Assembly: GCF_003610015.1 (NCBI RefSeq)
Contig: NZ_AP018933.1
Span: 1,488,001-1,552,000, forward strand
Origin: Zymobacter palmae
GTDB taxonomy: Bacteria > Pseudomonadota > Gammaproteobacteria > Pseudomonadales > Halomonadaceae
DNA: 64,000 bases
Reading direction: 5' to 3'
The number at the start of each line of letters is the position of its first letter. Within the stretch, counting starts at the first letter, position 1. Shown piece by piece: positions 1 to 64,000 of the stretch. The position numbers and the translations under genes were made by a program. The notes under the pieces were generated by a model. It had not been told where the DNA came from and made no database searches. It was given only the letters and a program-made list of their open reading frames with translations.

Positions 1-195
1 TCTTGATGACATGGCGCTTGCGGACACGCATCGGCGGACATGGCATGCAGGCACCGGGGCCATGGCGGATCGCCTCAACTACACGTTGTATGCTGAGATC
101 AATCTAGGACTTGCGTCTCACGGCGGCGAAATCAAGCCACCTGCAAGGATGCGCCGTACGCCAGGATTATGCATCACGGGGAGCAGAACGCGTGG

Positions 196-762
196 CTAGG
201 CGCTGAGCGATACCGGTACATGTGCGGCACGCGCCAGACGTTCGATATGGGCCTTTTGACGCTCATCCAAGCGACAACGCATGGTCATGAAGCCCGAAAT
301 GTCAGGATCGACGGCAAGCGCCCAGAATCCAAAGCGGGTATAGAGGTGGTAGGCAGGATTATCGCGGAAAACGCGCAGTTCTACAGTGCGAACGCCCTGC
401 CGATAGCACTCGAGCAGCCAGCTGGAAAGCAGAGCCGTGCCGATACCGTGGCCACGATAGCCTTCGTCGAGCTGAAATTCGCACAGGTGGGCATGCTCGC
501 CGCTGAGCGTCCATGACAGCAACCCATGCACACGGTGGCGAGGGCGCCACAGCAGGCTGTGCTGAGTCGGCCAGTGCTTGAGAAACACGGAAAGGCTGAA
601 ACGCATGTCGCGTGCCTTCCAGTAAGACCTCATATTGCGGCTGACGAGGCGTCCGGCCGCGCGCGCATCTCGCCCGCTTCCCTCGCGGGCCCAGGTCCAT
701 CCGGTAGGCTGTGGTGTCGTGCGCCACAGCGTAGAGGAATCGGGTCGTTGCGTCATTGCCAT
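196..762 (-). CDS. GNAT-family N-acetyltransferase
   Basis: Protein of 188 residues. Its C-terminal half has the GNAT acetyl-CoA-binding signature: an acidic beta strand followed by the RGHGIGTALL loop, then a helix and the closing YTRFGFWA segment typical of the fold. The first 45 or so residues are basic and show no recognisable domain. No clear ribosome-binding site precedes ATG 762 or the in-frame ATG 756, so the true start may lie further in. The substrate cannot be told from the sequence. The gene stands alone and its TAG stop falls in a CTAG near the left edge of the window. Confidence 0.75.
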   Translation of the reverse strand: MAMTQRPDSSTLWRTTPQPTGWTWAREGSGRDARAAGRLVSRNMRSYWKARDMRFSLSVFLKHWPTQHSLLWRPRHRVHGLLSWTLSGEHAHLCEFQLDEGYRGHGIGTALLSSWLLECYRQGVRTVELRVFRDNPAYHLYTRFGFWALAVDPDISGFMTMRCRLDERQKAHIERLARAAHVPVSLSA

Positions 763-938
763 GGCTGCATGTCCATGTGTGAAATAAATCTGGCCGTCTT
801 GGCGTGCACAACAAAAGCACGCCGTTCAGGCACAGCATTCGAACGGATCATTTCATGTTAACGGCAGGCGGCAGCGTTGCCCAATGAGGGATATCTTTTA
901 TGCTGATGGGGTCAAGGCTATCAGCGGAAGCCATAAAC

Positions 939-971
939 GACATCGCCCACGCGGTCGGCATGGGCGATGTC
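939..971 (-). terminator. Hairpin downstream of the small lipoprotein gene
   Basis: A perfect 11-bp inverted repeat (GACATCGCCCA at 939-949, TGGGCGATGTC at 961-971) has an 11-nt loop. It lies about 30 nt beyond the stop of the minus-strand lipoprotein gene. Only a short T-run (GTTTAT) follows in that direction, so it is a plausible but weak intrinsic terminator. Confidence 0.55.
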
Positions 972-1002
972 ATCGACGCACAGAGGGTGCGTCGAGAAAG
1001 GC

Positions 1003-1338
1003 TTAGCGGTTGTCTTCCGCCGTGCCGGACTGTGAATCAGGCAGCGTGGACGGTTTGGCCGCGTCGCTGCTGTTCATGTTCGACATGTCGTCAGTCTGAT
1101 CCGCCGGCAGAGCCGTGTTGCTGCCTGCAGCATCGGTAGCGGCCGGCGCTGTCGTCGTATCGGTAGTTGTGGTCGTGGTGCTGGACGCAGGCGCTTCCGG
1201 TGCCGACTGCTGCGTCATGGTGGTGGTCGTGCTGGCTTCCGGTGTTACCGGTGCAGCGTCATCATGTTTCTGACAGCCTGCCAGTGCCATCGCACCTACA
1301 ACCCCAACAACACTCGCCCACATCATTGATTTTTTCAT
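1003..1338 (-). CDS. Small Thr/Ala-rich lipoprotein
   Basis: Protein of 111 residues that starts MKKSMMW, followed by a hydrophobic stretch and the lipobox LAGC with Cys22. It is therefore predicted to be lipid-anchored after signal peptidase II cleavage. The mature part is low-complexity, rich in Thr, Ala, Ser and Pro with acidic residues, and has no recognisable domain. A strong ribosome-binding site (AAGGAGAGG) lies 5-8 nt before ATG 1338. The function is unknown. It resembles the many short envelope lipoproteins of gammaproteobacteria and is probably monocistronic. Confidence 0.75.
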   Translation of the reverse strand: MKKSMMWASVVGVVGAMALAGCQKHDDAAPVTPEASTTTTMTQQSAPEAPASSTTTTTTDTTTAPAATDAAGSNTALPADQTDDMSNMNSSDAAKPSTLPDSQSGTAEDNR

Positions 1339-1431
1339 CGTTGCCTCTCCTTAGCTAAAACGATATGCATCGCTGCGCTGTATCTTCCAGCGATACGTCG
1401 TGCGCAGTAGCGCATATCTTAATGCGGCGCG

Positions 1432-2400
1432 TCAATCCTCCTTATGGAAGACGTCGGCATCCGCACTGATGAACTCTTCTGCATCAGCGTCACGAGGGCT
1501 ATCCCCCAAGTTTCGCAGCAGAAGTTTGCAATTCTTCGGCAGCGTCACATCCAGCGCCAGCGGCTGAACCTGCATACTGATATGTTCGTATTCCTGCATT
1601 TCGCCATCGAGATTGATCGGCATCGCCTCATCGCACTCGAATTCAAGACTGGGGACCTGAAAATAGCGCACGAGGTTACCGTTGGGGGCCAGACGCTCAA
1701 GGTCACGAATCAGGCGCGGCAATTCCCAGATACGAAACGATTTCAGCACCAATACATCCAGCAGGCCATCGTCGATATAGGCGCGCGGTGCCAGTTCCTG
1801 AGCCCCTCCAGCCTGCCGCCCATTGCCAATCGCAAAGATGACCGTCGATACATCTTCTTCAAGCCCCGGTAACTTTAGACGCCCCTTATAGGGGGAAAAG
1901 TTCAAGAACCGAAACGCGCCGACCAGTGAGTAGGCCCCACCGCCCAGTGTCTTCTTCAATGCGGCCGGCGTAGAGGCCGTCACCTTGGCCCCAAATCCAC
2001 CCGACGCCATATTCAGGAAATAGACATCGTTGATCAAACCAACGTCGATGGGAAATGACGTACCGCGTACGGCAAAGGTCAATGCGTCACCCGGATCGGC
2101 CGGAATGCCTGCCGCCGTCGCGAAATCGTTGGCCGTGCCCAGTGGGACGATGCCCAGCGTTGGGCGCTGATCCGGTGGCAGTGCCATCAACCCGTTTACC
2201 GCTTCGTGCAGCGTGCCGTCTCCACCACCGACGATCACACGGCGACACTCTTGCGCAGCCGCTTCATGAATGAAGCGCGCGACATCGCCTGCTTCCCACG
2301 TCACCCGGACGTCCAGCGGTATGCCTTCCTTGCGCAGCTGCATGACGGTTCTGCGCAATGTGGGATGTTCATTGGACTTGCCATTGATGATCAGCAGCAT
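1432..2400 (-). CDS. yegS: YegS-type lipid kinase (diacylglycerol kinase catalytic domain)
   Basis: Protein of 322 residues matching E. coli YegS almost end to end from memory: an N-terminal LLIINGKS strand, the nucleotide-binding GGGDGT motif, PLGTANDFA, and the C-terminal substrate domain with IGNGRQAGG and INLDGE. The family phosphorylates lipids such as phosphatidylglycerol or diacylglycerol at the membrane. I chose ATG 2400 over the upstream TTG 2427. AAGGAG precedes it by 11 nt, it matches the usual N-terminus, and it avoids overlap with the MgtC-like gene ending at 2417. It is probably co-transcribed with that gene. Confidence 0.92.
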   Translation of the reverse strand: MLLIINGKSNEHPTLRRTVMQLRKEGIPLDVRVTWEAGDVARFIHEAAAQECRRVIVGGGDGTLHEAVNGLMALPPDQRPTLGIVPLGTANDFATAAGIPADPGDALTFAVRGTSFPIDVGLINDVYFLNMASGGFGAKVTASTPAALKKTLGGGAYSLVGAFRFLNFSPYKGRLKLPGLEEDVSTVIFAIGNGRQAGGAQELAPRAYIDDGLLDVLVLKSFRIWELPRLIRDLERLAPNGNLVRYFQVPSLEFECDEAMPINLDGEMQEYEHISMQVQPLALDVTLPKNCKLLLRNLGDSPRDADAEEFISADADVFHKED

Positions 2401-2416
2401 GTGGGGTAACGCTCCT

Positions 2417-3121
2417 TCAACCTCCAACAGGACTCAATCGGAATCCGACCAGATGCTCCATATCGCGGAACTGTCGACACAGGACAGCCAAAGCATCACG
2501 GGACCATGTCAGCACGACCATCTGATACTCGAAGGTCTGAGTGGCATAGCTCATGTGATAGCTCATGCTAACCACGCGACAGCCCAGCTGTTCGATATGT
2601 GCTCGTAATTCGCTTTCGTCGGGCACCTGATGGCTGGGGAACTTGAGCGAGGCACTCACGAAGCGCTGCCGGTGCATATGACTTTCCACCCAGCGAAAAG
2701 TTGCCAACGTCATCAAGGTGATAAAGGTCGTCAGCAACGCGGGCCACCAGAACCCCATTCCCACCAGCACCCCAATCGATGCGGTAATCCAAATGGACGC
2801 GGCCGTCGTCAGGCCGCGTACCGTCAAACCTTCCTTGAGAATCACACCGGCCCCGAGAAACCCGATACCGGTCATAATGCCCTGCGCCATGCGCGTCGGG
2901 TCCGTCTGTACGTGCCCGATTCCCGCAGGCAGCCATAAGTGCTGATATGTTGTGATCAGCGTCAACAGTGCCGACGACACACACACCAACGCGTGTGTCC
3001 GAAACCCAGCGGCGCGACCGTGGAAGCTGCGTTCCAGTCCGATCAGGCTACCGATACCCCACGCCACAAGCAGGTGGACAAGAATACCGCCCCATTCCGC
3101 TCCCAGCACTGTCTCAATCAT
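2417..3121 (-). CDS. MgtC/SapB-family membrane protein
   Basis: Protein of 234 residues. The N-terminal 150 residues hold four to five hydrophobic helices with the MgtC signature GSLIGLERSFHGRAAGFRTH followed by GAGVILK. The C-terminal soluble part (about 155-234) resembles the ACT-like tail of longer MgtC relatives. Members act in adaptation to low magnesium or in virulence and modulate F-type ATPase. They are not proven transporters. The gene lies 16 nt upstream of yegS on the same strand and is likely the first gene of a two-gene unit. No Mg-sensing leader was recognised upstream. Confidence 0.88.
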   Translation of the reverse strand: MIETVLGAEWGGILVHLLVAWGIGSLIGLERSFHGRAAGFRTHALVCVSSALLTLITTYQHLWLPAGIGHVQTDPTRMAQGIMTGIGFLGAGVILKEGLTVRGLTTAASIWITASIGVLVGMGFWWPALLTTFITLMTLATFRWVESHMHRQRFVSASLKFPSHQVPDESELRAHIEQLGCRVVSMSYHMSYATQTFEYQMVVLTWSRDALAVLCRQFRDMEHLVGFRLSPVGG

Positions 3122-3259
3122 GCTGCCGCCCCTTTCATGATGATGGCTCTCAAAAGGATAGGTCTTGTTCTAACGGCCTACGGAATGAATCGTAACGTTT
3201 TTTGTCGCTCGCCAGAACCTGAAAATGCGCACTAGATGAAAAAGAGTGCATCGAACGTG

Positions 3260-3303
3260 CTGGCATCTCCACTGTCAACCACTATAACGACTACTGGTTG
3301 ACA
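3260..3303 (+). promoter_or_regulatory. BirA (biotin repressor) operator overlapping the bioB promoter
   Basis: TGTCAACC (3273-3280) and GGTTGACA (3296-3303) form a perfect 8-bp inverted repeat separated by 15 nt. This is the architecture of BirA boxes (TGTNAACC-N15-GGTTNACA type). A TATAAC -10 candidate (3283-3288) lies inside the spacer, with CTGGCA (3260-3265) 17 nt upstream as a weak -35. Holo-BirA binding would block transcription of the biotin operon starting 52 nt downstream. birA itself is not in the window. Confidence 0.85.
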
Positions 3304-3355
3304 TCTCGAAGGGTGCGCGACAGACTTTGCCCCATTTCCGTCTTCAGGAGCCGAC

Positions 3356-4411
3356 ATGACCGACATCACCGCCCCCCGCCACGACTGGACACGCCAAGAG
3401 ATCGACGATCTGTTGAAGCGCCCGTTCCACGAACTGCTGTACCTTGCCCACACCGTGCATCGACAGAATTTCGACCCGAACGACATCCAGATCTCAATGC
3501 TGATCTCGATCAAGACGGGGGCATGTCCTGAAGACTGCAAGTACTGTCCCCAGTCGGGCCACTACACCACGGGCGTCGATAAGGAACGCCTGATGAAGGT
3601 CGAGAAAGTGATTGAGGAAGCACGCAAGGCCAAAGCGGCAGGTGCGACGCGCTTCTGCATGGGTGCGGCCTGGAAGCATCCGACCACACGCGATTGGCCT
3701 TATGTGATTGAGATGATCAAGGGCGTACGCGCGCTGGGGATGGAAACCTGCATGACACTGGGCCAGCTCAATGAGGATCAAGCTCATGCGCTCGCCGATG
3801 CCGGTCTCGATTACTACAATCACAATATCGATACTTCGCCGGAATATTACAGCTCCATCATCACCACACGCCGCTTCGAGGATCGTCTCGACACGCTGGC
3901 GAACGTGCGCAAGGCGGGCATGAAGGTCTGCTGTGGCGGGATCGTCGGCATGGGTGAATCGGCCTTCGACCGCGCGGGCTTCCTGCAGCAGCTGGCCAAT
4001 CTTGATGAGCACCCGGAAAGTGTACCGATCAATATGCTGGTCAAAGTCAAAGGCACCCCGCTTGAGGATGTCGAAGATATCGACCCCATCGAGTTTATTC
4101 GCGTGATCGCCACTGCGCGTATCCTAATGCCGCGCTCGCGCGTGCGTCTGGCCGCTGGCCGCGCGCAGATGACCGATGAACTGCAAGCAATGGCATTCTT
4201 TGCGGGGGCCAACTCGATCTTCTACGGTGAGAAGCTGCTGACCGCTGGCAACGCCGCTACCGAGCATGACATGAAGCTGCTGGAGCGCCTTGGCATGCGC
4301 GGTGTGCCTCATCACGAAGCGTTCGATGACGATACGCTGGATCTGGCCATCGAGCAGTCGATCGCCTCTCAGCGCTTCGCCGACATCGCGACCGACGCCG
4401 CAGCGAACTGA
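3356..4411 (+). CDS. bioB: Biotin synthase
   Basis: Radical-SAM enzyme that inserts sulfur into dethiobiotin, the last step of biotin synthesis. The protein has 351 residues, the usual length. The [4Fe-4S] motif CPEDCKYC (CxxxCxxC) appears near residue 60. Further conserved pieces include [20 protein letters not shown] and [14 protein letters not shown] lies 6 nt before ATG 3356. It is the first gene of the biotin operon, directly behind the BirA operator, and bioF follows after 5 nt. Confidence 0.97.
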
Positions 4412-4416
4412 CCGCC

Positions 4417-5619
4417 ATGATGGGAATTCCTTTTGCCTCCGATCTGGAAGCGGCGCTTGATGAGCGCCGTCAGGCCCAATGCCTCCGTCAGCGTAGAACA
4501 CTGACGCTGGCTTCGCCTGCGTACGATATGGCCGGCAACGATTATCTGGGACTGGCCCGCGATCCTCGTATCGTAGAAGCGCTGGCTGATGGTGCCAGGC
4601 GCTACGGGGCCGGTAGCGGTGCCTCGGCGCTGGTCACGGGGCAGACCGATGCCCATGCACAGCTAGAAGGCTTACTGGCCGACTGGCTGGGACGAGAAGA
4701 TGCGCTGGTTTTCCCGAGCGGCTTTCAGGCCAACCTCGCCATCCACGACGCATTGCTTTCACAGGGTGATGTTGTGCTGGGTGATCGGCTCAACCATGCG
4801 TCGCTGCTGGATGGCGCGCGATTGAGTGGGGCACGCCTCAAACGCTACCCACACTTGGACATGGCCGCGCTCGAACGACGCCTGCAGCATGAACGTGAAC
4901 AGCACACCTCGACCGACCGCAACCGGCGCGTTGCCGTAGTCAGTGATGGGCTGTTCAGCATGGACGGTGATACCGCACCACTGCGCGATATGGTACGGCT
5001 CAGTCAGCAGCACGATGCGCTACTGATCGTTGATGATGCGCATGGCGTGGGCGTGCTGGGGGCCTCGGGCGCTGGACTGGCCGAAGCGGAGGGTGTTGAT
5101 GCACCACATGAAGTACCCGTACTGGTTGGTACGCTCAGCAAGGCACTTGGGCTGCAAGGGGCCTTTATTGCAGGCAGTCGGCTATTGATCGACACACTGG
5201 TGCAATTTGCGCGCCCGTACGTCTATACCACCAGCCTGTCTCCTGCCCTCGCCCATGCCGCCTGTGCCAGCGTGACCATTGCGCGCCAAGAGCCAGAACG
5301 CCGTGTCCAGCTTGAACACAACATAGCCCTCTTCCGTGCGCTGGCGGCACAGGCCGGGCTGCCTCTGACAGCCTCGACCAGCCCGATTCAGCCTCTCATC
5401 GTGGGTGACATTCCCACCGTAATGGCCATGCGTGATGCGGCAGCGGCTCACGGCTTCCAGATTGGTGCCATCCGCCCCCCGACCGTACCCGAGGGCACCG
5501 CCCGTCTACGCGTCACGCTGTCAGCGATTCACACACCGGCGCTACTGACTCAATTGGTCGACATACTGGCCACGGCCTATGTGGCACGCACAGCTCTACA
5601 CGGAGAAGCCTCATGCTGA
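4417..5619 (+). CDS. bioF: 8-amino-7-oxononanoate synthase
   Basis: PLP-dependent alpha-oxoamine synthase of 400 residues that condenses pimeloyl-ACP with alanine. Visible hallmarks are YGAGSGASALVTGQ, the cofactor-binding VDDAHGVGVLG and the Schiff-base lysine in TLSKALGLQGA. Two adjacent ATG codons (4417 and 4420) could start it and neither has a strong ribosome-binding site, which suggests translational coupling to bioB 5 nt upstream. Its end overlaps bioH by 7 nt. Confidence 0.96.
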   Translation: MMGIPFASDLEAALDERRQAQCLRQRRTLTLASPAYDMAGNDYLGLARDPRIVEALADGARRYGAGSGASALVTGQTDAHAQLEGLLADWLGREDALVFPSGFQANLAIHDALLSQGDVVLGDRLNHASLLDGARLSGARLKRYPHLDMAALERRLQHEREQHTSTDRNRRVAVVSDGLFSMDGDTAPLRDMVRLSQQHDALLIVDDAHGVGVLGASGAGLAEAEGVDAPHEVPVLVGTLSKALGLQGAFIAGSRLLIDTLVQFARPYVYTTSLSPALAHAACASVTIARQEPERRVQLEHNIALFRALAAQAGLPLTASTSPIQPLIVGDIPTVMAMRDAAAAHGFQIGAIRPPTVPEGTARLRVTLSAIHTPALLTQLVDILATAYVARTALHGEASC

Positions 5620-6362
5620 CCTTCGTACTGCTCAAAGGCTGGGGCTTTACCGCCGAGGTTATGATGCCGCTGCGTGACGCTCTGCAGAAGCATTTCCCAG
5701 ACGCTCGATACGCGACCCCCACTCAACACTGTTCATCCATACAGCATAATAACGACCTGCAGAAATGGCGTGACCAGTGGCTGCCCTGTGAGGCGCTATC
5801 GTCCCCTGATGCAAGGATCTGCTACCTCGGTTGGTCACTCGGTGGGCTGCTGGCATCGCGGCTGGCAGCACTGCCGGATGCACGCACGGCCGCACTGATA
5901 ACGCTGGGCACCAACCTGCGCTTCGTAGCCGATGATCACTGGCCTTGCGCCATGCCGCCACACGACTTTAGGGGCTTCGCACAAGCCTGGCAGCGGCGCC
6001 CGCAGGACACCCTGCACCACTTTGCTCGCATGGCATTGCAGGGCTGTTCCAACCCTCGTGCACTGCGGACGATGATGGGGGATTGGCTCGATTTAACCCT
6101 GTCAGTTGATGAGGGTCAGCGCCAGCTTGAATGGCTTCAGAGTACCGATTTATCGACATACTGGGTAAATAAACAGTATTTATGCCGTCATGTTTTTGCC
6201 GCTCACGATGCGCTGGTGCCGTGTACGGCAGCAGCCGAGTTGATGGCGCGAGGCATGCAAAGCGATGTGCTGAACGATGCGGGTCACTTGCTACCGTTGA
6301 CTCACGCCGAGCACATTGCTCGTCAAATAGCGGACCTGCTCAAGGATGGTGCCGACGCATGA
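5613..6362 (+). CDS. bioH: Pimeloyl-ACP methyl ester carboxylesterase
   Basis: Alpha/beta hydrolase of 249 residues. The nucleophile elbow is GWSLGG and the C-terminal catalytic histidine lies in DAGHLLPL, before the last helix. BioH cleaves the methyl ester of pimeloyl-ACP and so ends the BioC-protected synthesis of the pimelate moiety. The assignment is supported by its position between bioF (7-nt overlap) and bioC (ATGA overlap at 6359-6362). Sequence identity to E. coli BioH appears only moderate, so context carries part of the call. Confidence 0.9.
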   Translation: MLTFVLLKGWGFTAEVMMPLRDALQKHFPDARYATPTQHCSSIQHNNDLQKWRDQWLPCEALSSPDARICYLGWSLGGLLASRLAALPDARTAALITLGTNLRFVADDHWPCAMPPHDFRGFAQAWQRRPQDTLHHFARMALQGCSNPRALRTMMGDWLDLTLSVDEGQRQLEWLQSTDLSTYWVNKQYLCRHVFAAHDALVPCTAAAELMARGMQSDVLNDAGHLLPLTHAEHIARQIADLLKDGADA

Positions 6363-7171
6363 CGGTCATGGCTTCCTCCTCGCGGCACAGCGATATCGGT
6401 AGACGCTTTGCACAGGCAGCCGCCACCTATGACGGTGCGGCCGTGCTACAACGCGGCATTGCTGAAAGCCTGCTTGCCCAGACACAGCAACGGCTGCCAA
6501 GCCCGTCATCGAATGAACGCTGGATCGACGTGGGCTGCGGCACGGGCTATCTGACCCAGCGCCTGGCCCGACAGCGTGCACCACAAGCCGGCCCGCTCTG
6601 CGGCATTGATATCGCACACCCCATGCTGCTGAAAGCACGGTCCTCGCGCAGCAACGCCATACAGTGGCTACAGGCCGATGCTGCTCGCCTGCCCTTTAGC
6701 ACCGGTAGCGTCGACCGGCTTTATTCAAGCCTTGCGCTTCAGTGGCTTGACGATTTGGGGCTATTTTTGGAGGAAGCCTATCGTTGCCTGCGCCCCGGTG
6801 GCTGGCTGTCGTTCTCGACACTGGGCGATGACACCCTGCGTGAACTGCGCCAGCTCCAGCAACAGGTGAGCGGACGACCCCATCCCTCTTCATTTATGAG
6901 TGTAGAGCGACTCTACGAGACGCTGCACCACTGTGCATTACAGCTGTCACATCACCGTCGCCAGTCCTTCTGTTGCCACTATGCTGATGTCATCCAGTTA
7001 ATGCGCGGGCTGTCACAACTGGGCGCTCAGGGACCGGCGTCTTCACGGCGCGGGCTGAAAGGACGCACATGGCTACGTCAGCTAACGGCAGCCAGCGATA
7101 ACGTCCGCGAGCCACAGGGAATCCCTGCCCGCTATGACACGCATTTTGTGATTTTGCACAAACCGCGCTGA
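6359..7171 (+). CDS. bioC: Malonyl-ACP O-methyltransferase
   Basis: SAM-dependent methyltransferase of 270 residues that methylates malonyl-ACP to start pimelate synthesis. The glycine-rich SAM motif is WIDVGCGTGYLTQRLA. DAARLPF and RCLRPGGWLSFSTLG follow, typical of the BioC/UbiE class I fold. The start is ATG 6359, which shares an ATGA overlap with the bioH stop. The open frame extends further upstream only as an overlap of bioH. BioC acts with BioH, its neighbour, at opposite ends of the same detour through fatty-acid synthesis. Confidence 0.93.
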   Translation: MTVMASSSRHSDIGRRFAQAAATYDGAAVLQRGIAESLLAQTQQRLPSPSSNERWIDVGCGTGYLTQRLARQRAPQAGPLCGIDIAHPMLLKARSSRSNAIQWLQADAARLPFSTGSVDRLYSSLALQWLDDLGLFLEEAYRCLRPGGWLSFSTLGDDTLRELRQLQQQVSGRPHPSSFMSVERLYETLHHCALQLSHHRRQSFCCHYADVIQLMRGLSQLGAQGPASSRRGLKGRTWLRQLTAASDNVREPQGIPARYDTHFVILHKPR

Positions 7172-7227
7172 ACGCTGTCCTAGCGGTAAACCGTCTTTCT
7201 TTTCATTCTTCGACAAGGAGCGTCACG

Positions 7228-7923
7228 ATGTCTTCTTTCGCCTTTTTCGTTACCGGCACCGATACGGAAGTCGGTAAGACGGCCGTCAGCTGTGCCCTGC
7301 TCTACAAAGCCCACCAACAGGGACTGACGACGGCCGCCAGCAAGCCTGTGGCCTGTGGCACCGAAATGACTGCCGAAGGACCGCGCAATGAAGATGCCGT
7401 TGCCCTGCATCAACAATGCCACCCCTCGCTGACACTCGAAGAGATCAATCCCGTGCTGTTCGATGCCCCCACATCGCCGCACATTGCCGCAGCGGAAGCC
7501 GGTGCCACACTCAGCGTCGAGCGCATGCTACCCCCCATACGGGAGATCCTGGCGCTGCGCCGTCAGTTCACGCTAGTGGAAGGTGCAGGTGGCTGGTACG
7601 TCCCCATCAACGATCATGAAGACTTGTCCGATGTTGCTATCGCTCTGGATCTGCCGCTGATACTGGTCGTCGGCATCAAGCTGGGCGCATTAAACCACGC
7701 CTTTCTGACCTACGAAGCGCTCAAGCGCTCGGGTCTGCCAATTGCCGGCTGGGTTGCCAATAGCGTGACACCGCCGCCCTCCGAGCACTGTCTCGACCAG
7801 TACCTCGATATTTTGCATCGCCGACTGGAAGCGCCCTGCCTGGGCATCGTGCCGTTTATGGATAACCCGCAGCCCGAGGCCATCGCGCAGCACCTCGACC
7901 TGACACCGCTGCTGGGTGCCTAA
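7228..7923 (+). CDS. bioD: ATP-dependent dethiobiotin synthetase
   Basis: Protein of 231 residues that forms the ureido ring of dethiobiotin from 7,8-diaminopelargonate, CO2 and ATP. The N-terminal P-loop reads VTGTDTEVGKT, followed by ASKPVACGT and the conserved VEGAGGWYVP. AAGGAG lies 7 nt before ATG 7228. It sits 56 nt after bioC and 42 nt before bioA in the same direction, so all six steps are in one run. Confidence 0.96.
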   Translation: MSSFAFFVTGTDTEVGKTAVSCALLYKAHQQGLTTAASKPVACGTEMTAEGPRNEDAVALHQQCHPSLTLEEINPVLFDAPTSPHIAAAEAGATLSVERMLPPIREILALRRQFTLVEGAGGWYVPINDHEDLSDVAIALDLPLILVVGIKLGALNHAFLTYEALKRSGLPIAGWVANSVTPPPSEHCLDQYLDILHRRLEAPCLGIVPFMDNPQPEAIAQHLDLTPLLGA

Positions 7924-7965
7924 ACTACCGCTTTCCGTCCATCGCCATACGCCATAGGAAACCTC

Positions 7966-9345
7966 ATGTCTGAGCCACGACTGAACGACCCGCATGCCCC
8001 CCTCAATCGCACGTGGATGCAGCGCGACCTGAACGCACTCTGGCACCCGTGTACCCAGATGAAGGATCACGAGCACTATCCACTCATTCCTGTGCGGCGC
8101 GGTGAAGGCGTATGGCTGGAAGACATGGCGGGTCAACACTACCTAGATGCCATCAGCTCGTGGTGGGTCAACATCCTTGGTCACGCCAATCCGCGTATCA
8201 ACGCCAAGCTTCGCACGCAGATGAACAAGCTCGAACATGTGATTCTGTCCGGCTTCACACATGAGCCGGTCATCCAACTTTCTGAACGTCTGGGGCGCAT
8301 TACGCCGGAAGGACTGGGCCATTGCTTCTACGGTGACAATGGTTCTGCCGCCATCGAAATCGCGCTGAAGATGAGCCTGCACTACTGGCGCAATATCGGG
8401 CGTCCCGAAAAGCGCCGTTTCCTGACCATCACCAACGGCTATCACGGTGAGACGGTCGGCGCGCTGTCGGTCAGCGATCTAGGACTGTACGCCGCTCCGT
8501 ATGAGTCGCTACTGTTTGACGTGCTGAAAGTGCCTTCACCGGATTGCTTCGGTCTGCCGCGTGAACAGTGGGACGAGCACGCGGCGCGCATGTTCGTGCA
8601 TATGGAACAAGCCGTGGCGCAGCACGCGCACGAACTGGCCGCGGTCATTCTGGAACCGCTAGTGCAGTGTGCCGGCGGGATGCGCATGTATCCACCCAGC
8701 TATTTAACCCGACTGCGCGCGCTGTGCGACCACCACGGAGTACAGCTGATCGTTGATGAGATCGCGGTGGGGTTCGGGCGCACGGGCACGTTGTTTGCCT
8801 GTGAACAGGCCGGTATCCGCCCCGACTATCTGTGCCTATCCAAGGCATTGACGGGCGGCTATCTGCCCCTGTCCGTGGTGCTCACCACCGATCAGATATA
8901 CGACGCCTTCTATGATGACTACACCACAATGAAGGCTTTCTTGCATTCGCACAGCTACACGGGCAATGCACTGGCCTGCGCCACCGCATTGGCCACGCTC
9001 GACATTTTGGAAGAAGACGATGTCATTGCAGGTAATCGTCACCGAGCACAGCGCATGGCCGCCGCTGCCGAGACGTTCCGTACTCACCCTCATGTAGGAG
9101 ACGTGCGTCAGACGGGCATGATCGTGGCCATCGAAATGGTCAAGGACAAAGCCTCGCTGACCCCTTTCCCGTTCGAGGAGCGCCGGGGCATGCGCGCCTA
9201 CGAAGTAGCGCTAGCGCACGGCGTACTGCTGCGCCCGTTGGGTAATGTGCTGTACTGGATGCCCCCTTATATCATCAGCGATGACGAAATTGATCACCTT
9301 GCCGAAGTCACTGCACTGGCGCTGGAAGCCGCCACAGCCTCCTAA
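7966..9345 (+). CDS. bioA: Adenosylmethionine-8-amino-7-oxononanoate aminotransferase
   Basis: Class III PLP aminotransferase of 459 residues that uses SAM as amino donor. Landmarks are LWHPCTQMKDHEHYPLIPV near the N-terminus, SSWWVNILGH, the glycine-serine turn YGDNGSAAIE, IVDEIAVGFGRTG, and the PLP lysine in LCLSKALTGGYLPL. It is somewhat longer than the E. coli enzyme and closer to the Pseudomonas length class. It is the last gene of the biotin operon, and a strong hairpin follows its stop. In E. coli bioA is divergent, while here it is collinear. Confidence 0.95.
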   Translation: MSEPRLNDPHAPLNRTWMQRDLNALWHPCTQMKDHEHYPLIPVRRGEGVWLEDMAGQHYLDAISSWWVNILGHANPRINAKLRTQMNKLEHVILSGFTHEPVIQLSERLGRITPEGLGHCFYGDNGSAAIEIALKMSLHYWRNIGRPEKRRFLTITNGYHGETVGALSVSDLGLYAAPYESLLFDVLKVPSPDCFGLPREQWDEHAARMFVHMEQAVAQHAHELAAVILEPLVQCAGGMRMYPPSYLTRLRALCDHHGVQLIVDEIAVGFGRTGTLFACEQAGIRPDYLCLSKALTGGYLPLSVVLTTDQIYDAFYDDYTTMKAFLHSHSYTGNALACATALATLDILEEDDVIAGNRHRAQRMAAAAETFRTHPHVGDVRQTGMIVAIEMVKDKASLTPFPFEERRGMRAYEVALAHGVLLRPLGNVLYWMPPYIISDDEIDHLAEVTALALEAATAS

Positions 9346-9364
9346 AACCAGAGAGTCATTCATT

Positions 9365-9409
9365 ACAACAGCAGGGCCGCCACAGTAGTTGTAGCGGCCC
9401 TTCTGTTGT
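9365..9409. terminator. Bidirectional terminator between bioA and pxpC
   Basis: A 16-bp inverted repeat with one mismatch (ACAACAGCAGGGCCGC at 9365-9380, GCGGCCCTTCTGTTGT at 9394-9409) has a 13-nt loop. It lies between the convergent ends of the biotin operon and the oxoprolinase operon. T-runs are short, but the position and stem strength support a shared terminator. Confidence 0.7.
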
Positions 9410-9466
9410 CGCATCGGCATGCCATGCGTCACACACAATGCGGTCGGCGCAAAGAAGACTGAGCGG

Positions 9467-10441
9467 CTAGCGCAACACGGCACCACTAAAGAACCTTGCC
9501 GCACGAGCAGCATCCTGTTGGATATCCTGCACGGTGCAGAGCTCGAAGCGCACTTTTTGATGCGGTCGGCGCTGAGCCAGGCGTGCACGGTCAAGCGGAT
9601 GCACCCAGCCCAGCAACGGATAGCCGCCCATGGTCTGGCCGTCCGCCATCAGCACGATAGGATAACCTTCCGGCACGATCTGGATCGCACCGGGCAGCAC
9701 GCCCAGCGACCATCGGCGCGTTGGCGGTGCCTGTAGCGGTTGTTCACCTTCTAGCCGATAGCCCATGCGACTGCACAGCGTCGACAGCTGCCATTCCGCC
9801 TCAATAAAGCGCTGTACATCGTCAGCATTGAAGCGGCGGTAATCGTGGGCGGGAGTGAAGCGCACACGAAGCACGGGCACGTCCCACTCGGTGCGATAGG
9901 CGGCAGGCGTCTGGGCGCCGCGCATAAATGAGGGGCCAAAAGCCCGGCGATACAGCTGATCACCCCGCGCAATGGCATGCCCTTTACCGTCCAGCCCGCC
10001 CAGCCCTTCACGGGTCTGTGTGGCCACGCTGCCAATCACGTTCTGCCCAGCAAAGCCTCCCGCAACCGCCAGATAGCTCCACACCCCATGCCGTGCCGGC
10101 CCGATGACCAACTGCTCACCCGGCAGCAATGGAAACCGCGACCACACCGCAGGCTGGCGCACACACTGACCGTCTTCTGCCAGTACCGATAGCGCAACCT
10201 CGGCCCCCGTCACCGCTACCCACAGTGCAGTGCTGGCCTTCAGGTGCAGCCCACCCTGTGCGATTTCGAGCACTGGCGCATCACCGGGGTTTTCTAGCAA
10301 GCGGTTGCTCCACGCCGCGGCGTGCGTATCCATCGGCCCGCAGGGAGAAATGCCGAGATGCTGATGCCCCCAGCGCCCCTGATCCTGCAACGTGGTCAGC
10401 ATCCCTGGCGCGACAACCTCAAAGATGGGGGATAACGTCAT
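9467..10441 (-). CDS. pxpC: 5-oxoprolinase subunit C (biotin-dependent carboxyltransferase-like)
   Basis: Protein of 324 residues of the KipA/PxpC family. It opens FEVVAPGMLTTLQDQGRWGHQHLGI and continues with GPMDTHAAAWSNRLL, the usual N-terminal signature. With PxpA and PxpB it forms the ATP-dependent 5-oxoprolinase that opens pyroglutamate to glutamate. Older annotations call it allophanate-hydrolase or urea-amidolyase-like. Its ATG overlaps the pxpB stop by 4 nt, so the two are translationally coupled. It is the last gene of the operon. Confidence 0.9.
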   Translation of the reverse strand: MTLSPIFEVVAPGMLTTLQDQGRWGHQHLGISPCGPMDTHAAAWSNRLLENPGDAPVLEIAQGGLHLKASTALWVAVTGAEVALSVLAEDGQCVRQPAVWSRFPLLPGEQLVIGPARHGVWSYLAVAGGFAGQNVIGSVATQTREGLGGLDGKGHAIARGDQLYRRAFGPSFMRGAQTPAAYRTEWDVPVLRVRFTPAHDYRRFNADDVQRFIEAEWQLSTLCSRMGYRLEGEQPLQAPPTRRWSLGVLPGAIQIVPEGYPIVLMADGQTMGGYPLLGWVHPLDRARLAQRRPHQKVRFELCTVQDIQQDAARAARFFSGAVLR

Positions 10442-11142
10442 ACCGCTGACCTCCCTTGCAACGCTTGAAATTCAGCGTCATCAACCGGATAGCAGCGCAC
10501 CTGTCGTCCGACATGAAATGGCGACATAGGCTGAGCGACGGGATCAAACAGCGTCAGTGGGCAACGCCCTAGCAGGTGCCAGCCACCGGGCGAGGCCTGC
10601 GGATACAGCGCACTCTGCCCAGCCGCAATAGCAACGCTGCCGGCCGGCACTCGCGCGCGCGGCGATGAACGGCGTGGCAACGTCAAGCGCTCATCAAGAC
10701 CGCCGAGATAGGCAAATCCCGGCGCAAAACCGATCGCTCCGACATAGAAGGCGCTGCTGGAATGCAGTGCGATCACATCGGCAACCGATGCCAGTCCACA
10801 GTGCCGTGCAACATCCTGGAGATCTTCACCATCGTAAAGCACGGGCAACGCCAGCACGCCGCTATCGTTCACGGCGGATGGCTCAACGCCGGTCGCTTGC
10901 TCTAGCCACTGCGTGCACCACTGCATCAGGCGATCGTACAGTTCGCTGTAGCCAACACGCTGCATGTCATATTGGATCAGCAGGCTATCCCAGCCAATGG
11001 TGATATCTAGCAGAATCGCCTTAAACTGCTGTTCGAGCTGAGCCGCCATCTGGCACAGCTGGGCAGTCAGCGCCGCCGAGGGGGCTGCCGTAAACTCGAC
11101 ATGCAGCGCATCGACGCCTGCCGATTCGATCACAAAGCTCAT
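10438..11142 (-). CDS. pxpB: 5-oxoprolinase subunit B (KipI-like)
   Basis: Protein of 234 residues of the KipI/PxpB family. Conserved parts are GFAPGFAYLGGLDERL, PRRSSPRARVPAGSVAIA and GGWHLLGRCPL. I start it at ATG 11142 because AGGAG lies 6 nt upstream and it forms an ATGA overlap with the pxpA stop. A longer frame to 11214 would run inside pxpA without a better site. It is coupled to both neighbours, as expected for subunits made in fixed ratio. Confidence 0.9.
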   Translation of the reverse strand: MSFVIESAGVDALHVEFTAAPSAALTAQLCQMAAQLEQQFKAILLDITIGWDSLLIQYDMQRVGYSELYDRLMQWCTQWLEQATGVEPSAVNDSGVLALPVLYDGEDLQDVARHCGLASVADVIALHSSSAFYVGAIGFAPGFAYLGGLDERLTLPRRSSPRARVPAGSVAIAAGQSALYPQASPGGWHLLGRCPLTLFDPVAQPMSPFHVGRQVRCYPVDDAEFQALQGRSAV

Positions 11143-11894
11143 ACCGGCTCCTGTAAGGCACAGCGCAGCGCGGTTAAAGCCGCCAACGCCTCCGGGGTAT
11201 CGCCATGCACGCACAGGCTATCCGCACGCAAGCGCAACATGCCGCCATCAGCCGTCGCGAACGGCTCGCCTGCCGCAATGGCAGTGGCCTGAGCAATCAT
11301 GGTATTCACATCGTGCAGTACCGCATCAGGGCGCTGGCGCGACGTCAGTCGTCCATTGGGCAAATAGCGACGATCAGCAAACGCTTCGAACAGCACCGGA
11401 ACACCCGCAATCTCGGCACGCTGCCGTACAGCGTCAGCATCATGATCGGCGCGAGCCAGTGTCATCAGCGCTAGGCCTGACCGATAACGGGCACAGGCCG
11501 TCAGTGCGGCATCCAGCAAGGCATCATCATCTGCAATCGCGTTGTACAACGCACCGTGCGGTTTGACGTAGGCCACCTCGGTACCTTGCGCGCGGCAAAA
11601 GGCATCTAGAGCACCGATCTGGTACAGCATCAGTTCTGTCACTTCACGCGGCGTAAACGCCATCGCGCGACGCCCAAAGCCTTGCAGATCGGGATAGCCC
11701 GGGTGCGCCCCGATCATCACACCGTGCGCCTTGGCGCGTGCCACACCGGCCGCCATGGTCGAGAAATCACCCGCATGAAAACCACAGGCCAGATTCGCCT
11801 GATCGACCAGTGCGATCAACGCCTCATCCTGACCACAGGGCCAAGCGCCGAACTGTTCGCCCATATCGCAATTTAGCAATAGCGATGTTGCCAT
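11139..11894 (-). CDS. pxpA: 5-oxoprolinase subunit A (LamB/YcsF family)
   Basis: Protein of 251 residues with the YcsF-family motifs NCDMGEQFGAW, ANLACGFHAGD, GAHPGYPD and VKPHGALYNAI, including the conserved acidic and histidine residues of the predicted metal and substrate site. It belongs to the three-part 5-oxoprolinase PxpABC. A strong AGGAGG precedes ATG 11894. It lies 219 nt downstream of the DUF1989 gene on the same strand, with a hairpin in the gap. Confidence 0.92.
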   Translation of the reverse strand: MATSLLLNCDMGEQFGAWPCGQDEALIALVDQANLACGFHAGDFSTMAAGVARAKAHGVMIGAHPGYPDLQGFGRRAMAFTPREVTELMLYQIGALDAFCRAQGTEVAYVKPHGALYNAIADDDALLDAALTACARYRSGLALMTLARADHDADAVRQRAEIAGVPVLFEAFADRRYLPNGRLTSRQRPDAVLHDVNTMIAQATAIAAGEPFATADGGMLRLRADSLCVHGDTPEALAALTALRCALQEPV

Positions 11895-12019
11895 TAACCC
11901 CTCCTATTGTTGTTATCCGCCCGTCCGTAGAGAAAGGCGATGGGGTGCATGAGCATAATAGCGTCGCAGGTCATGCCGCACGCTCGGCGGGTCTCAGCAC
12001 CTCATTCATAGACCGACAA

Positions 12020-12041
12020 GGCGAGGAGTGTTCCCCTCGCC
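12020..12041 (-). terminator. Hairpin between the DUF1989 gene and pxpABC
   Basis: GGCGAGG (12020-12026) and CCTCGCC (12035-12041) form a 7-bp GC-rich stem with an 8-nt loop. It lies about 75 nt after the DUF1989 stop and 125 nt before pxpA. There is no clear T-tract, so it may be a partial terminator or an RNA-processing point that lowers pxp expression relative to the transporter genes. Confidence 0.35.
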
Positions 12042-12113
12042 CATAAATCGCGCATTCTGCTTACGTTTATACTACGCCAGTGCGCCCTTTTGACAGTGTC
12101 CTGCAGCCGCCCG

Positions 12114-12977
12114 TTATTTCGAGCCTTCGGCAGCCCAGTCGACCTCGGCCAATCGCATACCATGATTGCCCTTATAGTCCGGCGACACCGGCGACTGCCA
12201 TTGCGCCAGCAGTGCATCGTCAGGCTTATAGATCTCAATACCAAGCGGTCGGCACACCTTCAGTGTGTCTTCGGCATCATCGCCCCACATAGCGAGTGAG
12301 AGATCGCCCCCCGGGCACGTCGAAATGGCACACAACAGGTCGATTTCAGCGAAGAACTCAAGATAGTCACCCTTACGTGCGGGACAGGCCTTCATGAAAT
12401 AGCGGTCTTCGGCATTGAGCCCCGTGCACTGGAAGACGTTCATCACGTCATGAACATCGAATTCAGTCAGCCCGTAAGGCTGCACGGCACGTGTCAGGTT
12501 GGAGTGGCAGTGGAAATCGAAATCCTCGCCTGTCAGCAGCTTATTGACGTACGGATCGCAACGGGTTCCCATTAGATCGTGCACACGCCCACCGTGTTCA
12601 TCCACACCATAGTCCGCCAGCGTATCCGCCGTAATAGTTGCCAACGGACGCATGAACGGCAACGTCGACCACAAGCGATCGAAAGTCGACAGGTGCGCTC
12701 GCTGCAGCTGACGCGTACGCGATACCCACATCCGTTCGCGCGGATCATGACGGTTCCAAATGTTCAGATCGCCGACCTGTGGACCTTCCGGCGTCGTGAT
12801 GCGGAACAGATGGCCCGCCGGCACTTCCCATGCAAATCCCGTGCGAATCGGCACGCGGTGCTCGCTCACCAGCGTCCTTGAGCCGTCTGCCAGTGCCTGA
12901 TAGAAATCGCAATCGACATCAAGGGCAGAACCTTTAGTGCTCTGATAGGCTGCCGGATAAAAAGCGTAAGAAGACAT
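12114..12977 (-). CDS. DUF1989 / urea carboxylase-associated family protein
   Basis: Protein of 287 residues with one DUF1989 domain. Typical parts are VPAGHLFRI near residue 53, MGTRCDPYVNKLL, FHCHSNLTRA, and the closing AISTCPGGDLS. Members often sit beside urea carboxylase, allophanate hydrolase or amino-acid transporters and have no settled reaction. The conserved Cys and His residues suggest metal binding, which is inference. GAGGAG precedes ATG 12977. Here it lies between a GntR regulator and pxpABC, so a role in amino-acid or amide breakdown is likely. Confidence 0.85.
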   Translation of the reverse strand: MSSYAFYPAAYQSTKGSALDVDCDFYQALADGSRTLVSEHRVPIRTGFAWEVPAGHLFRITTPEGPQVGDLNIWNRHDPRERMWVSRTRQLQRAHLSTFDRLWSTLPFMRPLATITADTLADYGVDEHGGRVHDLMGTRCDPYVNKLLTGEDFDFHCHSNLTRAVQPYGLTEFDVHDVMNVFQCTGLNAEDRYFMKACPARKGDYLEFFAEIDLLCAISTCPGGDLSLAMWGDDAEDTLKVCRPLGIEIYKPDDALLAQWQSPVSPDYKGNHGMRLAEVDWAAEGSK

Positions 12978-13038
12978 AAGGTCATACTCCTCTTCTGTAC
13001 AGACAGTACGTGTTCTGTGCTGACAGTGTTTGAAAATC

Positions 13039-13764
13039 TCACAGGGCTTGGAAAAGCCGCTCCCGCGGAGCAGCGAAGGTGTCCATGATCTGACGCTCAG
13101 ATTCTTCGAGGTACGTCATCAGCATCTGAGCCACCTCGGCGAGGCGCTGTTCACTCAGCAGCTGCCAGAGCCGTCGGTCCCGCTCAAGCCAAGGCTGCTG
13201 GAAGGCGGATTCATACTGACCCGATGCGAACAGCAGACGCTGCTGCGCCACCAGTACCGTAAAGAAAGCATCCAACCGTGCGCTGCCTAGCATGTGCACC
13301 AAGCACTGGTGAAAGCGCAGGCTATAGGTGCCGACCGCCTGCCAGTCATCGCTGGCAGCAGCCTGTGCCGATAGGTCAAGCGGCTGGCGCAGCCTGTCGA
13401 GGTGGTAATGGGTAATCGTCTCCGGCAGCTGTACAGCCATCAGCTCGATATAGCGCCGTGTCCGGTAGATATCGCGCACGTCCTGGCGACTCAAGCAGCG
13501 CACGCTAACACCGTGGTTATGACGGTATTCCACGAGCCCTTCACCGTGCAGAAAGCGCAGCGCCTCTCGCACGGTATTGCGTGATATGCCCCATTCCGAT
13601 GCCAGCTCCTGCTCGGCAAGTGGCTGGCCGGCCTGCAAGCGGCCGCTGATAATGCGATCCCGCAGTTCAATGGCCGTACGCTGAAAGGCCGGCAGCGATG
13701 CCAGTTCGTCTTTGTCGAGTACCGCCGTTTGCAGTGCTGCCGCGGAGGATAGTGAAGTGGGCAT
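13039..13764 (-). CDS. GntR-family transcriptional regulator (FCD domain)
   Basis: Protein of 241 residues. The N-terminal winged helix-turn-helix (about 27-95) has ELRDRIISGRLQAGQPLAE and WGISRNTVREALRFLHGEGL, the GntR signature. The C-terminal helical FCD ligand domain spans about 105-225. AAGGAG precedes ATG 13764. The gene is embedded between the ABC transporter and the DUF1989 gene, so it probably controls this operon, including itself, in response to the transported compound. A matching operator-like site lies upstream of the first gene, at 16138-16148. Confidence 0.9.
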   Translation of the reverse strand: MPTSLSSAAALQTAVLDKDELASLPAFQRTAIELRDRIISGRLQAGQPLAEQELASEWGISRNTVREALRFLHGEGLVEYRHNHGVSVRCLSRQDVRDIYRTRRYIELMAVQLPETITHYHLDRLRQPLDLSAQAAASDDWQAVGTYSLRFHQCLVHMLGSARLDAFFTVLVAQQRLLFASGQYESAFQQPWLERDRRLWQLLSEQRLAEVAQMLMTYLEESERQIMDTFAAPRERLFQAL

Positions 13765-13777
13765 GCTTGGCCGCTCC

Positions 13778-15286
13778 TTAGCTCATGGCAATATCGTTGA
13801 CAAACGCGTGGATACGCGACCCCGTCATCTGACGAATTTCTGCGGGCGGTGCATCGACGGCGATATGGCCGTTTTCCATGAACACCACTCGATCCGAGAC
13901 AGAGAACGCGAACTTCATTTCATGCGTCACAATCAGCATCGTGATGCCCTCCTGCGCCAAACGCGCAATGACGTCCAGTACCTCTGCCACGCGCTCGGGG
14001 TCCAGCGCCGATGTCGGTTCGTCGAACAGAATGATGCTGGGCTTCATGACCAGCGTGCGCGCAATAGCCACGCGCTGCTGCTGACCACCGGACAGTTGGT
14101 GCGGGTATTTGTAGGCGTGTTCGAGCATGCCCACTTTGTCCAGCATTGCGAGACAGTGCTGACGCAGAGTGCGCGGGTCTTCGTTGAAGTGCAGCCGCGG
14201 CGCCAGCATCAGATTGTCGATGACGCTTTTATGGGGAAACAGGTTGAAGCCCTGAAACACCATGCCGATTTTGGTGATCTGAGTGCGCCACGGCAGCGCA
14301 TAGTCGGGTTGCCCCGCGTGGATGAAGGAGCGCCCTGACAGAAACACTTCCCCTTTGTCCATCTGTTCCAGCCCATTGATCATGCGGATGAGCGTGGTCT
14401 TACCAGAGCCGGACGGCCCAATGATCGAAATGACTTCACCGGGATGAACCGCCAGATGGATGCCGTCGAGTACGCATTTGCCGTCGAACGCCTTGGTCAT
14501 GCCGTTCACTTCCAGAATGGGCTTGGCCGATGGCTGAACGCTGCGTCGCGATGGTGCAGATGCCGGCGGCAGCGTGGTGCGCAGTGCTTCAGCATCAATG
14601 GCATCTGGGGTGCGGCGCTGAATATCCAGCCGCACTTCCAACCACGCAAAGAGTCGCTCGAACACCGTCACAATCAGCACGTAGTAGAACGCCACGGCCA
14701 GCAACGTCTCCATAACCTTGAAATTGTCGGTATAGAGCCGCTCGCCCACCATCAGGATTTCCGCCAGTGAGATCACCGATACCAGCGACGTCATCTTGAC
14801 GATCGTGATGAACTCGTTGACCAGCGTCGGCAATGAAATGCGCAGCGCCTGCGGCACAATGATGTAAGCATTGATACGCCCACGGCTCAGCCCCAGAGCC
14901 TTGCCCGCCTCAAACTGCCCTTTCTGCACGGCCATCAGTCCACCGCGGTGAATCTCGGCGATATAGGCCGTTTCACTCAGGATCAGCGCAATGGCACTGG
15001 CCACGAACGGGTTGCCCAGTACGCCCTGCAACGCAGGAAACATTTGCGGTAGGTTGAAGATGAAGATCAGCAGCACCAACAGCGGCAAACTGCGGAACAA
15101 CCAGATGTACAGCGCCGCCGCCTTTCTCAGTACCCGCGAACGCGACCGGCGGGCAAACGCGATACCCATTCCTAGTACCACGCCACTGCACCACGTTAGT
15201 AGGCTCAGCTGCACCACGACCAGACTGGCTTTCCAGAAGTCGGCAAACGTCAGCAAGCTGAACAGATAGGGCCAATCGAACTGCAT
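13778..15286 (-). CDS. Amino-acid ABC transporter, fused permease and ATPase
   Basis: Single chain of 502 residues. Residues 1-220 are a HisM-type permease with about five membrane helices and the EAA-loop region EAGKALGLSRGRI. After a linker of about 35 residues, residues 258-502 are a HisP-type ATPase with Walker A GPSGSGKTTL, signature LSGGQQQRVAIARTL and Walker B IILFDEPTSALDP. These parts are usually separate genes, although the fusion is known in this family. A dimer would supply a complete symmetric importer with the binding protein encoded 15 nt upstream. GGGAGGG precedes ATG 15286. Confidence 0.93.
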   Translation of the reverse strand: MQFDWPYLFSLLTFADFWKASLVVVQLSLLTWCSGVVLGMGIAFARRSRSRVLRKAAALYIWLFRSLPLLVLLIFIFNLPQMFPALQGVLGNPFVASAIALILSETAYIAEIHRGGLMAVQKGQFEAGKALGLSRGRINAYIIVPQALRISLPTLVNEFITIVKMTSLVSVISLAEILMVGERLYTDNFKVMETLLAVAFYYVLIVTVFERLFAWLEVRLDIQRRTPDAIDAEALRTTLPPASAPSRRSVQPSAKPILEVNGMTKAFDGKCVLDGIHLAVHPGEVISIIGPSGSGKTTLIRMINGLEQMDKGEVFLSGRSFIHAGQPDYALPWRTQITKIGMVFQGFNLFPHKSVIDNLMLAPRLHFNEDPRTLRQHCLAMLDKVGMLEHAYKYPHQLSGGQQQRVAIARTLVMKPSIILFDEPTSALDPERVAEVLDVIARLAQEGITMLIVTHEMKFAFSVSDRVVFMENGHIAVDAPPAEIRQMTGSRIHAFVNDIAMS

Positions 15287-15301
15287 AGCGTCGCCCTCCC
15301 G

Positions 15302-16114
15302 TTAAAGCGTGCCGTCCAACGCCCGCTGGAAATCGGTCTTTGCCGGTACCTGCACGTTATACTTATCAAGCAGCGCGGCGTATTCAGGCGTCGTCGAGAC
15401 CCTGCTCAGCGCGGTTTCGAGCTGTTCGTGCAGCGCAGTGTCGTTTTTGTTGACAGCCAGACCGACTACAACCGGATACAGCAGCGACGTCGACGTGATC
15501 TTCATCCGCTGACCCGTCTTGTCGACGGTGGCCTTGGCGACGGCCGCATTTTCATACTCGACGTCGATGGCTCCAGAAAAGAGCGCCTGAGTTACTTCCG
15601 GTGACGAAGGGAATTCCTTCACATCAATGGCGCCCAACTGGTGTGGCGCGCAATAACTCTCCGACAACGCGCGCAGCTTCGGAATCCAAGCTCCGCCTTT
15701 GATCGACCCGACCCGCTTGCCGCACAGGTCTTCAGGATGCTGAGGGGCATCGGTACTGCCTGCCTTCACCATTAGTGCCCCACCGGTCTTCATATAAGGA
15801 ATGAACGCCACCTGCTGGGCACGCTCCGGCGTGACATACAGCGTCGATGCCACGACATCGAACTTGTGGCTTTTCAGCCCCATGATCAGGCTGGCAAAGC
15901 GCGTGTCCTTGATGCGCGGCGTTAGCGACATCTGCTGCGCGATCAGCGCCATCACCTCGACGTCGAACCCGGCCGGTTCGTTATCCTTGAGGTAGTTGTA
16001 AGGCGGATAAGTCAGGTCGGAACCAATGGTCAGCTCGCCTTCGGAGACAAGCGCCGCCTGAGACTGAGTCGCTGCCAGAATGAGCAGGCCGGTAAGCATA
16101 GCGGTGCGTTTCAT
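15302..16114 (-). CDS. Periplasmic amino-acid-type substrate-binding protein
   Basis: Protein of 270 residues with a cleavable signal peptide (MKRTAMLTGLLILAATQSQA) and a family 3 extracellular solute-binding fold. Landmarks are GSDLTYPPYNY near the mature N-terminus, GFDVEVMALIAQQM and VASTLYVTPERAQQVAF. I chose ATG 16114 because GGAGGAG lies 5 nt upstream and it places the signal peptide correctly. It is the first gene of the seven-gene operon and feeds the fused permease-ATPase. The ligand is not certain. The downstream 5-oxoprolinase makes 5-oxoproline or a related amino acid a reasonable guess. Confidence 0.9.
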   Translation of the reverse strand: MKRTAMLTGLLILAATQSQAALVSEGELTIGSDLTYPPYNYLKDNEPAGFDVEVMALIAQQMSLTPRIKDTRFASLIMGLKSHKFDVVASTLYVTPERAQQVAFIPYMKTGGALMVKAGSTDAPQHPEDLCGKRVGSIKGGAWIPKLRALSESYCAPHQLGAIDVKEFPSSPEVTQALFSGAIDVEYENAAVAKATVDKTGQRMKITSTSLLYPVVVGLAVNKNDTALHEQLETALSRVSTTPEYAALLDKYNVQVPAKTDFQRALDGTL

Positions 16115-16136
16115 GAGCACTCCTCCAAGCATAAAG

Positions 16137-16149
16137 ATTGTTCAACAAT
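16137..16149. promoter_or_regulatory. Candidate GntR/FCD operator upstream of the transporter operon
   Basis: ATTGTT-C-AACAAT is a perfect 13-nt palindrome. Its core TTGTTCAACAA fits the TNGTNNNACNA pattern of FadR/FCD-subfamily GntR operators. It sits 22-34 nt before the first start codon of the operon that encodes such a regulator, a position suited to repression. The assignment is inference from pattern and context. Confidence 0.55.
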
Positions 16150-16245
16150 GTCTATGCAGTGCGCATGCCATGTTTATGAGACGGAAACTAATTCACTCAG
16201 GATTGCTGTATGAAAGATCGTGATGGAAAGAGAAGCAGGCATAAA

Positions 16246-16280
16246 AAAACGCCCTGAAGTGAAGAACTTCAAGGCGTTTT
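16246..16280 (-). terminator. Terminator downstream of opgH
   Basis: AAAACGCCCTGAAGT (16246-16260) pairs with ACTTCAAGGCGTTTT (16266-16280) with one G-U and a 5-nt loop. On the minus strand it is followed by a run of seven T. This is a textbook intrinsic terminator 20 nt after the opgH stop. Confidence 0.85.
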
Positions 16281-16301
16281 CATTCAGCGAAATGCGTCGG
16301 G

Positions 16302-18800
16302 TCAGGAAAGCTGTCGTGCTTGCATGTTCAAGTAGACCGCACGCCAAGCCGGATAGCGATCACCGTCTTCCCACACGCTATAGTGCAGTCGCGACAGCAT
16401 GATGGGGTCATCAAGCAGTGCCAAGCGGTCTGCCGCACCCAAACGGTGCGGACCGCTGACCAGCGCCTTGCGCACCAGCCCCTGACGGCGAATCTCGATC
16501 GCCTCGGACGTGGTATGGCGAGCGGTACCCAGCGCGCAGTTGACCGAGTTGACCAGCGGATCGACAACAGCGTGCACGAAATTGGGCACGTTGCGCTGTG
16601 CGCGTGCTTCACGCGTGAATTTCCACGTATTAAGCAGCTCTGGCCCCGGATGAGTTTCTTCCGGAATCCTCAGAATACCCCAGCGGCGCAGTGCCATCCC
16701 CAGACTGACTTTGCTGGTCAGTACCGATACTGGGATCGACACTACCAACGCGCCGACGATCGGAGAGAACCACAGCAGGAAGCGCGGGTCCATCCACAAC
16801 ACCAGGGCGATCCACGCACAGCCTACGAGCGTCTGAACACCGTGACGACGGATCGCTTCCCCCCAAGAAGTCTCGGAGCTCTCGCGGTCCGGCGACGTCC
16901 ACTTGGCCTTCAGCCCGAACAGAATGCTGATCACGAAGCGGGTGTGGAACAGCATCCGCACTGGGGCCAGCAGCATCGACACCAGCGACTCCAGCACTAC
17001 GCTCAAAATCAGGCGCAGCGAGCCACCGTATTCCTTGGCCCCGCGAGAACACAGCCAAATCAGGCTCATGATCTTCGGCAGGAACAGCAGCGTCAGTGTG
17101 GCACTGAACAGCGCCACAGCGCGCCACGGATACCAATTGAGGCGCCATTCTGCTATCAACTGCCCCGGCTTGGAAAAATAGACGGGGTCGGTAAATAGGT
17201 TGGTCGCCATCAGCGCGGTTGACAGTACCAAGAACAGGAACCAGAGCGGTGCTGACAGATAGGACATTACGCCCGTCAGGAACACCGCACGATGCACTGG
17301 GTGCATGCCCTTCACCCAAAATAGGCGGAAGTTCATTAGGTTACCGTGGCACCAGCGGCGATCACGCTGCAGCTCATCGACCAGGTTGGGCGGCATCTCT
17401 TCATACGACCCAGGCAAGTCATAGGCAATCCACACCCCGTAGCCGGCACGGCGCATCAGCGCAGCTTCAACGAAGTCGTGCGACAGTATCGGGCCAGAAA
17501 GCGACCCCTTGCCCGGCAGTGGTGCCAGAATGCAGTGCTTCATAAACGGCGCAACGCGGATGATGGCATTGTGCCCCCAGTAGTGGGATTCACCCAGCTG
17601 CCAGAAATGCAGCCCTGCGGTAAACAGCGGACCGTAGACGCGCGTAGCAAACTGCTGCAGACGTGCATACAGGTTGGTGCCCCCAGCGGATACCGGTGCA
17701 CTCTGGATGAGACCCGCGTCAGGGTTGGCTTCCATCAGCTGCACCAGACGGGTCAGGCAGCTGCCCGTCATCACACTGTCGGCATCCAGAATCAGCATAT
17801 AGCGGTACTGGTTACCGAAACGGCGACACCAGTCATCGATGTTACCGCTCTTGCGTTTCACGCGGCGGCGGCGGCGGCGATAGAAAATACGGCCAAAACC
17901 TTCGACTTCACGGCACAGGTTCATCCATGCCTGATTTTCCTGCACGCAGGTATCAGGATCAAAGGAATCACTGCAGATATAGATGTCGAACAAATCCAAG
18001 CGCCCGCTTTCCTTGAGCGACAGGTAAGTAGCCTTGAGACCGGCGAAGACGCGATTGACATCTTCGTTGCAGATTGGCATCACCAGTGCGGTGCGCGCAT
18101 CATCGGCAATCGGCGTGTCCTCGGCGGTCGAGGCGGAGATACTGTAGCGATCACGCCCAATCACCAGCTGCAGGAAGCCCATTAGCGCCGTCCAGAACCC
18201 TGACGACACCCAGATGAACAGCAGACCGAACAGAATTAGCACGGCCACTTCCAGCAGCGTGCCGCCTTTGTTAGGTAGCACGGTGGTCATATAGGCCACC
18301 GCCATCAGGCTCTGCACGACCACCAAGAACAGCAGTACGACGCGGCGCATCAGTCCCACGCGCTGCCAGCGGTGATGATGCAACGGCGGCTGTTCGCTGT
18401 CTGCTGCGTCTTGCTCGGCGCGCTCCTTGCGCCCCCAAGGACACAGCGTGCGCCATAGGCGTTCCAACGGCCCGCGCTTTTTCCACCACGGGCGCGGCGC
18501 TATCGGAGTGCGCGTCCAGCGTGGCACGCTGCGCAGCCGAAGCCGCTGAGCATGATCCTCTTCCAGCAGCTCATCAGGCACATCGTGCTGATCAGCCAGC
18601 TCGAGGCGACGCGCAACGGACGGCTGCGCCGGATCAGTGGAATTCTCGGGCGCATGACCGATCTTGGCATGCGCTTGGCTAAGAGAAAGGGCATCATCCT
18701 TCGACAGCATCTCGAATTCCGCCTGAGCAGACGGCTCGGCGGTCAACGACGCCAGCTGGTCGAGATAGGCACTCGACGGCGTATAGTGTTTATCAGGCAT
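16302..18800 (-). CDS. opgH: Glucans biosynthesis glucosyltransferase H
   Basis: Inner-membrane GT2 family enzyme of 832 residues that polymerises UDP-glucose into the osmoregulated periplasmic glucan backbone. It has paired membrane helices near residues 160-230, a cytoplasmic glycosyltransferase domain with LILDADSVM and the QxxRW-type [12 protein letters not shown], then several C-terminal helices. The basic run [13 protein letters not shown] is typical of the family. ATG 18800 lies within the end of opgG (8-nt overlap). Glucans are made under low osmolarity. Confidence 0.95.
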
Positions 18801-20370
18801 CGGAAGTCTTCAGCAGTCGCCAGGTTTCAGAAAGACGATGGCCAGTGCCATCCTTGATGAAGGCGCGCACGTCCTGCGACTTACTGGCATCCTTGACGCG
18901 CAGTTTCAGCGTCAAACGGTAGCCATCAATCACAGGCTGACGGGCAACATCAGCGCTCACGACCTCAACGTTATCGCTAGGCAGGACATCTGCGGTCACG
19001 ACACTCTGAGCGCTCAGCGATTTCAGGTTGTCGCCACGGAAATCGACGATGTAGGCCACGGTACCGTCATTCTTGCGACTGGTATCGCCCTGCTTCACTT
19101 CACCTTCGCTGCGACGAGTACTGTCGACCCAAGCCAGCTGATTGCTGTACAGGCGCGGCTCGTTGCTGGTGAATGTCATGCGGTAGTTGAAATCGTACGA
19201 CTGCCCCTTGCTCGGCAGCGTCTGCGGCTGCCAGAACGCAACGACGTTGTCGTTGGTTTCATCGGGCGATGGGATCTGGATCAGCTGAACTTTGCCAGCC
19301 CCCCAGTTCTGGGTAGGTTCAACCCACACGCTGGGACGCTGGTCGTAGCGCTCATCCACATCCTGATAGTGACTGAAGTCATGATCGCGCTGCATCAGCC
19401 CAAAACCGGCCAGACGCGGCATTTCGTAATCGTTGATGTTCAGACGACGCGGGTTAAGCAGTGGCTGCCATGTCCAGTCATCCTTATCATCACGCACCAG
19501 CAGTCCATCAGAGGTATGCATGGCCGGCCGGAAATTGTCACGATTGCTCGGCTGCGCACTGCCGTAATAGAACATGCTGGCCAGCGGTGCGATGCCCAGC
19601 TTGTTGACCTTGTCACGCATGAACAGGCGAGACTGGACATCCACGATGGAATCCTCACCCGGACGCAGCACGAAGCGATAGGCTCCGGTCACACTCGGAG
19701 AGTCCAACAGCGCATAAATGATGAGGTAGCGATCACCCGGCGACGGTTTGACGACCCAGAAGCGCTTAAACTGTGGCATCTGCTCGCCCGACGACAACCC
19801 CGTATCGATGGCAACGCTGCGCCCCGTCACACCAAAGTGCTGGTTCTCACCGATAGCGCGGAAATAGCTGGCGCCGAGGAACGCCATCACAGGATGGCGC
19901 TGCCCATCGCCCAGCCCATAGCGTACCTCGAACCCAGCGTAACCCAGCGACGCTAGCTCTTCAGGCTTGAGCGATGCATTGGCGCTCCAGTCGAACTGCT
20001 CGGGCGCATAGGTCAGCGCATGCACCTGGTCGCCTGTGACTTCATTCACTTCGACCGGCGTGTCATAGACCATCCCTTCAGGATAGAACCCCAGCTCAAA
20101 TGGCAGGCCCTGCCCGTGCCATAGCGCATATTCATTCTTGAAGTGGATGTCCCTGTAGTGCGTATAGTCCAACGCGCTCAGCGAAGATGAGAGGCTATGC
20201 GCTGGCGCATCGTAACGCTCCTGCGCCAGCGACTGAGCCTGGCTTGAAACATCATTGAAATCGAAGGCGTTGGCCTGCAAAACCGCCATGCCGGCGATGC
20301 TGCACGACAGCGCCGACAGTATTCGTATCCACCGGCGGGCATGGTGCTTCGAAAAATTACGATCAGGCAC
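18793..20370 (-). CDS. opgG: Glucans biosynthesis protein G
   Basis: Periplasmic protein of 525 residues needed to branch and release periplasmic glucans. The N-terminus is a basic, hydrophobic signal peptide ending near QANA, then [14 protein letters not shown]. Family blocks such as [20 protein letters not shown] and [15 protein letters not shown] follow. I prefer GTG 20370, with AAAGGAG 6 nt upstream. The in-frame ATG 20394 has only a weaker AGGGG. It is the first gene of the opgGH operon. Confidence 0.92.
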
Positions 20371-20394
20371 ACAAGACTCCTTTACCTGTTTCAT

Positions 20395-20767
20395 TCAATG
20401 CGCCCCTATTTTGAGGCCACATCACGATGAGACGCTCTCTTTATCGATCACACAAGTAAGCGAAAGGTCAGTCTGACGCGATCTTGCCTACTCGGGCGCA
20501 CAAGGCGCGACTTATCGCCCATTTAGCATGACTTCTCTCGCTAAAGGCAATCCGATAATCCGGAAGCTATTCGAGATTTTTTGTAACGACTGGCTTACAA
20601 TAAGCGCATGTTTTCTGAAAGGGATACCCCTCGATCTTTCAGATATAGCATTCTTCTCTTCATTCCTCCCACAATGTTAGAGCAATACCAAGCATCTTGG
20701 CGCTATATCCTTCATACCCTCTTCATTTTTCATCTAAATTATCATTAATGACCGGTGAGACCTTCTA
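20395..20767. other. Intergenic region between opgG and nfo (373 nt)
   Basis: This divergent spacer must hold the promoters of opgGH and nfo. It becomes AT-rich towards nfo. I see no open frame, repeat or hairpin that I can assign, and no convincing -35/-10 pair. Confidence 0.5.
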
Positions 20768-21619
20768 ATGTGCAGAAAACATGTTGGCGCTCATGTCAGC
20801 GCCGCAGGCGGCGTACACCATGCCGTCGACAATGCCCTTGCCATTGGGGCCAATGCCTTCGCGCTGTTCACGCGCAACCAGCGTCGCTGGGAATCCAAAC
20901 CACTGGACGCTGCCGTCATCGCCGCATTCAAAACCGCCTGTACACAGCACGGTTTTGCTGCGCGACACATCCTTCCGCATGCTAGTTACCTTATCAATCT
21001 AGGCCACCCCGAAACGGAAGGGCGTGAAAAATCGTATGCGGCTTTTCTGGATGAAATGCAGCGCTGTGAACAGCTGGGTCTAACACGACTCAACCTTCAT
21101 CCGGGCAGCCACCTACGCCAGATCAGTGAAGCCGCCTGTATCACTCACATCGCCGACAGCATCAATCATGCGCTGGAACAAACGCAAAACGTCAGTGTGG
21201 TCTTGGAAAACACCGCAGGCCAAGGCAGCAATATGGGTCACCGCTTCGAACAGTTAGCGGCCATCATCGCGCAGGTTGAAGATACGTCGCGTATCGGTGT
21301 GTGCGTCGATACCTGCCATGCCTTTGCCGCGGGCTATGATTTGAGCACTGCCGCGGGCACAGCAGCAATGCTGCATGCCCTAGATGAGACGGTCGGCCTG
21401 CGCTACCTGCAAGGGATGCATCTGAACGACAGTAAGACAGCCTGTGGCAGCCACGTCGATCGGCACGCGCCACTGGGAGAAGGATTGATCGGCCTGCCCT
21501 GCTTCACCGCCCTAATGCAGGACGCTCGGCTGGACGACATTCCACTGATTCTGGAAACGACCGAGCCGGATCGCTGGGCCGAAGAAATTCGCTGGCTGCG
21601 CGGACAGGTATCAGACTGA
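20768..21619 (+). CDS. nfo: Deoxyribonuclease IV (endonuclease IV)
   Basis: Zinc-dependent AP endonuclease of 283 residues for base excision repair. It shows the family signatures [77 protein letters not shown] and LILETTEPD, which together carry the metal-binding His, Glu and Asp residues. It closely tracks E. coli Nfo by eye. The ribosome-binding site before ATG 20768 is weak. The gene is probably monocistronic and ends at a strong bidirectional terminator. Confidence 0.97.
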
Positions 21620-21679
21620 TTAGCAGCGCTTATCGCTCCAGCACTCAGAAAGGGGGCAGTAACAACTGATTAAGTGTAA

Positions 21680-21719
21680 AAAAGGTCGGCACCGATTAAT
21701 TGCTCGGTACCGACCTTTT
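21680..21719. terminator. Bidirectional terminator between nfo and leuA
   Basis: AAAAGGTCGGCACCGA (21680-21695) and TCGGTACCGACCTTTT (21704-21719) form a 16-bp stem with one mismatch and an 8-nt loop, with A- and T-runs on both sides. It serves the convergent nfo and leuA genes. Confidence 0.9.
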
Positions 21720-21764
21720 ATGTAGCTACGGCTGACGAATACCCGTCACCGTACTGCCTTTATC

Positions 21765-23465
21765 TCAGCTCGCCTGACGTGCAGCGCGGTCGAAGGCGGC
21801 CAGAATGGCGCGCAGCGAAGCAGCGCCAGTATCGTAGTCTTCCGCCACACCGGTCACGGATACACCATCGACGTTCAGCTGAACAAAGGCGATCGCCTTG
21901 GCATCGCTGCCGCTGCCCATGGCATGCTCGCTGTAGTTGGTGACGCTCAGCGGACGGCTGTCATAGTGATGCCATGCGTCGACAAAAGCCGAGATCACGC
22001 CATTGCCTTGCCCTTCCAGCACATGCACCTTGTCGCCTTCACGAATGCGCGTGGACAATGTGCTGCCTTCGCGATCGAAACGATAGTGCTCCAGCGTGTA
22101 GGGTTGTTCTGGCGAAAATTCCTTGAACAGCAGCGCACGGATATCATCGCTCGACAGTTCACCGGTGGTCTTCTCACTGGCTTTCTGTACGATCGGTGCC
22201 AACTCCAGCATCATCCAGCGCGGCAGACTGATGCCGTGGTCACGTTCGAGCAGGAATGCCATCCCTGCCTTACCGGACTGGCTGTTGACGCGGATCACCG
22301 TTTCGTAATTGCGGCCAATGTCACGCGGGTCGATAGGCAGATAAGCGACCTGCCACGTTTCTTCCGGGCGCTGATTGCGCAGCGACTTGCGAATAGCATC
22401 CTGATGGCTGCCTGAGAATGCGGTATATACCAATTCACCGACCCACGGATGACGAGGATGCACGATCAGCTTGGTGCACTCACTCACGGTACGGATGATC
22501 TCTTCCGGGTTGGAAAGATCCAGCTGAGGGTCAATCCCTTGGCTGTACAGGTTCATCCCCAGCGTCACGATATCCATGTTACCGGTACGTTCGCCGTTAC
22601 CCAGCAGCGTACCTTCAACGCGATCCGCTCCGGCCAGCAGCGCCAGCTCGGCAGCCGCTACAGCACCGCCCCGGTCATTGTGCGTATGCACAGACACCAC
22701 AACAGCATCGCGATTACTGATGTTCTGGCAGAAATACTCAATCTGATCGGCATAGTGATTTGGAGAAGCCACTTCGACCGTATTCGGCAAGTTGAAGATG
22801 ATCGGTTTTTCACGCGTCGGCTTAACGATCGCCATCACGGCTTCGCACACCTCCACCGCGTACTCTGGTTCGGTTTCCGAGAAACTTTCCGGTGAGTATT
22901 CGATGCGCCAGTCGGTTTCAGGGTAGCGCGCAGCGTAATCACATACCCAGGTCACACCCTGACAGGCCAGTGCTTTGATGTCATCACGGGTCTTCTCAAA
23001 TACGCGTTCACGCTGGATAGTCGACGTCGAGCTATAGATATGGATGATGGCACGATGCACACCCTTCAATGCTTCAAAGGTGCGTGCGATGAGGTGCTCG
23101 CGCGCCTGCACCAGCACGGCAATTGTCACATCTTCCGGAATCTGGTTTTCGTCGATCAACCAACGCACGAAGTCATAGTCGGGCTGACTGGCGGACGGGA
23201 AGCCAACCATCACTTCCTTGATGCCGATTTTCAGGATCAGATGCCACAGTCGTTGCTTCTGTTCGACACTCATGGGCTCAAGCAGGGCCTGGTTGCCATC
23301 GCGCAGATCTTCACTGACCCAGATGGGCGCACGCGTGATGCGATTGTCAGGCCAGGTGCGATTGAACGCTGGGACTGGTGCGGGAGCGCTGTATTTGCGA
23401 TGGTCGAAAGAACCTTGCGCCGCATCGCCAAAGATAGTGTTCTTCACCACATGAGCGTCAGACAT
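21765..23465 (-). CDS. leuA: 2-isopropylmalate synthase (long form)
   Basis: Protein of 566 residues that condenses 2-oxoisovalerate with acetyl-CoA, the first step of leucine synthesis. The HMGL-like TIM barrel carries APIWVSEDLRDGNQALLEPM, the metal-binding VSVHTHNDRG and the ATP-like GNGERTGN. The C-terminal part (from about 440) is the LeuA dimer and leucine-feedback domain. This length and N-terminus match the LeuA2 class found in Halomonas and actinobacteria rather than the E. coli form. It is divergent from an Lrp-type regulator 206 nt away, which may influence it. Confidence 0.95.
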   Translation of the reverse strand: MSDAHVVKNTIFGDAAQGSFDHRKYSAPAPVPAFNRTWPDNRITRAPIWVSEDLRDGNQALLEPMSVEQKQRLWHLILKIGIKEVMVGFPSASQPDYDFVRWLIDENQIPEDVTIAVLVQAREHLIARTFEALKGVHRAIIHIYSSTSTIQRERVFEKTRDDIKALACQGVTWVCDYAARYPETDWRIEYSPESFSETEPEYAVEVCEAVMAIVKPTREKPIIFNLPNTVEVASPNHYADQIEYFCQNISNRDAVVVSVHTHNDRGGAVAAAELALLAGADRVEGTLLGNGERTGNMDIVTLGMNLYSQGIDPQLDLSNPEEIIRTVSECTKLIVHPRHPWVGELVYTAFSGSHQDAIRKSLRNQRPEETWQVAYLPIDPRDIGRNYETVIRVNSQSGKAGMAFLLERDHGISLPRWMMLELAPIVQKASEKTTGELSSDDIRALLFKEFSPEQPYTLEHYRFDREGSTLSTRIREGDKVHVLEGQGNGVISAFVDAWHHYDSRPLSVTNYSEHAMGSGSDAKAIAFVQLNVDGVSVTGVAEDYDTGAASLRAILAAFDRAARQAS

Positions 23466-23600
23466 GAGTGTTTGATCCCTTGAGGAAAATAAATTGAATA
23501 AGTGGCCGCTGCCACTGCATCCCTATGGTGTGGCTACATACGGCATATCGAACTCATGCCATTGTAGCCCCAACACCATTGCTTGATCCAGCCCTATTCA

Positions 23601-23659
23601 TTGCTAAAATTGCATTGCGCAGGCTATAATTTGGCATAATATTTCAACCAAATGCCAAA
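23601..23659 (+). promoter_or_regulatory. Promoter and palindromic operator of the Lrp/AsnC gene
   Basis: TTGCTA (23601-23606), an 18-nt spacer and a perfect TATAAT (23625-23630) form a good sigma-70 promoter. Directly downstream, TTTGGCAT (23630-23637) and ATGCCAAA (23652-23659) form a perfect 8-bp inverted repeat with a 14-nt AT-rich spacer. This suits autorepression by the regulator whose start is 12 nt further on. Confidence 0.65.
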
Positions 23660-23671
23660 AGAGACACACTC

Positions 23672-24151
23672 ATGCCTTCTTCAGAAAACGGATACCGCCT
23701 AGACCGTTACGACCGCCACATTCTGGAGCTGCTGCAACGCGAAGGCCGCATCAGCAACCAAGAGCTCGCCGATCGCATCGGCCTGTCCCCCTCCCCGTGC
23801 CTGCGCCGCGTGCGCGCCCTTGAGGAAAGCGAGCTGATCACAGGCTACCGCGCCATGCTGGATGCCAAGCGCCTTGGCCTTAACCTGATGGCGCTGCTAC
23901 TGATCTCAATGGACCAGCACAACTCTGAGCGTTTTTCGACCTTTGAAAAGGCCATTCGAGACATTCCCAACATCATTGAGTGCCTGCTGATTACAGGACA
24001 AGAAGCCGACTACCAGCTGCGCGTCATTGTGCACGACATGGACGAGTATCAGGACCTACTGCTCAACCATATCAACAGTATTCCCGGCGTGACCAGCGCC
24101 CACTCAAGTTTCGTGCTGCGCCGCGTACTGGAGCAGCCGCTGCCGCTCTAA
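23672..24151 (+). CDS. Lrp/AsnC-family transcriptional regulator
   Basis: Protein of 159 residues, the usual size for the family. The N-terminal helix-turn-helix (about 15-62) includes RISNQELADRIGLSPSPCLR. The C-terminal RAM domain (about 75-150) has ECLLITGQEADYQLRVIVHDMDEYQ, the amino-acid effector region. It is close to Lrp-like regulators that respond to leucine or other amino acids. Its neighbours leuA (divergent) and an EamA exporter (downstream) are plausible targets. A short hairpin terminator ends the gene. Confidence 0.93.
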   Translation: MPSSENGYRLDRYDRHILELLQREGRISNQELADRIGLSPSPCLRRVRALEESELITGYRAMLDAKRLGLNLMALLLISMDQHNSERFSTFEKAIRDIPNIIECLLITGQEADYQLRVIVHDMDEYQDLLLNHINSIPGVTSAHSSFVLRRVLEQPLPL

Positions 24152-24182
24152 TGCCTATCGATCATACGTCGATGACCTGCCA

Positions 24183-24209
24183 AAAAAGGGCCTTCTAAAG
24201 GCCCTTTTT
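24183..24209 (+). terminator. Terminator of the Lrp/AsnC gene
   Basis: AAAAAGGGCCTT (24183-24194) and AAGGCCCTTTTT (24198-24209) form a perfect 12-bp stem with a 3-nt loop, followed by T-rich sequence. It is a canonical intrinsic terminator 31 nt after the stop. Confidence 0.9.
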
Positions 24210-24419
24210 CTCGTTTTCACCCTGCCGTTCATCACTTTTCATGCCGCTTCGGCACGATTGTCCAAGACACACCCTATCCCCCTGTGCGACAGTCATCTTT
24301 CGGCGACACCAGACCTCATGATCGCGAGCGCTTCTTTCTTGCGTACCGAACGCCGTCCTTCAGCAACAACGACCACGACACGCCATAAACAACAATCCAT
24401 AACAAGGACACACTGACCC

Positions 24420-25358
24420 ATGCCCGACCGCTCCTCTCTGCCTGTGAGCAGCCCCACAGAGACACGATTGGCCTATCTCAGTCTGCTCGGCACTATGATC
24501 ATGTTCGGCAGTGCCTTTGCCAGTTCCAAGATTGTGGTCGGCGAAATGCCCGCCACCGTTGCTGCCGCACTGAGGTTTGCAGGCGGAGGAATCGTGCTGG
24601 CACTGATGGCGGTTTTGTTCCGGGATCGCACTCGAGTCATCAGCTACCGTGCCATGCTGTCTGCCGCACTGGCTGGCCTGATCGGCGTGTTCGGCTACAA
24701 CGTATTTTTCTTCTGGGCACTGACACTGGCACCGTCTCTGGACGGCAGCATTATCATTCCCGTGCTTAGCCCTCTGCTGACCAGTGGGCTGATGATCGGC
24801 TTTGGCAGAGAAACGGCGGCGCCCTCACGTCTCGCAGGATTGCTAATCGGACTGATCGGTGCCGCTATTTTTTTGTACGGTGCCGGCAACGCCAGCGTCT
24901 CGAATGGCCGCTTATGGGGCGACATGCTGTTTCTGCTCGCTGCAGGCTGCTGGGCAACGTACAGCATCCTGTCCAAGACATTGCTGGCAAAGGGCTCGAT
25001 TGGGGCACTTCAGGCAACGGCCTGCGCCACGTCTGGAGGCGCACTGGGCTTGATACTTCTCGCCGCCCCTCAGTGGAGCACGGTTGCCTGGGGAAGCATT
25101 TCCCCTACTGTATGGTTCAACGTGTTTTTTCTGATCATTGGCCCAACCGCGCTGGCTTCCATGTTCTATTTCTATGGCCTGCGCCACGTCAAGGCCTCTA
25201 GCGCGACGCTGATGATGTTGCTGGTACCGGCGTGTGGCGCGTTCTTCTCAATTGCGCTGTTGGGTGAAACCCTTGCCTTGCTACAGTGCATCGGCGTACT
25301 GGTACTGATCCTTGGTGCCTTGATCGCACTTAACCCCTTTCGGCTTGCCCGACGATAA
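24420..25358 (+). CDS. EamA-family (drug/metabolite superfamily) transporter
   Basis: Protein of 312 residues with about ten hydrophobic helices arranged as two EamA repeats (about 17-150 and 163-302). The first includes MFGSAFASSKIVVGEMPATVAAALRF and the second ends GVLVLILGALIALNP. Such proteins mostly export metabolites or amino acids. The substrate is unknown. It follows the Lrp-type regulator after a terminator and a 210-nt gap, so it has its own promoter but could be a target of that regulator. Confidence 0.88.
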   Translation: MPDRSSLPVSSPTETRLAYLSLLGTMIMFGSAFASSKIVVGEMPATVAAALRFAGGGIVLALMAVLFRDRTRVISYRAMLSAALAGLIGVFGYNVFFFWALTLAPSLDGSIIIPVLSPLLTSGLMIGFGRETAAPSRLAGLLIGLIGAAIFLYGAGNASVSNGRLWGDMLFLLAAGCWATYSILSKTLLAKGSIGALQATACATSGGALGLILLAAPQWSTVAWGSISPTVWFNVFFLIIGPTALASMFYFYGLRHVKASSATLMMLLVPACGAFFSIALLGETLALLQCIGVLVLILGALIALNPFRLARR

Positions 25359-25374
25359 CGCACGCGTGAATCAC

Positions 25375-25410
25375 CAGAGCATACGGACAGGCACCTGCCT
25401 GTATGCTCTG
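25375..25410 (+). terminator. Terminator of the EamA gene
   Basis: CAGAGCATA (25375-25383) pairs with TATGCTCTG (25402-25410). An inner CAGGC (25388-25392) pairs with GCCTG (25397-25401) across a 4-nt bulge. The stem lies 16 nt after the EamA stop but lacks a long T-tract. Confidence 0.6.
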
Positions 25411-25890
25411 CGGCAGGGATAAGGCTGCCCCACCAACAAACACAGCACTAAGCTAGGAAGTAGTAAAGCAGCCATGCGGTGAGACTTTTGGGCAACCTTG
25501 TTTTTTCAAAGGATTTTGAAACACTCTCTATTTGAAACACTCTCTAAATGAGTGCCTATGTTTTTCTGCGTTAGGCTCGACCTCTGGTTTTAAAGATGCG
25601 CTTCTATCACTTACGCAGAGTGCAAACAAAAGAGGATGGCATACAACGACTATCGCATGCATCGCTCTTACCCTTCTGTCCGGAGTAGCGGTGGAGATAA
25701 TTTCTTTTTTATCACCTCTTATCGGATGTTTTTTATACCGTCGTTCTGCTACTGCTAACGTCGACGATGCGGCCATTGCCAGCAACTGACCGATTGTTTA
25801 GGGCATCGCTGACTAGCGCCGTCTAGTCTTCCTGCGATGGCATGTACAAATACATACTGTGATTGCGTGCTCTGCTGTTTGCTTACTCCA
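25411..25890. other. Gene-poor stretch with a tandem 16-bp repeat
   Basis: No convincing gene was found. TTTGAAACACTCTCTA occurs twice back to back at 25515-25530 and 25531-25546. An 85-codon frame (25532-25789, plus, TTG start) encodes one hydrophobic stretch near its C-terminus but has no ribosome-binding site and no recognisable family. The stretch leads into the AT-rich patch beyond 25860. Confidence 0.4.
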
Positions 25891-25930
25891 GATTTAAATT
25901 AAACCGCCAGTTGGCGATTTAATTTAAATC
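25891..25930 (-). terminator. 40-bp near-perfect palindrome after the acetyltransferase pseudogene
   Basis: GATTTAAATTAAACCGCCA (25891-25909) and its 19-nt partner (25912-25930) pair with one G-U and a 2-nt centre. It starts 8 nt beyond the stop of the minus-strand acetyltransferase reading frame, so it is probably that gene's terminator, carried along with it. The AT-rich outer arms with a GC-rich tip differ from other terminators in the window. Confidence 0.5.
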
Positions 25931-25938
25931 CAAAAAAC

Positions 25939-26625
25939 TCAACTAACAATAGCAAGTTTATTATCAACTGCATATCTCCATAAATTATTTACATCCCCTC
26001 GTACAATATATTTCATCACTTCGTTTATATTTTTAATAGACCAATTCCACCAAGCAATTTTTTCTAACTTGCTGATCGTTTTGTCATCAAACCTTCTTCT
26101 TATTACTTTTGCAGGATTGCCAGCAACAATGGTGTAGGGAGGAACATCATGTGTTACCACTGCTTGAGCACCCACAATAGAACCATCCCCAATAGATACG
26201 CCAGGGAGAATTGTTGCAGATAGTCCAAGCCATACATCATTACCTATTTTAGTATCTCCTTTCAAAGGCAGATGCACGGGTATTTTCAAGGAGACGCCGT
26301 TTAAAACCTCACGCAAAGAGTCCCATCCGTTCTCAAACATTTGAAAGGGATAGGTACTCAAACTATGCAAATCATGGTTTCCACCATTCATTAAAAATTT
26401 CACATCACGTGCTATAGAACAAAACTTTCCTATTATTAACTTATCACCAACAAAGGGGTAATAATGAAATACATGCCGTTCAAAATAACCACTTGGTCAT
26501 TTAGGATCGTTGCAATAAGTATAATCACCAACAATAACATTGGGATTATCTGCTATATTTTTGAGAAATATTATTTCGGGAAAATATGGCAAAGGATGTA
26601 TTGCATCTTTGGAAGGGCCTTTCAT
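25939..26625 (-). pseudogene. CatB/Vat-type acetyltransferase interrupted by one TGA
   Basis: Read from ATG 26625, which has AAGGAAG 5 nt upstream, the frame encodes 42 residues including PNVIVGDYTYCNDPK, then a TGA at 26497-26499. It continues in the same frame as PSGYFERHVFHYYPFVGDKL, IIGKFCSIA, MNGGNH and the hexapeptide-repeat core IGNDVWLGLSATILPGVSIG and YTIVAGNPAKVIRRRF, ending at 25939. With the stop ignored it is 227 residues, the normal length of xenobiotic acetyltransferases that inactivate chloramphenicol or streptogramins. Only the single stop breaks it. Base composition is far more AT-rich than neighbours, which indicates transfer. Restart at GTG 26403 would lose the N-terminal third. 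Confidence 0.8.
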
Positions 26626-26761
26626 TTTAACTTCCTTATAATGAACAAGATATACAAGCACGATTAACATATGCAAATTTAGCTTCTATATCCAAATCAT
26701 TCCAATGCCAAAAACAATTTTACACATTATAGCAACAAATTGTTTTTATATTTTCAACAGA

Positions 26762-26889
26762 AGAATACATCTAACCGGGCGACTCGACTGGAGGGGAAGG
26801 CTGCGCTTCGAAGCACTGGCGATGATGCCGACTTTGCCGCTATCGCACAGTCGTTCATCGAACAGCTAGAAGGCGTGGGGAACCAATAA
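26762..26889 (+). pseudogene. Possible 3' remnant of a protein gene at the island edge
   Basis: The sequence changes abruptly at about 26762 from AT-rich to GC-rich. The plus frame ending at TAA 26887-26889 then reads like a protein C-terminus (ATRLEGKAALRSTG, then DDADFAAIAQSFIEQLEGVG). There is no start codon or ribosome-binding site in the GC-rich part. I do not recognise the family. It may be the tail of a gene whose front was replaced when the AT-rich DNA arrived. Confidence 0.3.
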
Positions 26890-27100
26890 CAAAAATAACC
26901 GACCAAGCCAGAATGACCGCGCCGCTCTGTCAGGGCTTTTTTGTGCCAAGGCGCTTTCGAGTTTCGGCTTGGGAGCATCCTGTTGGATGCGAACACAGTG
27001 TGACCAGAGTGTGACCACACTGTGCCCAACATGACGCAAATGAACACTTTCAGGGCTATCGTTGGAGTATGCAGGACGCCAACAAAGCCTTTAAAATCAA
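26890..27100. other. Gene-free spacer beyond the island
   Basis: No gene was found. The stretch contains short repeated words (GTGTGACCA and GTGACCACACTGTG near 26998-27024) of the kind left at old integration sites, but no intact integrase, direct-repeat pair or tRNA was found. Confidence 0.35.
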
Positions 27101-27766
27101 TCAGTCACGATTATTGAGAATCTGCAGCAGACTGACAAAAATGTTGTAGATACTCACATAGAGGTCAATCGTCGCCAGAATGTAGTTGGTTTCACCACCA
27201 CGCACGATCTGCTGGGTACGGAACAGGATGACGGCAGACGACAACAGGATGAAACCACAGCACATCACCATCGACAGTGCCGAGGCGTGCACGAAGAGGT
27301 TGATGATCATGCCTGCCAGCAGCACGAAAACACCGACCGTGATGAAATTACCGAGGAAGCCAAGATCGCGGCGCGTAAAGATACCAACCAGCGACAGTCC
27401 TAGGAATGAAACGCCAGTCATGCTCAGCGCCAGCAGCACGATGCTGGAGCCACCCCGTGCATACATGAACATATTCAGCACTGGACCCAGCGAGTAGCCC
27501 ATAAAACCGGTAAAGGCAAGGATGGCGACCAAGCCGAAACCTGTGCGCGCGGTGGCGTGCACCAAGAACATCAGACCGTAGGCGCCGACGATGAAAATAA
27601 TCGGGGAAATGTAGCGCGTACCCAGCGCGAACGATAGCCACGCCATGGCAGCCGAAAACAGCAGCGTGATGGCCAGCAGACTGTACGTGTTGCGCAGAAC
27701 ACGTCGGCCTTCTGACGCTGTCACAACCTGCGTCTGATCAACAGTGGGGAAAGGATTACGATCCAC
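27101..27766 (-). CDS. Bax inhibitor-1 / YccA-family membrane protein
   Basis: Protein of 221 residues with seven hydrophobic helices. Landmarks are VLRNTYSLLAITLLFSA near the N-terminus and a C-terminal LATIDLYVSIYNIFVSLLQI ending in Asp, which matches YccA and YbhL relatives. E. coli YccA is a substrate and modulator of the FtsH protease. I chose GTG 27766 because CAGGAG lies 8 nt upstream and the length then equals YccA. In-frame ATG codons at 27799 and 27832 lack good sites. It is likely monocistronic. Confidence 0.88.
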   Translation of the reverse strand: MDRNPFPTVDQTQVVTASEGRRVLRNTYSLLAITLLFSAAMAWLSFALGTRYISPIIFIVGAYGLMFLVHATARTGFGLVAILAFTGFMGYSLGPVLNMFMYARGGSSIVLLALSMTGVSFLGLSLVGIFTRRDLGFLGNFITVGVFVLLAGMIINLFVHASALSMVMCCGFILLSSAVILFRTQQIVRGGETNYILATIDLYVSIYNIFVSLLQILNNRD

Positions 27767-27877
27767 GATGATATCTCCTGCTTTCAAGTGAAATTCCATG
27801 GTGTCTTTTCTTATCAAGCACCCCATGGTCATTATGGGCGATCATATCATGCTCATCACGATATGCTCCGCTAGACG

Positions 27878-27899
27878 CATGAAGGATTTTTCCTTCATG
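27878..27899 (-). terminator. Hairpin downstream of tdk
   Basis: CATGAAGGA (27878-27886) and TCCTTCATG (27891-27899) form a perfect 9-bp stem with a TTTT loop, 16 nt after the tdk stop. No T-tract follows, so it may stabilise the 3' end rather than terminate on its own. Confidence 0.45.
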
Positions 27900-27914
27900 G
27901 CGCCCTGATGCCTA

Positions 27915-28508
27915 CTAAAGCGTCATACGCTTCTTGTACTCTTTGCGCGAACACGACACATAGTGATCGTTGCCACCAATGCAGATCTGCTGCCCTTGCC
28001 GAATCGGCCGTCCCTGCTCGTCGAGCCGCATTACGAACGTCGCCTTGGACTCCGAATATCGGCACATCCCCTTGATCTCGTTGATTTCGTCGGCCAGCGC
28101 GAACAAACGAGCACTGCCTTCGAACAGCTGACCAAACGCATCCGTCCGCAACCCATAGCACAGCACGGGCACGCTCAACCTATCCACGATATCCGACAGC
28201 TGGACGATATGCTGTGCCGTCAGAAAATGGCATTCATCTACGAATACGGCCGAAAAATGCAGACCTTCTTCAGCCCGCAACCGCCGATTTTCAGTCTCAA
28301 ACAAGGCATAGATATCATCGTCATTAGCGACGTTGATGGCATCTCGGCGCAAGCCGATACGCGATTCGATCTTATCATTGCGCGTGTCGATTGCCGGTTT
28401 GAACGCCAGCACTCTACGTCCAGACTCTTCATAGTTGTAAGCGTCCTTGATCAGATTAAGCGACTTGCCTGCGTTCATCACACCGTAATTGAAATAAAGC
28501 TTGGCCAT
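27915..28508 (-). CDS. tdk: Thymidine kinase
   Basis: Type II thymidine kinase of 197 residues that phosphorylates thymidine for nucleotide salvage. The P-loop is NYGVMNAGKSL, Walker B is FVDECHFL, and the thymidine-binding lasso region includes CYGLRTDAFGQLF. ICIGGNDHYVSCSRKEY closes the protein. I chose ATG 28508, which gives the standard MAKLYF start, over the upstream codon at 28541. A cytidine deaminase lies 3.3 kb away, so two pyrimidine-salvage genes are in the region but not in one operon. Confidence 0.95.
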   Translation of the reverse strand: MAKLYFNYGVMNAGKSLNLIKDAYNYEESGRRVLAFKPAIDTRNDKIESRIGLRRDAINVANDDDIYALFETENRRLRAEEGLHFSAVFVDECHFLTAQHIVQLSDIVDRLSVPVLCYGLRTDAFGQLFEGSARLFALADEINEIKGMCRYSESKATFVMRLDEQGRPIRQGQQICIGGNDHYVSCSRKEYKKRMTL

Positions 28509-28752
28509 CGTTATACCTGTGTCCCGGCAATCAATAAACAAGTGATCATTATAGTCCGTATGGTACCAATTCCTTTGCTATCATGACCATATGCGGCCTA
28601 GGCGAGAACAGTACAATTGACGGGGCTCTGACAGAGTCAGGCCGCGAGATACCGCAAGATAGGTTGTTAAATGACCGATGCAACTTGGCACGACTGTGGT
28701 AGGATGCCACCGTTGATCAGGGCCTTTTCACCACGGATCGAACCTACGACTT

Positions 28753-29349
28753 ATGCGCACAGCCATAAATATTACTGGGGAACTCAAATATATCCTCGAT
28801 AACGAGAAACATCACGTTGTTGTGCCGTTCCATACCCTGCAGGCCTCGGAGCTGATCAAGCAGGATGTCGAGCTCCTCAATCACGATTACAGCGTAGCGC
28901 TCTACGGCTTCCGCTATGAAGCAGAAACGACCGTGGGCACATTCCGGTACTTCTTTCTCGTGGAACACAGCATGGCAGGGTTCCGCCCTTATGCTGTGTA
29001 TCACGACCTTCCTGATAACGTGAAGCCGCTACGTGACACCATTGACTTTTCACTGCTGGGCATTGCGGAGCCGCCAAAGCCTGCCGACACCGAGCAGGTG
29101 GAAACCGAACCAGCCTCTGCAGCGTCAGATCAGCCTTCTTCGCTCTGGCGGCGTCTGAGCCAGAAGTATCTACCAGACAGTCGGCTCGATAAGGATCAGC
29201 GCAGGCAACAGCGCAGGAGTGGCCGACTGCTGGTTGCACTGGCTATCGCATGTGCCGCCGTATGGGCTCTCTCTCACTCTCATGACCAGCATCCTCACAT
29301 TTCGCCCTACCTGCAATCGATGGGGCAGCTTAACGGCGACGGGAAATGA
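28753..29349 (+). CDS. Uncharacterised protein with C-terminal membrane anchor
   Basis: Protein of 198 residues that I do not recognise. Residues 1-115 look like a compact soluble domain (YILDNEKHHVVVPFHTL, then VALYGFRYEAETTVGTFRYF). A Pro/Glu/Ala-rich linker (about 118-145) and a basic patch follow, with a single hydrophobic segment LLVALAIACAAVWAL (about 158-175) and a short His-rich tail. The layout suggests a tail-anchored inner-membrane protein with the domain in the cytoplasm. The ribosome-binding site is weak. It is 70 nt upstream of the DUF2520 gene, so they may be co-expressed. Confidence 0.65.
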   Translation: MRTAINITGELKYILDNEKHHVVVPFHTLQASELIKQDVELLNHDYSVALYGFRYEAETTVGTFRYFFLVEHSMAGFRPYAVYHDLPDNVKPLRDTIDFSLLGIAEPPKPADTEQVETEPASAASDQPSSLWRRLSQKYLPDSRLDKDQRRQQRRSGRLLVALAIACAAVWALSHSHDQHPHISPYLQSMGQLNGDGK

Positions 29350-29419
29350 GCGCACGGACCATCAGTCACGCCGTGGCTGAGCTTGGAAACGTGGTAAGGA
29401 TGGATGAACGGGACGAAAC

Positions 29420-30316
29420 ATGAGCACCACGGCAGCCACCCTTGAGTTTTCCACGCTAGGCGTGATTGGTCCTGGCCGTATGGGGTCCGCTCTGGCAGAG
29501 TCCCTTTCACTACAAGGCTATCCCATCCATGCAATTGCCGGACGCAGCGAGGCATGCCCCAAGGCGCGTGCGTTAGCCCAACGCGTGCATGCCCGCATAG
29601 CGCGCGCGCAGGCGCTGGCCGAGACCTGTTCGCTTATCTTTATTGCAACGCCTGACGATGCCATTGCCCCTCTCGCTGATACGATCGAATGGTCGGCGGG
29701 AAGCGCCGTGGTTCACCTGAGTGGGGCTACGGATGTGCAGGCGCTTCAGGCTGCACAGCACTGCCAAGCGCATATCGGCGGCTTCCACCCACTGCAGAGC
29801 ATCAGTCAGGCGGCCGGAACCGCAACAACGTTTCAGCACTGCACCATCACGATTGAGGCCGAGCACGAAGCGCTGAGCAAGGATCTTGCTACGCTTGCCC
29901 ACGCCCTTGGCAGCCACGTCAATATCCTGCCGCCGAATACTCGCATGCGTTATCACGCGGCCGCCAACCACGCCAGTGCTCTTCTGGTTGCGCTGATGAC
30001 AGACATGGCCCGACTATGGGAAAGCTGGGGAAGCAGCGAAAAGGATATGATGGATGCTTTACTGCCACTCATGCAGAACACATTGAGCGCCGCCCGCGAA
30101 CGTGGCGTTACTCAAGCACTGACAGGGCCACTTGCCCGCGGCGATGTGGGGACCCTAGAGGGCCATCTGGCGGCGCTGGAACAGCTAGACCCCGCACTGG
30201 CACGTCGCTATGCGGTGCGCCACCAGCCACTACTAACTCAGGCACCAGACGATCAGCGCCAGCAGATCGCAGCGCTGATCAACGCCTATGCAGCGGTTAA
30301 CACACATACCTCTTAA
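29420..30316 (+). CDS. Rossmann-like DUF2520 family oxidoreductase
   Basis: Protein of 298 residues. The N-terminal NAD(P)-binding Rossmann fold (about 9-125) has LGVIGPGRMGSALAESL, and FIATPDDAI resembles pyrroline-5-carboxylate and ketopantoate reductases. The C-terminal DUF2520 helical domain (about 130-260) includes YHAAANHASALLVALM. The substrate is unknown. The family is often annotated as putative oxidoreductase or ketopantoate-reductase-like. It may be co-transcribed with the anchored protein upstream. Confidence 0.82.
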   Translation: MSTTAATLEFSTLGVIGPGRMGSALAESLSLQGYPIHAIAGRSEACPKARALAQRVHARIARAQALAETCSLIFIATPDDAIAPLADTIEWSAGSAVVHLSGATDVQALQAAQHCQAHIGGFHPLQSISQAAGTATTFQHCTITIEAEHEALSKDLATLAHALGSHVNILPPNTRMRYHAAANHASALLVALMTDMARLWESWGSSEKDMMDALLPLMQNTLSAARERGVTQALTGPLARGDVGTLEGHLAALEQLDPALARRYAVRHQPLLTQAPDDQRQQIAALINAYAAVNTHTS

Positions 30317-30332
30317 AAACACAGCATTTCTG

Positions 30333-30890
30333 CTATGCCTTGATATCGGCAGCCAAGCGTTGCCATGTATGACGATGGCGCTCAAGGCGCTCGGTTTCCG
30401 CCAGCAGCAGCGCCAATGCTTGGCATAGGTTGCCGAGAGCGCTGCCTTCAGGCTTCCATTCGTCAAGCGGCCACGGCCACCACTCCTCAGCAGAAGCCAT
30501 TACGATCTGCCTCAGTTCGCGGGGCACAGACCATGCCGTTGCCGCCGTCAGGTAGGCCCCAGCCGCATGAGCGGTACTGCCATTTTCAAGCGCAGGATCC
30601 CTCGCAGGGTCGCGCCCCGCCAGCCGCTGCTCTTCGCGCTTTGCCAGCATATCGACTACCGCTTGGCTACGGTGCGATACCATCCGTACCTCTTGGCTGT
30701 TGCCCGCAAGAGTACCCAGTGCATACGCGATGACGATGCTTTCACGCAGCGCCAGCCCTTCCTCGACGCAGGCTCTGGCAGCATGTTCCGCCATCGCACA
30801 TGACTGGAAGTATTGGGCAGGCTTCCCAGGGCAGAGCAATAGCCACGGGAACTCAGCCGATGGTGAATGTCCATGATGAAGAGAGTTCAT
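30333..30890 (-). CDS. Uncharacterised protein with WWPWP motif
   Basis: Protein of 185 residues, probably soluble. The N-terminal half is Ala-rich and helical. The C-terminus has EEWWPWPLDEWKPEGSALG followed by ALALLLAETERLERH. I recall this WPW...W-KP...AEIERLDR pattern from short proteins in phages and some proteobacteria without known function. I assign no role. ATG 30890 has AGGGA upstream. It is convergent with the DUF2520 gene, with only 16 nt between their stops. Confidence 0.6.
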   Translation of the reverse strand: MNSLHHGHSPSAEFPWLLLCPGKPAQYFQSCAMAEHAARACVEEGLALRESIVIAYALGTLAGNSQEVRMVSHRSQAVVDMLAKREEQRLAGRDPARDPALENGSTAHAAGAYLTAATAWSVPRELRQIVMASAEEWWPWPLDEWKPEGSALGNLCQALALLLAETERLERHRHTWQRLAADIKA

Positions 30891-31847
30891 CAATACTTAT
30901 CCCTGCCTCAGATTTTCTATTTTCAGGTGTAATTGTAACGGCCGCAATAAACCGCGACTTTATTATCGCGAATGGAAAGTGTTTATTAACATACCAGTAA
31001 ATAGCCACCGGCTCACAAAAGCGCCATTGTATTTTTTTGTAATCGTTGCATAGAAAGACCATGAATGCCGTGCTTGTGCTCCCTCAGCACGGGCATAGAG
31101 GCCACGCTTCAGTCCATTTTTCACAGGCTGTTTATATTGAAACAGCACGCATCACGTTATTTCCTTAATAGAAAGTCTAGGTAAGACTCAAGGAAAAATG
31201 ATGCAATAACAGAAATAGTACTTTAATAGAACAACGCTATTATCAATGGCGAAAGGCTTCCAATAATAACGCCATTAGAAGAGACAGTAGGACCGTCATA
31301 CCATGCAAATAGCGCCAGCCATAAAACGATACGGCCTGAGTCATAAAGCGATGTAAAGACGCCGCAGCATGCGCATGAACGGTATGGCGGCCCCTGCCTA
31401 CGGGGGGATACTGCATTCTATGCTTGTGAAAATCGCGGCGAACATCCTTGTGCAGGCACATCGAAAAATCAAAATTATCAGAAAGCGTGAGGCTTCATAT
31501 ATGGCACGAGCACGGGAAAATCATCGCTACATCCATGCCGCTCATGCATGACAGGTAATAGGTGCAGCACTCTCTCTGCCCCTAGTGCATTTATACATAC
31601 AGGTTCGATATACCCCAGACGGACCTTTTCCAGAAAAGATGACCGACAAGAGCGCTCATGAAAACACAAAGGCAGTACAGCCCCAACTGAACGGTCCAGC
31701 AGACAGATGCCGTCCGTAGGCGTTGCCGCCATGGAACCTGTCTCTCCCCCAACAGCCTTGAGCGTGATGAAGCCGTATGCGGCATCGGGTAGCCACGCCT
31801 ATTGTGCGGAGCAACCTACCCGATGACGTCCTATCAAAGATGCTGGA
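30891..31847. other. Long gene-poor region before cdd
   Basis: About 950 nt without a supportable gene. The first 350 nt are AT-rich. Several hairpin-forming repeats occur: GCTGTTT/AAACAGC at 31127-31146, CCGTGCT/AGCACGG near 31068-31092, and ATCGGGTAG/CTACCCGAT at 31784-31824. Short minus frames at 31243-31461 and 31591-31785 have a hydrophobic stretch each but no ribosome-binding site or family resemblance. Confidence 0.5.
31784..31824 (-). terminator. Inverted repeat downstream of cdd
   Basis: ATCGGGTAG (31784-31792) and CTACCCGAT (31816-31824) form a perfect 9-bp inverted repeat with a 23-nt loop. It starts 23 nt after the cdd stop. There is no T-tract, so terminator function is uncertain. 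Confidence 0.35.
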
Positions 31848-32255
<408 letters not shown>

Positions 32256-32375
32256 TCATATCCTTTGAATGCAGCGGGCTGCCTTAAACGCAGCCCGCCG
32301 TGATGGTCGTTCAGTAGAAGACACCTCGTCGCGCTCTTCCAATGCGCGAGGCCGCCTTCATCACTGCCCCAATCT

Positions 32376-35015
32376 TCAGGCCAGCGCTTTCTCGATCACT
32401 TCATACAGATTGCGCGACAACGATTGGTTGCGGATACGCTCGAGAGCACCACGCATCAGCTGTTGATGCACCTCATCCAGACGCTGATAGCGAGTCAGAG
32501 GCAGTACCAAGCGTGCGGCGATCTCGGGGTTGCTTTTATTGAGCTGCAGCACGATGTCTGCCAGCAGTGCATACCCTTCCCCATCAGCACGGTGGAAGTT
32601 GACATGGTTGTGCTGTGAAAATGCACCGATCAAGGCACGGACACGATTCGGGTTGCGCAGCGAGAACGCCGGATGTGCCATCAGCGCCTTGACGCGATCC
32701 AGTGCCTCCGGGTGCGGCTGGGTGGCCTGCAACGTCAGCCACTGATCCATCACTAGCGGATCGTGCGACCAGCGCGCTTCGAAGGCCTTCAATGCCGCAT
32801 CAGCACGCTCACCGGCATGGCGGTGCACCAACTGGGTCAACGCAGCCCGCGTATCCGTCATGTTGGTCGCTGTCTTGAACTGCTGATCGGCCAATGCCAG
32901 CGCGTCTTCATCACCTGTCGCACACAGATAGCTCAGCGCAACGTTCTTCAGTGCACGATGAGAAATCTGCTCGAATGACGGTTCGTACGCCGCTTTCGTC
33001 ACATTGCTTTCATACAGCGCCTGCCAGTGGAAGTGCAGCTGCTCTGCCAAAGAACGCTCGACGAATGCACGAGCATCATGGATCGCATCGATATCGACTT
33101 GTGCCCGTTGCCCCGCCAGATAGGCCTCAGAAGGCAACTGCAGCATTTCGGCCAGTACAGCGCGGTCTGCACGATCTGGCGTTTTCAGCAGGTAGTCAAA
33201 GACATCTAGCAGCGTGTCGTCCAGTGTCGGCGCTTCACCGGCCTGAATGGCATGCATGACGTCAAAGATCGCTTCTTGTGCCAACCGCTGCCCGGCATCC
33301 CAGCGGTTGAAGCCGTCCACATCATACTTGACCAAGAAGGCCAGCTGTTCACGCGTGTACGGGAAATTCAGAATGACCGGCGCTGAGAAGCCTCGGAGCA
33401 ACGACGGCGTCGGCTTTTCAGCAACGTGCTTGAAGACGATACGTTCTTCCGCTTCGCGCAGCTCCAGCACCATTTCGTGTCCCGGACGCTCGTTGCCAAC
33501 GGCCAGCTCGATCGGATTACCACGGCCGTTGAGCAGCCCCATGCGGACTGGGATGTGTAGCGGCTGCTTGCTGTCCGCGACTTGCCCCGGGGTGGCCGGC
33601 GTATGCTGACGGAAGGTCAGAGCGTACTCCTGACGCTCCGCATCGTATTCTTCGGCCACGTCGATACGCGGGGTACCGGCCTGTTCGTACCAGCGCATGA
33701 ACTGGCCCAGGTCGATGCCACTGACATCGGCCATCGTGTTCACAAAATCTTCGACGCGTACGGCCTGACCATCAAAGCGTTCAAAGTAGGTATCCGTACC
33801 GCGGCGGAACGTTTCCTTGCCCAGCAAGTTGCGCAGCATGCGCACCACTTCGGCCCCTTTCTCGTAAACGGTCAGGGTGTAGAAGTTGGAAATCTCGATA
33901 AAATGATCAGGGCGCACAGGGTGAGCTGTCGGCCCTGCGTCTTCGGCGAACTGCTGGGTACGCAGCACGGCCACGTCTTCGATACGTTTGACGGGCGCAG
34001 AATTGGTATCAGCGGAAAACGTCTGATCACGAAAGACCGTGAAGCCTTCCTTGAGTGCCAGCTGGAACCAGTCACGGCAGGTCACACGGTTGCCTGACCA
34101 GTTATGGAAATACTCGTGCGCCACGATGCCTTCGATGCGCTGGAATCCTGCGTCGATCGTGGTTTCTGGATTCGCCAACACCGCAGAGCTGTTGAAGATA
34201 TTGAGCCCTTTGTTTTCCATCGCCCCCATGTTGAAGTCGTCAACGGCAACGATCATGAAGCGGTCAAGATCATACTCGCGACCGTAAGTCTCTTCGTCCC
34301 ACTTCATTGCACGCTTGAGCGCGCCCATCGAGAATTCAGTCTTGTGCAGGTTCTGCGGTTCGACGTACAGCTGCAACAGTACGGTGCGCCCGTTGCGTGT
34401 GGTGAAATAGCTTTCGACCACTTCAAGCTGTCCAGCAACCAGCGCGAACAGATAAGACGGTTTGGGGAACGGATCTTCCCATGTCACAAAGTGGCGGCCG
34501 TCTTCCAGGTCTCCTTGATCGATGGGGTTGCCGTTAGACAGCAGTATCGGCAGCGTGGCCTTGTCGCCAATGACGGTCGTGGTGAACTTGGCCATTACGT
34601 CTGGGCGATCAGGGTACCAAGTGATACGGCGAAAGCCTTCTGGCTCACACTGCGTGCAGTACATCCCGTTGGAGCGATATAGCCCTTCAAGCGCTGTGTT
34701 CTGCTCGGGCGCAATCACGACTTCAGTATCAAGCACGAAAGCATCAGGAACGTCGTCAATAATCAGCCGTTCTCCGTCAATGCGGTAACGGCTCTTGGAC
34801 AGCGCTTCGCCATTAAGCGAGATGGCACGCAGATCAAGGTTCGCACCGAACAGTTCGAGCGGCACGCCCGCTTCACGTTCGGGATGGCGTTTCATTCGCA
34901 GCGTCGCCTTGACGTGCGTATCCTCGGGTGCCAGCTCAAAAGTGAGATGAGTGGTCTCGACGGTATAGGCCGGTGGGAGATAGTCCTTGAGATAGACGAC
35001 TTCGGGTTCGCTCAT
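32376..35015 (-). CDS. pepN: Aminopeptidase N (M1 family)
   Basis: Zinc metallopeptidase of 879 residues matching E. coli PepN in layout. It has LYRSNGMYCTQCEPEGFR near residue 120, the exopeptidase motif GAMENKGLNIF, and the catalytic zinc motif HEYFHNWSGNRVTCRDW with the second Glu in LKEG, then a long helical C-terminal domain. It removes N-terminal residues from peptides in the cytoplasm. I chose ATG 35015, which gives the usual MSEPEVVYLKDY start, with GGAG 10 nt upstream. A longer frame to 35087 lacks family support. Confidence 0.96.
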   Translation of the reverse strand: MSEPEVVYLKDYLPPAYTVETTHLTFELAPEDTHVKATLRMKRHPEREAGVPLELFGANLDLRAISLNGEALSKSRYRIDGERLIIDDVPDAFVLDTEVVIAPEQNTALEGLYRSNGMYCTQCEPEGFRRITWYPDRPDVMAKFTTTVIGDKATLPILLSNGNPIDQGDLEDGRHFVTWEDPFPKPSYLFALVAGQLEVVESYFTTRNGRTVLLQLYVEPQNLHKTEFSMGALKRAMKWDEETYGREYDLDRFMIVAVDDFNMGAMENKGLNIFNSSAVLANPETTIDAGFQRIEGIVAHEYFHNWSGNRVTCRDWFQLALKEGFTVFRDQTFSADTNSAPVKRIEDVAVLRTQQFAEDAGPTAHPVRPDHFIEISNFYTLTVYEKGAEVVRMLRNLLGKETFRRGTDTYFERFDGQAVRVEDFVNTMADVSGIDLGQFMRWYEQAGTPRIDVAEEYDAERQEYALTFRQHTPATPGQVADSKQPLHIPVRMGLLNGRGNPIELAVGNERPGHEMVLELREAEERIVFKHVAEKPTPSLLRGFSAPVILNFPYTREQLAFLVKYDVDGFNRWDAGQRLAQEAIFDVMHAIQAGEAPTLDDTLLDVFDYLLKTPDRADRAVLAEMLQLPSEAYLAGQRAQVDIDAIHDARAFVERSLAEQLHFHWQALYESNVTKAAYEPSFEQISHRALKNVALSYLCATGDEDALALADQQFKTATNMTDTRAALTQLVHRHAGERADAALKAFEARWSHDPLVMDQWLTLQATQPHPEALDRVKALMAHPAFSLRNPNRVRALIGAFSQHNHVNFHRADGEGYALLADIVLQLNKSNPEIAARLVLPLTRYQRLDEVHQQLMRGALERIRNQSLSRNLYEVIEKALA

Positions 35016-35329
35016 GGCGGAATGACTCCAGCACTGATGAATGAAGTGAATAAGGAAGCAACGCATCGCACAGTCATGGTTGGACATGCGTGTTGACGGT
35101 TTGTCTTCATCATAAGCGATCTAGCGCCGCACACGCACCCTTGACTTCAATTCTCGTTGAGTGAGAGGACGTTAGCTAGAATATTGCTTGAAACAAGAGT
35201 CAATATAACGGTATAAATGCGATAAATTCGAAAAAGGCAACACAGTGCGGTGCGACAGGTGGTCACAAGCGTTGTGGTTTGCCGTAGAATGACGATCCAT
35301 GTTTGACACTCACCCAAGGAAAGGACTTC
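35016..35329. other. Divergent pepN / regB intergenic region (314 nt)
   Basis: This holds the promoters of pepN and of the redox two-component pair. A TAGAAT hexamer at 35285-35290 is a possible -10 for the sensor gene. CACAA-GCG-TTGTG, just upstream near 35264-35276, is a short symmetric element. Neither is strong enough to assign. Confidence 0.35.
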
Positions 35330-36592
35330 ATGGCGCTTCCACCTCCTCCTGCGCTGTCTACGCCTCGGCTCAACCTGATGCGTCTGACCATCATGCGCGG
35401 CATCACATGGACCGGTTTTCTGCTGGTCGTGATCTTCGGTATCGAGGTGATGGGGTTCCAGCTCAATGTCCTATCCGTGATGGCTACCATCTTGTTTATG
35501 GCGGCCTTCAACGTGGTGACATGGTGGCGACTGGGACTCACGCGCCCCGTCTCTGACCTTGAGTACACCTTGCATCTCATCATTGACCTGCTGGGACTGA
35601 CCTGCGTCTTCTTTCAGACAGGTGGTGCTACCAACCCTGCCGTAACCTACCTGTTAGTTCCGATCACAATAGCGGCCGCCACCCTGCCTTGGTGGCACTC
35701 AATCACCACCGCGCTGTTCGCCATTCTCGGCTACACGCTGCTGATGTACTTCTATGTGCCTCTGCCGCAACTTGAGCAGCACTTCTTTAACCTGCCGTTT
35801 TCATTGCATATCGTGGGCATGTGGCTCAACTTCATCTTGTGTGCGGCACTGATGACCTACTTCATCTACAAGATGGCCCGTGCCTTGCGTCTACGCGACC
35901 ACAGTCTGGCACAGACACGCGAGGCCTCGCTGCGCAACGAACAGATTTTGGCAGTGGCCAGTCAGGCGGCACTGACCGCGCATGAACTGGGCACCCCGTT
36001 GTCGACCATCGCGGTGTTGTTGAACGAGATGCGCAGCGATATTACCGATCCGCTAGTGCAAGAAGATCTCGATATGATCCGCTGTCAGGTCGATACCTGT
36101 AAGCAACATCTGCGCACGCTAGCGGCCAGCGCCGAACGCAAGGCCAGTAGCATCGAGACGCAGGATGCGCCGCTGTGGGTTGGCAACGTCATTGAGCGCT
36201 GGTTGGTGATGCGCCCCGACGTCGAATACGACTTCGAAGTGCGCGGGCGCCGTTCGGCCCAGATTGATGTCGATATCACGCTGGGACAGGCCGTGATGAA
36301 CCTGCTGAACAACGCGGCAGACGCCAGCCCAGATCAGATCAAGATCACACTGGACTGGAACGAACATACGGTGACGCTGGATATCCGCGACTACGGCCCG
36401 GGCATCCCGATGGACATCGCCGATAAGTTAGGTGAGACTTTCGTCACCTCTCGCTCAAAGGGAATGGGCATCGGACTGTTTTTGACACATGCCACTATCA
36501 ATCGCTTCGGCGGTAGCGTGAAACTCTATAACCAGGACGGTGGTGGTACACTCACCGAAGTGACACTGCCGCGCGCAGGCACCTTGTCCTGA
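35330..36592 (+). CDS. regB: RegB/PrrB/RoxS-type redox sensor histidine kinase
   Basis: Protein of 420 residues. Six hydrophobic helices (about 25-180) include GGATNPAVTYLLVP, matching the GGxxNP quinone-sensing heptad of RegB. The kinase core has the H-box LTAHELGTPLSTI, then DMIRCQVDTCKQHL, where one Cys aligns with the redox cysteine region of RegB, then MNLLNNAADAS, DYGPGIP and GMGIGLFL. AAAGGA lies 4 nt before ATG 35330. It would phosphorylate the RegA-like partner encoded next, in response to respiratory state. Target genes are not visible here. Confidence 0.9.
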   Translation: MALPPPPALSTPRLNLMRLTIMRGITWTGFLLVVIFGIEVMGFQLNVLSVMATILFMAAFNVVTWWRLGLTRPVSDLEYTLHLIIDLLGLTCVFFQTGGATNPAVTYLLVPITIAAATLPWWHSITTALFAILGYTLLMYFYVPLPQLEQHFFNLPFSLHIVGMWLNFILCAALMTYFIYKMARALRLRDHSLAQTREASLRNEQILAVASQAALTAHELGTPLSTIAVLLNEMRSDITDPLVQEDLDMIRCQVDTCKQHLRTLAASAERKASSIETQDAPLWVGNVIERWLVMRPDVEYDFEVRGRRSAQIDVDITLGQAVMNLLNNAADASPDQIKITLDWNEHTVTLDIRDYGPGIPMDIADKLGETFVTSRSKGMGIGLFLTHATINRFGGSVKLYNQDGGGTLTEVTLPRAGTLS

Positions 36593-36658
36593 ATGGCTCT
36601 GCCACCCCGCGCTATTTACCAGAAGCGTCAACGCTGAGTTATGACACGAGAGCACACC

Positions 36659-37195
36659 ATGGACAATCCGACTTCCTTTCTGATCATCGATGACGACGAA
36701 CTCTTCTGCCGCGTTATGGAGCGTGCCATGAAGCGCCGCGGGTTCGCTGTCTTCGTCGCCAACACGGCAGATCAGGCGCTATCGATGGCTCGTCAGCATC
36801 AGCCAGACTATGCCTCCATCGACCTCAAGCTGGCGGAAAGCTCCGGCCTGAAACTGCTGCCGGAACTGCTGGCCATCGTACCGCAGTGCAAAACGATCAT
36901 CCTGACTGGCTACTCCAGCATTTCGACGGCGGTGGAAGCGATCAAGCTAGGCGCGACTAACTACTTGTGCAAACCGGTCGATGCGGATGAGGTGCTGCAC
37001 GCACTGAAGACCGAAGCGCCGGATCCGGATGCCAAGATTGCGGATCACCCGCCGTCCGTTAATCGCCTGACCTGGGAGCACATCCAACGCGTGCTGCAGG
37101 AAAACGATGGCAATATTTCGGCAACGGCCCGCAGCCTGGGGATGCACCGTCGCACTCTGCAACGCAAGCTGCAGAAACGCCCGGTCAAGCGTTAA
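36659..37195 (+). CDS. regA: RegA/PrrA/RoxR-type response regulator
   Basis: Protein of 178 residues. The receiver domain (about 5-115) has IIDDDELFCRVM, the phospho-acceptor in YASIDLKL, LTGYSS and CKPVDADEV. After a Pro-rich hinge, the Fis-like helix-turn-helix (about 135-175) reads NISATARSLGMHRRTLQRKL, the hallmark of RegA. ATG 36659 gives the conventional start. ATG 36641 is an in-frame alternative adding six residues. It lies 66 nt after the sensor gene and forms an operon with it. Confidence 0.92.
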   Translation: MDNPTSFLIIDDDELFCRVMERAMKRRGFAVFVANTADQALSMARQHQPDYASIDLKLAESSGLKLLPELLAIVPQCKTIILTGYSSISTAVEAIKLGATNYLCKPVDADEVLHALKTEAPDPDAKIADHPPSVNRLTWEHIQRVLQENDGNISATARSLGMHRRTLQRKLQKRPVKR

Positions 37196-37252
37196 GCCTT
37201 GCTACACTGATCCTGTATGATTCTTTAATCCAGCGCATGGAAGGAAACGATC

Positions 37253-38056
37253 ATGATGTCTCTTCACCAGCGATGCCATATTGCCGAAGCCATCGCCCGC
37301 CGTGCTGGCGATGCACTGCTTGAAGCACGCCAACACGGCGGTTTCGGTGCACGCCTCAAACGTGGTGAAGAACTGGTGACCGACATTGATGTCCAACTGG
37401 ACACTATGATCAGCCAGGCGCTGGAAGGCATGTATCCCGGTGAAGCGCGCCTGACCGAAGAGCTGGCCCCCGATGCCATGTCCCGTGCCCAGCTCGAAGG
37501 ACCGCTGTGGGTCGTCGATCCCATTGATGGCACCGTCAACTTCGCTCACGGTCATGCCCATGTGGCCGTGTCGATTGCGTGGTGCGATGAAGGACAACCA
37601 CAGATTGGTGTGGTGCATGCACCGTTTTTGAACGAAACCTTCACCGCCATTCGCGGAGAGGGCGCATGGCGCAACGGCCACCCGATTCACTGTCGGCAGA
37701 TCACTCGGTTGGATGAAGCGCTGATCGCGACGGGCTTCGCCTATGACCGCAGCGCTCGTCCACGCCAGCTTGAACTGGCTGGCCGTTTACTAATGCAGTG
37801 TCGCGACCTGCGCCGCAATGGTGCGGCGGCGCTTGATCTGTGCCACGTTGCCGACGGACGTCTGGATGGCTATTTCGAAAGCGTCTCGCCATGGGACATG
37901 GCCGCGGGCACGCTGATCGCGCAGGAAGCTGGCGCGTGTTTCAGCCATTACGGGCCGGTACCGGACACGGTTCCGGCTGCTCTATATAGCCGCGACATGC
38001 TGGTATGCGTACCCGCGCTGCAGGCATCGCTGGCATCGCTTCTTGCCGCTCAATAA
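37253..38056 (+). CDS. Inositol monophosphatase family protein
   Basis: Protein of 267 residues with the Mg-dependent FIG-superfamily sites: the acidic residue in LTEELAP, VVDPIDGTVNFAHG (DPIDGT) and SVSPWDMAAG. It is of SuhB/IMPase type. Such enzymes dephosphorylate inositol-1-phosphate or related sugar phosphates, and some act as antiterminator cofactors. The context does not decide which. It begins 57 nt after the RegA-like gene, and a LysM/LytM lipoprotein gene follows. Confidence 0.9.
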   Translation: MMSLHQRCHIAEAIARRAGDALLEARQHGGFGARLKRGEELVTDIDVQLDTMISQALEGMYPGEARLTEELAPDAMSRAQLEGPLWVVDPIDGTVNFAHGHAHVAVSIAWCDEGQPQIGVVHAPFLNETFTAIRGEGAWRNGHPIHCRQITRLDEALIATGFAYDRSARPRQLELAGRLLMQCRDLRRNGAAALDLCHVADGRLDGYFESVSPWDMAAGTLIAQEAGACFSHYGPVPDTVPAALYSRDMLVCVPALQASLASLLAAQ

Positions 38057-38174
38057 GACAGGAATTCGCTATGCGTTGCCTTATCCCTGCCCGAACAACG
38101 CGGTATCTGGCCTCATGACGCCACCCCGCCTTAATGTGCGCCCATCCGCGAAGCAGGCTCCTTTTGGCGCGTCG

Positions 38175-39086
38175 ATGGTGATGCGTCATCCTCTGCGCGG
38201 CGCTCTTTGCGCCGTGCTGTTTCTCGCAGGATGCAGCACAGCCTCCTCGTTAAACGGCGGCGATGGTGGCTGGACAACGCTACAACCCGGCGAAACGCTT
38301 TACCGTCTTGCCCAGCGCAACAATCGCCCAACGGCGTGCCTACAGCGCTATAACCCCTCGCTGCGCGCCGATTCTCTGAGCGTCGGGCAACGTATCCTTG
38401 TACCCAATGCGGAAGAATGCGCGTCGCTGACCAGTGCACGCATGCGCTATCGTGTTCGCCGTGGCGACACGCTGTACAGCATTGCTCACTACTTCGATCA
38501 GACGCCACAGGCAATGGCCGCCGCCAACCCCTCGCTGCCCCCGAACCCTCGCCTTGAGATCGGCCAGTGGGTAACGCTATCTGGCATACAGCGCGGAGCA
38601 GCCACACAGTCTTCGCAGGCCACCGTCAACAGGACAGCTGCGGCAACCAAAACCCCTGCGGCACGCCCTACCCCCACCCGCGTAGCACCTGCACCGGCTC
38701 CACTGCCCAACGAGATGACCCATCGCCCATGGCCAATGCAGGAACCGCGCGTGATACGCGAGTTCGGCCCCGATGATCGCGGCCGCCTACAACCCATGAT
38801 GCTGGCCGCCCGCACATCCCAGACGGCCACTGCCGTTGCGGATGGCAGTGTGCAATTCGCCAGCACGATGCGCCAGCTGGGCCATGTGGTGATCGTGCAC
38901 CATGCCCGCAATATACAGACCGTCTACGCGCACTGTGGCTCGCTCAGCGTCAAAGCTGGCCAGCGCGTCAAGACGGGTACCCCGCTATGTCAGGTGGCTC
39001 AGGATGATGTCACGGCATCCCCTCAGTTGCTGTTCGACGTGCGCCAGAGCGGTCGTCCCATTGACCCTCGCCGCTTGCTGAAGTGA
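38175..39086 (+). CDS. LysM/LytM-domain lipoprotein (NlpD-like) with degenerate peptidase site
   Basis: Protein of 303 residues from ATG 38175, which gives a 20-residue lipoprotein signal ending LFLAGC. Two LysM repeats follow (LQPGETLYRLAQ... and VRRGDTLYSIAHYF...), then a Pro/Ala linker and an M23/LytM fold (about 195-303). In the LytM part VYAHCGSL keeps one His, but the usual zinc HxxxD and the final HxH-type HFEIR are replaced (LLFDVR). Like NlpD and EnvC it is therefore probably an amidase activator, not a peptidase. Upstream in-frame starts (38115, 38043) are possible. No start has a strong ribosome-binding site. Confidence 0.8.
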   Translation: MVMRHPLRGALCAVLFLAGCSTASSLNGGDGGWTTLQPGETLYRLAQRNNRPTACLQRYNPSLRADSLSVGQRILVPNAEECASLTSARMRYRVRRGDTLYSIAHYFDQTPQAMAAANPSLPPNPRLEIGQWVTLSGIQRGAATQSSQATVNRTAAATKTPAARPTPTRVAPAPAPLPNEMTHRPWPMQEPRVIREFGPDDRGRLQPMMLAARTSQTATAVADGSVQFASTMRQLGHVVIVHHARNIQTVYAHCGSLSVKAGQRVKTGTPLCQVAQDDVTASPQLLFDVRQSGRPIDPRRLLK

Positions 39087-40300
39087 GTGATCCTATGCCC
39101 TTGCCTCCCGCTTTCATCGACCATGAGTCACTTCATGCGCTGTCCGCCACTCGGATGGCCCCCATGAAAGTGGCTTTCGTCAGCGAAACCTGGCTGCCTG
39201 AAATCAATGGCGTCACCCATACGCTGTCACAGCTGTCGCACTATCTTCACGCGCAGCACTACACGCTTCAGCTAGTACGGCCCACGCCCAAAGACGGCTC
39301 ACATGATGCCCGAGTCGATGAGGAGTTGCAGGTCAAGGCGATTCCCGTCAAGGATTACGAAGGGGTCAATATCGGCTGGGTACCTCCGCGCAAGCTGCGC
39401 CAGTTCTGGCGTGCACACCGCCCCGACGTAGTCTATATCGCGACCGAGGGGCCGCTCGGCATGGTGGCACTGCGCGTTGCCCGCCAGCTGCGCCTGCCCG
39501 TCGTGAGTGGCTTTCACACCAATTTCGACCAGTACAGCCGCCACTATCTCTGGCTGCGCGCTGTGCGCCCGTTTGTCGGGGCGTTCCTGAAACGCTTCCA
39601 CAACCGCACACTGACCACGCTGGTACCCACCCGCCAGCAGGCCGAGCGCATGACCGCACAGGGTTACCGCAATGTACAGGTCATGGGGCGCGGTCTAGAT
39701 CACGGCAGGTTCTCTCCTCAGCACCGTGACGATGCGCTGCGTGCCTCATGGGGCGCAACACCGGACACACCCGTTGTCATGTATACCGGGCGCTTGGCTG
39801 TCGAAAAGAATATTCCACTGTTGGTGGCGTCACTGCGCGCACTGCATGAACGCCACCCCGACCAGATCGCCGTCATCGTGGGCGATGGCCCCATGCGCCA
39901 TGAGATCGAAGAAGCCGCACCGTGGGCGCATTTTGTCGGTTTTCAGCAAAATGAGGATCTGGCACGCCACTATGCCAGTGGGGATATCTTCCTGTTCCCT
40001 TCGCTGTCCGAGACGTTTGGCAACGTGGTCACTGAAGCGATGGCAAGCGGACAGTGTGTGGTAGCGTTCGACTATGCTGCCGCGGGAGAGCTGATCGAAA
40101 ATGGGGTCAACGGTTTTGTGGTACCCTGTGGAGACGAGCAGGCGTTTATCGACGCCGTGCGGACCATTCGCGAGACGCCGTCGCAGATCAGGACGATCGG
40201 GCAGTGCGCGTGCGACCGAGTGGCAAGCCTGACGTGGCCGCACATCGCGGAAACGTTCGTTCGTTACTTGCATCAGGCCAGGGAGACTCATGATGCGTGA
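39083..40300 (+). CDS. GT4-family glycosyltransferase
   Basis: Protein of 405 residues with the GT-B fold of family 4. The acceptor domain opens KVAFVSETWLPEINGVTHT, the donor domain has VVMYTGRLAVEKNIPLL, and the E-x7-E element is SETFGNVVTEAMASG. It resembles glycosyl- or mannosyltransferases that modify diacylglycerol or phosphatidylinositol-like lipids. The nucleotide sugar and acceptor are not certain. GTG 39083 forms a GTGA overlap with the upstream stop; ATG 39095 or 39155/39164 could also start it. It overlaps the PAP2 gene by 11 nt, which suggests joint action on a lipid. Confidence 0.85.
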   Translation: MSDPMPLPPAFIDHESLHALSATRMAPMKVAFVSETWLPEINGVTHTLSQLSHYLHAQHYTLQLVRPTPKDGSHDARVDEELQVKAIPVKDYEGVNIGWVPPRKLRQFWRAHRPDVVYIATEGPLGMVALRVARQLRLPVVSGFHTNFDQYSRHYLWLRAVRPFVGAFLKRFHNRTLTTLVPTRQQAERMTAQGYRNVQVMGRGLDHGRFSPQHRDDALRASWGATPDTPVVMYTGRLAVEKNIPLLVASLRALHERHPDQIAVIVGDGPMRHEIEEAAPWAHFVGFQQNEDLARHYASGDIFLFPSLSETFGNVVTEAMASGQCVVAFDYAAAGELIENGVNGFVVPCGDEQAFIDAVRTIRETPSQIRTIGQCACDRVASLTWPHIAETFVRYLHQARETHDA

Positions 40301-40856
40301 CCGACGCCATGCAGTATTCAAGCATCTCGATATGCTGGAGTGGAAAGCCTGCCGCCGTTGCACTCGCCTAGGCAGTTATCGTCCCGTGCTGTGGCTGCTG
40401 CAGAAAGCGAGCTGGCTGGGCGACTATCCAGCATGGATTGCCGTCTGCCTTATGCTGCCCGTACTGCACGGCAAACTGGGGTGGATCATGGCCGTTTCGT
40501 GGGGTGTTTCCGCGGCAATTGGCGGACTGCTCTATCGACTGATCAAAAACAAGCTGTGTCGCGAACGGCCATATATTTCGTTCGATCTGATTCCGTGCAC
40601 CATGCCGCCACTGGATCGCTACAGCTTCCCCAGCGGCCATACTCTGCACGCCGTCATGTTCACGACGCTCGCATGGCAGTATGAACCACGCCTTTTGATC
40701 GGCGTTATTCCGTTTGCCATTATCGTCATGTTGTCGCGGGTCATTCTTGGCCTGCACTACATCAGCGATGTTATTGCGGGGGCGCTGATCGGTTATGGCG
40801 TGGCGCAACTGTCCATTCTGGCCATCGACAGTGCCTTTCCGAATCTACTGGGCTAG
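40290..40856 (+). CDS. PAP2-family membrane phosphatase
   Basis: Protein of 188 residues with about five membrane helices and all three PAP2 motifs: KNKLCRERP, YSFPSGHTLH, and SRVILGLHYISD. Such enzymes remove phosphate from phosphatidate, phosphatidylglycerophosphate or undecaprenyl pyrophosphate at the periplasmic face. The 11-nt overlap with the glycosyltransferase gene suggests that it supplies or processes that enzyme's lipid substrate, which is inference. A strong terminator follows. Confidence 0.9.
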   Translation: MMRDRRHAVFKHLDMLEWKACRRCTRLGSYRPVLWLLQKASWLGDYPAWIAVCLMLPVLHGKLGWIMAVSWGVSAAIGGLLYRLIKNKLCRERPYISFDLIPCTMPPLDRYSFPSGHTLHAVMFTTLAWQYEPRLLIGVIPFAIIVMLSRVILGLHYISDVIAGALIGYGVAQLSILAIDSAFPNLLG

Positions 40857-40896
40857 ATCAGCCCATCATTCAGAGCCCCACAGACATTAATAAAGA

Positions 40897-40923
40897 AAGG
40901 CAACCCCGAAGGGTTGCCTTTTT
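40897..40923 (+). terminator. Terminator after the PAP2 gene
   Basis: AAGGCAACCC (40897-40906) and GGGTTGCCTT (40911-40920) form a perfect stem with a CGAA tetraloop, followed by T-rich sequence. It is a canonical intrinsic terminator. Confidence 0.9.
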
Positions 40924-41084
40924 GCGTTTGCCTCGCAGACCTTCACTATACGCCCCAACGCCCCGTCTGCAGGGCCAAAAAAAGCGACTTTTGGCGGCTA
41001 ATTCAACTGACCGCGGACTTGATGCTGCCGCATACTTGCGGCACTCTCAGTTCATATTGATCGCCGCTTTCTTAGGATATCGCC

Positions 41085-41303
41085 ATGCCTGCTTCTTCAC
41101 CTGCCCCATTCAAACGCTATCGCCTGTTAACCGGCCCTGACGATGCCGCTTTCTGCCAGCGCGTATCGACACTACTGGATCAAGGCTTCGAACTGCACGG
41201 TTCACCGGCACTGACCTATGACCCCGTACGTCAGTGTGTCATCGCCGCTCAAGCGATCATCTGGCCCGCCGATCGCCCCGCCCCGCAGCCACAGAACGGC
41301 TGA
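41085..41303 (+). CDS. DUF1737 domain protein
   Basis: Protein of 72 residues made almost entirely of a DUF1737 domain: YRLLTGPDDAAFCQRVSTLL, then GFELHGSPALTYD and VIAAQAIIWP. The family is small, soluble and widespread in proteobacteria, with no known function. AGGA lies 8-9 nt before ATG 41085. It stands alone between a terminator and an AT-rich gene-poor patch. Confidence 0.82.
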   Translation: MPASSPAPFKRYRLLTGPDDAAFCQRVSTLLDQGFELHGSPALTYDPVRQCVIAAQAIIWPADRPAPQPQNG

Positions 41304-41309
41304 CGAGGA

Positions 41310-41374
41310 GTAACAGCCACTACCACTATAAGAAGCCCATGTGCTATCGAGTGAGATTCAATAGTGGCTGTTAC
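41310..41374. repeat. 13-bp inverted repeat flanking 39 nt
   Basis: GTAACAGCCACTA (41310-41322) and TAGTGGCTGTTAC (41362-41374) are perfect inverted copies enclosing 39 nt. It begins 7 nt after the DUF1737 stop. It may act as a long-loop terminator or be the termini of a very short mobile remnant. No flanking duplication is evident. Confidence 0.55.
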
Positions 41375-41549
41375 ATGATCTAAGTTATTGCCATTTAATG
41401 GTGCATAACGGGCAATTTGTTAATATCTCTACGATACAATATGATATCAATCAAAAATATTACACCCTTAACTATTAATAAATGCGTTAAATTAAAAAAA
41501 TATTTATATATTATTAAGTAAAAACAATCACCTCACAATAAATAAAGCA

Positions 41550-41780
41550 CTACTTTTTAAAGGCTTTTATAGCCAAACCACTGCCTACCATTATCAGTCC
41601 CAATACTGCAAAAAAAGCCACCGGAATAAACTTGAAAAAAAGTACAAAGAGATGTGTTTGTGGCATAGTATATACCACATATGCGAGATGGAATAGAAAA
41701 AGAGCTGCAATAGTCAGCAGCACACAACCACACTTAAAAACTATATTAAATGAAGACTTATTACCATTCTTTATCATCAT
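41550..41780 (-). CDS. Small two-helix membrane protein
   Basis: Protein of 76 residues from ATG 41780, with GAGAGG 5-6 nt upstream. Two hydrophobic segments are evident: VFKCGCVLLTIAALFLFHLA and FIPVAFFAVLGLIMVGSGLA. A short basic tail (AIKAFKK) follows. I do not recognise a family. Its base composition is strongly AT-rich, like the rest of 41.4-42.7 kb, and unlike the core genes on either side, which suggests acquired DNA. Confidence 0.55.
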   Translation of the reverse strand: MMIKNGNKSSFNIVFKCGCVLLTIAALFLFHLAYVVYTMPQTHLFVLFFKFIPVAFFAVLGLIMVGSGLAIKAFKK

Positions 41781-41935
41781 CCCCACCTCTCTACAGTTTA
41801 AAAAAACAATATATTTTCAATTATTATTTTATAACTTTTCATAACATATCCCCGCTTTAAGCCCAACACTGTCACTAATAAGAAATGCAAAAAAACAACA
41901 TTTAATTACTTAATGATTACAGTAAAATCAACAAA

Positions 41936-42055
41936 CTATACCCCCGCCTTGCTCAGTTTTAATATAAAAAATAGTACGCCAATTGTCAGCACACGAAACC
42001 CAAGCTTCCAATTGAACCAAGCCCAATCATAACACATAGTTGCAGTAGAAAGCAT
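41936..42055 (-). CDS. Possible 39-residue membrane peptide
   Basis: A short frame opens MLSTATMCYDWAWFN, continues with a hydrophobic stretch (FRVLTIGVLFFILKL) and stops at TAG 41936-41938. An upstream in-frame stop defines the start. No ribosome-binding site is evident. It could be a remnant of a larger membrane-protein gene. Nothing else supports it. Confidence 0.2.
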   Translation of the reverse strand: MLSTATMCYDWAWFNWKLGFRVLTIGVLFFILKLSKAGV

Positions 42056-42521
42056 TGTGGCTGTTTAGACAGCGCTTATATCAATGAACTAACAATCACT
42101 TTTATCAACCTTCCCACTACCCATAAGAGTAAATCCTACTTTATGCCGCTATATCAGCCTCGACGCCCTATGAAAAGGTGTATTGCTACCCACACTGCCT
42201 CCCAGGCTATTTCATAACAACATCTTAAATCATGCATGAGATATAATAAAAATCCTGCCGTTTATACGTCTAAAGTGCTACTGAGCGCATACCATTACTA
42301 TTAACCCGCCGATTGGTACTTATCCCTCGACCAGTAGCACCGACCTCTGCAGCGGTTATTTTTATCTACAAATGAAATTCCAAGCAAGCACATTACGCCG
42401 ACATAGACGACACGGTATAGCAAATGATGATGCCCTTGTTGCTTTTGGGGCGGCGCAGTATTCGGTAGAGACTGATCGCTCTGGAAGCATGTAATAATAA
42501 GAATACCTAGAATCTCGACCA
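42056..42521. other. AT-rich gene-poor stretch
   Basis: No supportable gene. A minus frame at 42301-42537 takes its ATG from the end of the MITE-like element on its right and runs outward. It has no family resemblance and is probably not a gene in its own right. Confidence 0.45.
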
Positions 42522-42637
42522 TTAGAGCATGTTTCATAACCCAATACCCATGTCATTGACGGGACATCAAACCACAAAATTGCGCTAGGTTTTAGAAAGG
42601 GTAAAAGTAATCGCTCAGGTTATGAAACAGTCTCTTA
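42522..42637. mobile_element. 110-bp MITE-like element with TTA target duplications
   Basis: GAGCATGTTTCATAACC (42525-42541) and GGTTATGAAACAGTCTC (42618-42634) are imperfect 17-bp terminal inverted repeats (15 of 17 match). They enclose 76 nt with no coding capacity. TTA occurs directly outside both ends (42522-42524 and 42635-42637), as expected for the TNA duplications made by part of the IS5 family. It is too short to encode a transposase, so movement would need one supplied in trans. Confidence 0.7.
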
Positions 42638-42829
42638 GTGCAAAAGAAATGGGGTAATGACATACGAAGTTCATCAGAAAAGGCCTCTAATCAGTCATGC
42701 CTCAAAATTCAAAGGCAAAATGGGCTTTTAAAGTTTCCCCCAAATGCATAACCCATAGACCGAATACTCTGTGTGAACTACAGCACTTTTATCTCCCCCC
42801 AATAGCACCGACTATCGTGCACCGCATAA
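42638..42829. other. Short gene-free spacer
   Basis: Nothing recognisable was found between the MITE-like element and the lipA terminator. Confidence 0.4.
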
Positions 42830-42867
42830 AAAAGCCCTGCCGCTAACACGTCAACGGCAGGGCTTTT
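42830..42867 (-). terminator. Terminator of the lip operon
   Basis: AAAAGCCCTGCCG (42830-42842) and CGGCAGGGCTTTT (42855-42867) form a perfect 13-bp stem with a 12-nt loop. T-runs follow on the minus strand, 36 nt after the lipA stop. Confidence 0.9.
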
Positions 42868-42902
42868 CAAGCAATCGCTATATTGCTAGGCGATCAGCGC
42901 TA

Positions 42903-43871
42903 TCACGATACGTGGCCGCCGTGGGCCTGCTTGTCGGCGTGGTAGCTGGAGCGCACGAGCGGGCCGGAAGCAACTTGGCGGAAGCCCATCTTCAACCCTT
43001 CTTCTTCAAACCATTTGAAGGTTTCGGGGCGTACCCAGCGGTCGATCGCTAGGTGGTTTTTGGACGGCTGCATGTACTGGCCGATGGTCAGCATATCTAC
43101 ATCATGGCGACGCAGATCACGCATGACCTCAATAATCTGCTCATCCGTTTCGCCAACGCCGACCATCAGCCCAGACTTGGTTGTGACATCCGGGCGACGC
43201 GCCTTATAGCGCTTCAGCAGATCCAGCGACCACTGATAGTCGGCCCCCGGGCGTACCTTGCGGTACAGCGACGGCACGGTCTCAAGGTTGTGGTTGAAAA
43301 CGGTCGGCGGCGCATCAGCCAGGATATCGATGGCCACATCCATACGCCCACGAAAATCGGGAACCAGGATTTCGATCTCAATGTCGGGGCTGAGTGCACG
43401 AATAGCCGAAACGCAGTCAGCAAAATGGCCTGCACCACCGTCACGCAGATCGTCGCGGTCAACCGAGGTGATGACCACATAGCGCAGCTTCATCTCGGCG
43501 ATGGCTTGCGCCAGCTCGCGTGGCTCATCGCTGTTCAACACGTTGGGGCGACCGTGCGCCACATCGCAGAACGGGCAGCGGCGTGTGCAAATATCGCCCA
43601 TGATCATGAAGGTGGCTGTGCCGCCGTGGAAACATTCTCCTAGGTTAGGACAGGAGGCTTCCTCACACACCGTATGCAGCTTGTGCTTACGCAACGTCTG
43701 CTTGATACGGGTCACTTCAGAGGATACCGGCATACGTACGCGCAGCCAATCGGGCTTCTGCGGCAGCGTTTCCGTCGGTATGACCTTGACTGGGATGCGG
43801 GCAACCTTTTCTGCCCCACGCAGCTTAACGCCTTGTACGGCGCGCTTCGGCGTTACAGTGGATTCACTCAT
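42903..43871 (-). CDS. lipA: Lipoyl synthase
   Basis: Radical-SAM enzyme of 322 residues that inserts two sulfurs into protein-bound octanoate. It has both cluster motifs: the auxiliary [12 protein letters not shown] and the radical-SAM CTRRCPFC (CxxxCxxC). The C-terminal RSSYHAD element carries the conserved Ser ligand. ATG 43871 overlaps the lipB stop by 4 nt. It is the last gene of the ybeD-lipB-lipA run. Confidence 0.97.
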
Positions 43872-44623
43872 GACTCACCACCAGACTCGTAAAATTCAAA
43901 GGGATCGCCCTCCTGTGCAATAGGTGCGAACAGGAAAGCGGTCGACTGTTGGGTCAGCTGATGAACAAGACAGTTCAGCCAGCGGTCGGCTTCTTGCGCG
44001 CGATCAATGACCGTGCCGGCAGGCAGTAGGTCACGCAGCTGTGTCATCGCCATTCCGGCATACCCACAAGGGTTGATGCGCTCAAATGGCGACAGGTCCA
44101 TATCCAGATTGAACGCGATGCCATGATAACTACAGCCGCGACGTACGCGCAGCCCCAGTGATGCGATCTTGGCCAGTGAGCCATCAGCACGATCAACATA
44201 GACACCCGGCGCGTCAGGACGCGCAAAGGCCACTATGCCGTGCTGTGCCAGTGCGTCGATAACGCTCTGCTCAAGCGCCGTAACCATTGACCGCACGCCG
44301 ATGCCACAGCGCTTGAGATCAAACATCAGGTAGGCGATCAGTTGGCCAGGGCCGTGATACGTCACCTGACCACCACGGTCGCTCTGCACGACGGGAATGT
44401 CACCCGGCATCAGTACATGCTCGGGCTTGCCTGCCTGCCCTTGCGTAAATACCGGCAGGTGTTCGACCAGCCACAGCTGATCCCGATCATCGCGCTGACG
44501 CTGATCCGTGTACTGGCGCATGGTCTGCCAAACAGGCTGATAAGCGCGCATCCCCAGTCGATAAAGATCAAAAGAATGCGTCGGCTGTGGCGTGGCTATG
44601 GGCATCTCGGGCATATACCTCAC
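43868..44623 (-). CDS. lipB: Octanoyl-[ACP]:protein N-octanoyltransferase
   Basis: Protein of 251 residues that transfers octanoate from ACP to lipoyl domains. Conserved parts are [40 protein letters not shown] and the catalytic Lys in [13 protein letters not shown]. The C-terminal [13 protein letters not shown] has the catalytic Cys. GTG 44623 shares GTGA with the ybeD stop. ATG 44614 or 44605 are alternatives without better sites. Confidence 0.95.
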
Positions 44624-44946
44624 AGCACCATGTGTACGCGACCCGTGGCCTTGAGCGCTTCGAACAGCGCCTTAAGCTGCTCTTCGCTTGTTGCCGTGAT
44701 GGTGGCACGCAGTGAACGGAAACGGCCAGTACGGCTGTCCTGGTGGCTCAGATTGGCTTCGTTGAAGCCGCTATCGAAACGCTTGAGCACCTCGACGATA
44801 GCCGGCTGGAAACCGTCATCGTGATCACCAACGATTTTCAACGAGTAGTCGCAGGGAAATTCAATCTTTGGCGCCGGCTGGCCGCCATCGCCCTGCATAC
44901 CCAGCACCTCAGTACTCTTCTGCTCAGTGTTCTGGTTGTCGCTCAT
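44620..44946 (-). CDS. ybeD: YbeD/DUF493 family protein
   Basis: Protein of 108 residues. After a polar N-terminus, the DUF493 fold reads [20 protein letters not shown], ending VHMVL. It is the conserved small partner between dacA and lipB in gammaproteobacteria. Its structure resembles the regulatory ACT-like domains, and no firm function is known. It is coupled to lipB by a 4-nt overlap and lies 394 nt downstream of dacA. Confidence 0.9.
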
Positions 44947-45340
44947 ATCATGTCTCTATGCCAGGCCAAGCGGCACTTTAAAACCGCTTAGCGTTGAATG
45001 CGTCGGTGAAAAGCGCTGCTGCGCCCCACTCTATTGCCTTAAAGGATACATTGATCCTGCGGGCGGGTCATCGTCATGGTGGTAATCACGCCGTGCCGCT
45101 CGTAAAGCCTGCGCTAAGACACTCACCATAACGATAATATAGCGCTATGTAGTATGGGCAATGGCTATTATGATCAAGGTGTTTGTCGCGATTTTTTGCA
45201 ACAGCAAGCTGTCGACTGCGCTCCGCACTTCGAAACAGCTGAAACGACGAACCCCACAGGGCGCTTCGCCACCGTGGGGTTCGTTTCACATCAACATGGT
45301 GTTTCTGGGCACCATGTTGAGCGTCAACCGATGCCTAGCA
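44947..45340. other. Spacer between dacA and ybeD with two hairpins
   Basis: No gene was found in 394 nt. Downstream of dacA lie CAACATGGTG/CACCATGTTG (45292-45301 and 45310-45319, perfect, 8-nt loop) and CGAACCCCAC/GTGGGGTTCG (45248-45257 and 45274-45283). The latter could serve as the dacA terminator. The lip promoter should lie to the left of them. No clear -35/-10 pair was recognised. Confidence 0.5.
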
Positions 45341-46591
45341 TCAGAACAGATTGACAAAGAAACGTACAATACTGTCCCAGAGGCGGCCAAAGAAGCCCGC
45401 TTCCTCGACCTCTTCCAGGGCGACCAGCGGCACCTGAACAAGCGCTTGATCACCACGACGGATGGTCATAGAGCCCAGCGTCTGCCCTTTGTGAACAGGG
45501 GCATCGACACTGGAAGGCAGATCGGTATGCTGGGTCAGCGGCGCATCGCCACGCGGCAGTGTCGCGTAGACGTCGCTCTCGAAGCCTACTTTCAGGTGAT
45601 TCTTTTCACCGCCCCAAACACGCAGGTCGTTGTTGATCGGCCCTTTCTGATACAGGTGCTGCGTGGTGTAGTACAGGAAGCCGTGGTTGAGCAACTTCTG
45701 CGTTTCAACCGCACGCGCCTGCTCGGAGGTAGTCCCCATCACGACAGCGATCAAACGCATGTCACCCTGCTTGGCAGAAGCCACCATGCAATAGCCCGCA
45801 GCGTCAGTGTGACCGGTTTTCAGGCCGTCCACGCGCGCATCGCGATACAGCAACAGGTTGCGGTTCGGCTGACGGATATTGTTGTAGGTGAACTCTTTCT
45901 GAGCATAGAGAGAGGCATGCTCGGGATAGTCGTTGACGATGTGGCGCGCTAGGATAGCAAGGTCATATGCCGTCGAATAATGGTCGTCGTGCGGCAGTCC
46001 CGTCGCGTTCATGAAGTGGGAATCCTTCATGCCCAGCGCTTGCGCCATACTGTTCATCAGTGCAGCAAAAGTGTCTTCGGAGCCGGAAATATGCTCAGCC
46101 ATTGCGACGCTGGCATCATTACCGGACTGAATGACGATCCCTTTCATCAGCTCGCTGACCGGCACGGTGGTGCCAACGCGCAGGAACATGCGCGAACCAC
46201 CGGTACGCCAAGCATGCTCACTGACCAGCACAGGAGTCTCTTCAGGCAGCTGGCCCTGTGCCGTGCGGTACTCGGCGATGTAGGCCGTCATCAGCTTGGT
46301 CAGGCTGGCCGGCGGAACACGTTTGTGAGAATCGTGTTCGATCAACACCTGGCCCGTACGCGCATCCATCAGCAACCACGAGGTTGCCGCCAACTGTGGC
46401 GGTGCCGGCACGGCCGTCGCCAGATTGAGCGGCGGCAGGTTGGGCGGCAGCGACTGCTGGCTCTGAGGGACGGCAGGTGCATCTTCCGCATGAGCCAGCA
46501 GGCTTGAGCCTGCCATCACCGGTGTCATACCCAGCATGGCCGCCAACACCCAGACACGGGAGCGGCGAACGGATGAAGCACTCTTGTTCAT
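45341..46591 (-). CDS. dacA: D-alanyl-D-alanine carboxypeptidase (PBP5/6 type)
   Basis: Low-molecular-weight penicillin-binding protein of 416 residues. A signal peptide ends near SLLAHAEDA. The active-site motifs are PASLTKLMT (SxxK), SGNDASVAM (SxN) and GLKTGHTDAAGYC (KTG). The C-terminal beta domain ends in the amphipathic membrane anchor FFGRLWDSIVRFFVNLF. It trims the terminal D-Ala from pentapeptides. ATG 46591 has AGGA upstream and gives a normal signal peptide. Order dacA-ybeD-lipB-lipA is conserved. Confidence 0.96.
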   Translation of the reverse strand: MNKSASSVRRSRVWVLAAMLGMTPVMAGSSLLAHAEDAPAVPQSQQSLPPNLPPLNLATAVPAPPQLAATSWLLMDARTGQVLIEHDSHKRVPPASLTKLMTAYIAEYRTAQGQLPEETPVLVSEHAWRTGGSRMFLRVGTTVPVSELMKGIVIQSGNDASVAMAEHISGSEDTFAALMNSMAQALGMKDSHFMNATGLPHDDHYSTAYDLAILARHIVNDYPEHASLYAQKEFTYNNIRQPNRNLLLYRDARVDGLKTGHTDAAGYCMVASAKQGDMRLIAVVMGTTSEQARAVETQKLLNHGFLYYTTQHLYQKGPINNDLRVWGGEKNHLKVGFESDVYATLPRGDAPLTQHTDLPSSVDAPVHKGQTLGSMTIRRGDQALVQVPLVALEEVEEAGFFGRLWDSIVRFFVNLF

Positions 46592-46670
46592 GATTTCTAT
46601 TTCCTGTTGTCCAGTCGTGGAACGGTACGTCAATTACCGTCAAAAACGTGCATCCATGCGGTGGTGACAG

Positions 46671-47618
46671 TCAAGGCACCGCGTCCACCTCAATCGGGTG
46701 AGCGTATCCGGCGTTGTTAAGTGCTTCTCGGGCGGCCACCAGCGCCACTTCATCATGAAAAGGCCCCACATGGATACGATAGATATCGCGCGTTTTCTGT
46801 ACAGCGACCGGCAGCGACAAGCGCGAACTCAGCTGCGCTCGAAGCTGCCGTGCATTCTGTTCGGAGCTTAGCGCCGCCACCTGCAGCATCTTTCCGCCGC
46901 CCATACTGCCTGCCGCAACCGTACTGGCCGCTACACGAGGCGGTGCCGTCGGTGAGACAACGGCAGCAGGCGGGAGGTTCGCCGAGGTCGATGGTGCTGC
47001 TGGTACGGACTTGGCCGCAACGGCTGCCGCAGCGGGCGATGATAGCGCCAAAGGGTCGATGCCTTCGACCCTCACATGCCCTGTTCCCTTAGCCGCGATG
47101 CCCAAACGCCATGCGGCGGCATAGGACAGATCAAGAATGCGGCCATCATGGAACGGCCCTCGATCGTTAACGCGTACTACAACCGAGCGCCCATTATCAA
47201 GGTTGGTTACCCGCGCGTAGCTGGGCAGCGGCAGCTGCTTATGCGCCGCCGTCATGGCATACATATCATAGGGTTCGCCACTCGACGTAGCGTAGCCATG
47301 AAACTTGTTACCGTAAAAGGAAGCCTGCCCTTCTTCGACATACCCCTGCGCACTGGGCAACACACTATAACGCTTGCCCAGCACGGTGTAGAGCGGCTGG
47401 TTGCCCGAACGCGCACGCGGCTCGTAATGCGGTACCGCATCCTTGACTTGGCTCAGATCGCGCTGGTCCGTCGGGTAGCTGTCAGAGCGAGATGCATAGC
47501 GATGCTGATGAGACGCGCACCCGGCCAGCAACAGGATCAATCCGACCGCCCAACCGCAACGAAGCGCCTTAGTGCTGGGCTTGACGCTGCGCCAATGTAT
47601 TCTGGATCTGCTTAGCAA
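46671..47618 (-). CDS. rlpA: RlpA-type septal lytic transglycosylase lipoprotein
   Basis: Protein of 315 residues: lipoprotein signal ending LLLLAGC, then a double-psi beta-barrel (about 85-175) with GQASFYGNKFHGYATSSGEPYD and VRVNDRGPF, the RlpA catalytic region. An Ala/Pro/Val linker and a C-terminal SPOR domain (about 240-312) follow, with LQVAALSSEQNARQL, for binding denuded septal glycans. The only start that keeps the signal peptide is TTG 47618, which overlaps mltB by 50 nt and has a weak ribosome-binding site. Confidence 0.92.
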   Translation of the reverse strand: MLSRSRIHWRSVKPSTKALRCGWAVGLILLLAGCASHQHRYASRSDSYPTDQRDLSQVKDAVPHYEPRARSGNQPLYTVLGKRYSVLPSAQGYVEEGQASFYGNKFHGYATSSGEPYDMYAMTAAHKQLPLPSYARVTNLDNGRSVVVRVNDRGPFHDGRILDLSYAAAWRLGIAAKGTGHVRVEGIDPLALSSPAAAAVAAKSVPAAPSTSANLPPAAVVSPTAPPRVAASTVAAGSMGGGKMLQVAALSSEQNARQLRAQLSSRLSLPVAVQKTRDIYRIHVGPFHDEVALVAAREALNNAGYAHPIEVDAVP

Positions 47619-48612
47619 GGGAAGTCACCGCCATTGCGTAAAGTGGGCTGTGATTGTAACGAGTAATCACGTAAAAATTATGCAGCCCGATATCGTACTC
47701 CACGCTGCCATCGCTCAGCTCAAAAGCCAGCGGAATGACGCGGGTATCGGCAGGCAGTGCTGCACTGCCATGGATGCCCTTGGCTTCAAGTTCGGCCACG
47801 GTGCGATACGGTGCTTCAGGGCGGTTGTAATCAAGACCTTCGGGGGGCTGCTGCGGCCCCGTCGCGGTCAACACTACGCTTTCACCAGACTTCCAGCCGT
47901 GTGCTTGGAAGTAATGCGCCACGCTGCCGATAGCATCCGCCGGCGAGTTCCAGATATCGCGGATACCGTCACCGGTGTAATCCACTGCGTAGGCACGGTA
48001 GCTGGATGGCATGAACTGCGGGTAGCCCATTGCTCCGGCATAAGACCCCTTATACGCCAACGGATCCAGCTTCTGCTCGCTGGTGAGCTTCAGATAAGCG
48101 CTCAGCTCCTTACTGAAGAAGGCCGAACGGGCAGGATAGCGGAAGGCCAGCGTCCCCAAAGCATCAACCACACGGTATTTTCCCGTGTTGGCGCCATAGC
48201 CCGTTTCGACGCCGATGATGGCGGCAATAATCTCACGCGGTACGCCGTACTCACGTTCGGCACGTTCCATCGCGGGCAAGTTCTGCATCACGAAATCGGC
48301 ACCCTTGTCGATACGCGACTGCTGCATGAACAGGTTACGGTACTCATCCCAGCGCAGACGCTTCTCGGCGGGTTTACTGATCGCAGCGATAATGCTGGGC
48401 TGGAACGTAGCGGCTTCGACCGCACGGCGCACCTGTTCAACAGGAATCTGCTGTTCGCGGGCCGTCGTTTCAATGAACTGCTTGATCGCAGGTTCGGTAG
48501 CCGGAAAGTCCGCGGCCTGCACGGCAGCCACTGCTGACATCCACAACAGCGCGGCAGCACCCATTCGGGCACCGTAACCACCGACATTCTGCATCATCGC
48601 TCTATTACCCAT
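47569..48612 (-). CDS. mltB: Membrane-bound lytic murein transglycosylase B
   Basis: Protein of 347 residues with a signal peptide (ALLWMSAVAAVQA) and the SLT family 3 fold. The catalytic Glu lies in IIGVETGYGANTG, and YAGAMGYPQFMPSSYRAYAVD and YTGDGIRDIWNSPADAIGS are diagnostic. No lipobox Cys is seen, so it may be a soluble periplasmic form (SltB-like) rather than a lipoprotein. AAAGGAG precedes ATG 48612. It cleaves glycan strands during wall growth beside RodA, PBP2 and RlpA. Confidence 0.94.
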   Translation of the reverse strand: MGNRAMMQNVGGYGARMGAAALLWMSAVAAVQAADFPATEPAIKQFIETTAREQQIPVEQVRRAVEAATFQPSIIAAISKPAEKRLRWDEYRNLFMQQSRIDKGADFVMQNLPAMERAEREYGVPREIIAAIIGVETGYGANTGKYRVVDALGTLAFRYPARSAFFSKELSAYLKLTSEQKLDPLAYKGSYAGAMGYPQFMPSSYRAYAVDYTGDGIRDIWNSPADAIGSVAHYFQAHGWKSGESVVLTATGPQQPPEGLDYNRPEAPYRTVAELEAKGIHGSAALPADTRVIPLAFELSDGSVEYDIGLHNFYVITRYNHSPLYAMAVTSLAKQIQNTLAQRQAQH

Positions 48613-48685
48613 CCTTCACTCCTTTGTTCGAAGGGCATCGCTACGTCGTCCGTCCATACGGCGTTGAAAAGGGTCGGGGGCGTAA

Positions 48686-49822
48686 TCAGGGCCGCAGTAA
48701 GCGACGGTGCGTGTGTATCGACATCACGATGCCAAACCCGGCCATTAGCGTGATACTCGATGTCCCACCGTAACTTACTAGCGGCAGTGGCACGCCCACT
48801 ACCGGCAAGATGCCGCTGACCATCCCAATGTTTACGAATACGTAAATAAAGAAGGTCAGGATCAGACTACCTGCTAACAGACGACCGAAGGTGTCCTGAG
48901 CGCAATACGCCATATAGAGGCCGCGCCCAACAATCATTAGATACCCAATCATCAATAAGATCATGCCGACCATGCCAAATTCTTCTGCCAGCACGGCCAC
49001 GATAAAGTCGGTATGGCGCTCAGGCAGGAACTGCAGCTGTGCTTGTGTGCCGTCCATCCAGCCCTTGCCAAACAGCCCGCCGGAACCGATGGCAGTCTTA
49101 GACTGGATAATGTTCCAGCCGGATCCCAGCGGATCCATTTCAGGGTTGAGGAAGGTCAGTACACGCTGGCGCTGATAGTCATGCATGTTGAACCACAGCA
49201 GTGGCAATGCCGCGCCGATGACCAGCACACTGATGAAGACCAGGCGCCAAGAAATGCCGGCCAGAAAGATGACAAACATGGCGGCGGCAAAGATCAGCAA
49301 TGCCGTTCCAAGATCAGGCTGGCGCGCGATCAGCAGTACTGGCACCATCATGATCAACACGCACACACCAAGATCAGGCCAGCTCATCGGAATCGAACGT
49401 CGCGATAGGTAACTGGCCAGCATCATCGGCATCACGATTTTCATGAACTCAGAGGGCTGAAAACGCATTACGCCAGGAATTTCTAGCCAGCGCTTAGCCC
49501 CCATCGCGTGGTAACCCGTGACAGCCACGGCCACCAGCATCAGGGTAACCAGCACGTACATGGCCGGCGCCCAGCGCTGCATCGTCACCGGCGGAATCTG
49601 TGCAATGATCGCCATGACCACGAACGCCAGTACGAAACGCAGCGCCTGCGCTTCAACGTACAGACGCGCTTCGCCGCTGGCACTGTACAGCACCACTAGC
49701 CCACCGGCCATGGTCAGCATCAATGACAGCAACAGCCAAGGATCAATGTGCAACATGCCAAAGCCCATGCTGTCGCCACGCGCATGGCGTCGCTGGTAGA
49801 ACGTTCGCAACCAACCCTTCAT
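48686..49822 (-). CDS. rodA: Rod-shape peptidoglycan polymerase RodA
   Basis: SEDS-family protein of 378 residues with about ten membrane helices. Conserved parts are RFQPSEFMKIVMPMMLA, RQPDLGTALL, GSGGLFGKGWM, FLPERHTDFIVAVLAEEFG and VGVPLPLVSYGGTS. RodA polymerises glycan strands in the elongasome with PBP2, encoded 15 nt upstream. AGGA precedes ATG 49822. Confidence 0.96.
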   Translation of the reverse strand: MKGWLRTFYQRRHARGDSMGFGMLHIDPWLLLSLMLTMAGGLVVLYSASGEARLYVEAQALRFVLAFVVMAIIAQIPPVTMQRWAPAMYVLVTLMLVAVAVTGYHAMGAKRWLEIPGVMRFQPSEFMKIVMPMMLASYLSRRSIPMSWPDLGVCVLIMMVPVLLIARQPDLGTALLIFAAAMFVIFLAGISWRLVFISVLVIGAALPLLWFNMHDYQRQRVLTFLNPEMDPLGSGWNIIQSKTAIGSGGLFGKGWMDGTQAQLQFLPERHTDFIVAVLAEEFGMVGMILLMIGYLMIVGRGLYMAYCAQDTFGRLLAGSLILTFFIYVFVNIGMVSGILPVVGVPLPLVSYGGTSSITLMAGFGIVMSIHTHRRLLRP

Positions 49823-49837
49823 AACGTATCCTGAGTT

Positions 49838-51787
49838 CTATTCGATCTCGCCGGGTACCGACAGTGTTTCATCGTGATGTCCCGACAGGATTTTTACCTC
49901 GTGTTCAGCCCCAGGCTTCATCCACTCGTCGATGATATGACGCCCGATCGGACCGGCAATCTTACCGCCCCACCCCGCGTTTTCGACAATGACCGCCACG
50001 GCAATCTGGGGATTCTCAACCGGCGCGAAACCGATAAACAGTGCGTGGTCACGTTTACGCTCATCGACCTCGGCAGCGTTGTAGCGCTTGTCCTGTGCCA
50101 CCGTGAAGACCTGTGCCGTACCGGTCTTGGCCGCCAAGGTATAGTGACGCCCATCGCGCAGTACATCGGAATTATCCGCGACCCCTTTCATAGCATTGAT
50201 GACGATATTCCACGCATTGGGGTAGTTGATATCGATATCGGGTGGCGTATCGGGGAACGGGGGTAGCACGTCGTGCGTGCCGATACGCGCCGCCAGATGC
50301 GGACGCACCCATTTCCCACGATTGGCCAGCACGGCCGCTGCCGTTGCAATCTGAAGCGGCGTGGCCGACATATACCCCTGACCGATACCGGCAGAGAGCG
50401 TTTCACCCGGGAACCATACTTTGTCGCGCTCGCGCTTGTAGCGACGGCGCTTCCACTCGGGATCAGGCATGGTGCCTGAACCGGCGCCCCATACATCAAG
50501 CGAGTGCTCTTCACCAAAACCGAAACGGTGCATGAACGCACTCATACGCTCGATGCCCAAATTGTGGGCCAGATTGAAGAAGTAGGTGTCGTTGGACAGC
50601 AAGATGGCGCGCGGCATGTCAACCCGACCGTGCCCCCAGCGGAACCAGTTGCGGTACTTGTGATGACTGGGGTCATTGGGCAGCTCGTAGAAGCCCGGGT
50701 CGTTGACCGCATCACCGGGCGTCACCACGCCTGAATCCAAGCCAGCCAGTGCCATATACGGCTTGATGGTCGATGCTGGCGGATAACGCCCCTGCACGGC
50801 ACGTGCGTAGAGCGGCAGGTCTTTGTCATCCTGAAGTGACTGGTAATCCTTGCGGCTGATGCCGGTCACGAACATGTTGGCATCGAATCCCGGCGAGGAA
50901 GCCATTGCTAGAATGCCGCCCGTTTTGGGATCAATGGCCACGATCGCACCGCGTCGCCCAGACAGTTCTTCGTAGGCCTTGTGCTGAAGCGCACTGTCGA
51001 TAGTCAGGATGACATCCTTGCCCCGTACCGGCGGCGTGCGGCTCAGTTCGCCCAACAGACGGCCACGGGCATTGGCTTCAAGCTGACGCATGCCCGCCTG
51101 ACCGTGCAATTCCTTTTCGTAAAAACGTTCGACACCGATCTTGCCGACAAAATGGGTACCGGCATAGCTATCGGGGTCAAGGCGTGTAAGGTCATCCTGA
51201 CTGATGCGGCCGACGTAGCCCAGCACATGGGCCATCACATCGCTGTCAGGGTAATAGCGCAGCAGCTGCGCCTCGACATCAAGGCCGGGCAAGCGGTAGC
51301 GGTTGAGCGCAAGACGTGCGATCTGGCCTTCGCTGAGATCGCTCAAAAGAACGGCGGGCTGGAACGGGCGCTGACGCTGGAGCGAACGGTCTTTCAACTC
51401 GTCAAGCATGTCCTGCGGCAATTCCAGCACGGACATCAGCGTTTCCAGCGTCTGGGTCACATCACCGGAGCGCTCGCGCACCATGATCAGGTTGTAGGTG
51501 GGACGGTTTTCGGCCAGCAGACGCCCTTCTCGGTCGTAGATCAATCCACGGGTGGGCGGCAGTGGCTCAATACGAATGCGGTTGTTGTCGGATCGAACCA
51601 GAAATTCTTCATGCTGGAAGACCTGCAGATAGACCATGCGGGCCATGATGCCACAGGTCATCAGGACAACCATGGCGGCCGCTGCCAGACAGCGGCCGCG
51701 AAACAGGGCGACTTCCTCTGCCGTATCCTTGATGCGCGTGGGCTTGTTGTCCTTGTCTCGAAGACGGGTAATCAGTGTACGCAGCAT
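49838..51787 (-). CDS. mrdA: Penicillin-binding protein 2
   Basis: Class B transpeptidase of 649 residues for lateral wall growth. It has an N-terminal anchor (AAAAMVVLMTCGIMARMVYL), a dimerisation domain with PPTRGLIYDREGRLLAENRP, then the transpeptidase domain. Motifs are YPPASTIKPYM (SxxK), LSNDTYFF (SxN position, SND) and AAKTGTAQVF (KTG). ATG 51787 lies just after the rlmH stop at 51826. Longer frames would overlap rlmH. It works with RodA, encoded next. Confidence 0.96.
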   Translation of the reverse strand: MLRTLITRLRDKDNKPTRIKDTAEEVALFRGRCLAAAAMVVLMTCGIMARMVYLQVFQHEEFLVRSDNNRIRIEPLPPTRGLIYDREGRLLAENRPTYNLIMVRERSGDVTQTLETLMSVLELPQDMLDELKDRSLQRQRPFQPAVLLSDLSEGQIARLALNRYRLPGLDVEAQLLRYYPDSDVMAHVLGYVGRISQDDLTRLDPDSYAGTHFVGKIGVERFYEKELHGQAGMRQLEANARGRLLGELSRTPPVRGKDVILTIDSALQHKAYEELSGRRGAIVAIDPKTGGILAMASSPGFDANMFVTGISRKDYQSLQDDKDLPLYARAVQGRYPPASTIKPYMALAGLDSGVVTPGDAVNDPGFYELPNDPSHHKYRNWFRWGHGRVDMPRAILLSNDTYFFNLAHNLGIERMSAFMHRFGFGEEHSLDVWGAGSGTMPDPEWKRRRYKRERDKVWFPGETLSAGIGQGYMSATPLQIATAAAVLANRGKWVRPHLAARIGTHDVLPPFPDTPPDIDINYPNAWNIVINAMKGVADNSDVLRDGRHYTLAAKTGTAQVFTVAQDKRYNAAEVDERKRDHALFIGFAPVENPQIAVAVIVENAGWGGKIAGPIGRHIIDEWMKPGAEHEVKILSGHHDETLSVPGEIE

Positions 51788-51825
51788 GACCTTCAACAGC
51801 AGGGTAAACGGGAAGAAACGACAGA

Positions 51826-52293
51826 CTAACGGTGGTAAGGATGGCCTACCAACAGGGTCCACGCACGATAAAGCTGCTCGGCCAGTACGATACGTACCAG
51901 CGGATGAGGCAGCGTCAATGCTGACAGCGACCAGCGCTGATGGGCCTTGGCCAGACAGCGCGGATCAAGGCCGTCCGGGCCGCCGATCAGCAGGGCGACA
52001 TCGCCACCCTGCATACGCCACCCGTCAAGCTCATGCGACAGCTTGTGCGTGTCCCATGTGCGACCTTTGACATCAAGCGCCACGATATGATCGCTATCGC
52101 GAATATGGCTCAGCATGCGATCCCCTTCCTGGGCCATCGCTCTGGCGATATCCGCATTCTTGCCGCGATTACCCGGCGCTATCTCAATAAACTCGATAGC
52201 GCAGTCGCGCGGCATTCGTTTGACATACGTCTCGACACCCGTTTCCACCCAGTCCGGCATTTTGGTGCCGACAGCGAGGATACGGAGTTTCAC
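51826..52293 (-). CDS. rlmH: 23S rRNA pseudouridine1915 N3-methyltransferase
   Basis: SPOUT methyltransferase of 155 residues, exactly the usual length. It starts [16 protein letters not shown] and has [14 protein letters not shown], then [11 protein letters not shown] and [18 protein letters not shown], which form the SAM-binding trefoil knot. It modifies helix 69 of 23S rRNA on the 70S ribosome. GTG 52293 forms a GTGA overlap with the rsfS stop, so the two are coupled. Confidence 0.96.
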
Positions 52294-52652
52294 GCCTGCC
52301 CACCTTCCGCATTGTCGCGCGTAGAAATGGGCAGTTCGCCCCACAGGCGTTCCAGGTCGTAGTGCTCACGGGCTTCCGCCGTCATCACGTGAGCAACGAC
52401 ATCGCCAAGGTCGACCAGCACCCAGTCCTGTGCCTGACGCCCTTCAACACCCAACGGCTGCATACCCGCGTGTTTGGCTTTTTCGACGACGTTGTCTGCC
52501 ATAGCGGAAACGTGACGAGAGGAGGTACCGCTCGCGATAACCATAAAATCAGTGACGCTCGTCATATGAGCGACATCCAACACGACGATATCTTTACCTT
52601 TGAGGTCTTCCAAGGCGTCGACGACCAGTGTCTTCAAAGCTTGTGTCTGCAT
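52290..52652 (-). CDS. rsfS: Ribosomal silencing factor
   Basis: Protein of 120 residues (RsfS/YbeB/Iojap family). It binds ribosomal protein L14 and blocks subunit joining when nutrients are short. Conserved pieces are [32 protein letters not shown] and [18 protein letters not shown] 52652 has a GGA 4 nt upstream. A TTG three codons earlier is less likely. It is coupled to rlmH downstream. Confidence 0.95.
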
Positions 52653-52877
52653 GTTATCCAATCAATCGTTCAGTAGCATTGCCTGAAAAAGCGGTACATC
52701 TGGGCCGATAACCGCGGAAAGAGCGCATCTTACCGTTTTTTTCGCCCCGCTTCGCCTGTTCAGACATCTTTTTTATCAAAGAAGGCGGCTATTGCTGCCC
52801 TTCTTCGTCGAGTAGCGTGTCGTTGGCACCCACGATCATCACATGCTGGTGCAAGGCTGACCGTCGGCACCACACAC
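52653..52877. other. Spacer between nadD and rsfS
   Basis: Gap of 225 nt in the otherwise tight cluster. It holds an imperfect hairpin (GAAGG arm near 52781-52785 with CCTTC near 52799-52803) whose minus-strand side is followed by a short T-run. This may partly terminate nadD transcripts. A second promoter for rsfS is therefore likely, but none is clear. Confidence 0.4.
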
Positions 52878-53531
52878 TTATTGCTGACGGTATAGCTGAC
52901 GTTCAGCGATCACGCTCAGCACTTCAGGTGCCAGCAGGTAACGTGTGTCTTGCTCGAGCGCCAGACGTTCACGGATGGCTGTCGCCGAAAGCTCAATCGG
53001 CGTTGGCAAGCGCAACGGTAGATAACAACCCGACGTACACGCCATCAAATCGTCAATGCCATCGGCCTTGCGGCCGTCAACTAGCGCCGCCACTTCGTCG
53101 CTCAGTACCAGTTCGGCACCGGGGCGCTGAATCACGACGATATGCGCCAGCGAGAACAGTACATCGGGCTGACGCCAGCTAGCTAATCCAAGGAAAGCAT
53201 CCACTCCGACGACCATCATCAGACGAGCATCGGCGCCGTACTGGTCTCGCAGCGAGCGCAGGGTATCTACCGTATAGGAAGGCCCCTCACGCTCCAGCTC
53301 GCGAGCATCGGCCACGATGCCGTCCAGCGGCGCAACCGCTGCAGACAGCATGGCAAACCGATCCTGCCCGGAGACACCGGGCACCTGACGGTGCGGTGGC
53401 TCGCGGTTCACGATCATATGGACCTGATCAAGCGCCAGCTGTTCCCGCAGTTCGATGGCAGCACGCAGATGCCCCACATGAACGGGGTTGAACGTGCCAC
53501 CAAACATGGCGATTCGTACAGCATCAGCCAC
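52878..53531 (-). CDS. nadD: Nicotinate-mononucleotide adenylyltransferase
   Basis: Protein of 217 residues that makes deamido-NAD. The nucleotidyltransferase motif [12 protein letters not shown] is at the N-terminus. [11 protein letters not shown] follows, and the C-terminal motif is [16 protein letters not shown] 53531 is the most likely start, overlapping the proA stop by 8 nt. A TTG further up would add six residues. Confidence 0.94.
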
Positions 53532-54795
53532 GGCACTGCCCCTGCCCAAATACGATGTATTTCTGCGAAGTCAGACCTTCCAACCCGACGGGGCCGCGAG
53601 CGTGCAACTTGCCGGTTGAAATACCGATCTCGGCCCCTAGGCCATACTCAAAACCGTCCGCGAAACAGGTCGGCGCATTGGCCACAACAGAACTGGAATC
53701 AACCCCCGCCATAAAGTGCTGGATACGGTTGATGTCGGTCGAGATGATGGCATCAGTATGCTGTGAGCCGTAGCGGTTGATGTGCGCCATGGCGTCGTCC
53801 AGACCATCAACGATACGCACAGCTAGAATCGGTCCCAGATATTCGGTCGCCCAATCGTCTTCTGTTGCGGCTTCAAGGCCAGACACAATGGCACGACTAC
53901 GCTCACAGCCACGCAGAGAGACTTCGCGCTCTGCAAATGCCTTAGCGATTACCGGCAGGAAGCGCTCGGCCACTCTGACGTCAATCAGCAGGGTTTCCAG
54001 TGCACCGCAGATACCATAACGATAGCATTTGGCATTAATGGCGACCTTTTCCGCCAGCGCTAGATCCGCCGTTTCATCGACGTACATATGGCAGTTGCCG
54101 TCTAGGTGCTTGATGACCGGCACGCGCGCCTGTTCGGAGATGCGCTTGATCAGCCCCTTACCGCCCCGAGGGATGATGACATCGACATAGTCCGACATCG
54201 TCACCAGCGTATCGACCGCAGCACGGTCGGTGGTTTCGACAACCTGTACGGCAGACTCGGGCAGCCCGGCATCACGCAGGCCTGCATACAGACATTTGGC
54301 TAGCGCTGCATTGGATTCGCGGGCTTCAGAACCACCGCGCAGAATGCAGGCATTGCCCGATTTCAGACACAAGGCCGCGGCATCTGCGGTAACATTGGGG
54401 CGAGACTCATAGATGATGCCAATAACGCCTAGCGGGACCCGCATCTTGCCGATCTTCAGCCCATTGGGACGCGTACGCATGCCATCGACGGCACCAACGG
54501 GGTCATCAAGATTGGCGACCTGACGCAGGCCCGCGATGATACCGTCAATGCGAGCATCAGTAAGCACCAAGCGTTCGATACGAGCCGTTGGCAGCTGACG
54601 CGCTTTTGCCTGTTCGACATCGCGCAGGTTGGCTGCGAGGATATGGGCGCGATCAGCGTCGATGTGCGCCGCTGCCGCCAGCAATGCATCGTTCTTCTGG
54701 CGCGTGGACGCCAGCGCTAGCGTTGCGGCAACGCTGCGTGCTCGGCGACCCAGTTCAAGCATATAGGAATGTGTGTCCTGCAGAGCATCGGTCAT
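53524..54795 (-). CDS. proA: Gamma-glutamyl phosphate reductase
   Basis: NADPH-dependent enzyme of 423 residues in proline synthesis, of the aldehyde dehydrogenase fold. Recognisable parts are [47 protein letters not shown] and the catalytic Cys in [22 protein letters not shown] lies 5 nt before ATG 54795. It is the first gene of the minus-strand cluster that runs down to lipA. proB is not in the window. Confidence 0.96.
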
Positions 54796-55115
54796 GCTGG
54801 CCTCCTAGATTCAGCTGTGTTCTGACTGAAGATACATTCATCCAATGCCGCGATAAATCAAGCCCCTACCCGCTACAAGGGACTCTACGGATCAGACGGT
54901 TTGCGCTATAGTAACCTTCATTTGGCGGTATGTCGCACTCAAAGGCCGTGCGTAACTGGCCCGTTTTCATCATTTTTCCGCCGATAAGACTTTCACTATA
55001 AGGGCTTTGTTTGCCATGTACAAAGCAGCCACGAGATACTCATCATGCTGCCTGCTGTCACCTTTTACCCCTACACTTGCCTCCCGTTGCCAGCCTGCGT
55101 CACGGAGGCATCACG
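54796..55115. other. Divergent region between proA and the DedA-PAP2 gene
   Basis: These 320 nt hold promoters for both directions. A TATAGT hexamer near 54911 is a weak -10 candidate for the plus strand. No gene, repeat or hairpin was recognised. Confidence 0.4.
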
Positions 55116-56495
55116 ATGGATGAGCTAATCGCGTCACTGCCGGGCTCTACGCTAACGGTTGCCATTGCTATCTTCATCGTTGCTGCCATCGAATCTGTAG
55201 CCGTGCTGGGGCTGATTCTACCCGGCACCATCATGATGTTCGGCGTTGCACTGCGCGCCGGCCAGATCGACATGAACGTCTATCTGATGCTGGCAAGCGG
55301 AGCGCTCGGCGCTACCGTCGGCGACAGCATCAGCTATTGGTTGGGCAAAACCCAGTGCCATCGCATTCCGCGCCTCTGGCCCTTCAGCCGCCACCCATCG
55401 TGGCTGGCGCGCGGCCAAATGTTCTTCAACAAGCACGGCGGCCGTTCGATTTTGATCGGACGCTTCGTCGGCCCTGTGCGCCCCCTCATTCCCATGATTG
55501 CGGGGATGATGCGGATGCCGCAGTCACGCTTTCTGGTCGTCAACGTCATTTCCGCCATTGGTTGGGCACCGCTCTATCTATTGCCCGGCTACTGCGCGGG
55601 CCAGAATGCACACTTTTCAGCGGCAGCGTCGATCTGGATCGGCGGGTTGCTGGCGGCCTTTCTGGTTGGTGGGTTTCTGCTGTCGTGGGGACGTACACTG
55701 TTCGCGCCGGGAGCACGGCTCTATTACGCGCTGGAGCGCCGCATGCGTGCGCCCTCCTGCCGCCGCCGCTTCTGGAACGCGCTCAGTAGTCCGTTCGACG
55801 GTTTCCCACTAGGGGCCATCGTGCTGCTGAGCATCAGTCTTCCCTGCCTAATCGCATGGACGTTCATCGTCTGGAAGGCGCTCCCTCTGCCGCTCGGCAT
55901 CGATACCATGACCCGTGATCTGTTCGCGGATTTCGCCAAGCTGCCCTATATGACGACGGCCGCGAAATTCGCTTCCATGATCGGTGATGGCCCCGGTCTG
56001 CTGGCACTCAGCCTACCGTGGATCATTTGGTGGACATGGCGTCGCTACTACGCCATTGCCCTGCACTGGGCAGGTGCCATGCTGGCCGTACCGATCGTGA
56101 ACTGGGGCCTTAAACATCTGTTGAATCGCCCTCGCCCGTCAGGACTACTTCACTCCTACTCCTATCCCAGCTCACACACATCAGGGGCGGCCATCTTCTG
56201 CTGCCTGATGGCGACCTACCTGATGGCCCACCTTCCTGCGCGCCTGCGCAGCCTGTGCTTCTGGACGGCACTAGCATTGGCGACCCTGATGGGGCTGTCG
56301 CGCTTGGTCTACGGCGTCCACTGGCTCAGCGATCTTATTGGAGGCGCACTGCTGGGGCTGACACTGCACGCGATCGTCAACATCAGCTATCACGCGTTCT
56401 CTCGCAAGGAAGTGAGCTGGTGTGGTGCATGGCTGCCCATGCTGGGCATGGTCGTGCTGCTGGCCCTGCGCATGTGGCTGCTGCCACTGCACTAA
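55116..56495 (+). CDS. DedA-PAP2 fusion membrane phosphatase
   Basis: Protein of 459 residues. Residues 1-195 are a DedA/SNARE-associated domain with ESVAVLGLILPGT and GRFVGPVRPLIPMIAGMMRM. Residues 250-459 are a PAP2 phosphatase with KHLLNRPRPSG, YPSSHTSGA and SRLVYGVHWLSD. DedA proteins flip undecaprenyl phosphate or other lipids, and PAP2 enzymes dephosphorylate the pyrophosphate form. The fusion therefore suits carrier-lipid recycling, which is inference. GGAGG lies 7 nt before ATG 55116, so the longer upstream frame is not needed. Confidence 0.9.
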   Translation: MDELIASLPGSTLTVAIAIFIVAAIESVAVLGLILPGTIMMFGVALRAGQIDMNVYLMLASGALGATVGDSISYWLGKTQCHRIPRLWPFSRHPSWLARGQMFFNKHGGRSILIGRFVGPVRPLIPMIAGMMRMPQSRFLVVNVISAIGWAPLYLLPGYCAGQNAHFSAAASIWIGGLLAAFLVGGFLLSWGRTLFAPGARLYYALERRMRAPSCRRRFWNALSSPFDGFPLGAIVLLSISLPCLIAWTFIVWKALPLPLGIDTMTRDLFADFAKLPYMTTAAKFASMIGDGPGLLALSLPWIIWWTWRRYYAIALHWAGAMLAVPIVNWGLKHLLNRPRPSGLLHSYSYPSSHTSGAAIFCCLMATYLMAHLPARLRSLCFWTALALATLMGLSRLVYGVHWLSDLIGGALLGLTLHAIVNISYHAFSRKEVSWCGAWLPMLGMVVLLALRMWLLPLH

Positions 56496-56514
56496 GTCGA
56501 CTCGACACGACAAC

Positions 56515-56553
56515 AAAAAGCCCGCCTCATTAGCTAAATGAGGCGGGCTTTTT
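56515..56553. terminator. Bidirectional terminator between the DedA-PAP2 gene and mpl
   Basis: AAAAAGCCCGCCTCATT (56515-56531) and AATGAGGCGGGCTTTTT (56537-56553) form a perfect 17-bp stem with a 5-nt loop and A/T-runs at both ends, between convergent genes. Confidence 0.93.
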
Positions 56554-56582
56554 TTCATAATGCACGGCTGACAACCGATGGC

Positions 56583-57980
56583 TTACGAATGGCGAGCGGC
56601 CAGTGCGTCCAGTAAGCGCTGATGAATATTCTCAAATCCACCGTTGCTCATCACCACGATACGATCACCGGGACGCGCTTCGACGACAAGGGCGTCGACC
56701 AGTGCGTTCACGTCATCGCAGATCATCGCGGGTGCTCGTGTCGCACATGTCACGTCTTCCAGCGACCACCCCAGCCCCGCCGGGCGGTACCAGAAGCTGA
56801 GATCAGCATCATCGACACTGGCCGCCAGCCGATCGCGCAGCGCGCCCATTTTCATGGTGTTGGAGCGCGGTTCCAGTACGGCCAGCACACGACCATGCCC
56901 CTGCTGATCAACCATGGCACGCCAACTGGCCAGCGTCAGTGCCACGGCGGTCGGGTGATGAGCGAAATCGTCAATCACGGCAATGTCATTGACCACACCA
57001 CGCACTTCTTGACGACGACGAGGTGCCTTGAAGCGGGACAGTGCCGAAGCAGACTGCGCCATAGAAACGCCCGCATGGTAAGCCGCGGCGGCGGCCGCTA
57101 GGGCATTGCGCACGTTGTACTCGCCGTGCAACGCCCACTGCACGTCAGCCTGTATAACGCCTTGCTGCGGATCCGTATAACTCAGTGTGAACCGCTGCCC
57201 CAGCGCATCATGCAGTTGGTACTGCCACTGACAACCATCGTGCGTTACCGCACCGAACTGCTCAACTGGCGTCCAGCATCCCTGCGCGATAACACGCGCC
57301 AACGCGGCCTCACCCGCTGCCTGCAGGATACGGCCGTTACCGGGCACCGTGCGCACCAGATGATGGAACTGGCGCTCAATAGCGGCCAAATCAGGGAAGA
57401 TATCCGCATGATCAAACTCAAGATTATTGAGTACGGCCACATCGGGACGGTAGTGAACAAACTTGGAGCGCTTGTCAAAGAAAGCACTGTCGTATTCATC
57501 GGCCTCGACAACAAAAGGCGCATTGGCATCGCCCAGCGCTGAAGACACTCCCAAGTTGAGCGGCACGCCGCCAACTAGAAAGCCGGGATTGAGGCCCGCA
57601 TCACTCAGGATCCATGCCAGCATGCTAGTGGTCGTGGTCTTACCGTGCGTGCCCGCTACGGCCAGCACCTGACGCTGACCCAGAATATGATCCCGCAGCC
57701 ACTGAGGCCCACTGGTATACGGCAGGCGCCGATTCAATACGGCCTCCACCTCAGCATTACCGCGCGACATGGCATTCCCGATCACAACAAGATCGGGCGT
57801 CGGTTCAAGGTTATCAGCAGAATAGCCTTCGATCAGATGAATACCAGCATCTTCCAGCTGGGTGCTCATCGGGGGATAGACATGAGCATCCGATCCGGTG
57901 ACGTGGTGGCCTGCATCGCGCGCCAGACGCGCCAGACTACCCATAAACGTACCGCAGATGCCCAGAATATGAATATGCAT
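56583..57980 (-). CDS. mpl: UDP-MurNAc:tripeptide ligase (peptidoglycan recycling)
   Basis: Mur-ligase family protein of 465 residues that joins recycled L-Ala-gamma-D-Glu-meso-DAP to UDP-MurNAc. It starts MHIHILGICGTFMGSLA, has the ATP loop VAGTHGKTTTTSM, EADEYDSAFFDKRSKF and DDFAHHPTAV, the Mpl-specific spacing of the family. It belongs with the wall-recycling theme of the lytic transglycosylases upstream. It is probably monocistronic, 185 nt downstream of the phosphatase-kinase gene. Confidence 0.96.
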   Translation of the reverse strand: MHIHILGICGTFMGSLARLARDAGHHVTGSDAHVYPPMSTQLEDAGIHLIEGYSADNLEPTPDLVVIGNAMSRGNAEVEAVLNRRLPYTSGPQWLRDHILGQRQVLAVAGTHGKTTTTSMLAWILSDAGLNPGFLVGGVPLNLGVSSALGDANAPFVVEADEYDSAFFDKRSKFVHYRPDVAVLNNLEFDHADIFPDLAAIERQFHHLVRTVPGNGRILQAAGEAALARVIAQGCWTPVEQFGAVTHDGCQWQYQLHDALGQRFTLSYTDPQQGVIQADVQWALHGEYNVRNALAAAAAAYHAGVSMAQSASALSRFKAPRRRQEVRGVVNDIAVIDDFAHHPTAVALTLASWRAMVDQQGHGRVLAVLEPRSNTMKMGALRDRLAASVDDADLSFWYRPAGLGWSLEDVTCATRAPAMICDDVNALVDALVVEARPGDRIVVMSNGGFENIHQRLLDALAARHS

Positions 57981-58057
57981 GCGTCGGATTGCCTTTTGTC
58001 CTGTGGTTCAGGAGAAGCACGCCCACCCTGCCCGGCAGTGCGTGACAAAAAATGAAA

Positions 58058-58075
58058 TGCGCCTAAAAAGGCGCA
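58058..58075 (-). terminator. Terminator of the phosphatase-kinase-like gene
   Basis: TGCGCC (58058-58063) and GGCGCA (58070-58075) form a short GC stem with a 6-nt loop. On the minus strand it is followed by TTTCATTTTTTG. It lies about 90 nt past the stop. Confidence 0.6.
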
Positions 58076-58165
58076 CGCATATATCAGGATATCGGATCGG
58101 CACACCGAAAGGCGCAGCCAGAATGGGAAAATTATCGTATTTCAGCGCGATAGCCGTATCCTGCG

Positions 58166-59905
58166 CTAGCGCGACCACCAGGTGATCAACCACACCACGA
58201 TCAATACGCCCACCGCGACAGGCCACCAGCGCGAACCGGAACGCGCTTTGGGCTGAAGGTGACGCTGCTCTGGGCGTAACGCCACCAGAAACTCCGATAA
58301 ACGCCGGAAGCGCAGCCCACGACGCGGCGATAACGCGCGCTGGAGCGCATCATCCAGCGCAGGTGAGACACTTGGCACACGCTCGCGCAGTGGAATATAG
58401 GTCATCTGCGCACGCGCTGCCTCGCTGCGGATACTGTCGAGCGGCACGTCATACGGCATTTCACCGTGTGGCTCACGCCCAGTCCAGCGATAGCTCAGCA
58501 ACCAGTAAATCAGGGCCGCGAGGGAAAACTGATCGCTACGCCGCCCCACTTCACCGTTCAGCGCATACTCCGGCGCATTGAACGGCGTCAGTCCGATATC
58601 GCAGGTCAGCGATAGCAGTTCCTGCTTGGAGGCCAGTTCGCGGTCTTCACAGGCGGAAAAGTCGACCAGCATGATCTGGCCATGCGCGTCGATCAAGAAC
58701 GACTCGGGCCGCAGCCGCTGATGAATAACATTGTTGTGCGTCAGCGTCGATACCGCCTTGCACATCTGGCGCGCCAGATCGAGACGATGCTCGTAAGAAA
58801 CGTTCGGATGCGCACGCAGCCAATCGGGTAGTAGATCACCTTCGATGTAGTTCAGCAGATAGTAATAGTAGTTGCGCGGGCGTGGAGGATTGGCCACGCG
58901 ATTGATAAACGGTGAGCGGACGCGTTCGATCAGCTCACGCTGGTGCACGAAATGCTTGAGAAACGGGCTGCGCCGCGACAATTGGGGGCTGATGGTTTTG
59001 AGTACGAAACGGCGCCCACTGTCAGGATCCAACACCCGATAAATGCGCACTTTCTCGGTACGTTGCGTGACCTCTTCGATCAGGTAACCGTCCAGTTCAT
59101 CCCCCACGCGCAGCTCGGGAGGCACCGGAGGCTCCCCGTCCAGCAGCGATGCTGTTTGCTGCTGTTCATCGGAAGTCGCTTCGATCTGATCGACACGCAC
59201 CAACTGGAAGCAAAACGAATCGTCGCCATAACCACGTTCGCTGGCCTGCTCGCTAGCACGGTGGCAGAGCTGCTGACAGGCTTCATCCAGGTCGATGGCA
59301 TGCTGACTGATGACCTGCACATAGTCACTAGGCGTAAGCGTGCCGTTCACCGCCTGAGTGGTGAACAGGAAGATGTCCCCCGGCTTGACCGGCAGGCGCA
59401 TGTATTCGATATCGAGATTGACGTCCATCCCCAGCGCTCGCGAAGGATAGCGATAGCCGCCCAGCTCGGTAATGTGATCACGCGTCAGCTGATCGCATTC
59501 CGCGCCACGGATACGGTAGACACGGGTATCCCCAGCATGGAACAGGTGTGCCATGTCGCGCTTAAAGATCATGGTGGAGAAGGCACTGACATAGCTGCCA
59601 CCGCGGATAAAGCGGCTCTGGCTATAGCACCACATATTGAGCGCACGCAGTACACGATGCACCGCATACTTGGTGTCCCAGTGCTCCGGCGTGGAATAGT
59701 AATCGTCGATGAACCCTCGCACCGCCAGATCCGCCGCCTGACGGGCAATGGCATTGCGTGACGGGGAGTCAGCGATGACGGCGCATCCTCCGTACTGTGG
59801 CTCCGGCAATACCTGAGGGCATTGCACCGCCATGAAAGAACGGTGATGGCGAGGCATGGCGGCCACGAAAGCTTGCCCAGAGCTCAGTATCAGTTGATGT
59901 GCCAA
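58166..59905 (-). CDS. PP2C-phosphatase/Ser-Thr-kinase-like protein with degenerate catalytic sites
   Basis: Protein of 579 residues. Residues 1-245 follow the PP2C fold ([18 protein letters not shown]), residues 270-540 a protein kinase fold, and the C-terminus is one membrane helix ([18 protein letters not shown]). The family is usually a bifunctional kinase/phosphatase. Here the first PP2C Asp is absent (HHRSF, about residues 20-24), ADG is ADS (46-47), and the later DG pair is Gln-Ala (TTQAV, Gln184). In the kinase the catalytic-loop Asp is Arg397 (HQRLRPES). The Lys in FVLKTIS and DFS remain. Both halves may be non-catalytic. TTG 59905, with GGAG 8 nt upstream, suits the family start. 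Confidence 0.85.
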
Positions 59906-60191
59906 CGAAACGTCTCCATGCAACATAAGGGAACATATAATAGAGAGACACGCGCCTGTTTTCGATGCGCAAAAAGTCGGGGGCATCTTTCGCCAAAGCC
60001 ACGAAACATGCCGTCTCGAAACGATAATTCAGCGGATTGCTTATCGGCAGATTGGTAATCCCCGCAACGACTTCGTATACTCTGGCGCTGTCCACGGACA
60101 GCGGCTCAAGGTATATGTGTGCGTCAAGTGCCTGCGCTTGAGCCAACTGCCGCACCTTCAACCTGTATTCATGACATCAAGGCCTTTCTTC

Positions 60192-60725
60192 ATGAGTTTC
60201 AAAGACATCCCTGCGGGCAAGTCACTGCCCGATGACATCTACGTCGTCATCGAAATTCCGGCACAGCACACGCCGATCAAATACGAAATCGACAAGGATT
60301 TCGATGCGCTGATGGTCGACCGCTTTATGGCCACTCCGATGTTCTATCCGGCCAACTACGGTTACATCTCTCGCACACTGGCTGACGACGGTGACCCCCT
60401 CGATGCACTGGTCGTTACGCCGTATCCTGTTCAGCCGGGTAGCGTCATCCGCGCTCGTGCCGTCGGCATGCTGAACATGTCCGACGAAGCCGGTGAAGAT
60501 ACCAAACTGGTCTGCGTACCGCACGCCAAACTCACCACGCTGTACAATGATGTCAAAGAAGTGACCGATCTTCCGGAACTTCTGCGCCAGCAAATTGCCC
60601 ACTTCTTCGAGCACTACAAAGACCTCGAAGCAGGCAAATGGGTCAAGGTTGACGGCTGGGAAGGCGCTCAGGCAGCACGCGACGCCATCCTCAAAGCCGT
60701 TGAGGCCTACAACGCACAGAAATGA
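60192..60725 (+). CDS. ppa: Inorganic pyrophosphatase
   Basis: Family I soluble pyrophosphatase of 177 residues, nearly the E. coli length. Its motifs are [40 protein letters not shown] (with the metal-binding Asp cluster) and the closing [22 protein letters not shown] lies 9 nt before ATG 60192. In-frame ATG codons further upstream lack support. It is divergent from the phosphatase-kinase-like gene. Confidence 0.97.
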
Positions 60726-60744
60726 TGCGGCCTTGACGTGCTAC

Positions 60745-60769
60745 GAAGCGCTCCGTTCAGGGGCGCTTC
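60745..60769 (+). terminator. Terminator of ppa
   Basis: GAAGCGCTCC (60745-60754) and GGGGCGCTTC (60760-60769) form a 10-bp stem with one G-U and a 5-nt loop, followed by TTGCTT. It lies 20 nt after the ppa stop. Confidence 0.65.
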
Positions 60770-60856
60770 TTGCTTATCCACGCAGGCTTGCCATGTTGTC
60801 GGCCAGCGATCCCTCTCTTTGCCGCTCTTCCCTTTACGCGCGGAGCACTTTTCTGC

Positions 60857-62698
60857 ATGCCCATGCCTCGCTTCTGTACTCGGCTATTATGCCTGTGGAC
60901 GCTGATCCTACCGCTGTTCTCTCTGTCAGCCCATGCCGACAATACGCCGCCGTCCATCATTCAGCGCCACCTAGTGGCCGACACCGCAACGCCAGCCACG
61001 CCATCGTTTCTGCCACCGGACCAAGCGTTCAAGGTCGATAGTGCCGAAAGCGAACACGGCCCGTACATTGCGCTTGAGGCAGCCCCAGGTTACTACCTGT
61101 ACCGGGATCGCATTCATCTCACTCAAGCGGGTCAGGATATTACCGACCGCGCCCAATTCAGTCCTCCTCAGCAGAAAGACGACCCCGCATTTGGCCTGGT
61201 CTCGGTCTATCACGACCAAGCACGCATCACACTGCCCGACTGGCAGAGCAATTCGGCCCCTATCGACATCCGCTATCAGGGCTGCGCCGAAGCGGGGCTG
61301 TGCTACCCGCCCATGCAAAAAACGCTCAGCGCACCGGCAAGCGCTACATCTTCTGCCCCCCCGCACCCCAGCACTACGAATAAGGTCCTCAGCGCCCCCC
61401 CAATAGCCCCCGCGCTGTCACCCTGGACACTACTGGTGCTTTTTGCGGCGGGTATTGGCCTAACCTTTACGCCCTGCGTGCTGCCCATGCTGCCCATCGC
61501 CTGTGCGATCGTGGTGGGCCGCACACCGTCTCGACGCCAAGCGCTGGGCCTGTCGCTGGCGTACGTGGTAGGCATGGTCATCGCCTACGCGCTATTGGGT
61601 CTAGTAGTAGGACTGTTCGGCAGCAGCCTGCAACTGCAAGCCCAATTACAGCGCGCTTGGGTACTGGTTCCGATGGCGGTTGCCTGCATTGTGGCAGCGG
61701 GCTGGCTGTTCGATCTCTATCAGCTGCGACTGCCACTGTGGCTGTCCATGCGCATGCAAAATGCCAATGATCGTCTGCATCAACGCGGCCTGATCGGTAC
61801 GGTCGCTACCGGCGCGCTTTCAACCTTGGTGCTCTCCCCATGCCTGTCTGCCCCGTTGGCCGGCGTGTTGGTCTACCTCAGCACAACAGGCAACGTCGTT
61901 ATGGCCATGCTGGGGCTGGTGGCACTTGCGCTAGGCATGGGCACCCCCATCATTATTTGCTGTACATTCGGGGCGGGACTGCTGCCACGTGCAGGCGCAT
62001 GGATGACCACGGTCAAGGGCCTGTTCGGGTTGATGCTACTGGGCACAGCACTATGGCTACTGGCCCGCATCCTGCCGCCAGCATGCACTCTGCTGCTATG
62101 GGGCATCTGGGGACTGGGTGGGGCGCGACTACTGGGCGCAGGCTTGCCACCCCAACAAGGAAGCCGAGCACTACTGCAGGTCACTGGCTGGGCAGTAGCC
62201 ATATGGAGTGTCGCCTGTATTGCAGGCGCAGCGGCTGGCGGTCACGACCCACTTCGCCCATTGGCCTCTTTTACCGCTACAGCCACCACTGAGCCACGCT
62301 TAAGGCCCTCTTCCGATACAGCCTCGCCTTGGCCTCGCATCAACCGTATAGAGACGTTGCAGCGCGTACTGAACGACAGCTCAAGTCAGCCGCTACTGAT
62401 TGATATCTATGCAGATTGGTGCACCAGCTGCCAGCAGATGGAGCGCACGGTATATGCAGCGCCCGAATTGCAGCCAATTCTGAGTCTTTTTCGGGGTTTT
62501 CGACTGGATGTCACGCATCCTGACAAAAAGACGCTCGAATTTCTGCGAGACCACGGTTTATTTGGCCCCCCAGGCGTTCTATTTTTCGTTGAGGGACAAG
62601 AGGCTGCCGATGAGCGTATCGTCGGCGAACGTTCGCGAGAAGAAGTGGAAAACCACCTGCGCGCGGTGCTGAACGCATCACGTCGTGCTCAGCCATGA
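60857..62698 (+). CDS. dsbD: Thiol:disulfide interchange protein DsbD
   Basis: Protein of 613 residues. A signal peptide (PMPRFCTRLLCLWTLILPLF) leads to the periplasmic alpha domain with GCAEAGLCYPP. Eight membrane helices follow with the cysteines in FTPCVLPMLPI and LSPCLSAPLAG. The C-terminal thioredoxin-like gamma domain has ADWCTSCQQME (CxxC). It carries electrons from cytoplasmic thioredoxin to DsbC and other periplasmic partners. ATG 60857 gives a proper signal peptide. An earlier frame start at 60770 does not. Confidence 0.94.
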   Translation: MPMPRFCTRLLCLWTLILPLFSLSAHADNTPPSIIQRHLVADTATPATPSFLPPDQAFKVDSAESEHGPYIALEAAPGYYLYRDRIHLTQAGQDITDRAQFSPPQQKDDPAFGLVSVYHDQARITLPDWQSNSAPIDIRYQGCAEAGLCYPPMQKTLSAPASATSSAPPHPSTTNKVLSAPPIAPALSPWTLLVLFAAGIGLTFTPCVLPMLPIACAIVVGRTPSRRQALGLSLAYVVGMVIAYALLGLVVGLFGSSLQLQAQLQRAWVLVPMAVACIVAAGWLFDLYQLRLPLWLSMRMQNANDRLHQRGLIGTVATGALSTLVLSPCLSAPLAGVLVYLSTTGNVVMAMLGLVALALGMGTPIIICCTFGAGLLPRAGAWMTTVKGLFGLMLLGTALWLLARILPPACTLLLWGIWGLGGARLLGAGLPPQQGSRALLQVTGWAVAIWSVACIAGAAAGGHDPLRPLASFTATATTEPRLRPSSDTASPWPRINRIETLQRVLNDSSSQPLLIDIYADWCTSCQQMERTVYAAPELQPILSLFRGFRLDVTHPDKKTLEFLRDHGLFGPPGVLFFVEGQEAADERIVGERSREEVENHLRAVLNASRRAQP

Positions 62699-62711
62699 CT
62701 AGACACTGCCT

Positions 62712-62837
62712 TTAATTTTCGGCAAACTCCATCTCCATCGGCTGAGCGGGCATATCTTCGACTATCATGAAGCGATCTTCGAAGTTCTTGCACAGGTTAA
62801 CAGCGTCACCCTTATCGCTGACCTCTGCACGACTCAC
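62712..62837 (-). CDS. Possible small acidic protein between dsbD and accB
   Basis: A 41-codon frame starts at GTG 62837 with AAGAGGG 8 nt upstream and ends at TAA 62712. It is rich in acidic and Met residues near its C-terminus (FEDRFMIVEDMPAQPMEMEF). I do not recognise a family. It lies antisense in the dsbD-accB gap. The good ribosome-binding site is the main support. It could also be a chance frame. Confidence 0.3.
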   Translation of the reverse strand: MSRAEVSDKGDAVNLCKNFEDRFMIVEDMPAQPMEMEFAEN

Positions 62838-62919
62838 GCGCTAAGCCCTCTTGATCTACGCTCCTGCTGTCCCAAGGCACAGGGGTATTCATTTCACAGC
62901 TATCGGAACTGAATTACAC

Positions 62920-63387
62920 ATGGACATTCGCAAGGTCAAAAAACTGATCGAACTGCTGGAAGAATCCAACGTCAGCGAAATCGAAATTCAGGAAGGCGAA
63001 GAATCCGTCCGCATCAGCCGCAACTTCAGCCAGGTAGGCGGCCAGGCACCGGTCACCGCTTACTACTCTGCTCCGCAGCCGGTTCAAGCCGCAGCACCTG
63101 CCGCTCCCGCACCTGCTGCCGCAGAAGCACCGGCAGCGCCTGCCGCTCCGGCAGGCCACGCGGTCAACTCTCCGATGGTCGGCACCTTCTACCGCGCTTC
63201 CGCGCCGGGCGCTAAACCGTTCGTTGAAGAAGGTCAGCAGGTCCGCAAGGGCGATACCGTCTGCATCGTCGAAGCCATGAAGATGATGAACCAGATCGAA
63301 GCGGACAAGGACGGCATCATCGGTGCCGTACTCGTTGAAGACGGTCAGCCGGTCGAATTCGACCAGCCGCTGGTTACCATCCTCTGA
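62920..63387 (+). CDS. accB: Biotin carboxyl carrier protein of acetyl-CoA carboxylase
   Basis: Protein of 155 residues: N-terminal [20 protein letters not shown], an Ala/Pro-rich linker (about 55-80), and the biotinyl domain with the biotin-accepting lysine in [11 protein letters not shown]. BirA attaches biotin to it, so it consumes the product of the bio operon in the first part of the window. ATG 62920 gives the standard N-terminus. accC follows after 80 nt. Confidence 0.97.
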
Positions 63388-63396
63388 GCCACTTGC

Positions 63397-63427
63397 CCCT
63401 GTCAGCAGCGCACTGCGCCTGACAGGG
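63397..63427 (+). promoter_or_regulatory. Strong hairpin in the accB-accC spacer
   Basis: CCCTGTCAG (63397-63405) pairs with CTGACAGGG (63419-63427). An inner GCGC (63408-63411) pairs with GCGC (63415-63418) around an ACT loop. No T-run follows, so it is less likely a full terminator than an RNA-processing or stability element that sets the AccB:AccC ratio. Confidence 0.5.
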
Positions 63428-63467
63428 TGTCTTGCTGCACCTGTCTCACCGAATCTGCGAGAAGATC

Positions 63468-64000
63468 ATGTTGCAAAAGGTACTGATCGCCAACCGCGGC
63501 GAAATTGCACTGCGTATCCTGCGTGCATGCAAGGAGCTCGGCATCAGAACGGTGGCCGTTCATTCGAAAGCCGATCGTGACCTCATTCACGTCCGCCTAG
63601 CAGACGAAGCCGTCTGCATCGGCCCGGCTTCCCCGGCCCAGTCCTACCTCAACATTCCGGCACTGATTTCTGCCGCTGAGGTCACCGACGCCTCCGCCAT
63701 CCATCCTGGCTATGGTTTCCTGTCCGAGAACGCCGACTTTGCCGAGCAGGTAGAGCGCTCTGGTTTCGCCTTCATCGGCCCGACCGCCGACGTCATCCGT
63801 CTAATGGGTGACAAGGTATCGGCTATCGAATCTATGAAAGCCGCTGGCGTACCGACCGTCCCCGGTTCCGATGGCCCGCTGCCGGCCGATGATCAGAAGA
63901 TCATCGACTTCGGTCGCCGCATCGGCTACCCGGTCATCGTCAAAGCTGCCGCAGGTGGTGGTGGTCGCGGTATGCGCGTCGTGCGTGAAGAAAGCGAACT
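63468..64000 (+). CDS. accC: Biotin carboxylase, 5' part (runs off the window)
   Basis: The first 177 codons are present. They open [19 protein letters not shown] and include [46 protein letters not shown] and the ATP-grasp glycine loop [13 protein letters not shown], matching E. coli AccC closely by eye. The enzyme carboxylates biotin on AccB. ATG 63468 has GAGAAG just upstream. The C-terminal 270 or so residues lie beyond the window. Confidence 0.97.

Follow-up and report, generated by a model that had tools for sequence, protein, structure and literature searches.

The window, a 64,000-nucleotide stretch of the Zymobacter palmae genome, carries on its reverse strand an open frame of 579 amino acids (58166-59905) that starts with TTG and has a GGAG 8 nt upstream of that codon. 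The gene, its domains, and its surroundings are as follows.

58166..59905, reverse strand: whole gene for the pseudo-phosphatase/pseudo-kinase (579 aa, starting at TTG)
59186..59905, reverse strand: PP2C-fold domain, residues 1-240, without the catalytic/metal Asp at positions 23 and 184
58262..59116, reverse strand: protein-kinase-fold domain, residues 264-548, with Lys303 and DFG Asp415 kept
58169..58225, reverse strand: membrane helix at the C terminus, judged hydrophobic by eye, residues 561-579 (AF2 helix, 560-577)
59937..59965, reverse strand: TCGAAA-17-TATTAT, which resembles a promoter by consensus only and lies upstream of the TTG codon
58057..58076, reverse strand: terminator-like hairpin and T run just downstream of the gene (consensus match)
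60177..60725, forward strand: divergent neighbor that we take from its sequence to be ppa, inorganic pyrophosphatase
56583..57980, reverse strand: downstream neighbor that we take from its sequence to be mpl, murein peptide ligase

By consensus match only, the region holds three promoter-like sites where 1.3 are expected, along with two terminator-like hairpins where 1.6 are expected. RNA folding downstream of the gene is unremarkable (z = -1.07). When we searched the Z. palmae genome, the sole match was the protein encoded at 58166-59905 itself.

From its domain order, the protein had originally been predicted to resemble membrane-anchored bifunctional PP2C/kinase proteins, with its folding residues, membrane helix, and frame preserved. 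Structural comparison agreed, placing an N-terminal PP2C fold, a C-terminal kinase fold, and a C-terminal membrane helix in one open chain. Pfam assigned Pkinase to the window protein (E = 2.7e-18) and none of its PP2C families, with matches considered up to E = 1, and the NCBIfam match to the Stp1-type PP2C family fell far under its cut-off (42 of 230 bits). We built an AF2 model from 50 sequences, namely, the window protein and 49 of the 80 named loci described below (mean pLDDT, 79; pTM, 0.53). Residues 264-547 of the model resembled PknB (Z = 26.1, rmsd 2.5, 248 residues), and residues 2-240 resembled the bacterial PP2C 2pk0 (Z = 24.9, rmsd 2.7, 223 residues). PppA was the one solved structure matched by a profile of the dead PP2C domain (E = 1e-4; cut-off, 0.01), and an Asp of PppA stands opposite Gln184 of the window protein in that profile match.

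Judged by the residues at their motif positions, both catalytic centers are lost from the window protein, as alignment with active members confirmed. In the PP2C part, the motif-1 Asp is replaced by Ser23, the TDG Asp by Gln184, and the ADG Gly by Ser47. In the kinase part, the HRD Asp is replaced by Arg397, the alpha-C Glu by Gln322 (which aligns opposite the alpha-C Glu of PknB), the HRDxxxxN Asn by Ser402, and the DFG Gly by Ser417. Asp46, Asp126, Asp229, Lys303, and Asp415 are kept. The original prediction had listed loss of the first Asp (Ser23 here) and the DG Asp (Gln184) of the phosphatase and Arg397 at the catalytic Asp of the kinase, all of which were read correctly according to the ortholog alignment; Ser47, Gln322, Ser402, and Ser417 are losses beyond that list.

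These substitutions are shared by orthologs across the Halomonadaceae. We sampled 60 loci (L001-L060) that combined the best 30 family matches with 30 chosen genomes and covered 24 of 24 sampled genera. A 59-row alignment was made from the window protein and 58 further loci, namely, L002-L060 without the frameshifted L054. Among the catalytic/metal acids of PP2C (NxD, ADG, TDG, and DN), the NxD and TDG Asp are lost in all 59 rows, with Ser at motif 1 throughout and Gln (48 rows), Arg (7), or Pro (4) at TDG. The ADG Gly has given way to Ser (49), Thr (8), or Ala (2). The ADG Asp (Asp46) is kept in 58 rows and Asp126 in all 59, while the DN position (229) holds Asp in 28, Glu in 19, and other residues in 12. 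On the kinase side, the alpha-C Glu is Gln in every row, and the HRD Asp (397) is replaced in every row by one of eight letters (Gln 25, Arg 17, Gly 7, Ala 3, His 3, Asn 2, Leu 1, and Ser 1). The kinase Lys is kept in 57/59 rows, the DFG Asp in 58/59, and the catalytic-loop Asn in 52/59; the Lys-Asn-Asp triad is complete in 50/59. Overall, each dead row (n = 59) keeps two to five of the nine catalytic letters and has lost at least four. With a pseudokinase defined by loss of at least one of the VAIK Lys, HRD Asp, and DFG Asp, the replaced HRD Asp and the retained PknB-like fold place the kinase part in that class. Likewise, the PP2C part is a PP2C-fold pseudophosphatase, its fold being kept and metal-binding Asp lost.

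A second set gave the same result. Of 235 loci found, it took the best 80 (the named loci), all from Halomonadaceae and spanning 16 genera; the two sets may have species in common. Motif-1 Asp is Ser in 80/80, and the TDG Asp, HRD Asp, and alpha-C Glu are each lost in 80/80. Residues were read in these two sets. Among 250 family genomes, 249 had a match to the gene. One of these matches is uncertain (G085, 77% complete), since its E value of 1e-76 is no better than a paralog can score (1.5e-86). The one genome without a match (G088) is 88% complete.

The clade containing the window protein (window, L002, L003, and L046) has lost the catalytic-loop Asn in 4/4 members and the Lys in one (L046). 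At residues 303 and 402 (about 58700-59000, reverse strand), this clade is thus shedding even nucleotide-binding residues, as if degeneration had entered a second stage.

Homologs with the same domain order outside the family stand in sharp contrast. We read 117 of them (57 + 60) from 31 families among the matches listed, after dropping L131, which belongs to the Halomonadaceae. All nine catalytic letters are present in 117/117, as they are in the six full-length paralogs read within the family. Because the four main losses occur in 59/59 orthologs and 0/117 out-of-family homologs, they are not shared by chance, and no intermediate was seen among the 117 intact and 59 dead rows. In domain order, length, and C-terminal hydrophobic helix, these intact bacterial PP2C-Ser/Thr kinase fusions are like the dead protein. 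Some also have the same neighbors (ppa, pfp, mpl, and dsbD), and several sit in nitrate-assimilation loci. PA1782 is probably a nitrate-locus fusion of this kind. Pseudomonas aeruginosa has at least three Ser/Thr kinases, and PA1782 is named among them (PMC8560001).

We placed 82 proteins (19 dead and 63 intact) in a quick maximum-likelihood tree made with a short search, no bootstrap, and a midpoint root; catalytic columns were included. A 265-aa PP2C-only paralog at L065 was excluded from the tree and from the active comparison set. The dead rows fell on one side of a single branch (SH-aLRT = 100), and their stem measured 0.7 changes per site. They were set against all 63 intact rows and adjoined no single intact subfamily, including the syntenic ones. 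Because the stem is so long, the position of the dead group in the tree is unsure.

The dead gene is under purifying selection. We estimated dN/dS by NG86 in 32 pairs, using each locus once and dropping pairs with dS of at least 1.5 or undefined values. The median was 0.054 for the whole gene (26/32 pairs usable), 0.031 for the PP2C part (27 pairs), and 0.0615 for the kinase part (26 pairs). Medians for its neighbors were 0.0225 for ppa (30 pairs), 0.038 for pfp (24), 0.095 for mpl (16), and 0.162 for dsbD (23), so the dead PP2C part is more constrained than mpl. The window protein matches its nearest relative at 56-59%, which is too distant for dN/dS. Judged beside its neighbors, it is not evolving unusually fast, with a p-distance ratio to Halotalea of 1.09 compared with 1.18 for mpl, 1.10 for dsbD, and 0.94 for ppa. 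Three positions are fixed for different letters in the intact and dead groups (D23S, L154P, and E322Q), and D397, D229, and N230 are among those released in the dead group. Another 18 are newly conserved there, including G150 and Y151 in an 11-residue segment; AF2 confidence is low at residues 145-163, which overlap this pair.

Pseudokinases and pseudophosphatases are each known separately. Bacterial pseudokinase families include ActPs1-3, GLW, CP1, DYD, and DLHK according to a 2025 review (PMC12599244), in whose text the word PP2C does not appear. These families resemble the dead proteins in combining a kinase fold with broken motifs, and several have a transmembrane region after the kinase (PMC12599244). 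The dead proteins differ in that most keep the Lys and DFG Asp and lose the HRD Asp and alpha-C Glu. As described in the review (PMC12599244), GLW pseudokinases have GLW in place of HRD and Leu or Trp in place of the beta-3 Lys, whereas the proteins here have HQx and keep the Lys in 57/59 rows. CP1 pseudokinases are linked to COG3899 and lack a transmembrane region, whereas the window protein is PP2C linked and has a terminal helix; DLHK pseudokinases keep the HRD Asp and also lack a transmembrane region, whereas here that Asp is lost and the helix is present. The MviN pseudokinase domain and EssB/YukC are membrane-associated bacterial pseudokinases that work by binding, but no PP2C domain is described for them in the review, and their architecture and lineage are different (PMC12599244). 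Kinetoplastid "kinatases" carry a phosphatase and a pseudokinase in one chain, for which scaffolding has been suggested. They are eukaryotic proteins with leucine-rich repeats and an unrelated DSP-type phosphatase described as active, such that only their kinase domains are dead (PMC2175518). Among the literature matches listed, with preprints and most subscription papers outside coverage, none describes a bacterial protein whose PP2C and kinase domains are both dead.

The ppa gene lies divergently beside the dead gene in 80/80 named loci, and pfp (phosphofructokinase family; Pfam PFK) is in the flank of 70/80; one of the ten loci without pfp, L198, has almost no downstream flank. In relatives, pfp sits between the pseudoenzyme gene and mpl (e.g., L137, 9868-11136). 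It is absent at 57980-58166 of the window, and a search without a positive control gave no pfp match elsewhere in the Z. palmae genome. Around intact out-of-family homologs, at least one of ppa, pfp, mpl, and dsbD was nearby in 11/20 chosen regions and none in 9/20; among loci L079-L136, which mostly have shorter flanks, 5/58 had any of the four. Three intact homologs (L220, L225, and L231) have nirB and nirD between ppa and the kinase gene (PK). Pfam was used to check these names in L225 (nirB and nirD) and L231 (nirB), as well as an MFS transporter in L217, with the rest assigned by first-residue likeness. Because nirB/nirD come between ppa and PK in some intact out-of-family homologs, the nearness of ppa to the dead gene may be inherited, and the pyrophosphate theme hinted at by ppa and pfp is weakened.

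At E = 1e-150, nirB was matched in 23/28 chosen family genomes. In 15 of these, it was on another contig from the dead gene, and in the other 8 the two lay 315 kb or more apart, where distances are by coordinates and separate contigs may still be near at their ends. An active-type paralog was found in 8/28 genomes, a set chosen to include two-copy genomes; for five of these eight paralogs, nirB is no more than about 17 kb away. Five of the 28, including Z. palmae, have no nirB match at this threshold yet retain the dead gene, which weakens a present-day nitrate role; Z. palmae also lacks an active-type copy. Synteny suggests that the dead gene is what remains of a locus for nitrate assimilation (ppa-nirD-nirB-PK). 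Most simply, the nir/nas genes departed and a kinase/phosphatase of such a locus stayed in place to become the dead gene. The tree is compatible with this descent but does not demonstrate it, and because it puts the dead group beside no syntenic intact rows, synteny is the evidence for a nitrate-locus origin.

The salt-loving Halomonadaceae appear to keep under strong selection a two-part signaling protein that has lost both active sites. We consider it probable that this is a fixed, family-wide, doubly dead pseudoenzyme, derived from an active tail-anchored PP2C-kinase and kept for a noncatalytic job at the inner membrane; this estimate also covers the likely nitrate-locus ancestry and the loss of sites and neighbors in the Halomonadaceae ancestor. 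The ancestral protein would most likely have belonged to a nitrate-assimilation locus ordered ppa-nirD-nirB-transporter-PK, with pfp and mpl beyond. Both active sites and the nir/nas neighbors would have been lost in the ancestor of the family and the dead protein retained at the membrane. The protein is most likely a membrane-tethered noncatalytic regulator or scaffold. We infer the sensor or scaffold role proposed in the original prediction. The two lobes may bind a partner, possibly the ancestral substrate. In most species, where the Lys-Asn-Asp triad is kept (50/59), nucleotide binding is plausible, perhaps as a conformational switch. It would not be a strict need, since the window's clade lacks the Asn in 4/4 members and the Lys in one, and loss of the Asn favors plain scaffolding there. 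More tentatively, the nitrate-locus PP2C-kinase may have been converted in place throughout the family into a universally kept, doubly dead membrane hub with a new (near-)essential role, perhaps nucleotide gated or nucleotide transferring.

Several alternatives seem less probable. The kept Lys303, Asp415, Asp46, Asp126, and often Asp/Glu229 could serve some unorthodox chemistry. One alternative, which we regard as unlikely, is that the pseudokinase gained another nucleotide chemistry, AMPylation or glutamylation, through the Lys and DFG Asp and without the HRD Asp. SelO and SidJ are bacterial pseudokinases with such new activities (PMC12599244), and retention of the Lys, DFG Asp, and catalytic-loop Asn in most rows is consistent with the idea. 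The window's clade speaks against it, having lost the Asn throughout and, in L046, the Lys as well, as does the finding that E136 is the only acid among the 18 newly conserved positions. In the only comparison made, Pfam and NCBIfam gave no SelO or SidJ family for the window protein at E up to 1. An AMPylation-type activity is conceivable, above all outside the window's clade. It is still less probable that canonical phosphatase or kinase chemistry persists with residues from other positions. The PP2C part does retain Asp46, Asp126, and, in 28/59 rows, Asp229 (with Glu in 19), but E136 is again the sole newly conserved acid, position 397 varies among eight letters, and the alpha-C Glu is gone from every row; replacement residues were not seen.

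Another possible role is that the dead protein acts on an active nitrate-locus paralog, as a decoy or a dominant regulator, for example by pairing with it. We rate this as improbable as persistent canonical chemistry. The eight genomes with an active-type paralog provide a possible target, but in 20/28, Z. palmae included, only the dead protein was matched at E = 1e-30, so such a role cannot be general. Least credible of all is a decaying relic. A single frameshifted ortholog among the 60 loci could be taken as a sign of decay, but open frames in the other 59/60, the low dN/dS, and a match in 249/250 genomes led us to reject it. A conserved pseudoenzyme rather than decay, as originally proposed, accords with the shared losses, the selection estimate, and the intact frames. 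Beyond that proposal, our analysis adds the family-wide fixation, the clean contrast with intact relatives, and a likely link to a lost nitrate-assimilation locus.

With both opposing activities gone from one chain across a whole family and intact relatives in nearby families serving as "before" states, the Halomonadaceae dead fusion is a clean test case of a change from enzyme to scaffold. In Halomonas genomes, these genes are presumably annotated as bifunctional kinase/phosphatase, which would mislead.

Three local observations can be added. The frameshifted ortholog (G204; L054, also L066 at G204:C1:3475000-3484000) is split near query residues 424-432, perhaps through faulty sequencing or because the gene was lost recently. 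In G004, the 265-aa PP2C paralog (L065, about 7400-8250, forward strand) stands alone without a kinase domain, keeps the four phosphatase Asp, and sits upstream of an intact PP2C-kinase. Finally, an ORF at 55011-56495 of the window adjoins mpl and, judged by eye from its motifs, presumably encodes a fusion between a DedA-type membrane protein and a PAP2 phosphatase.
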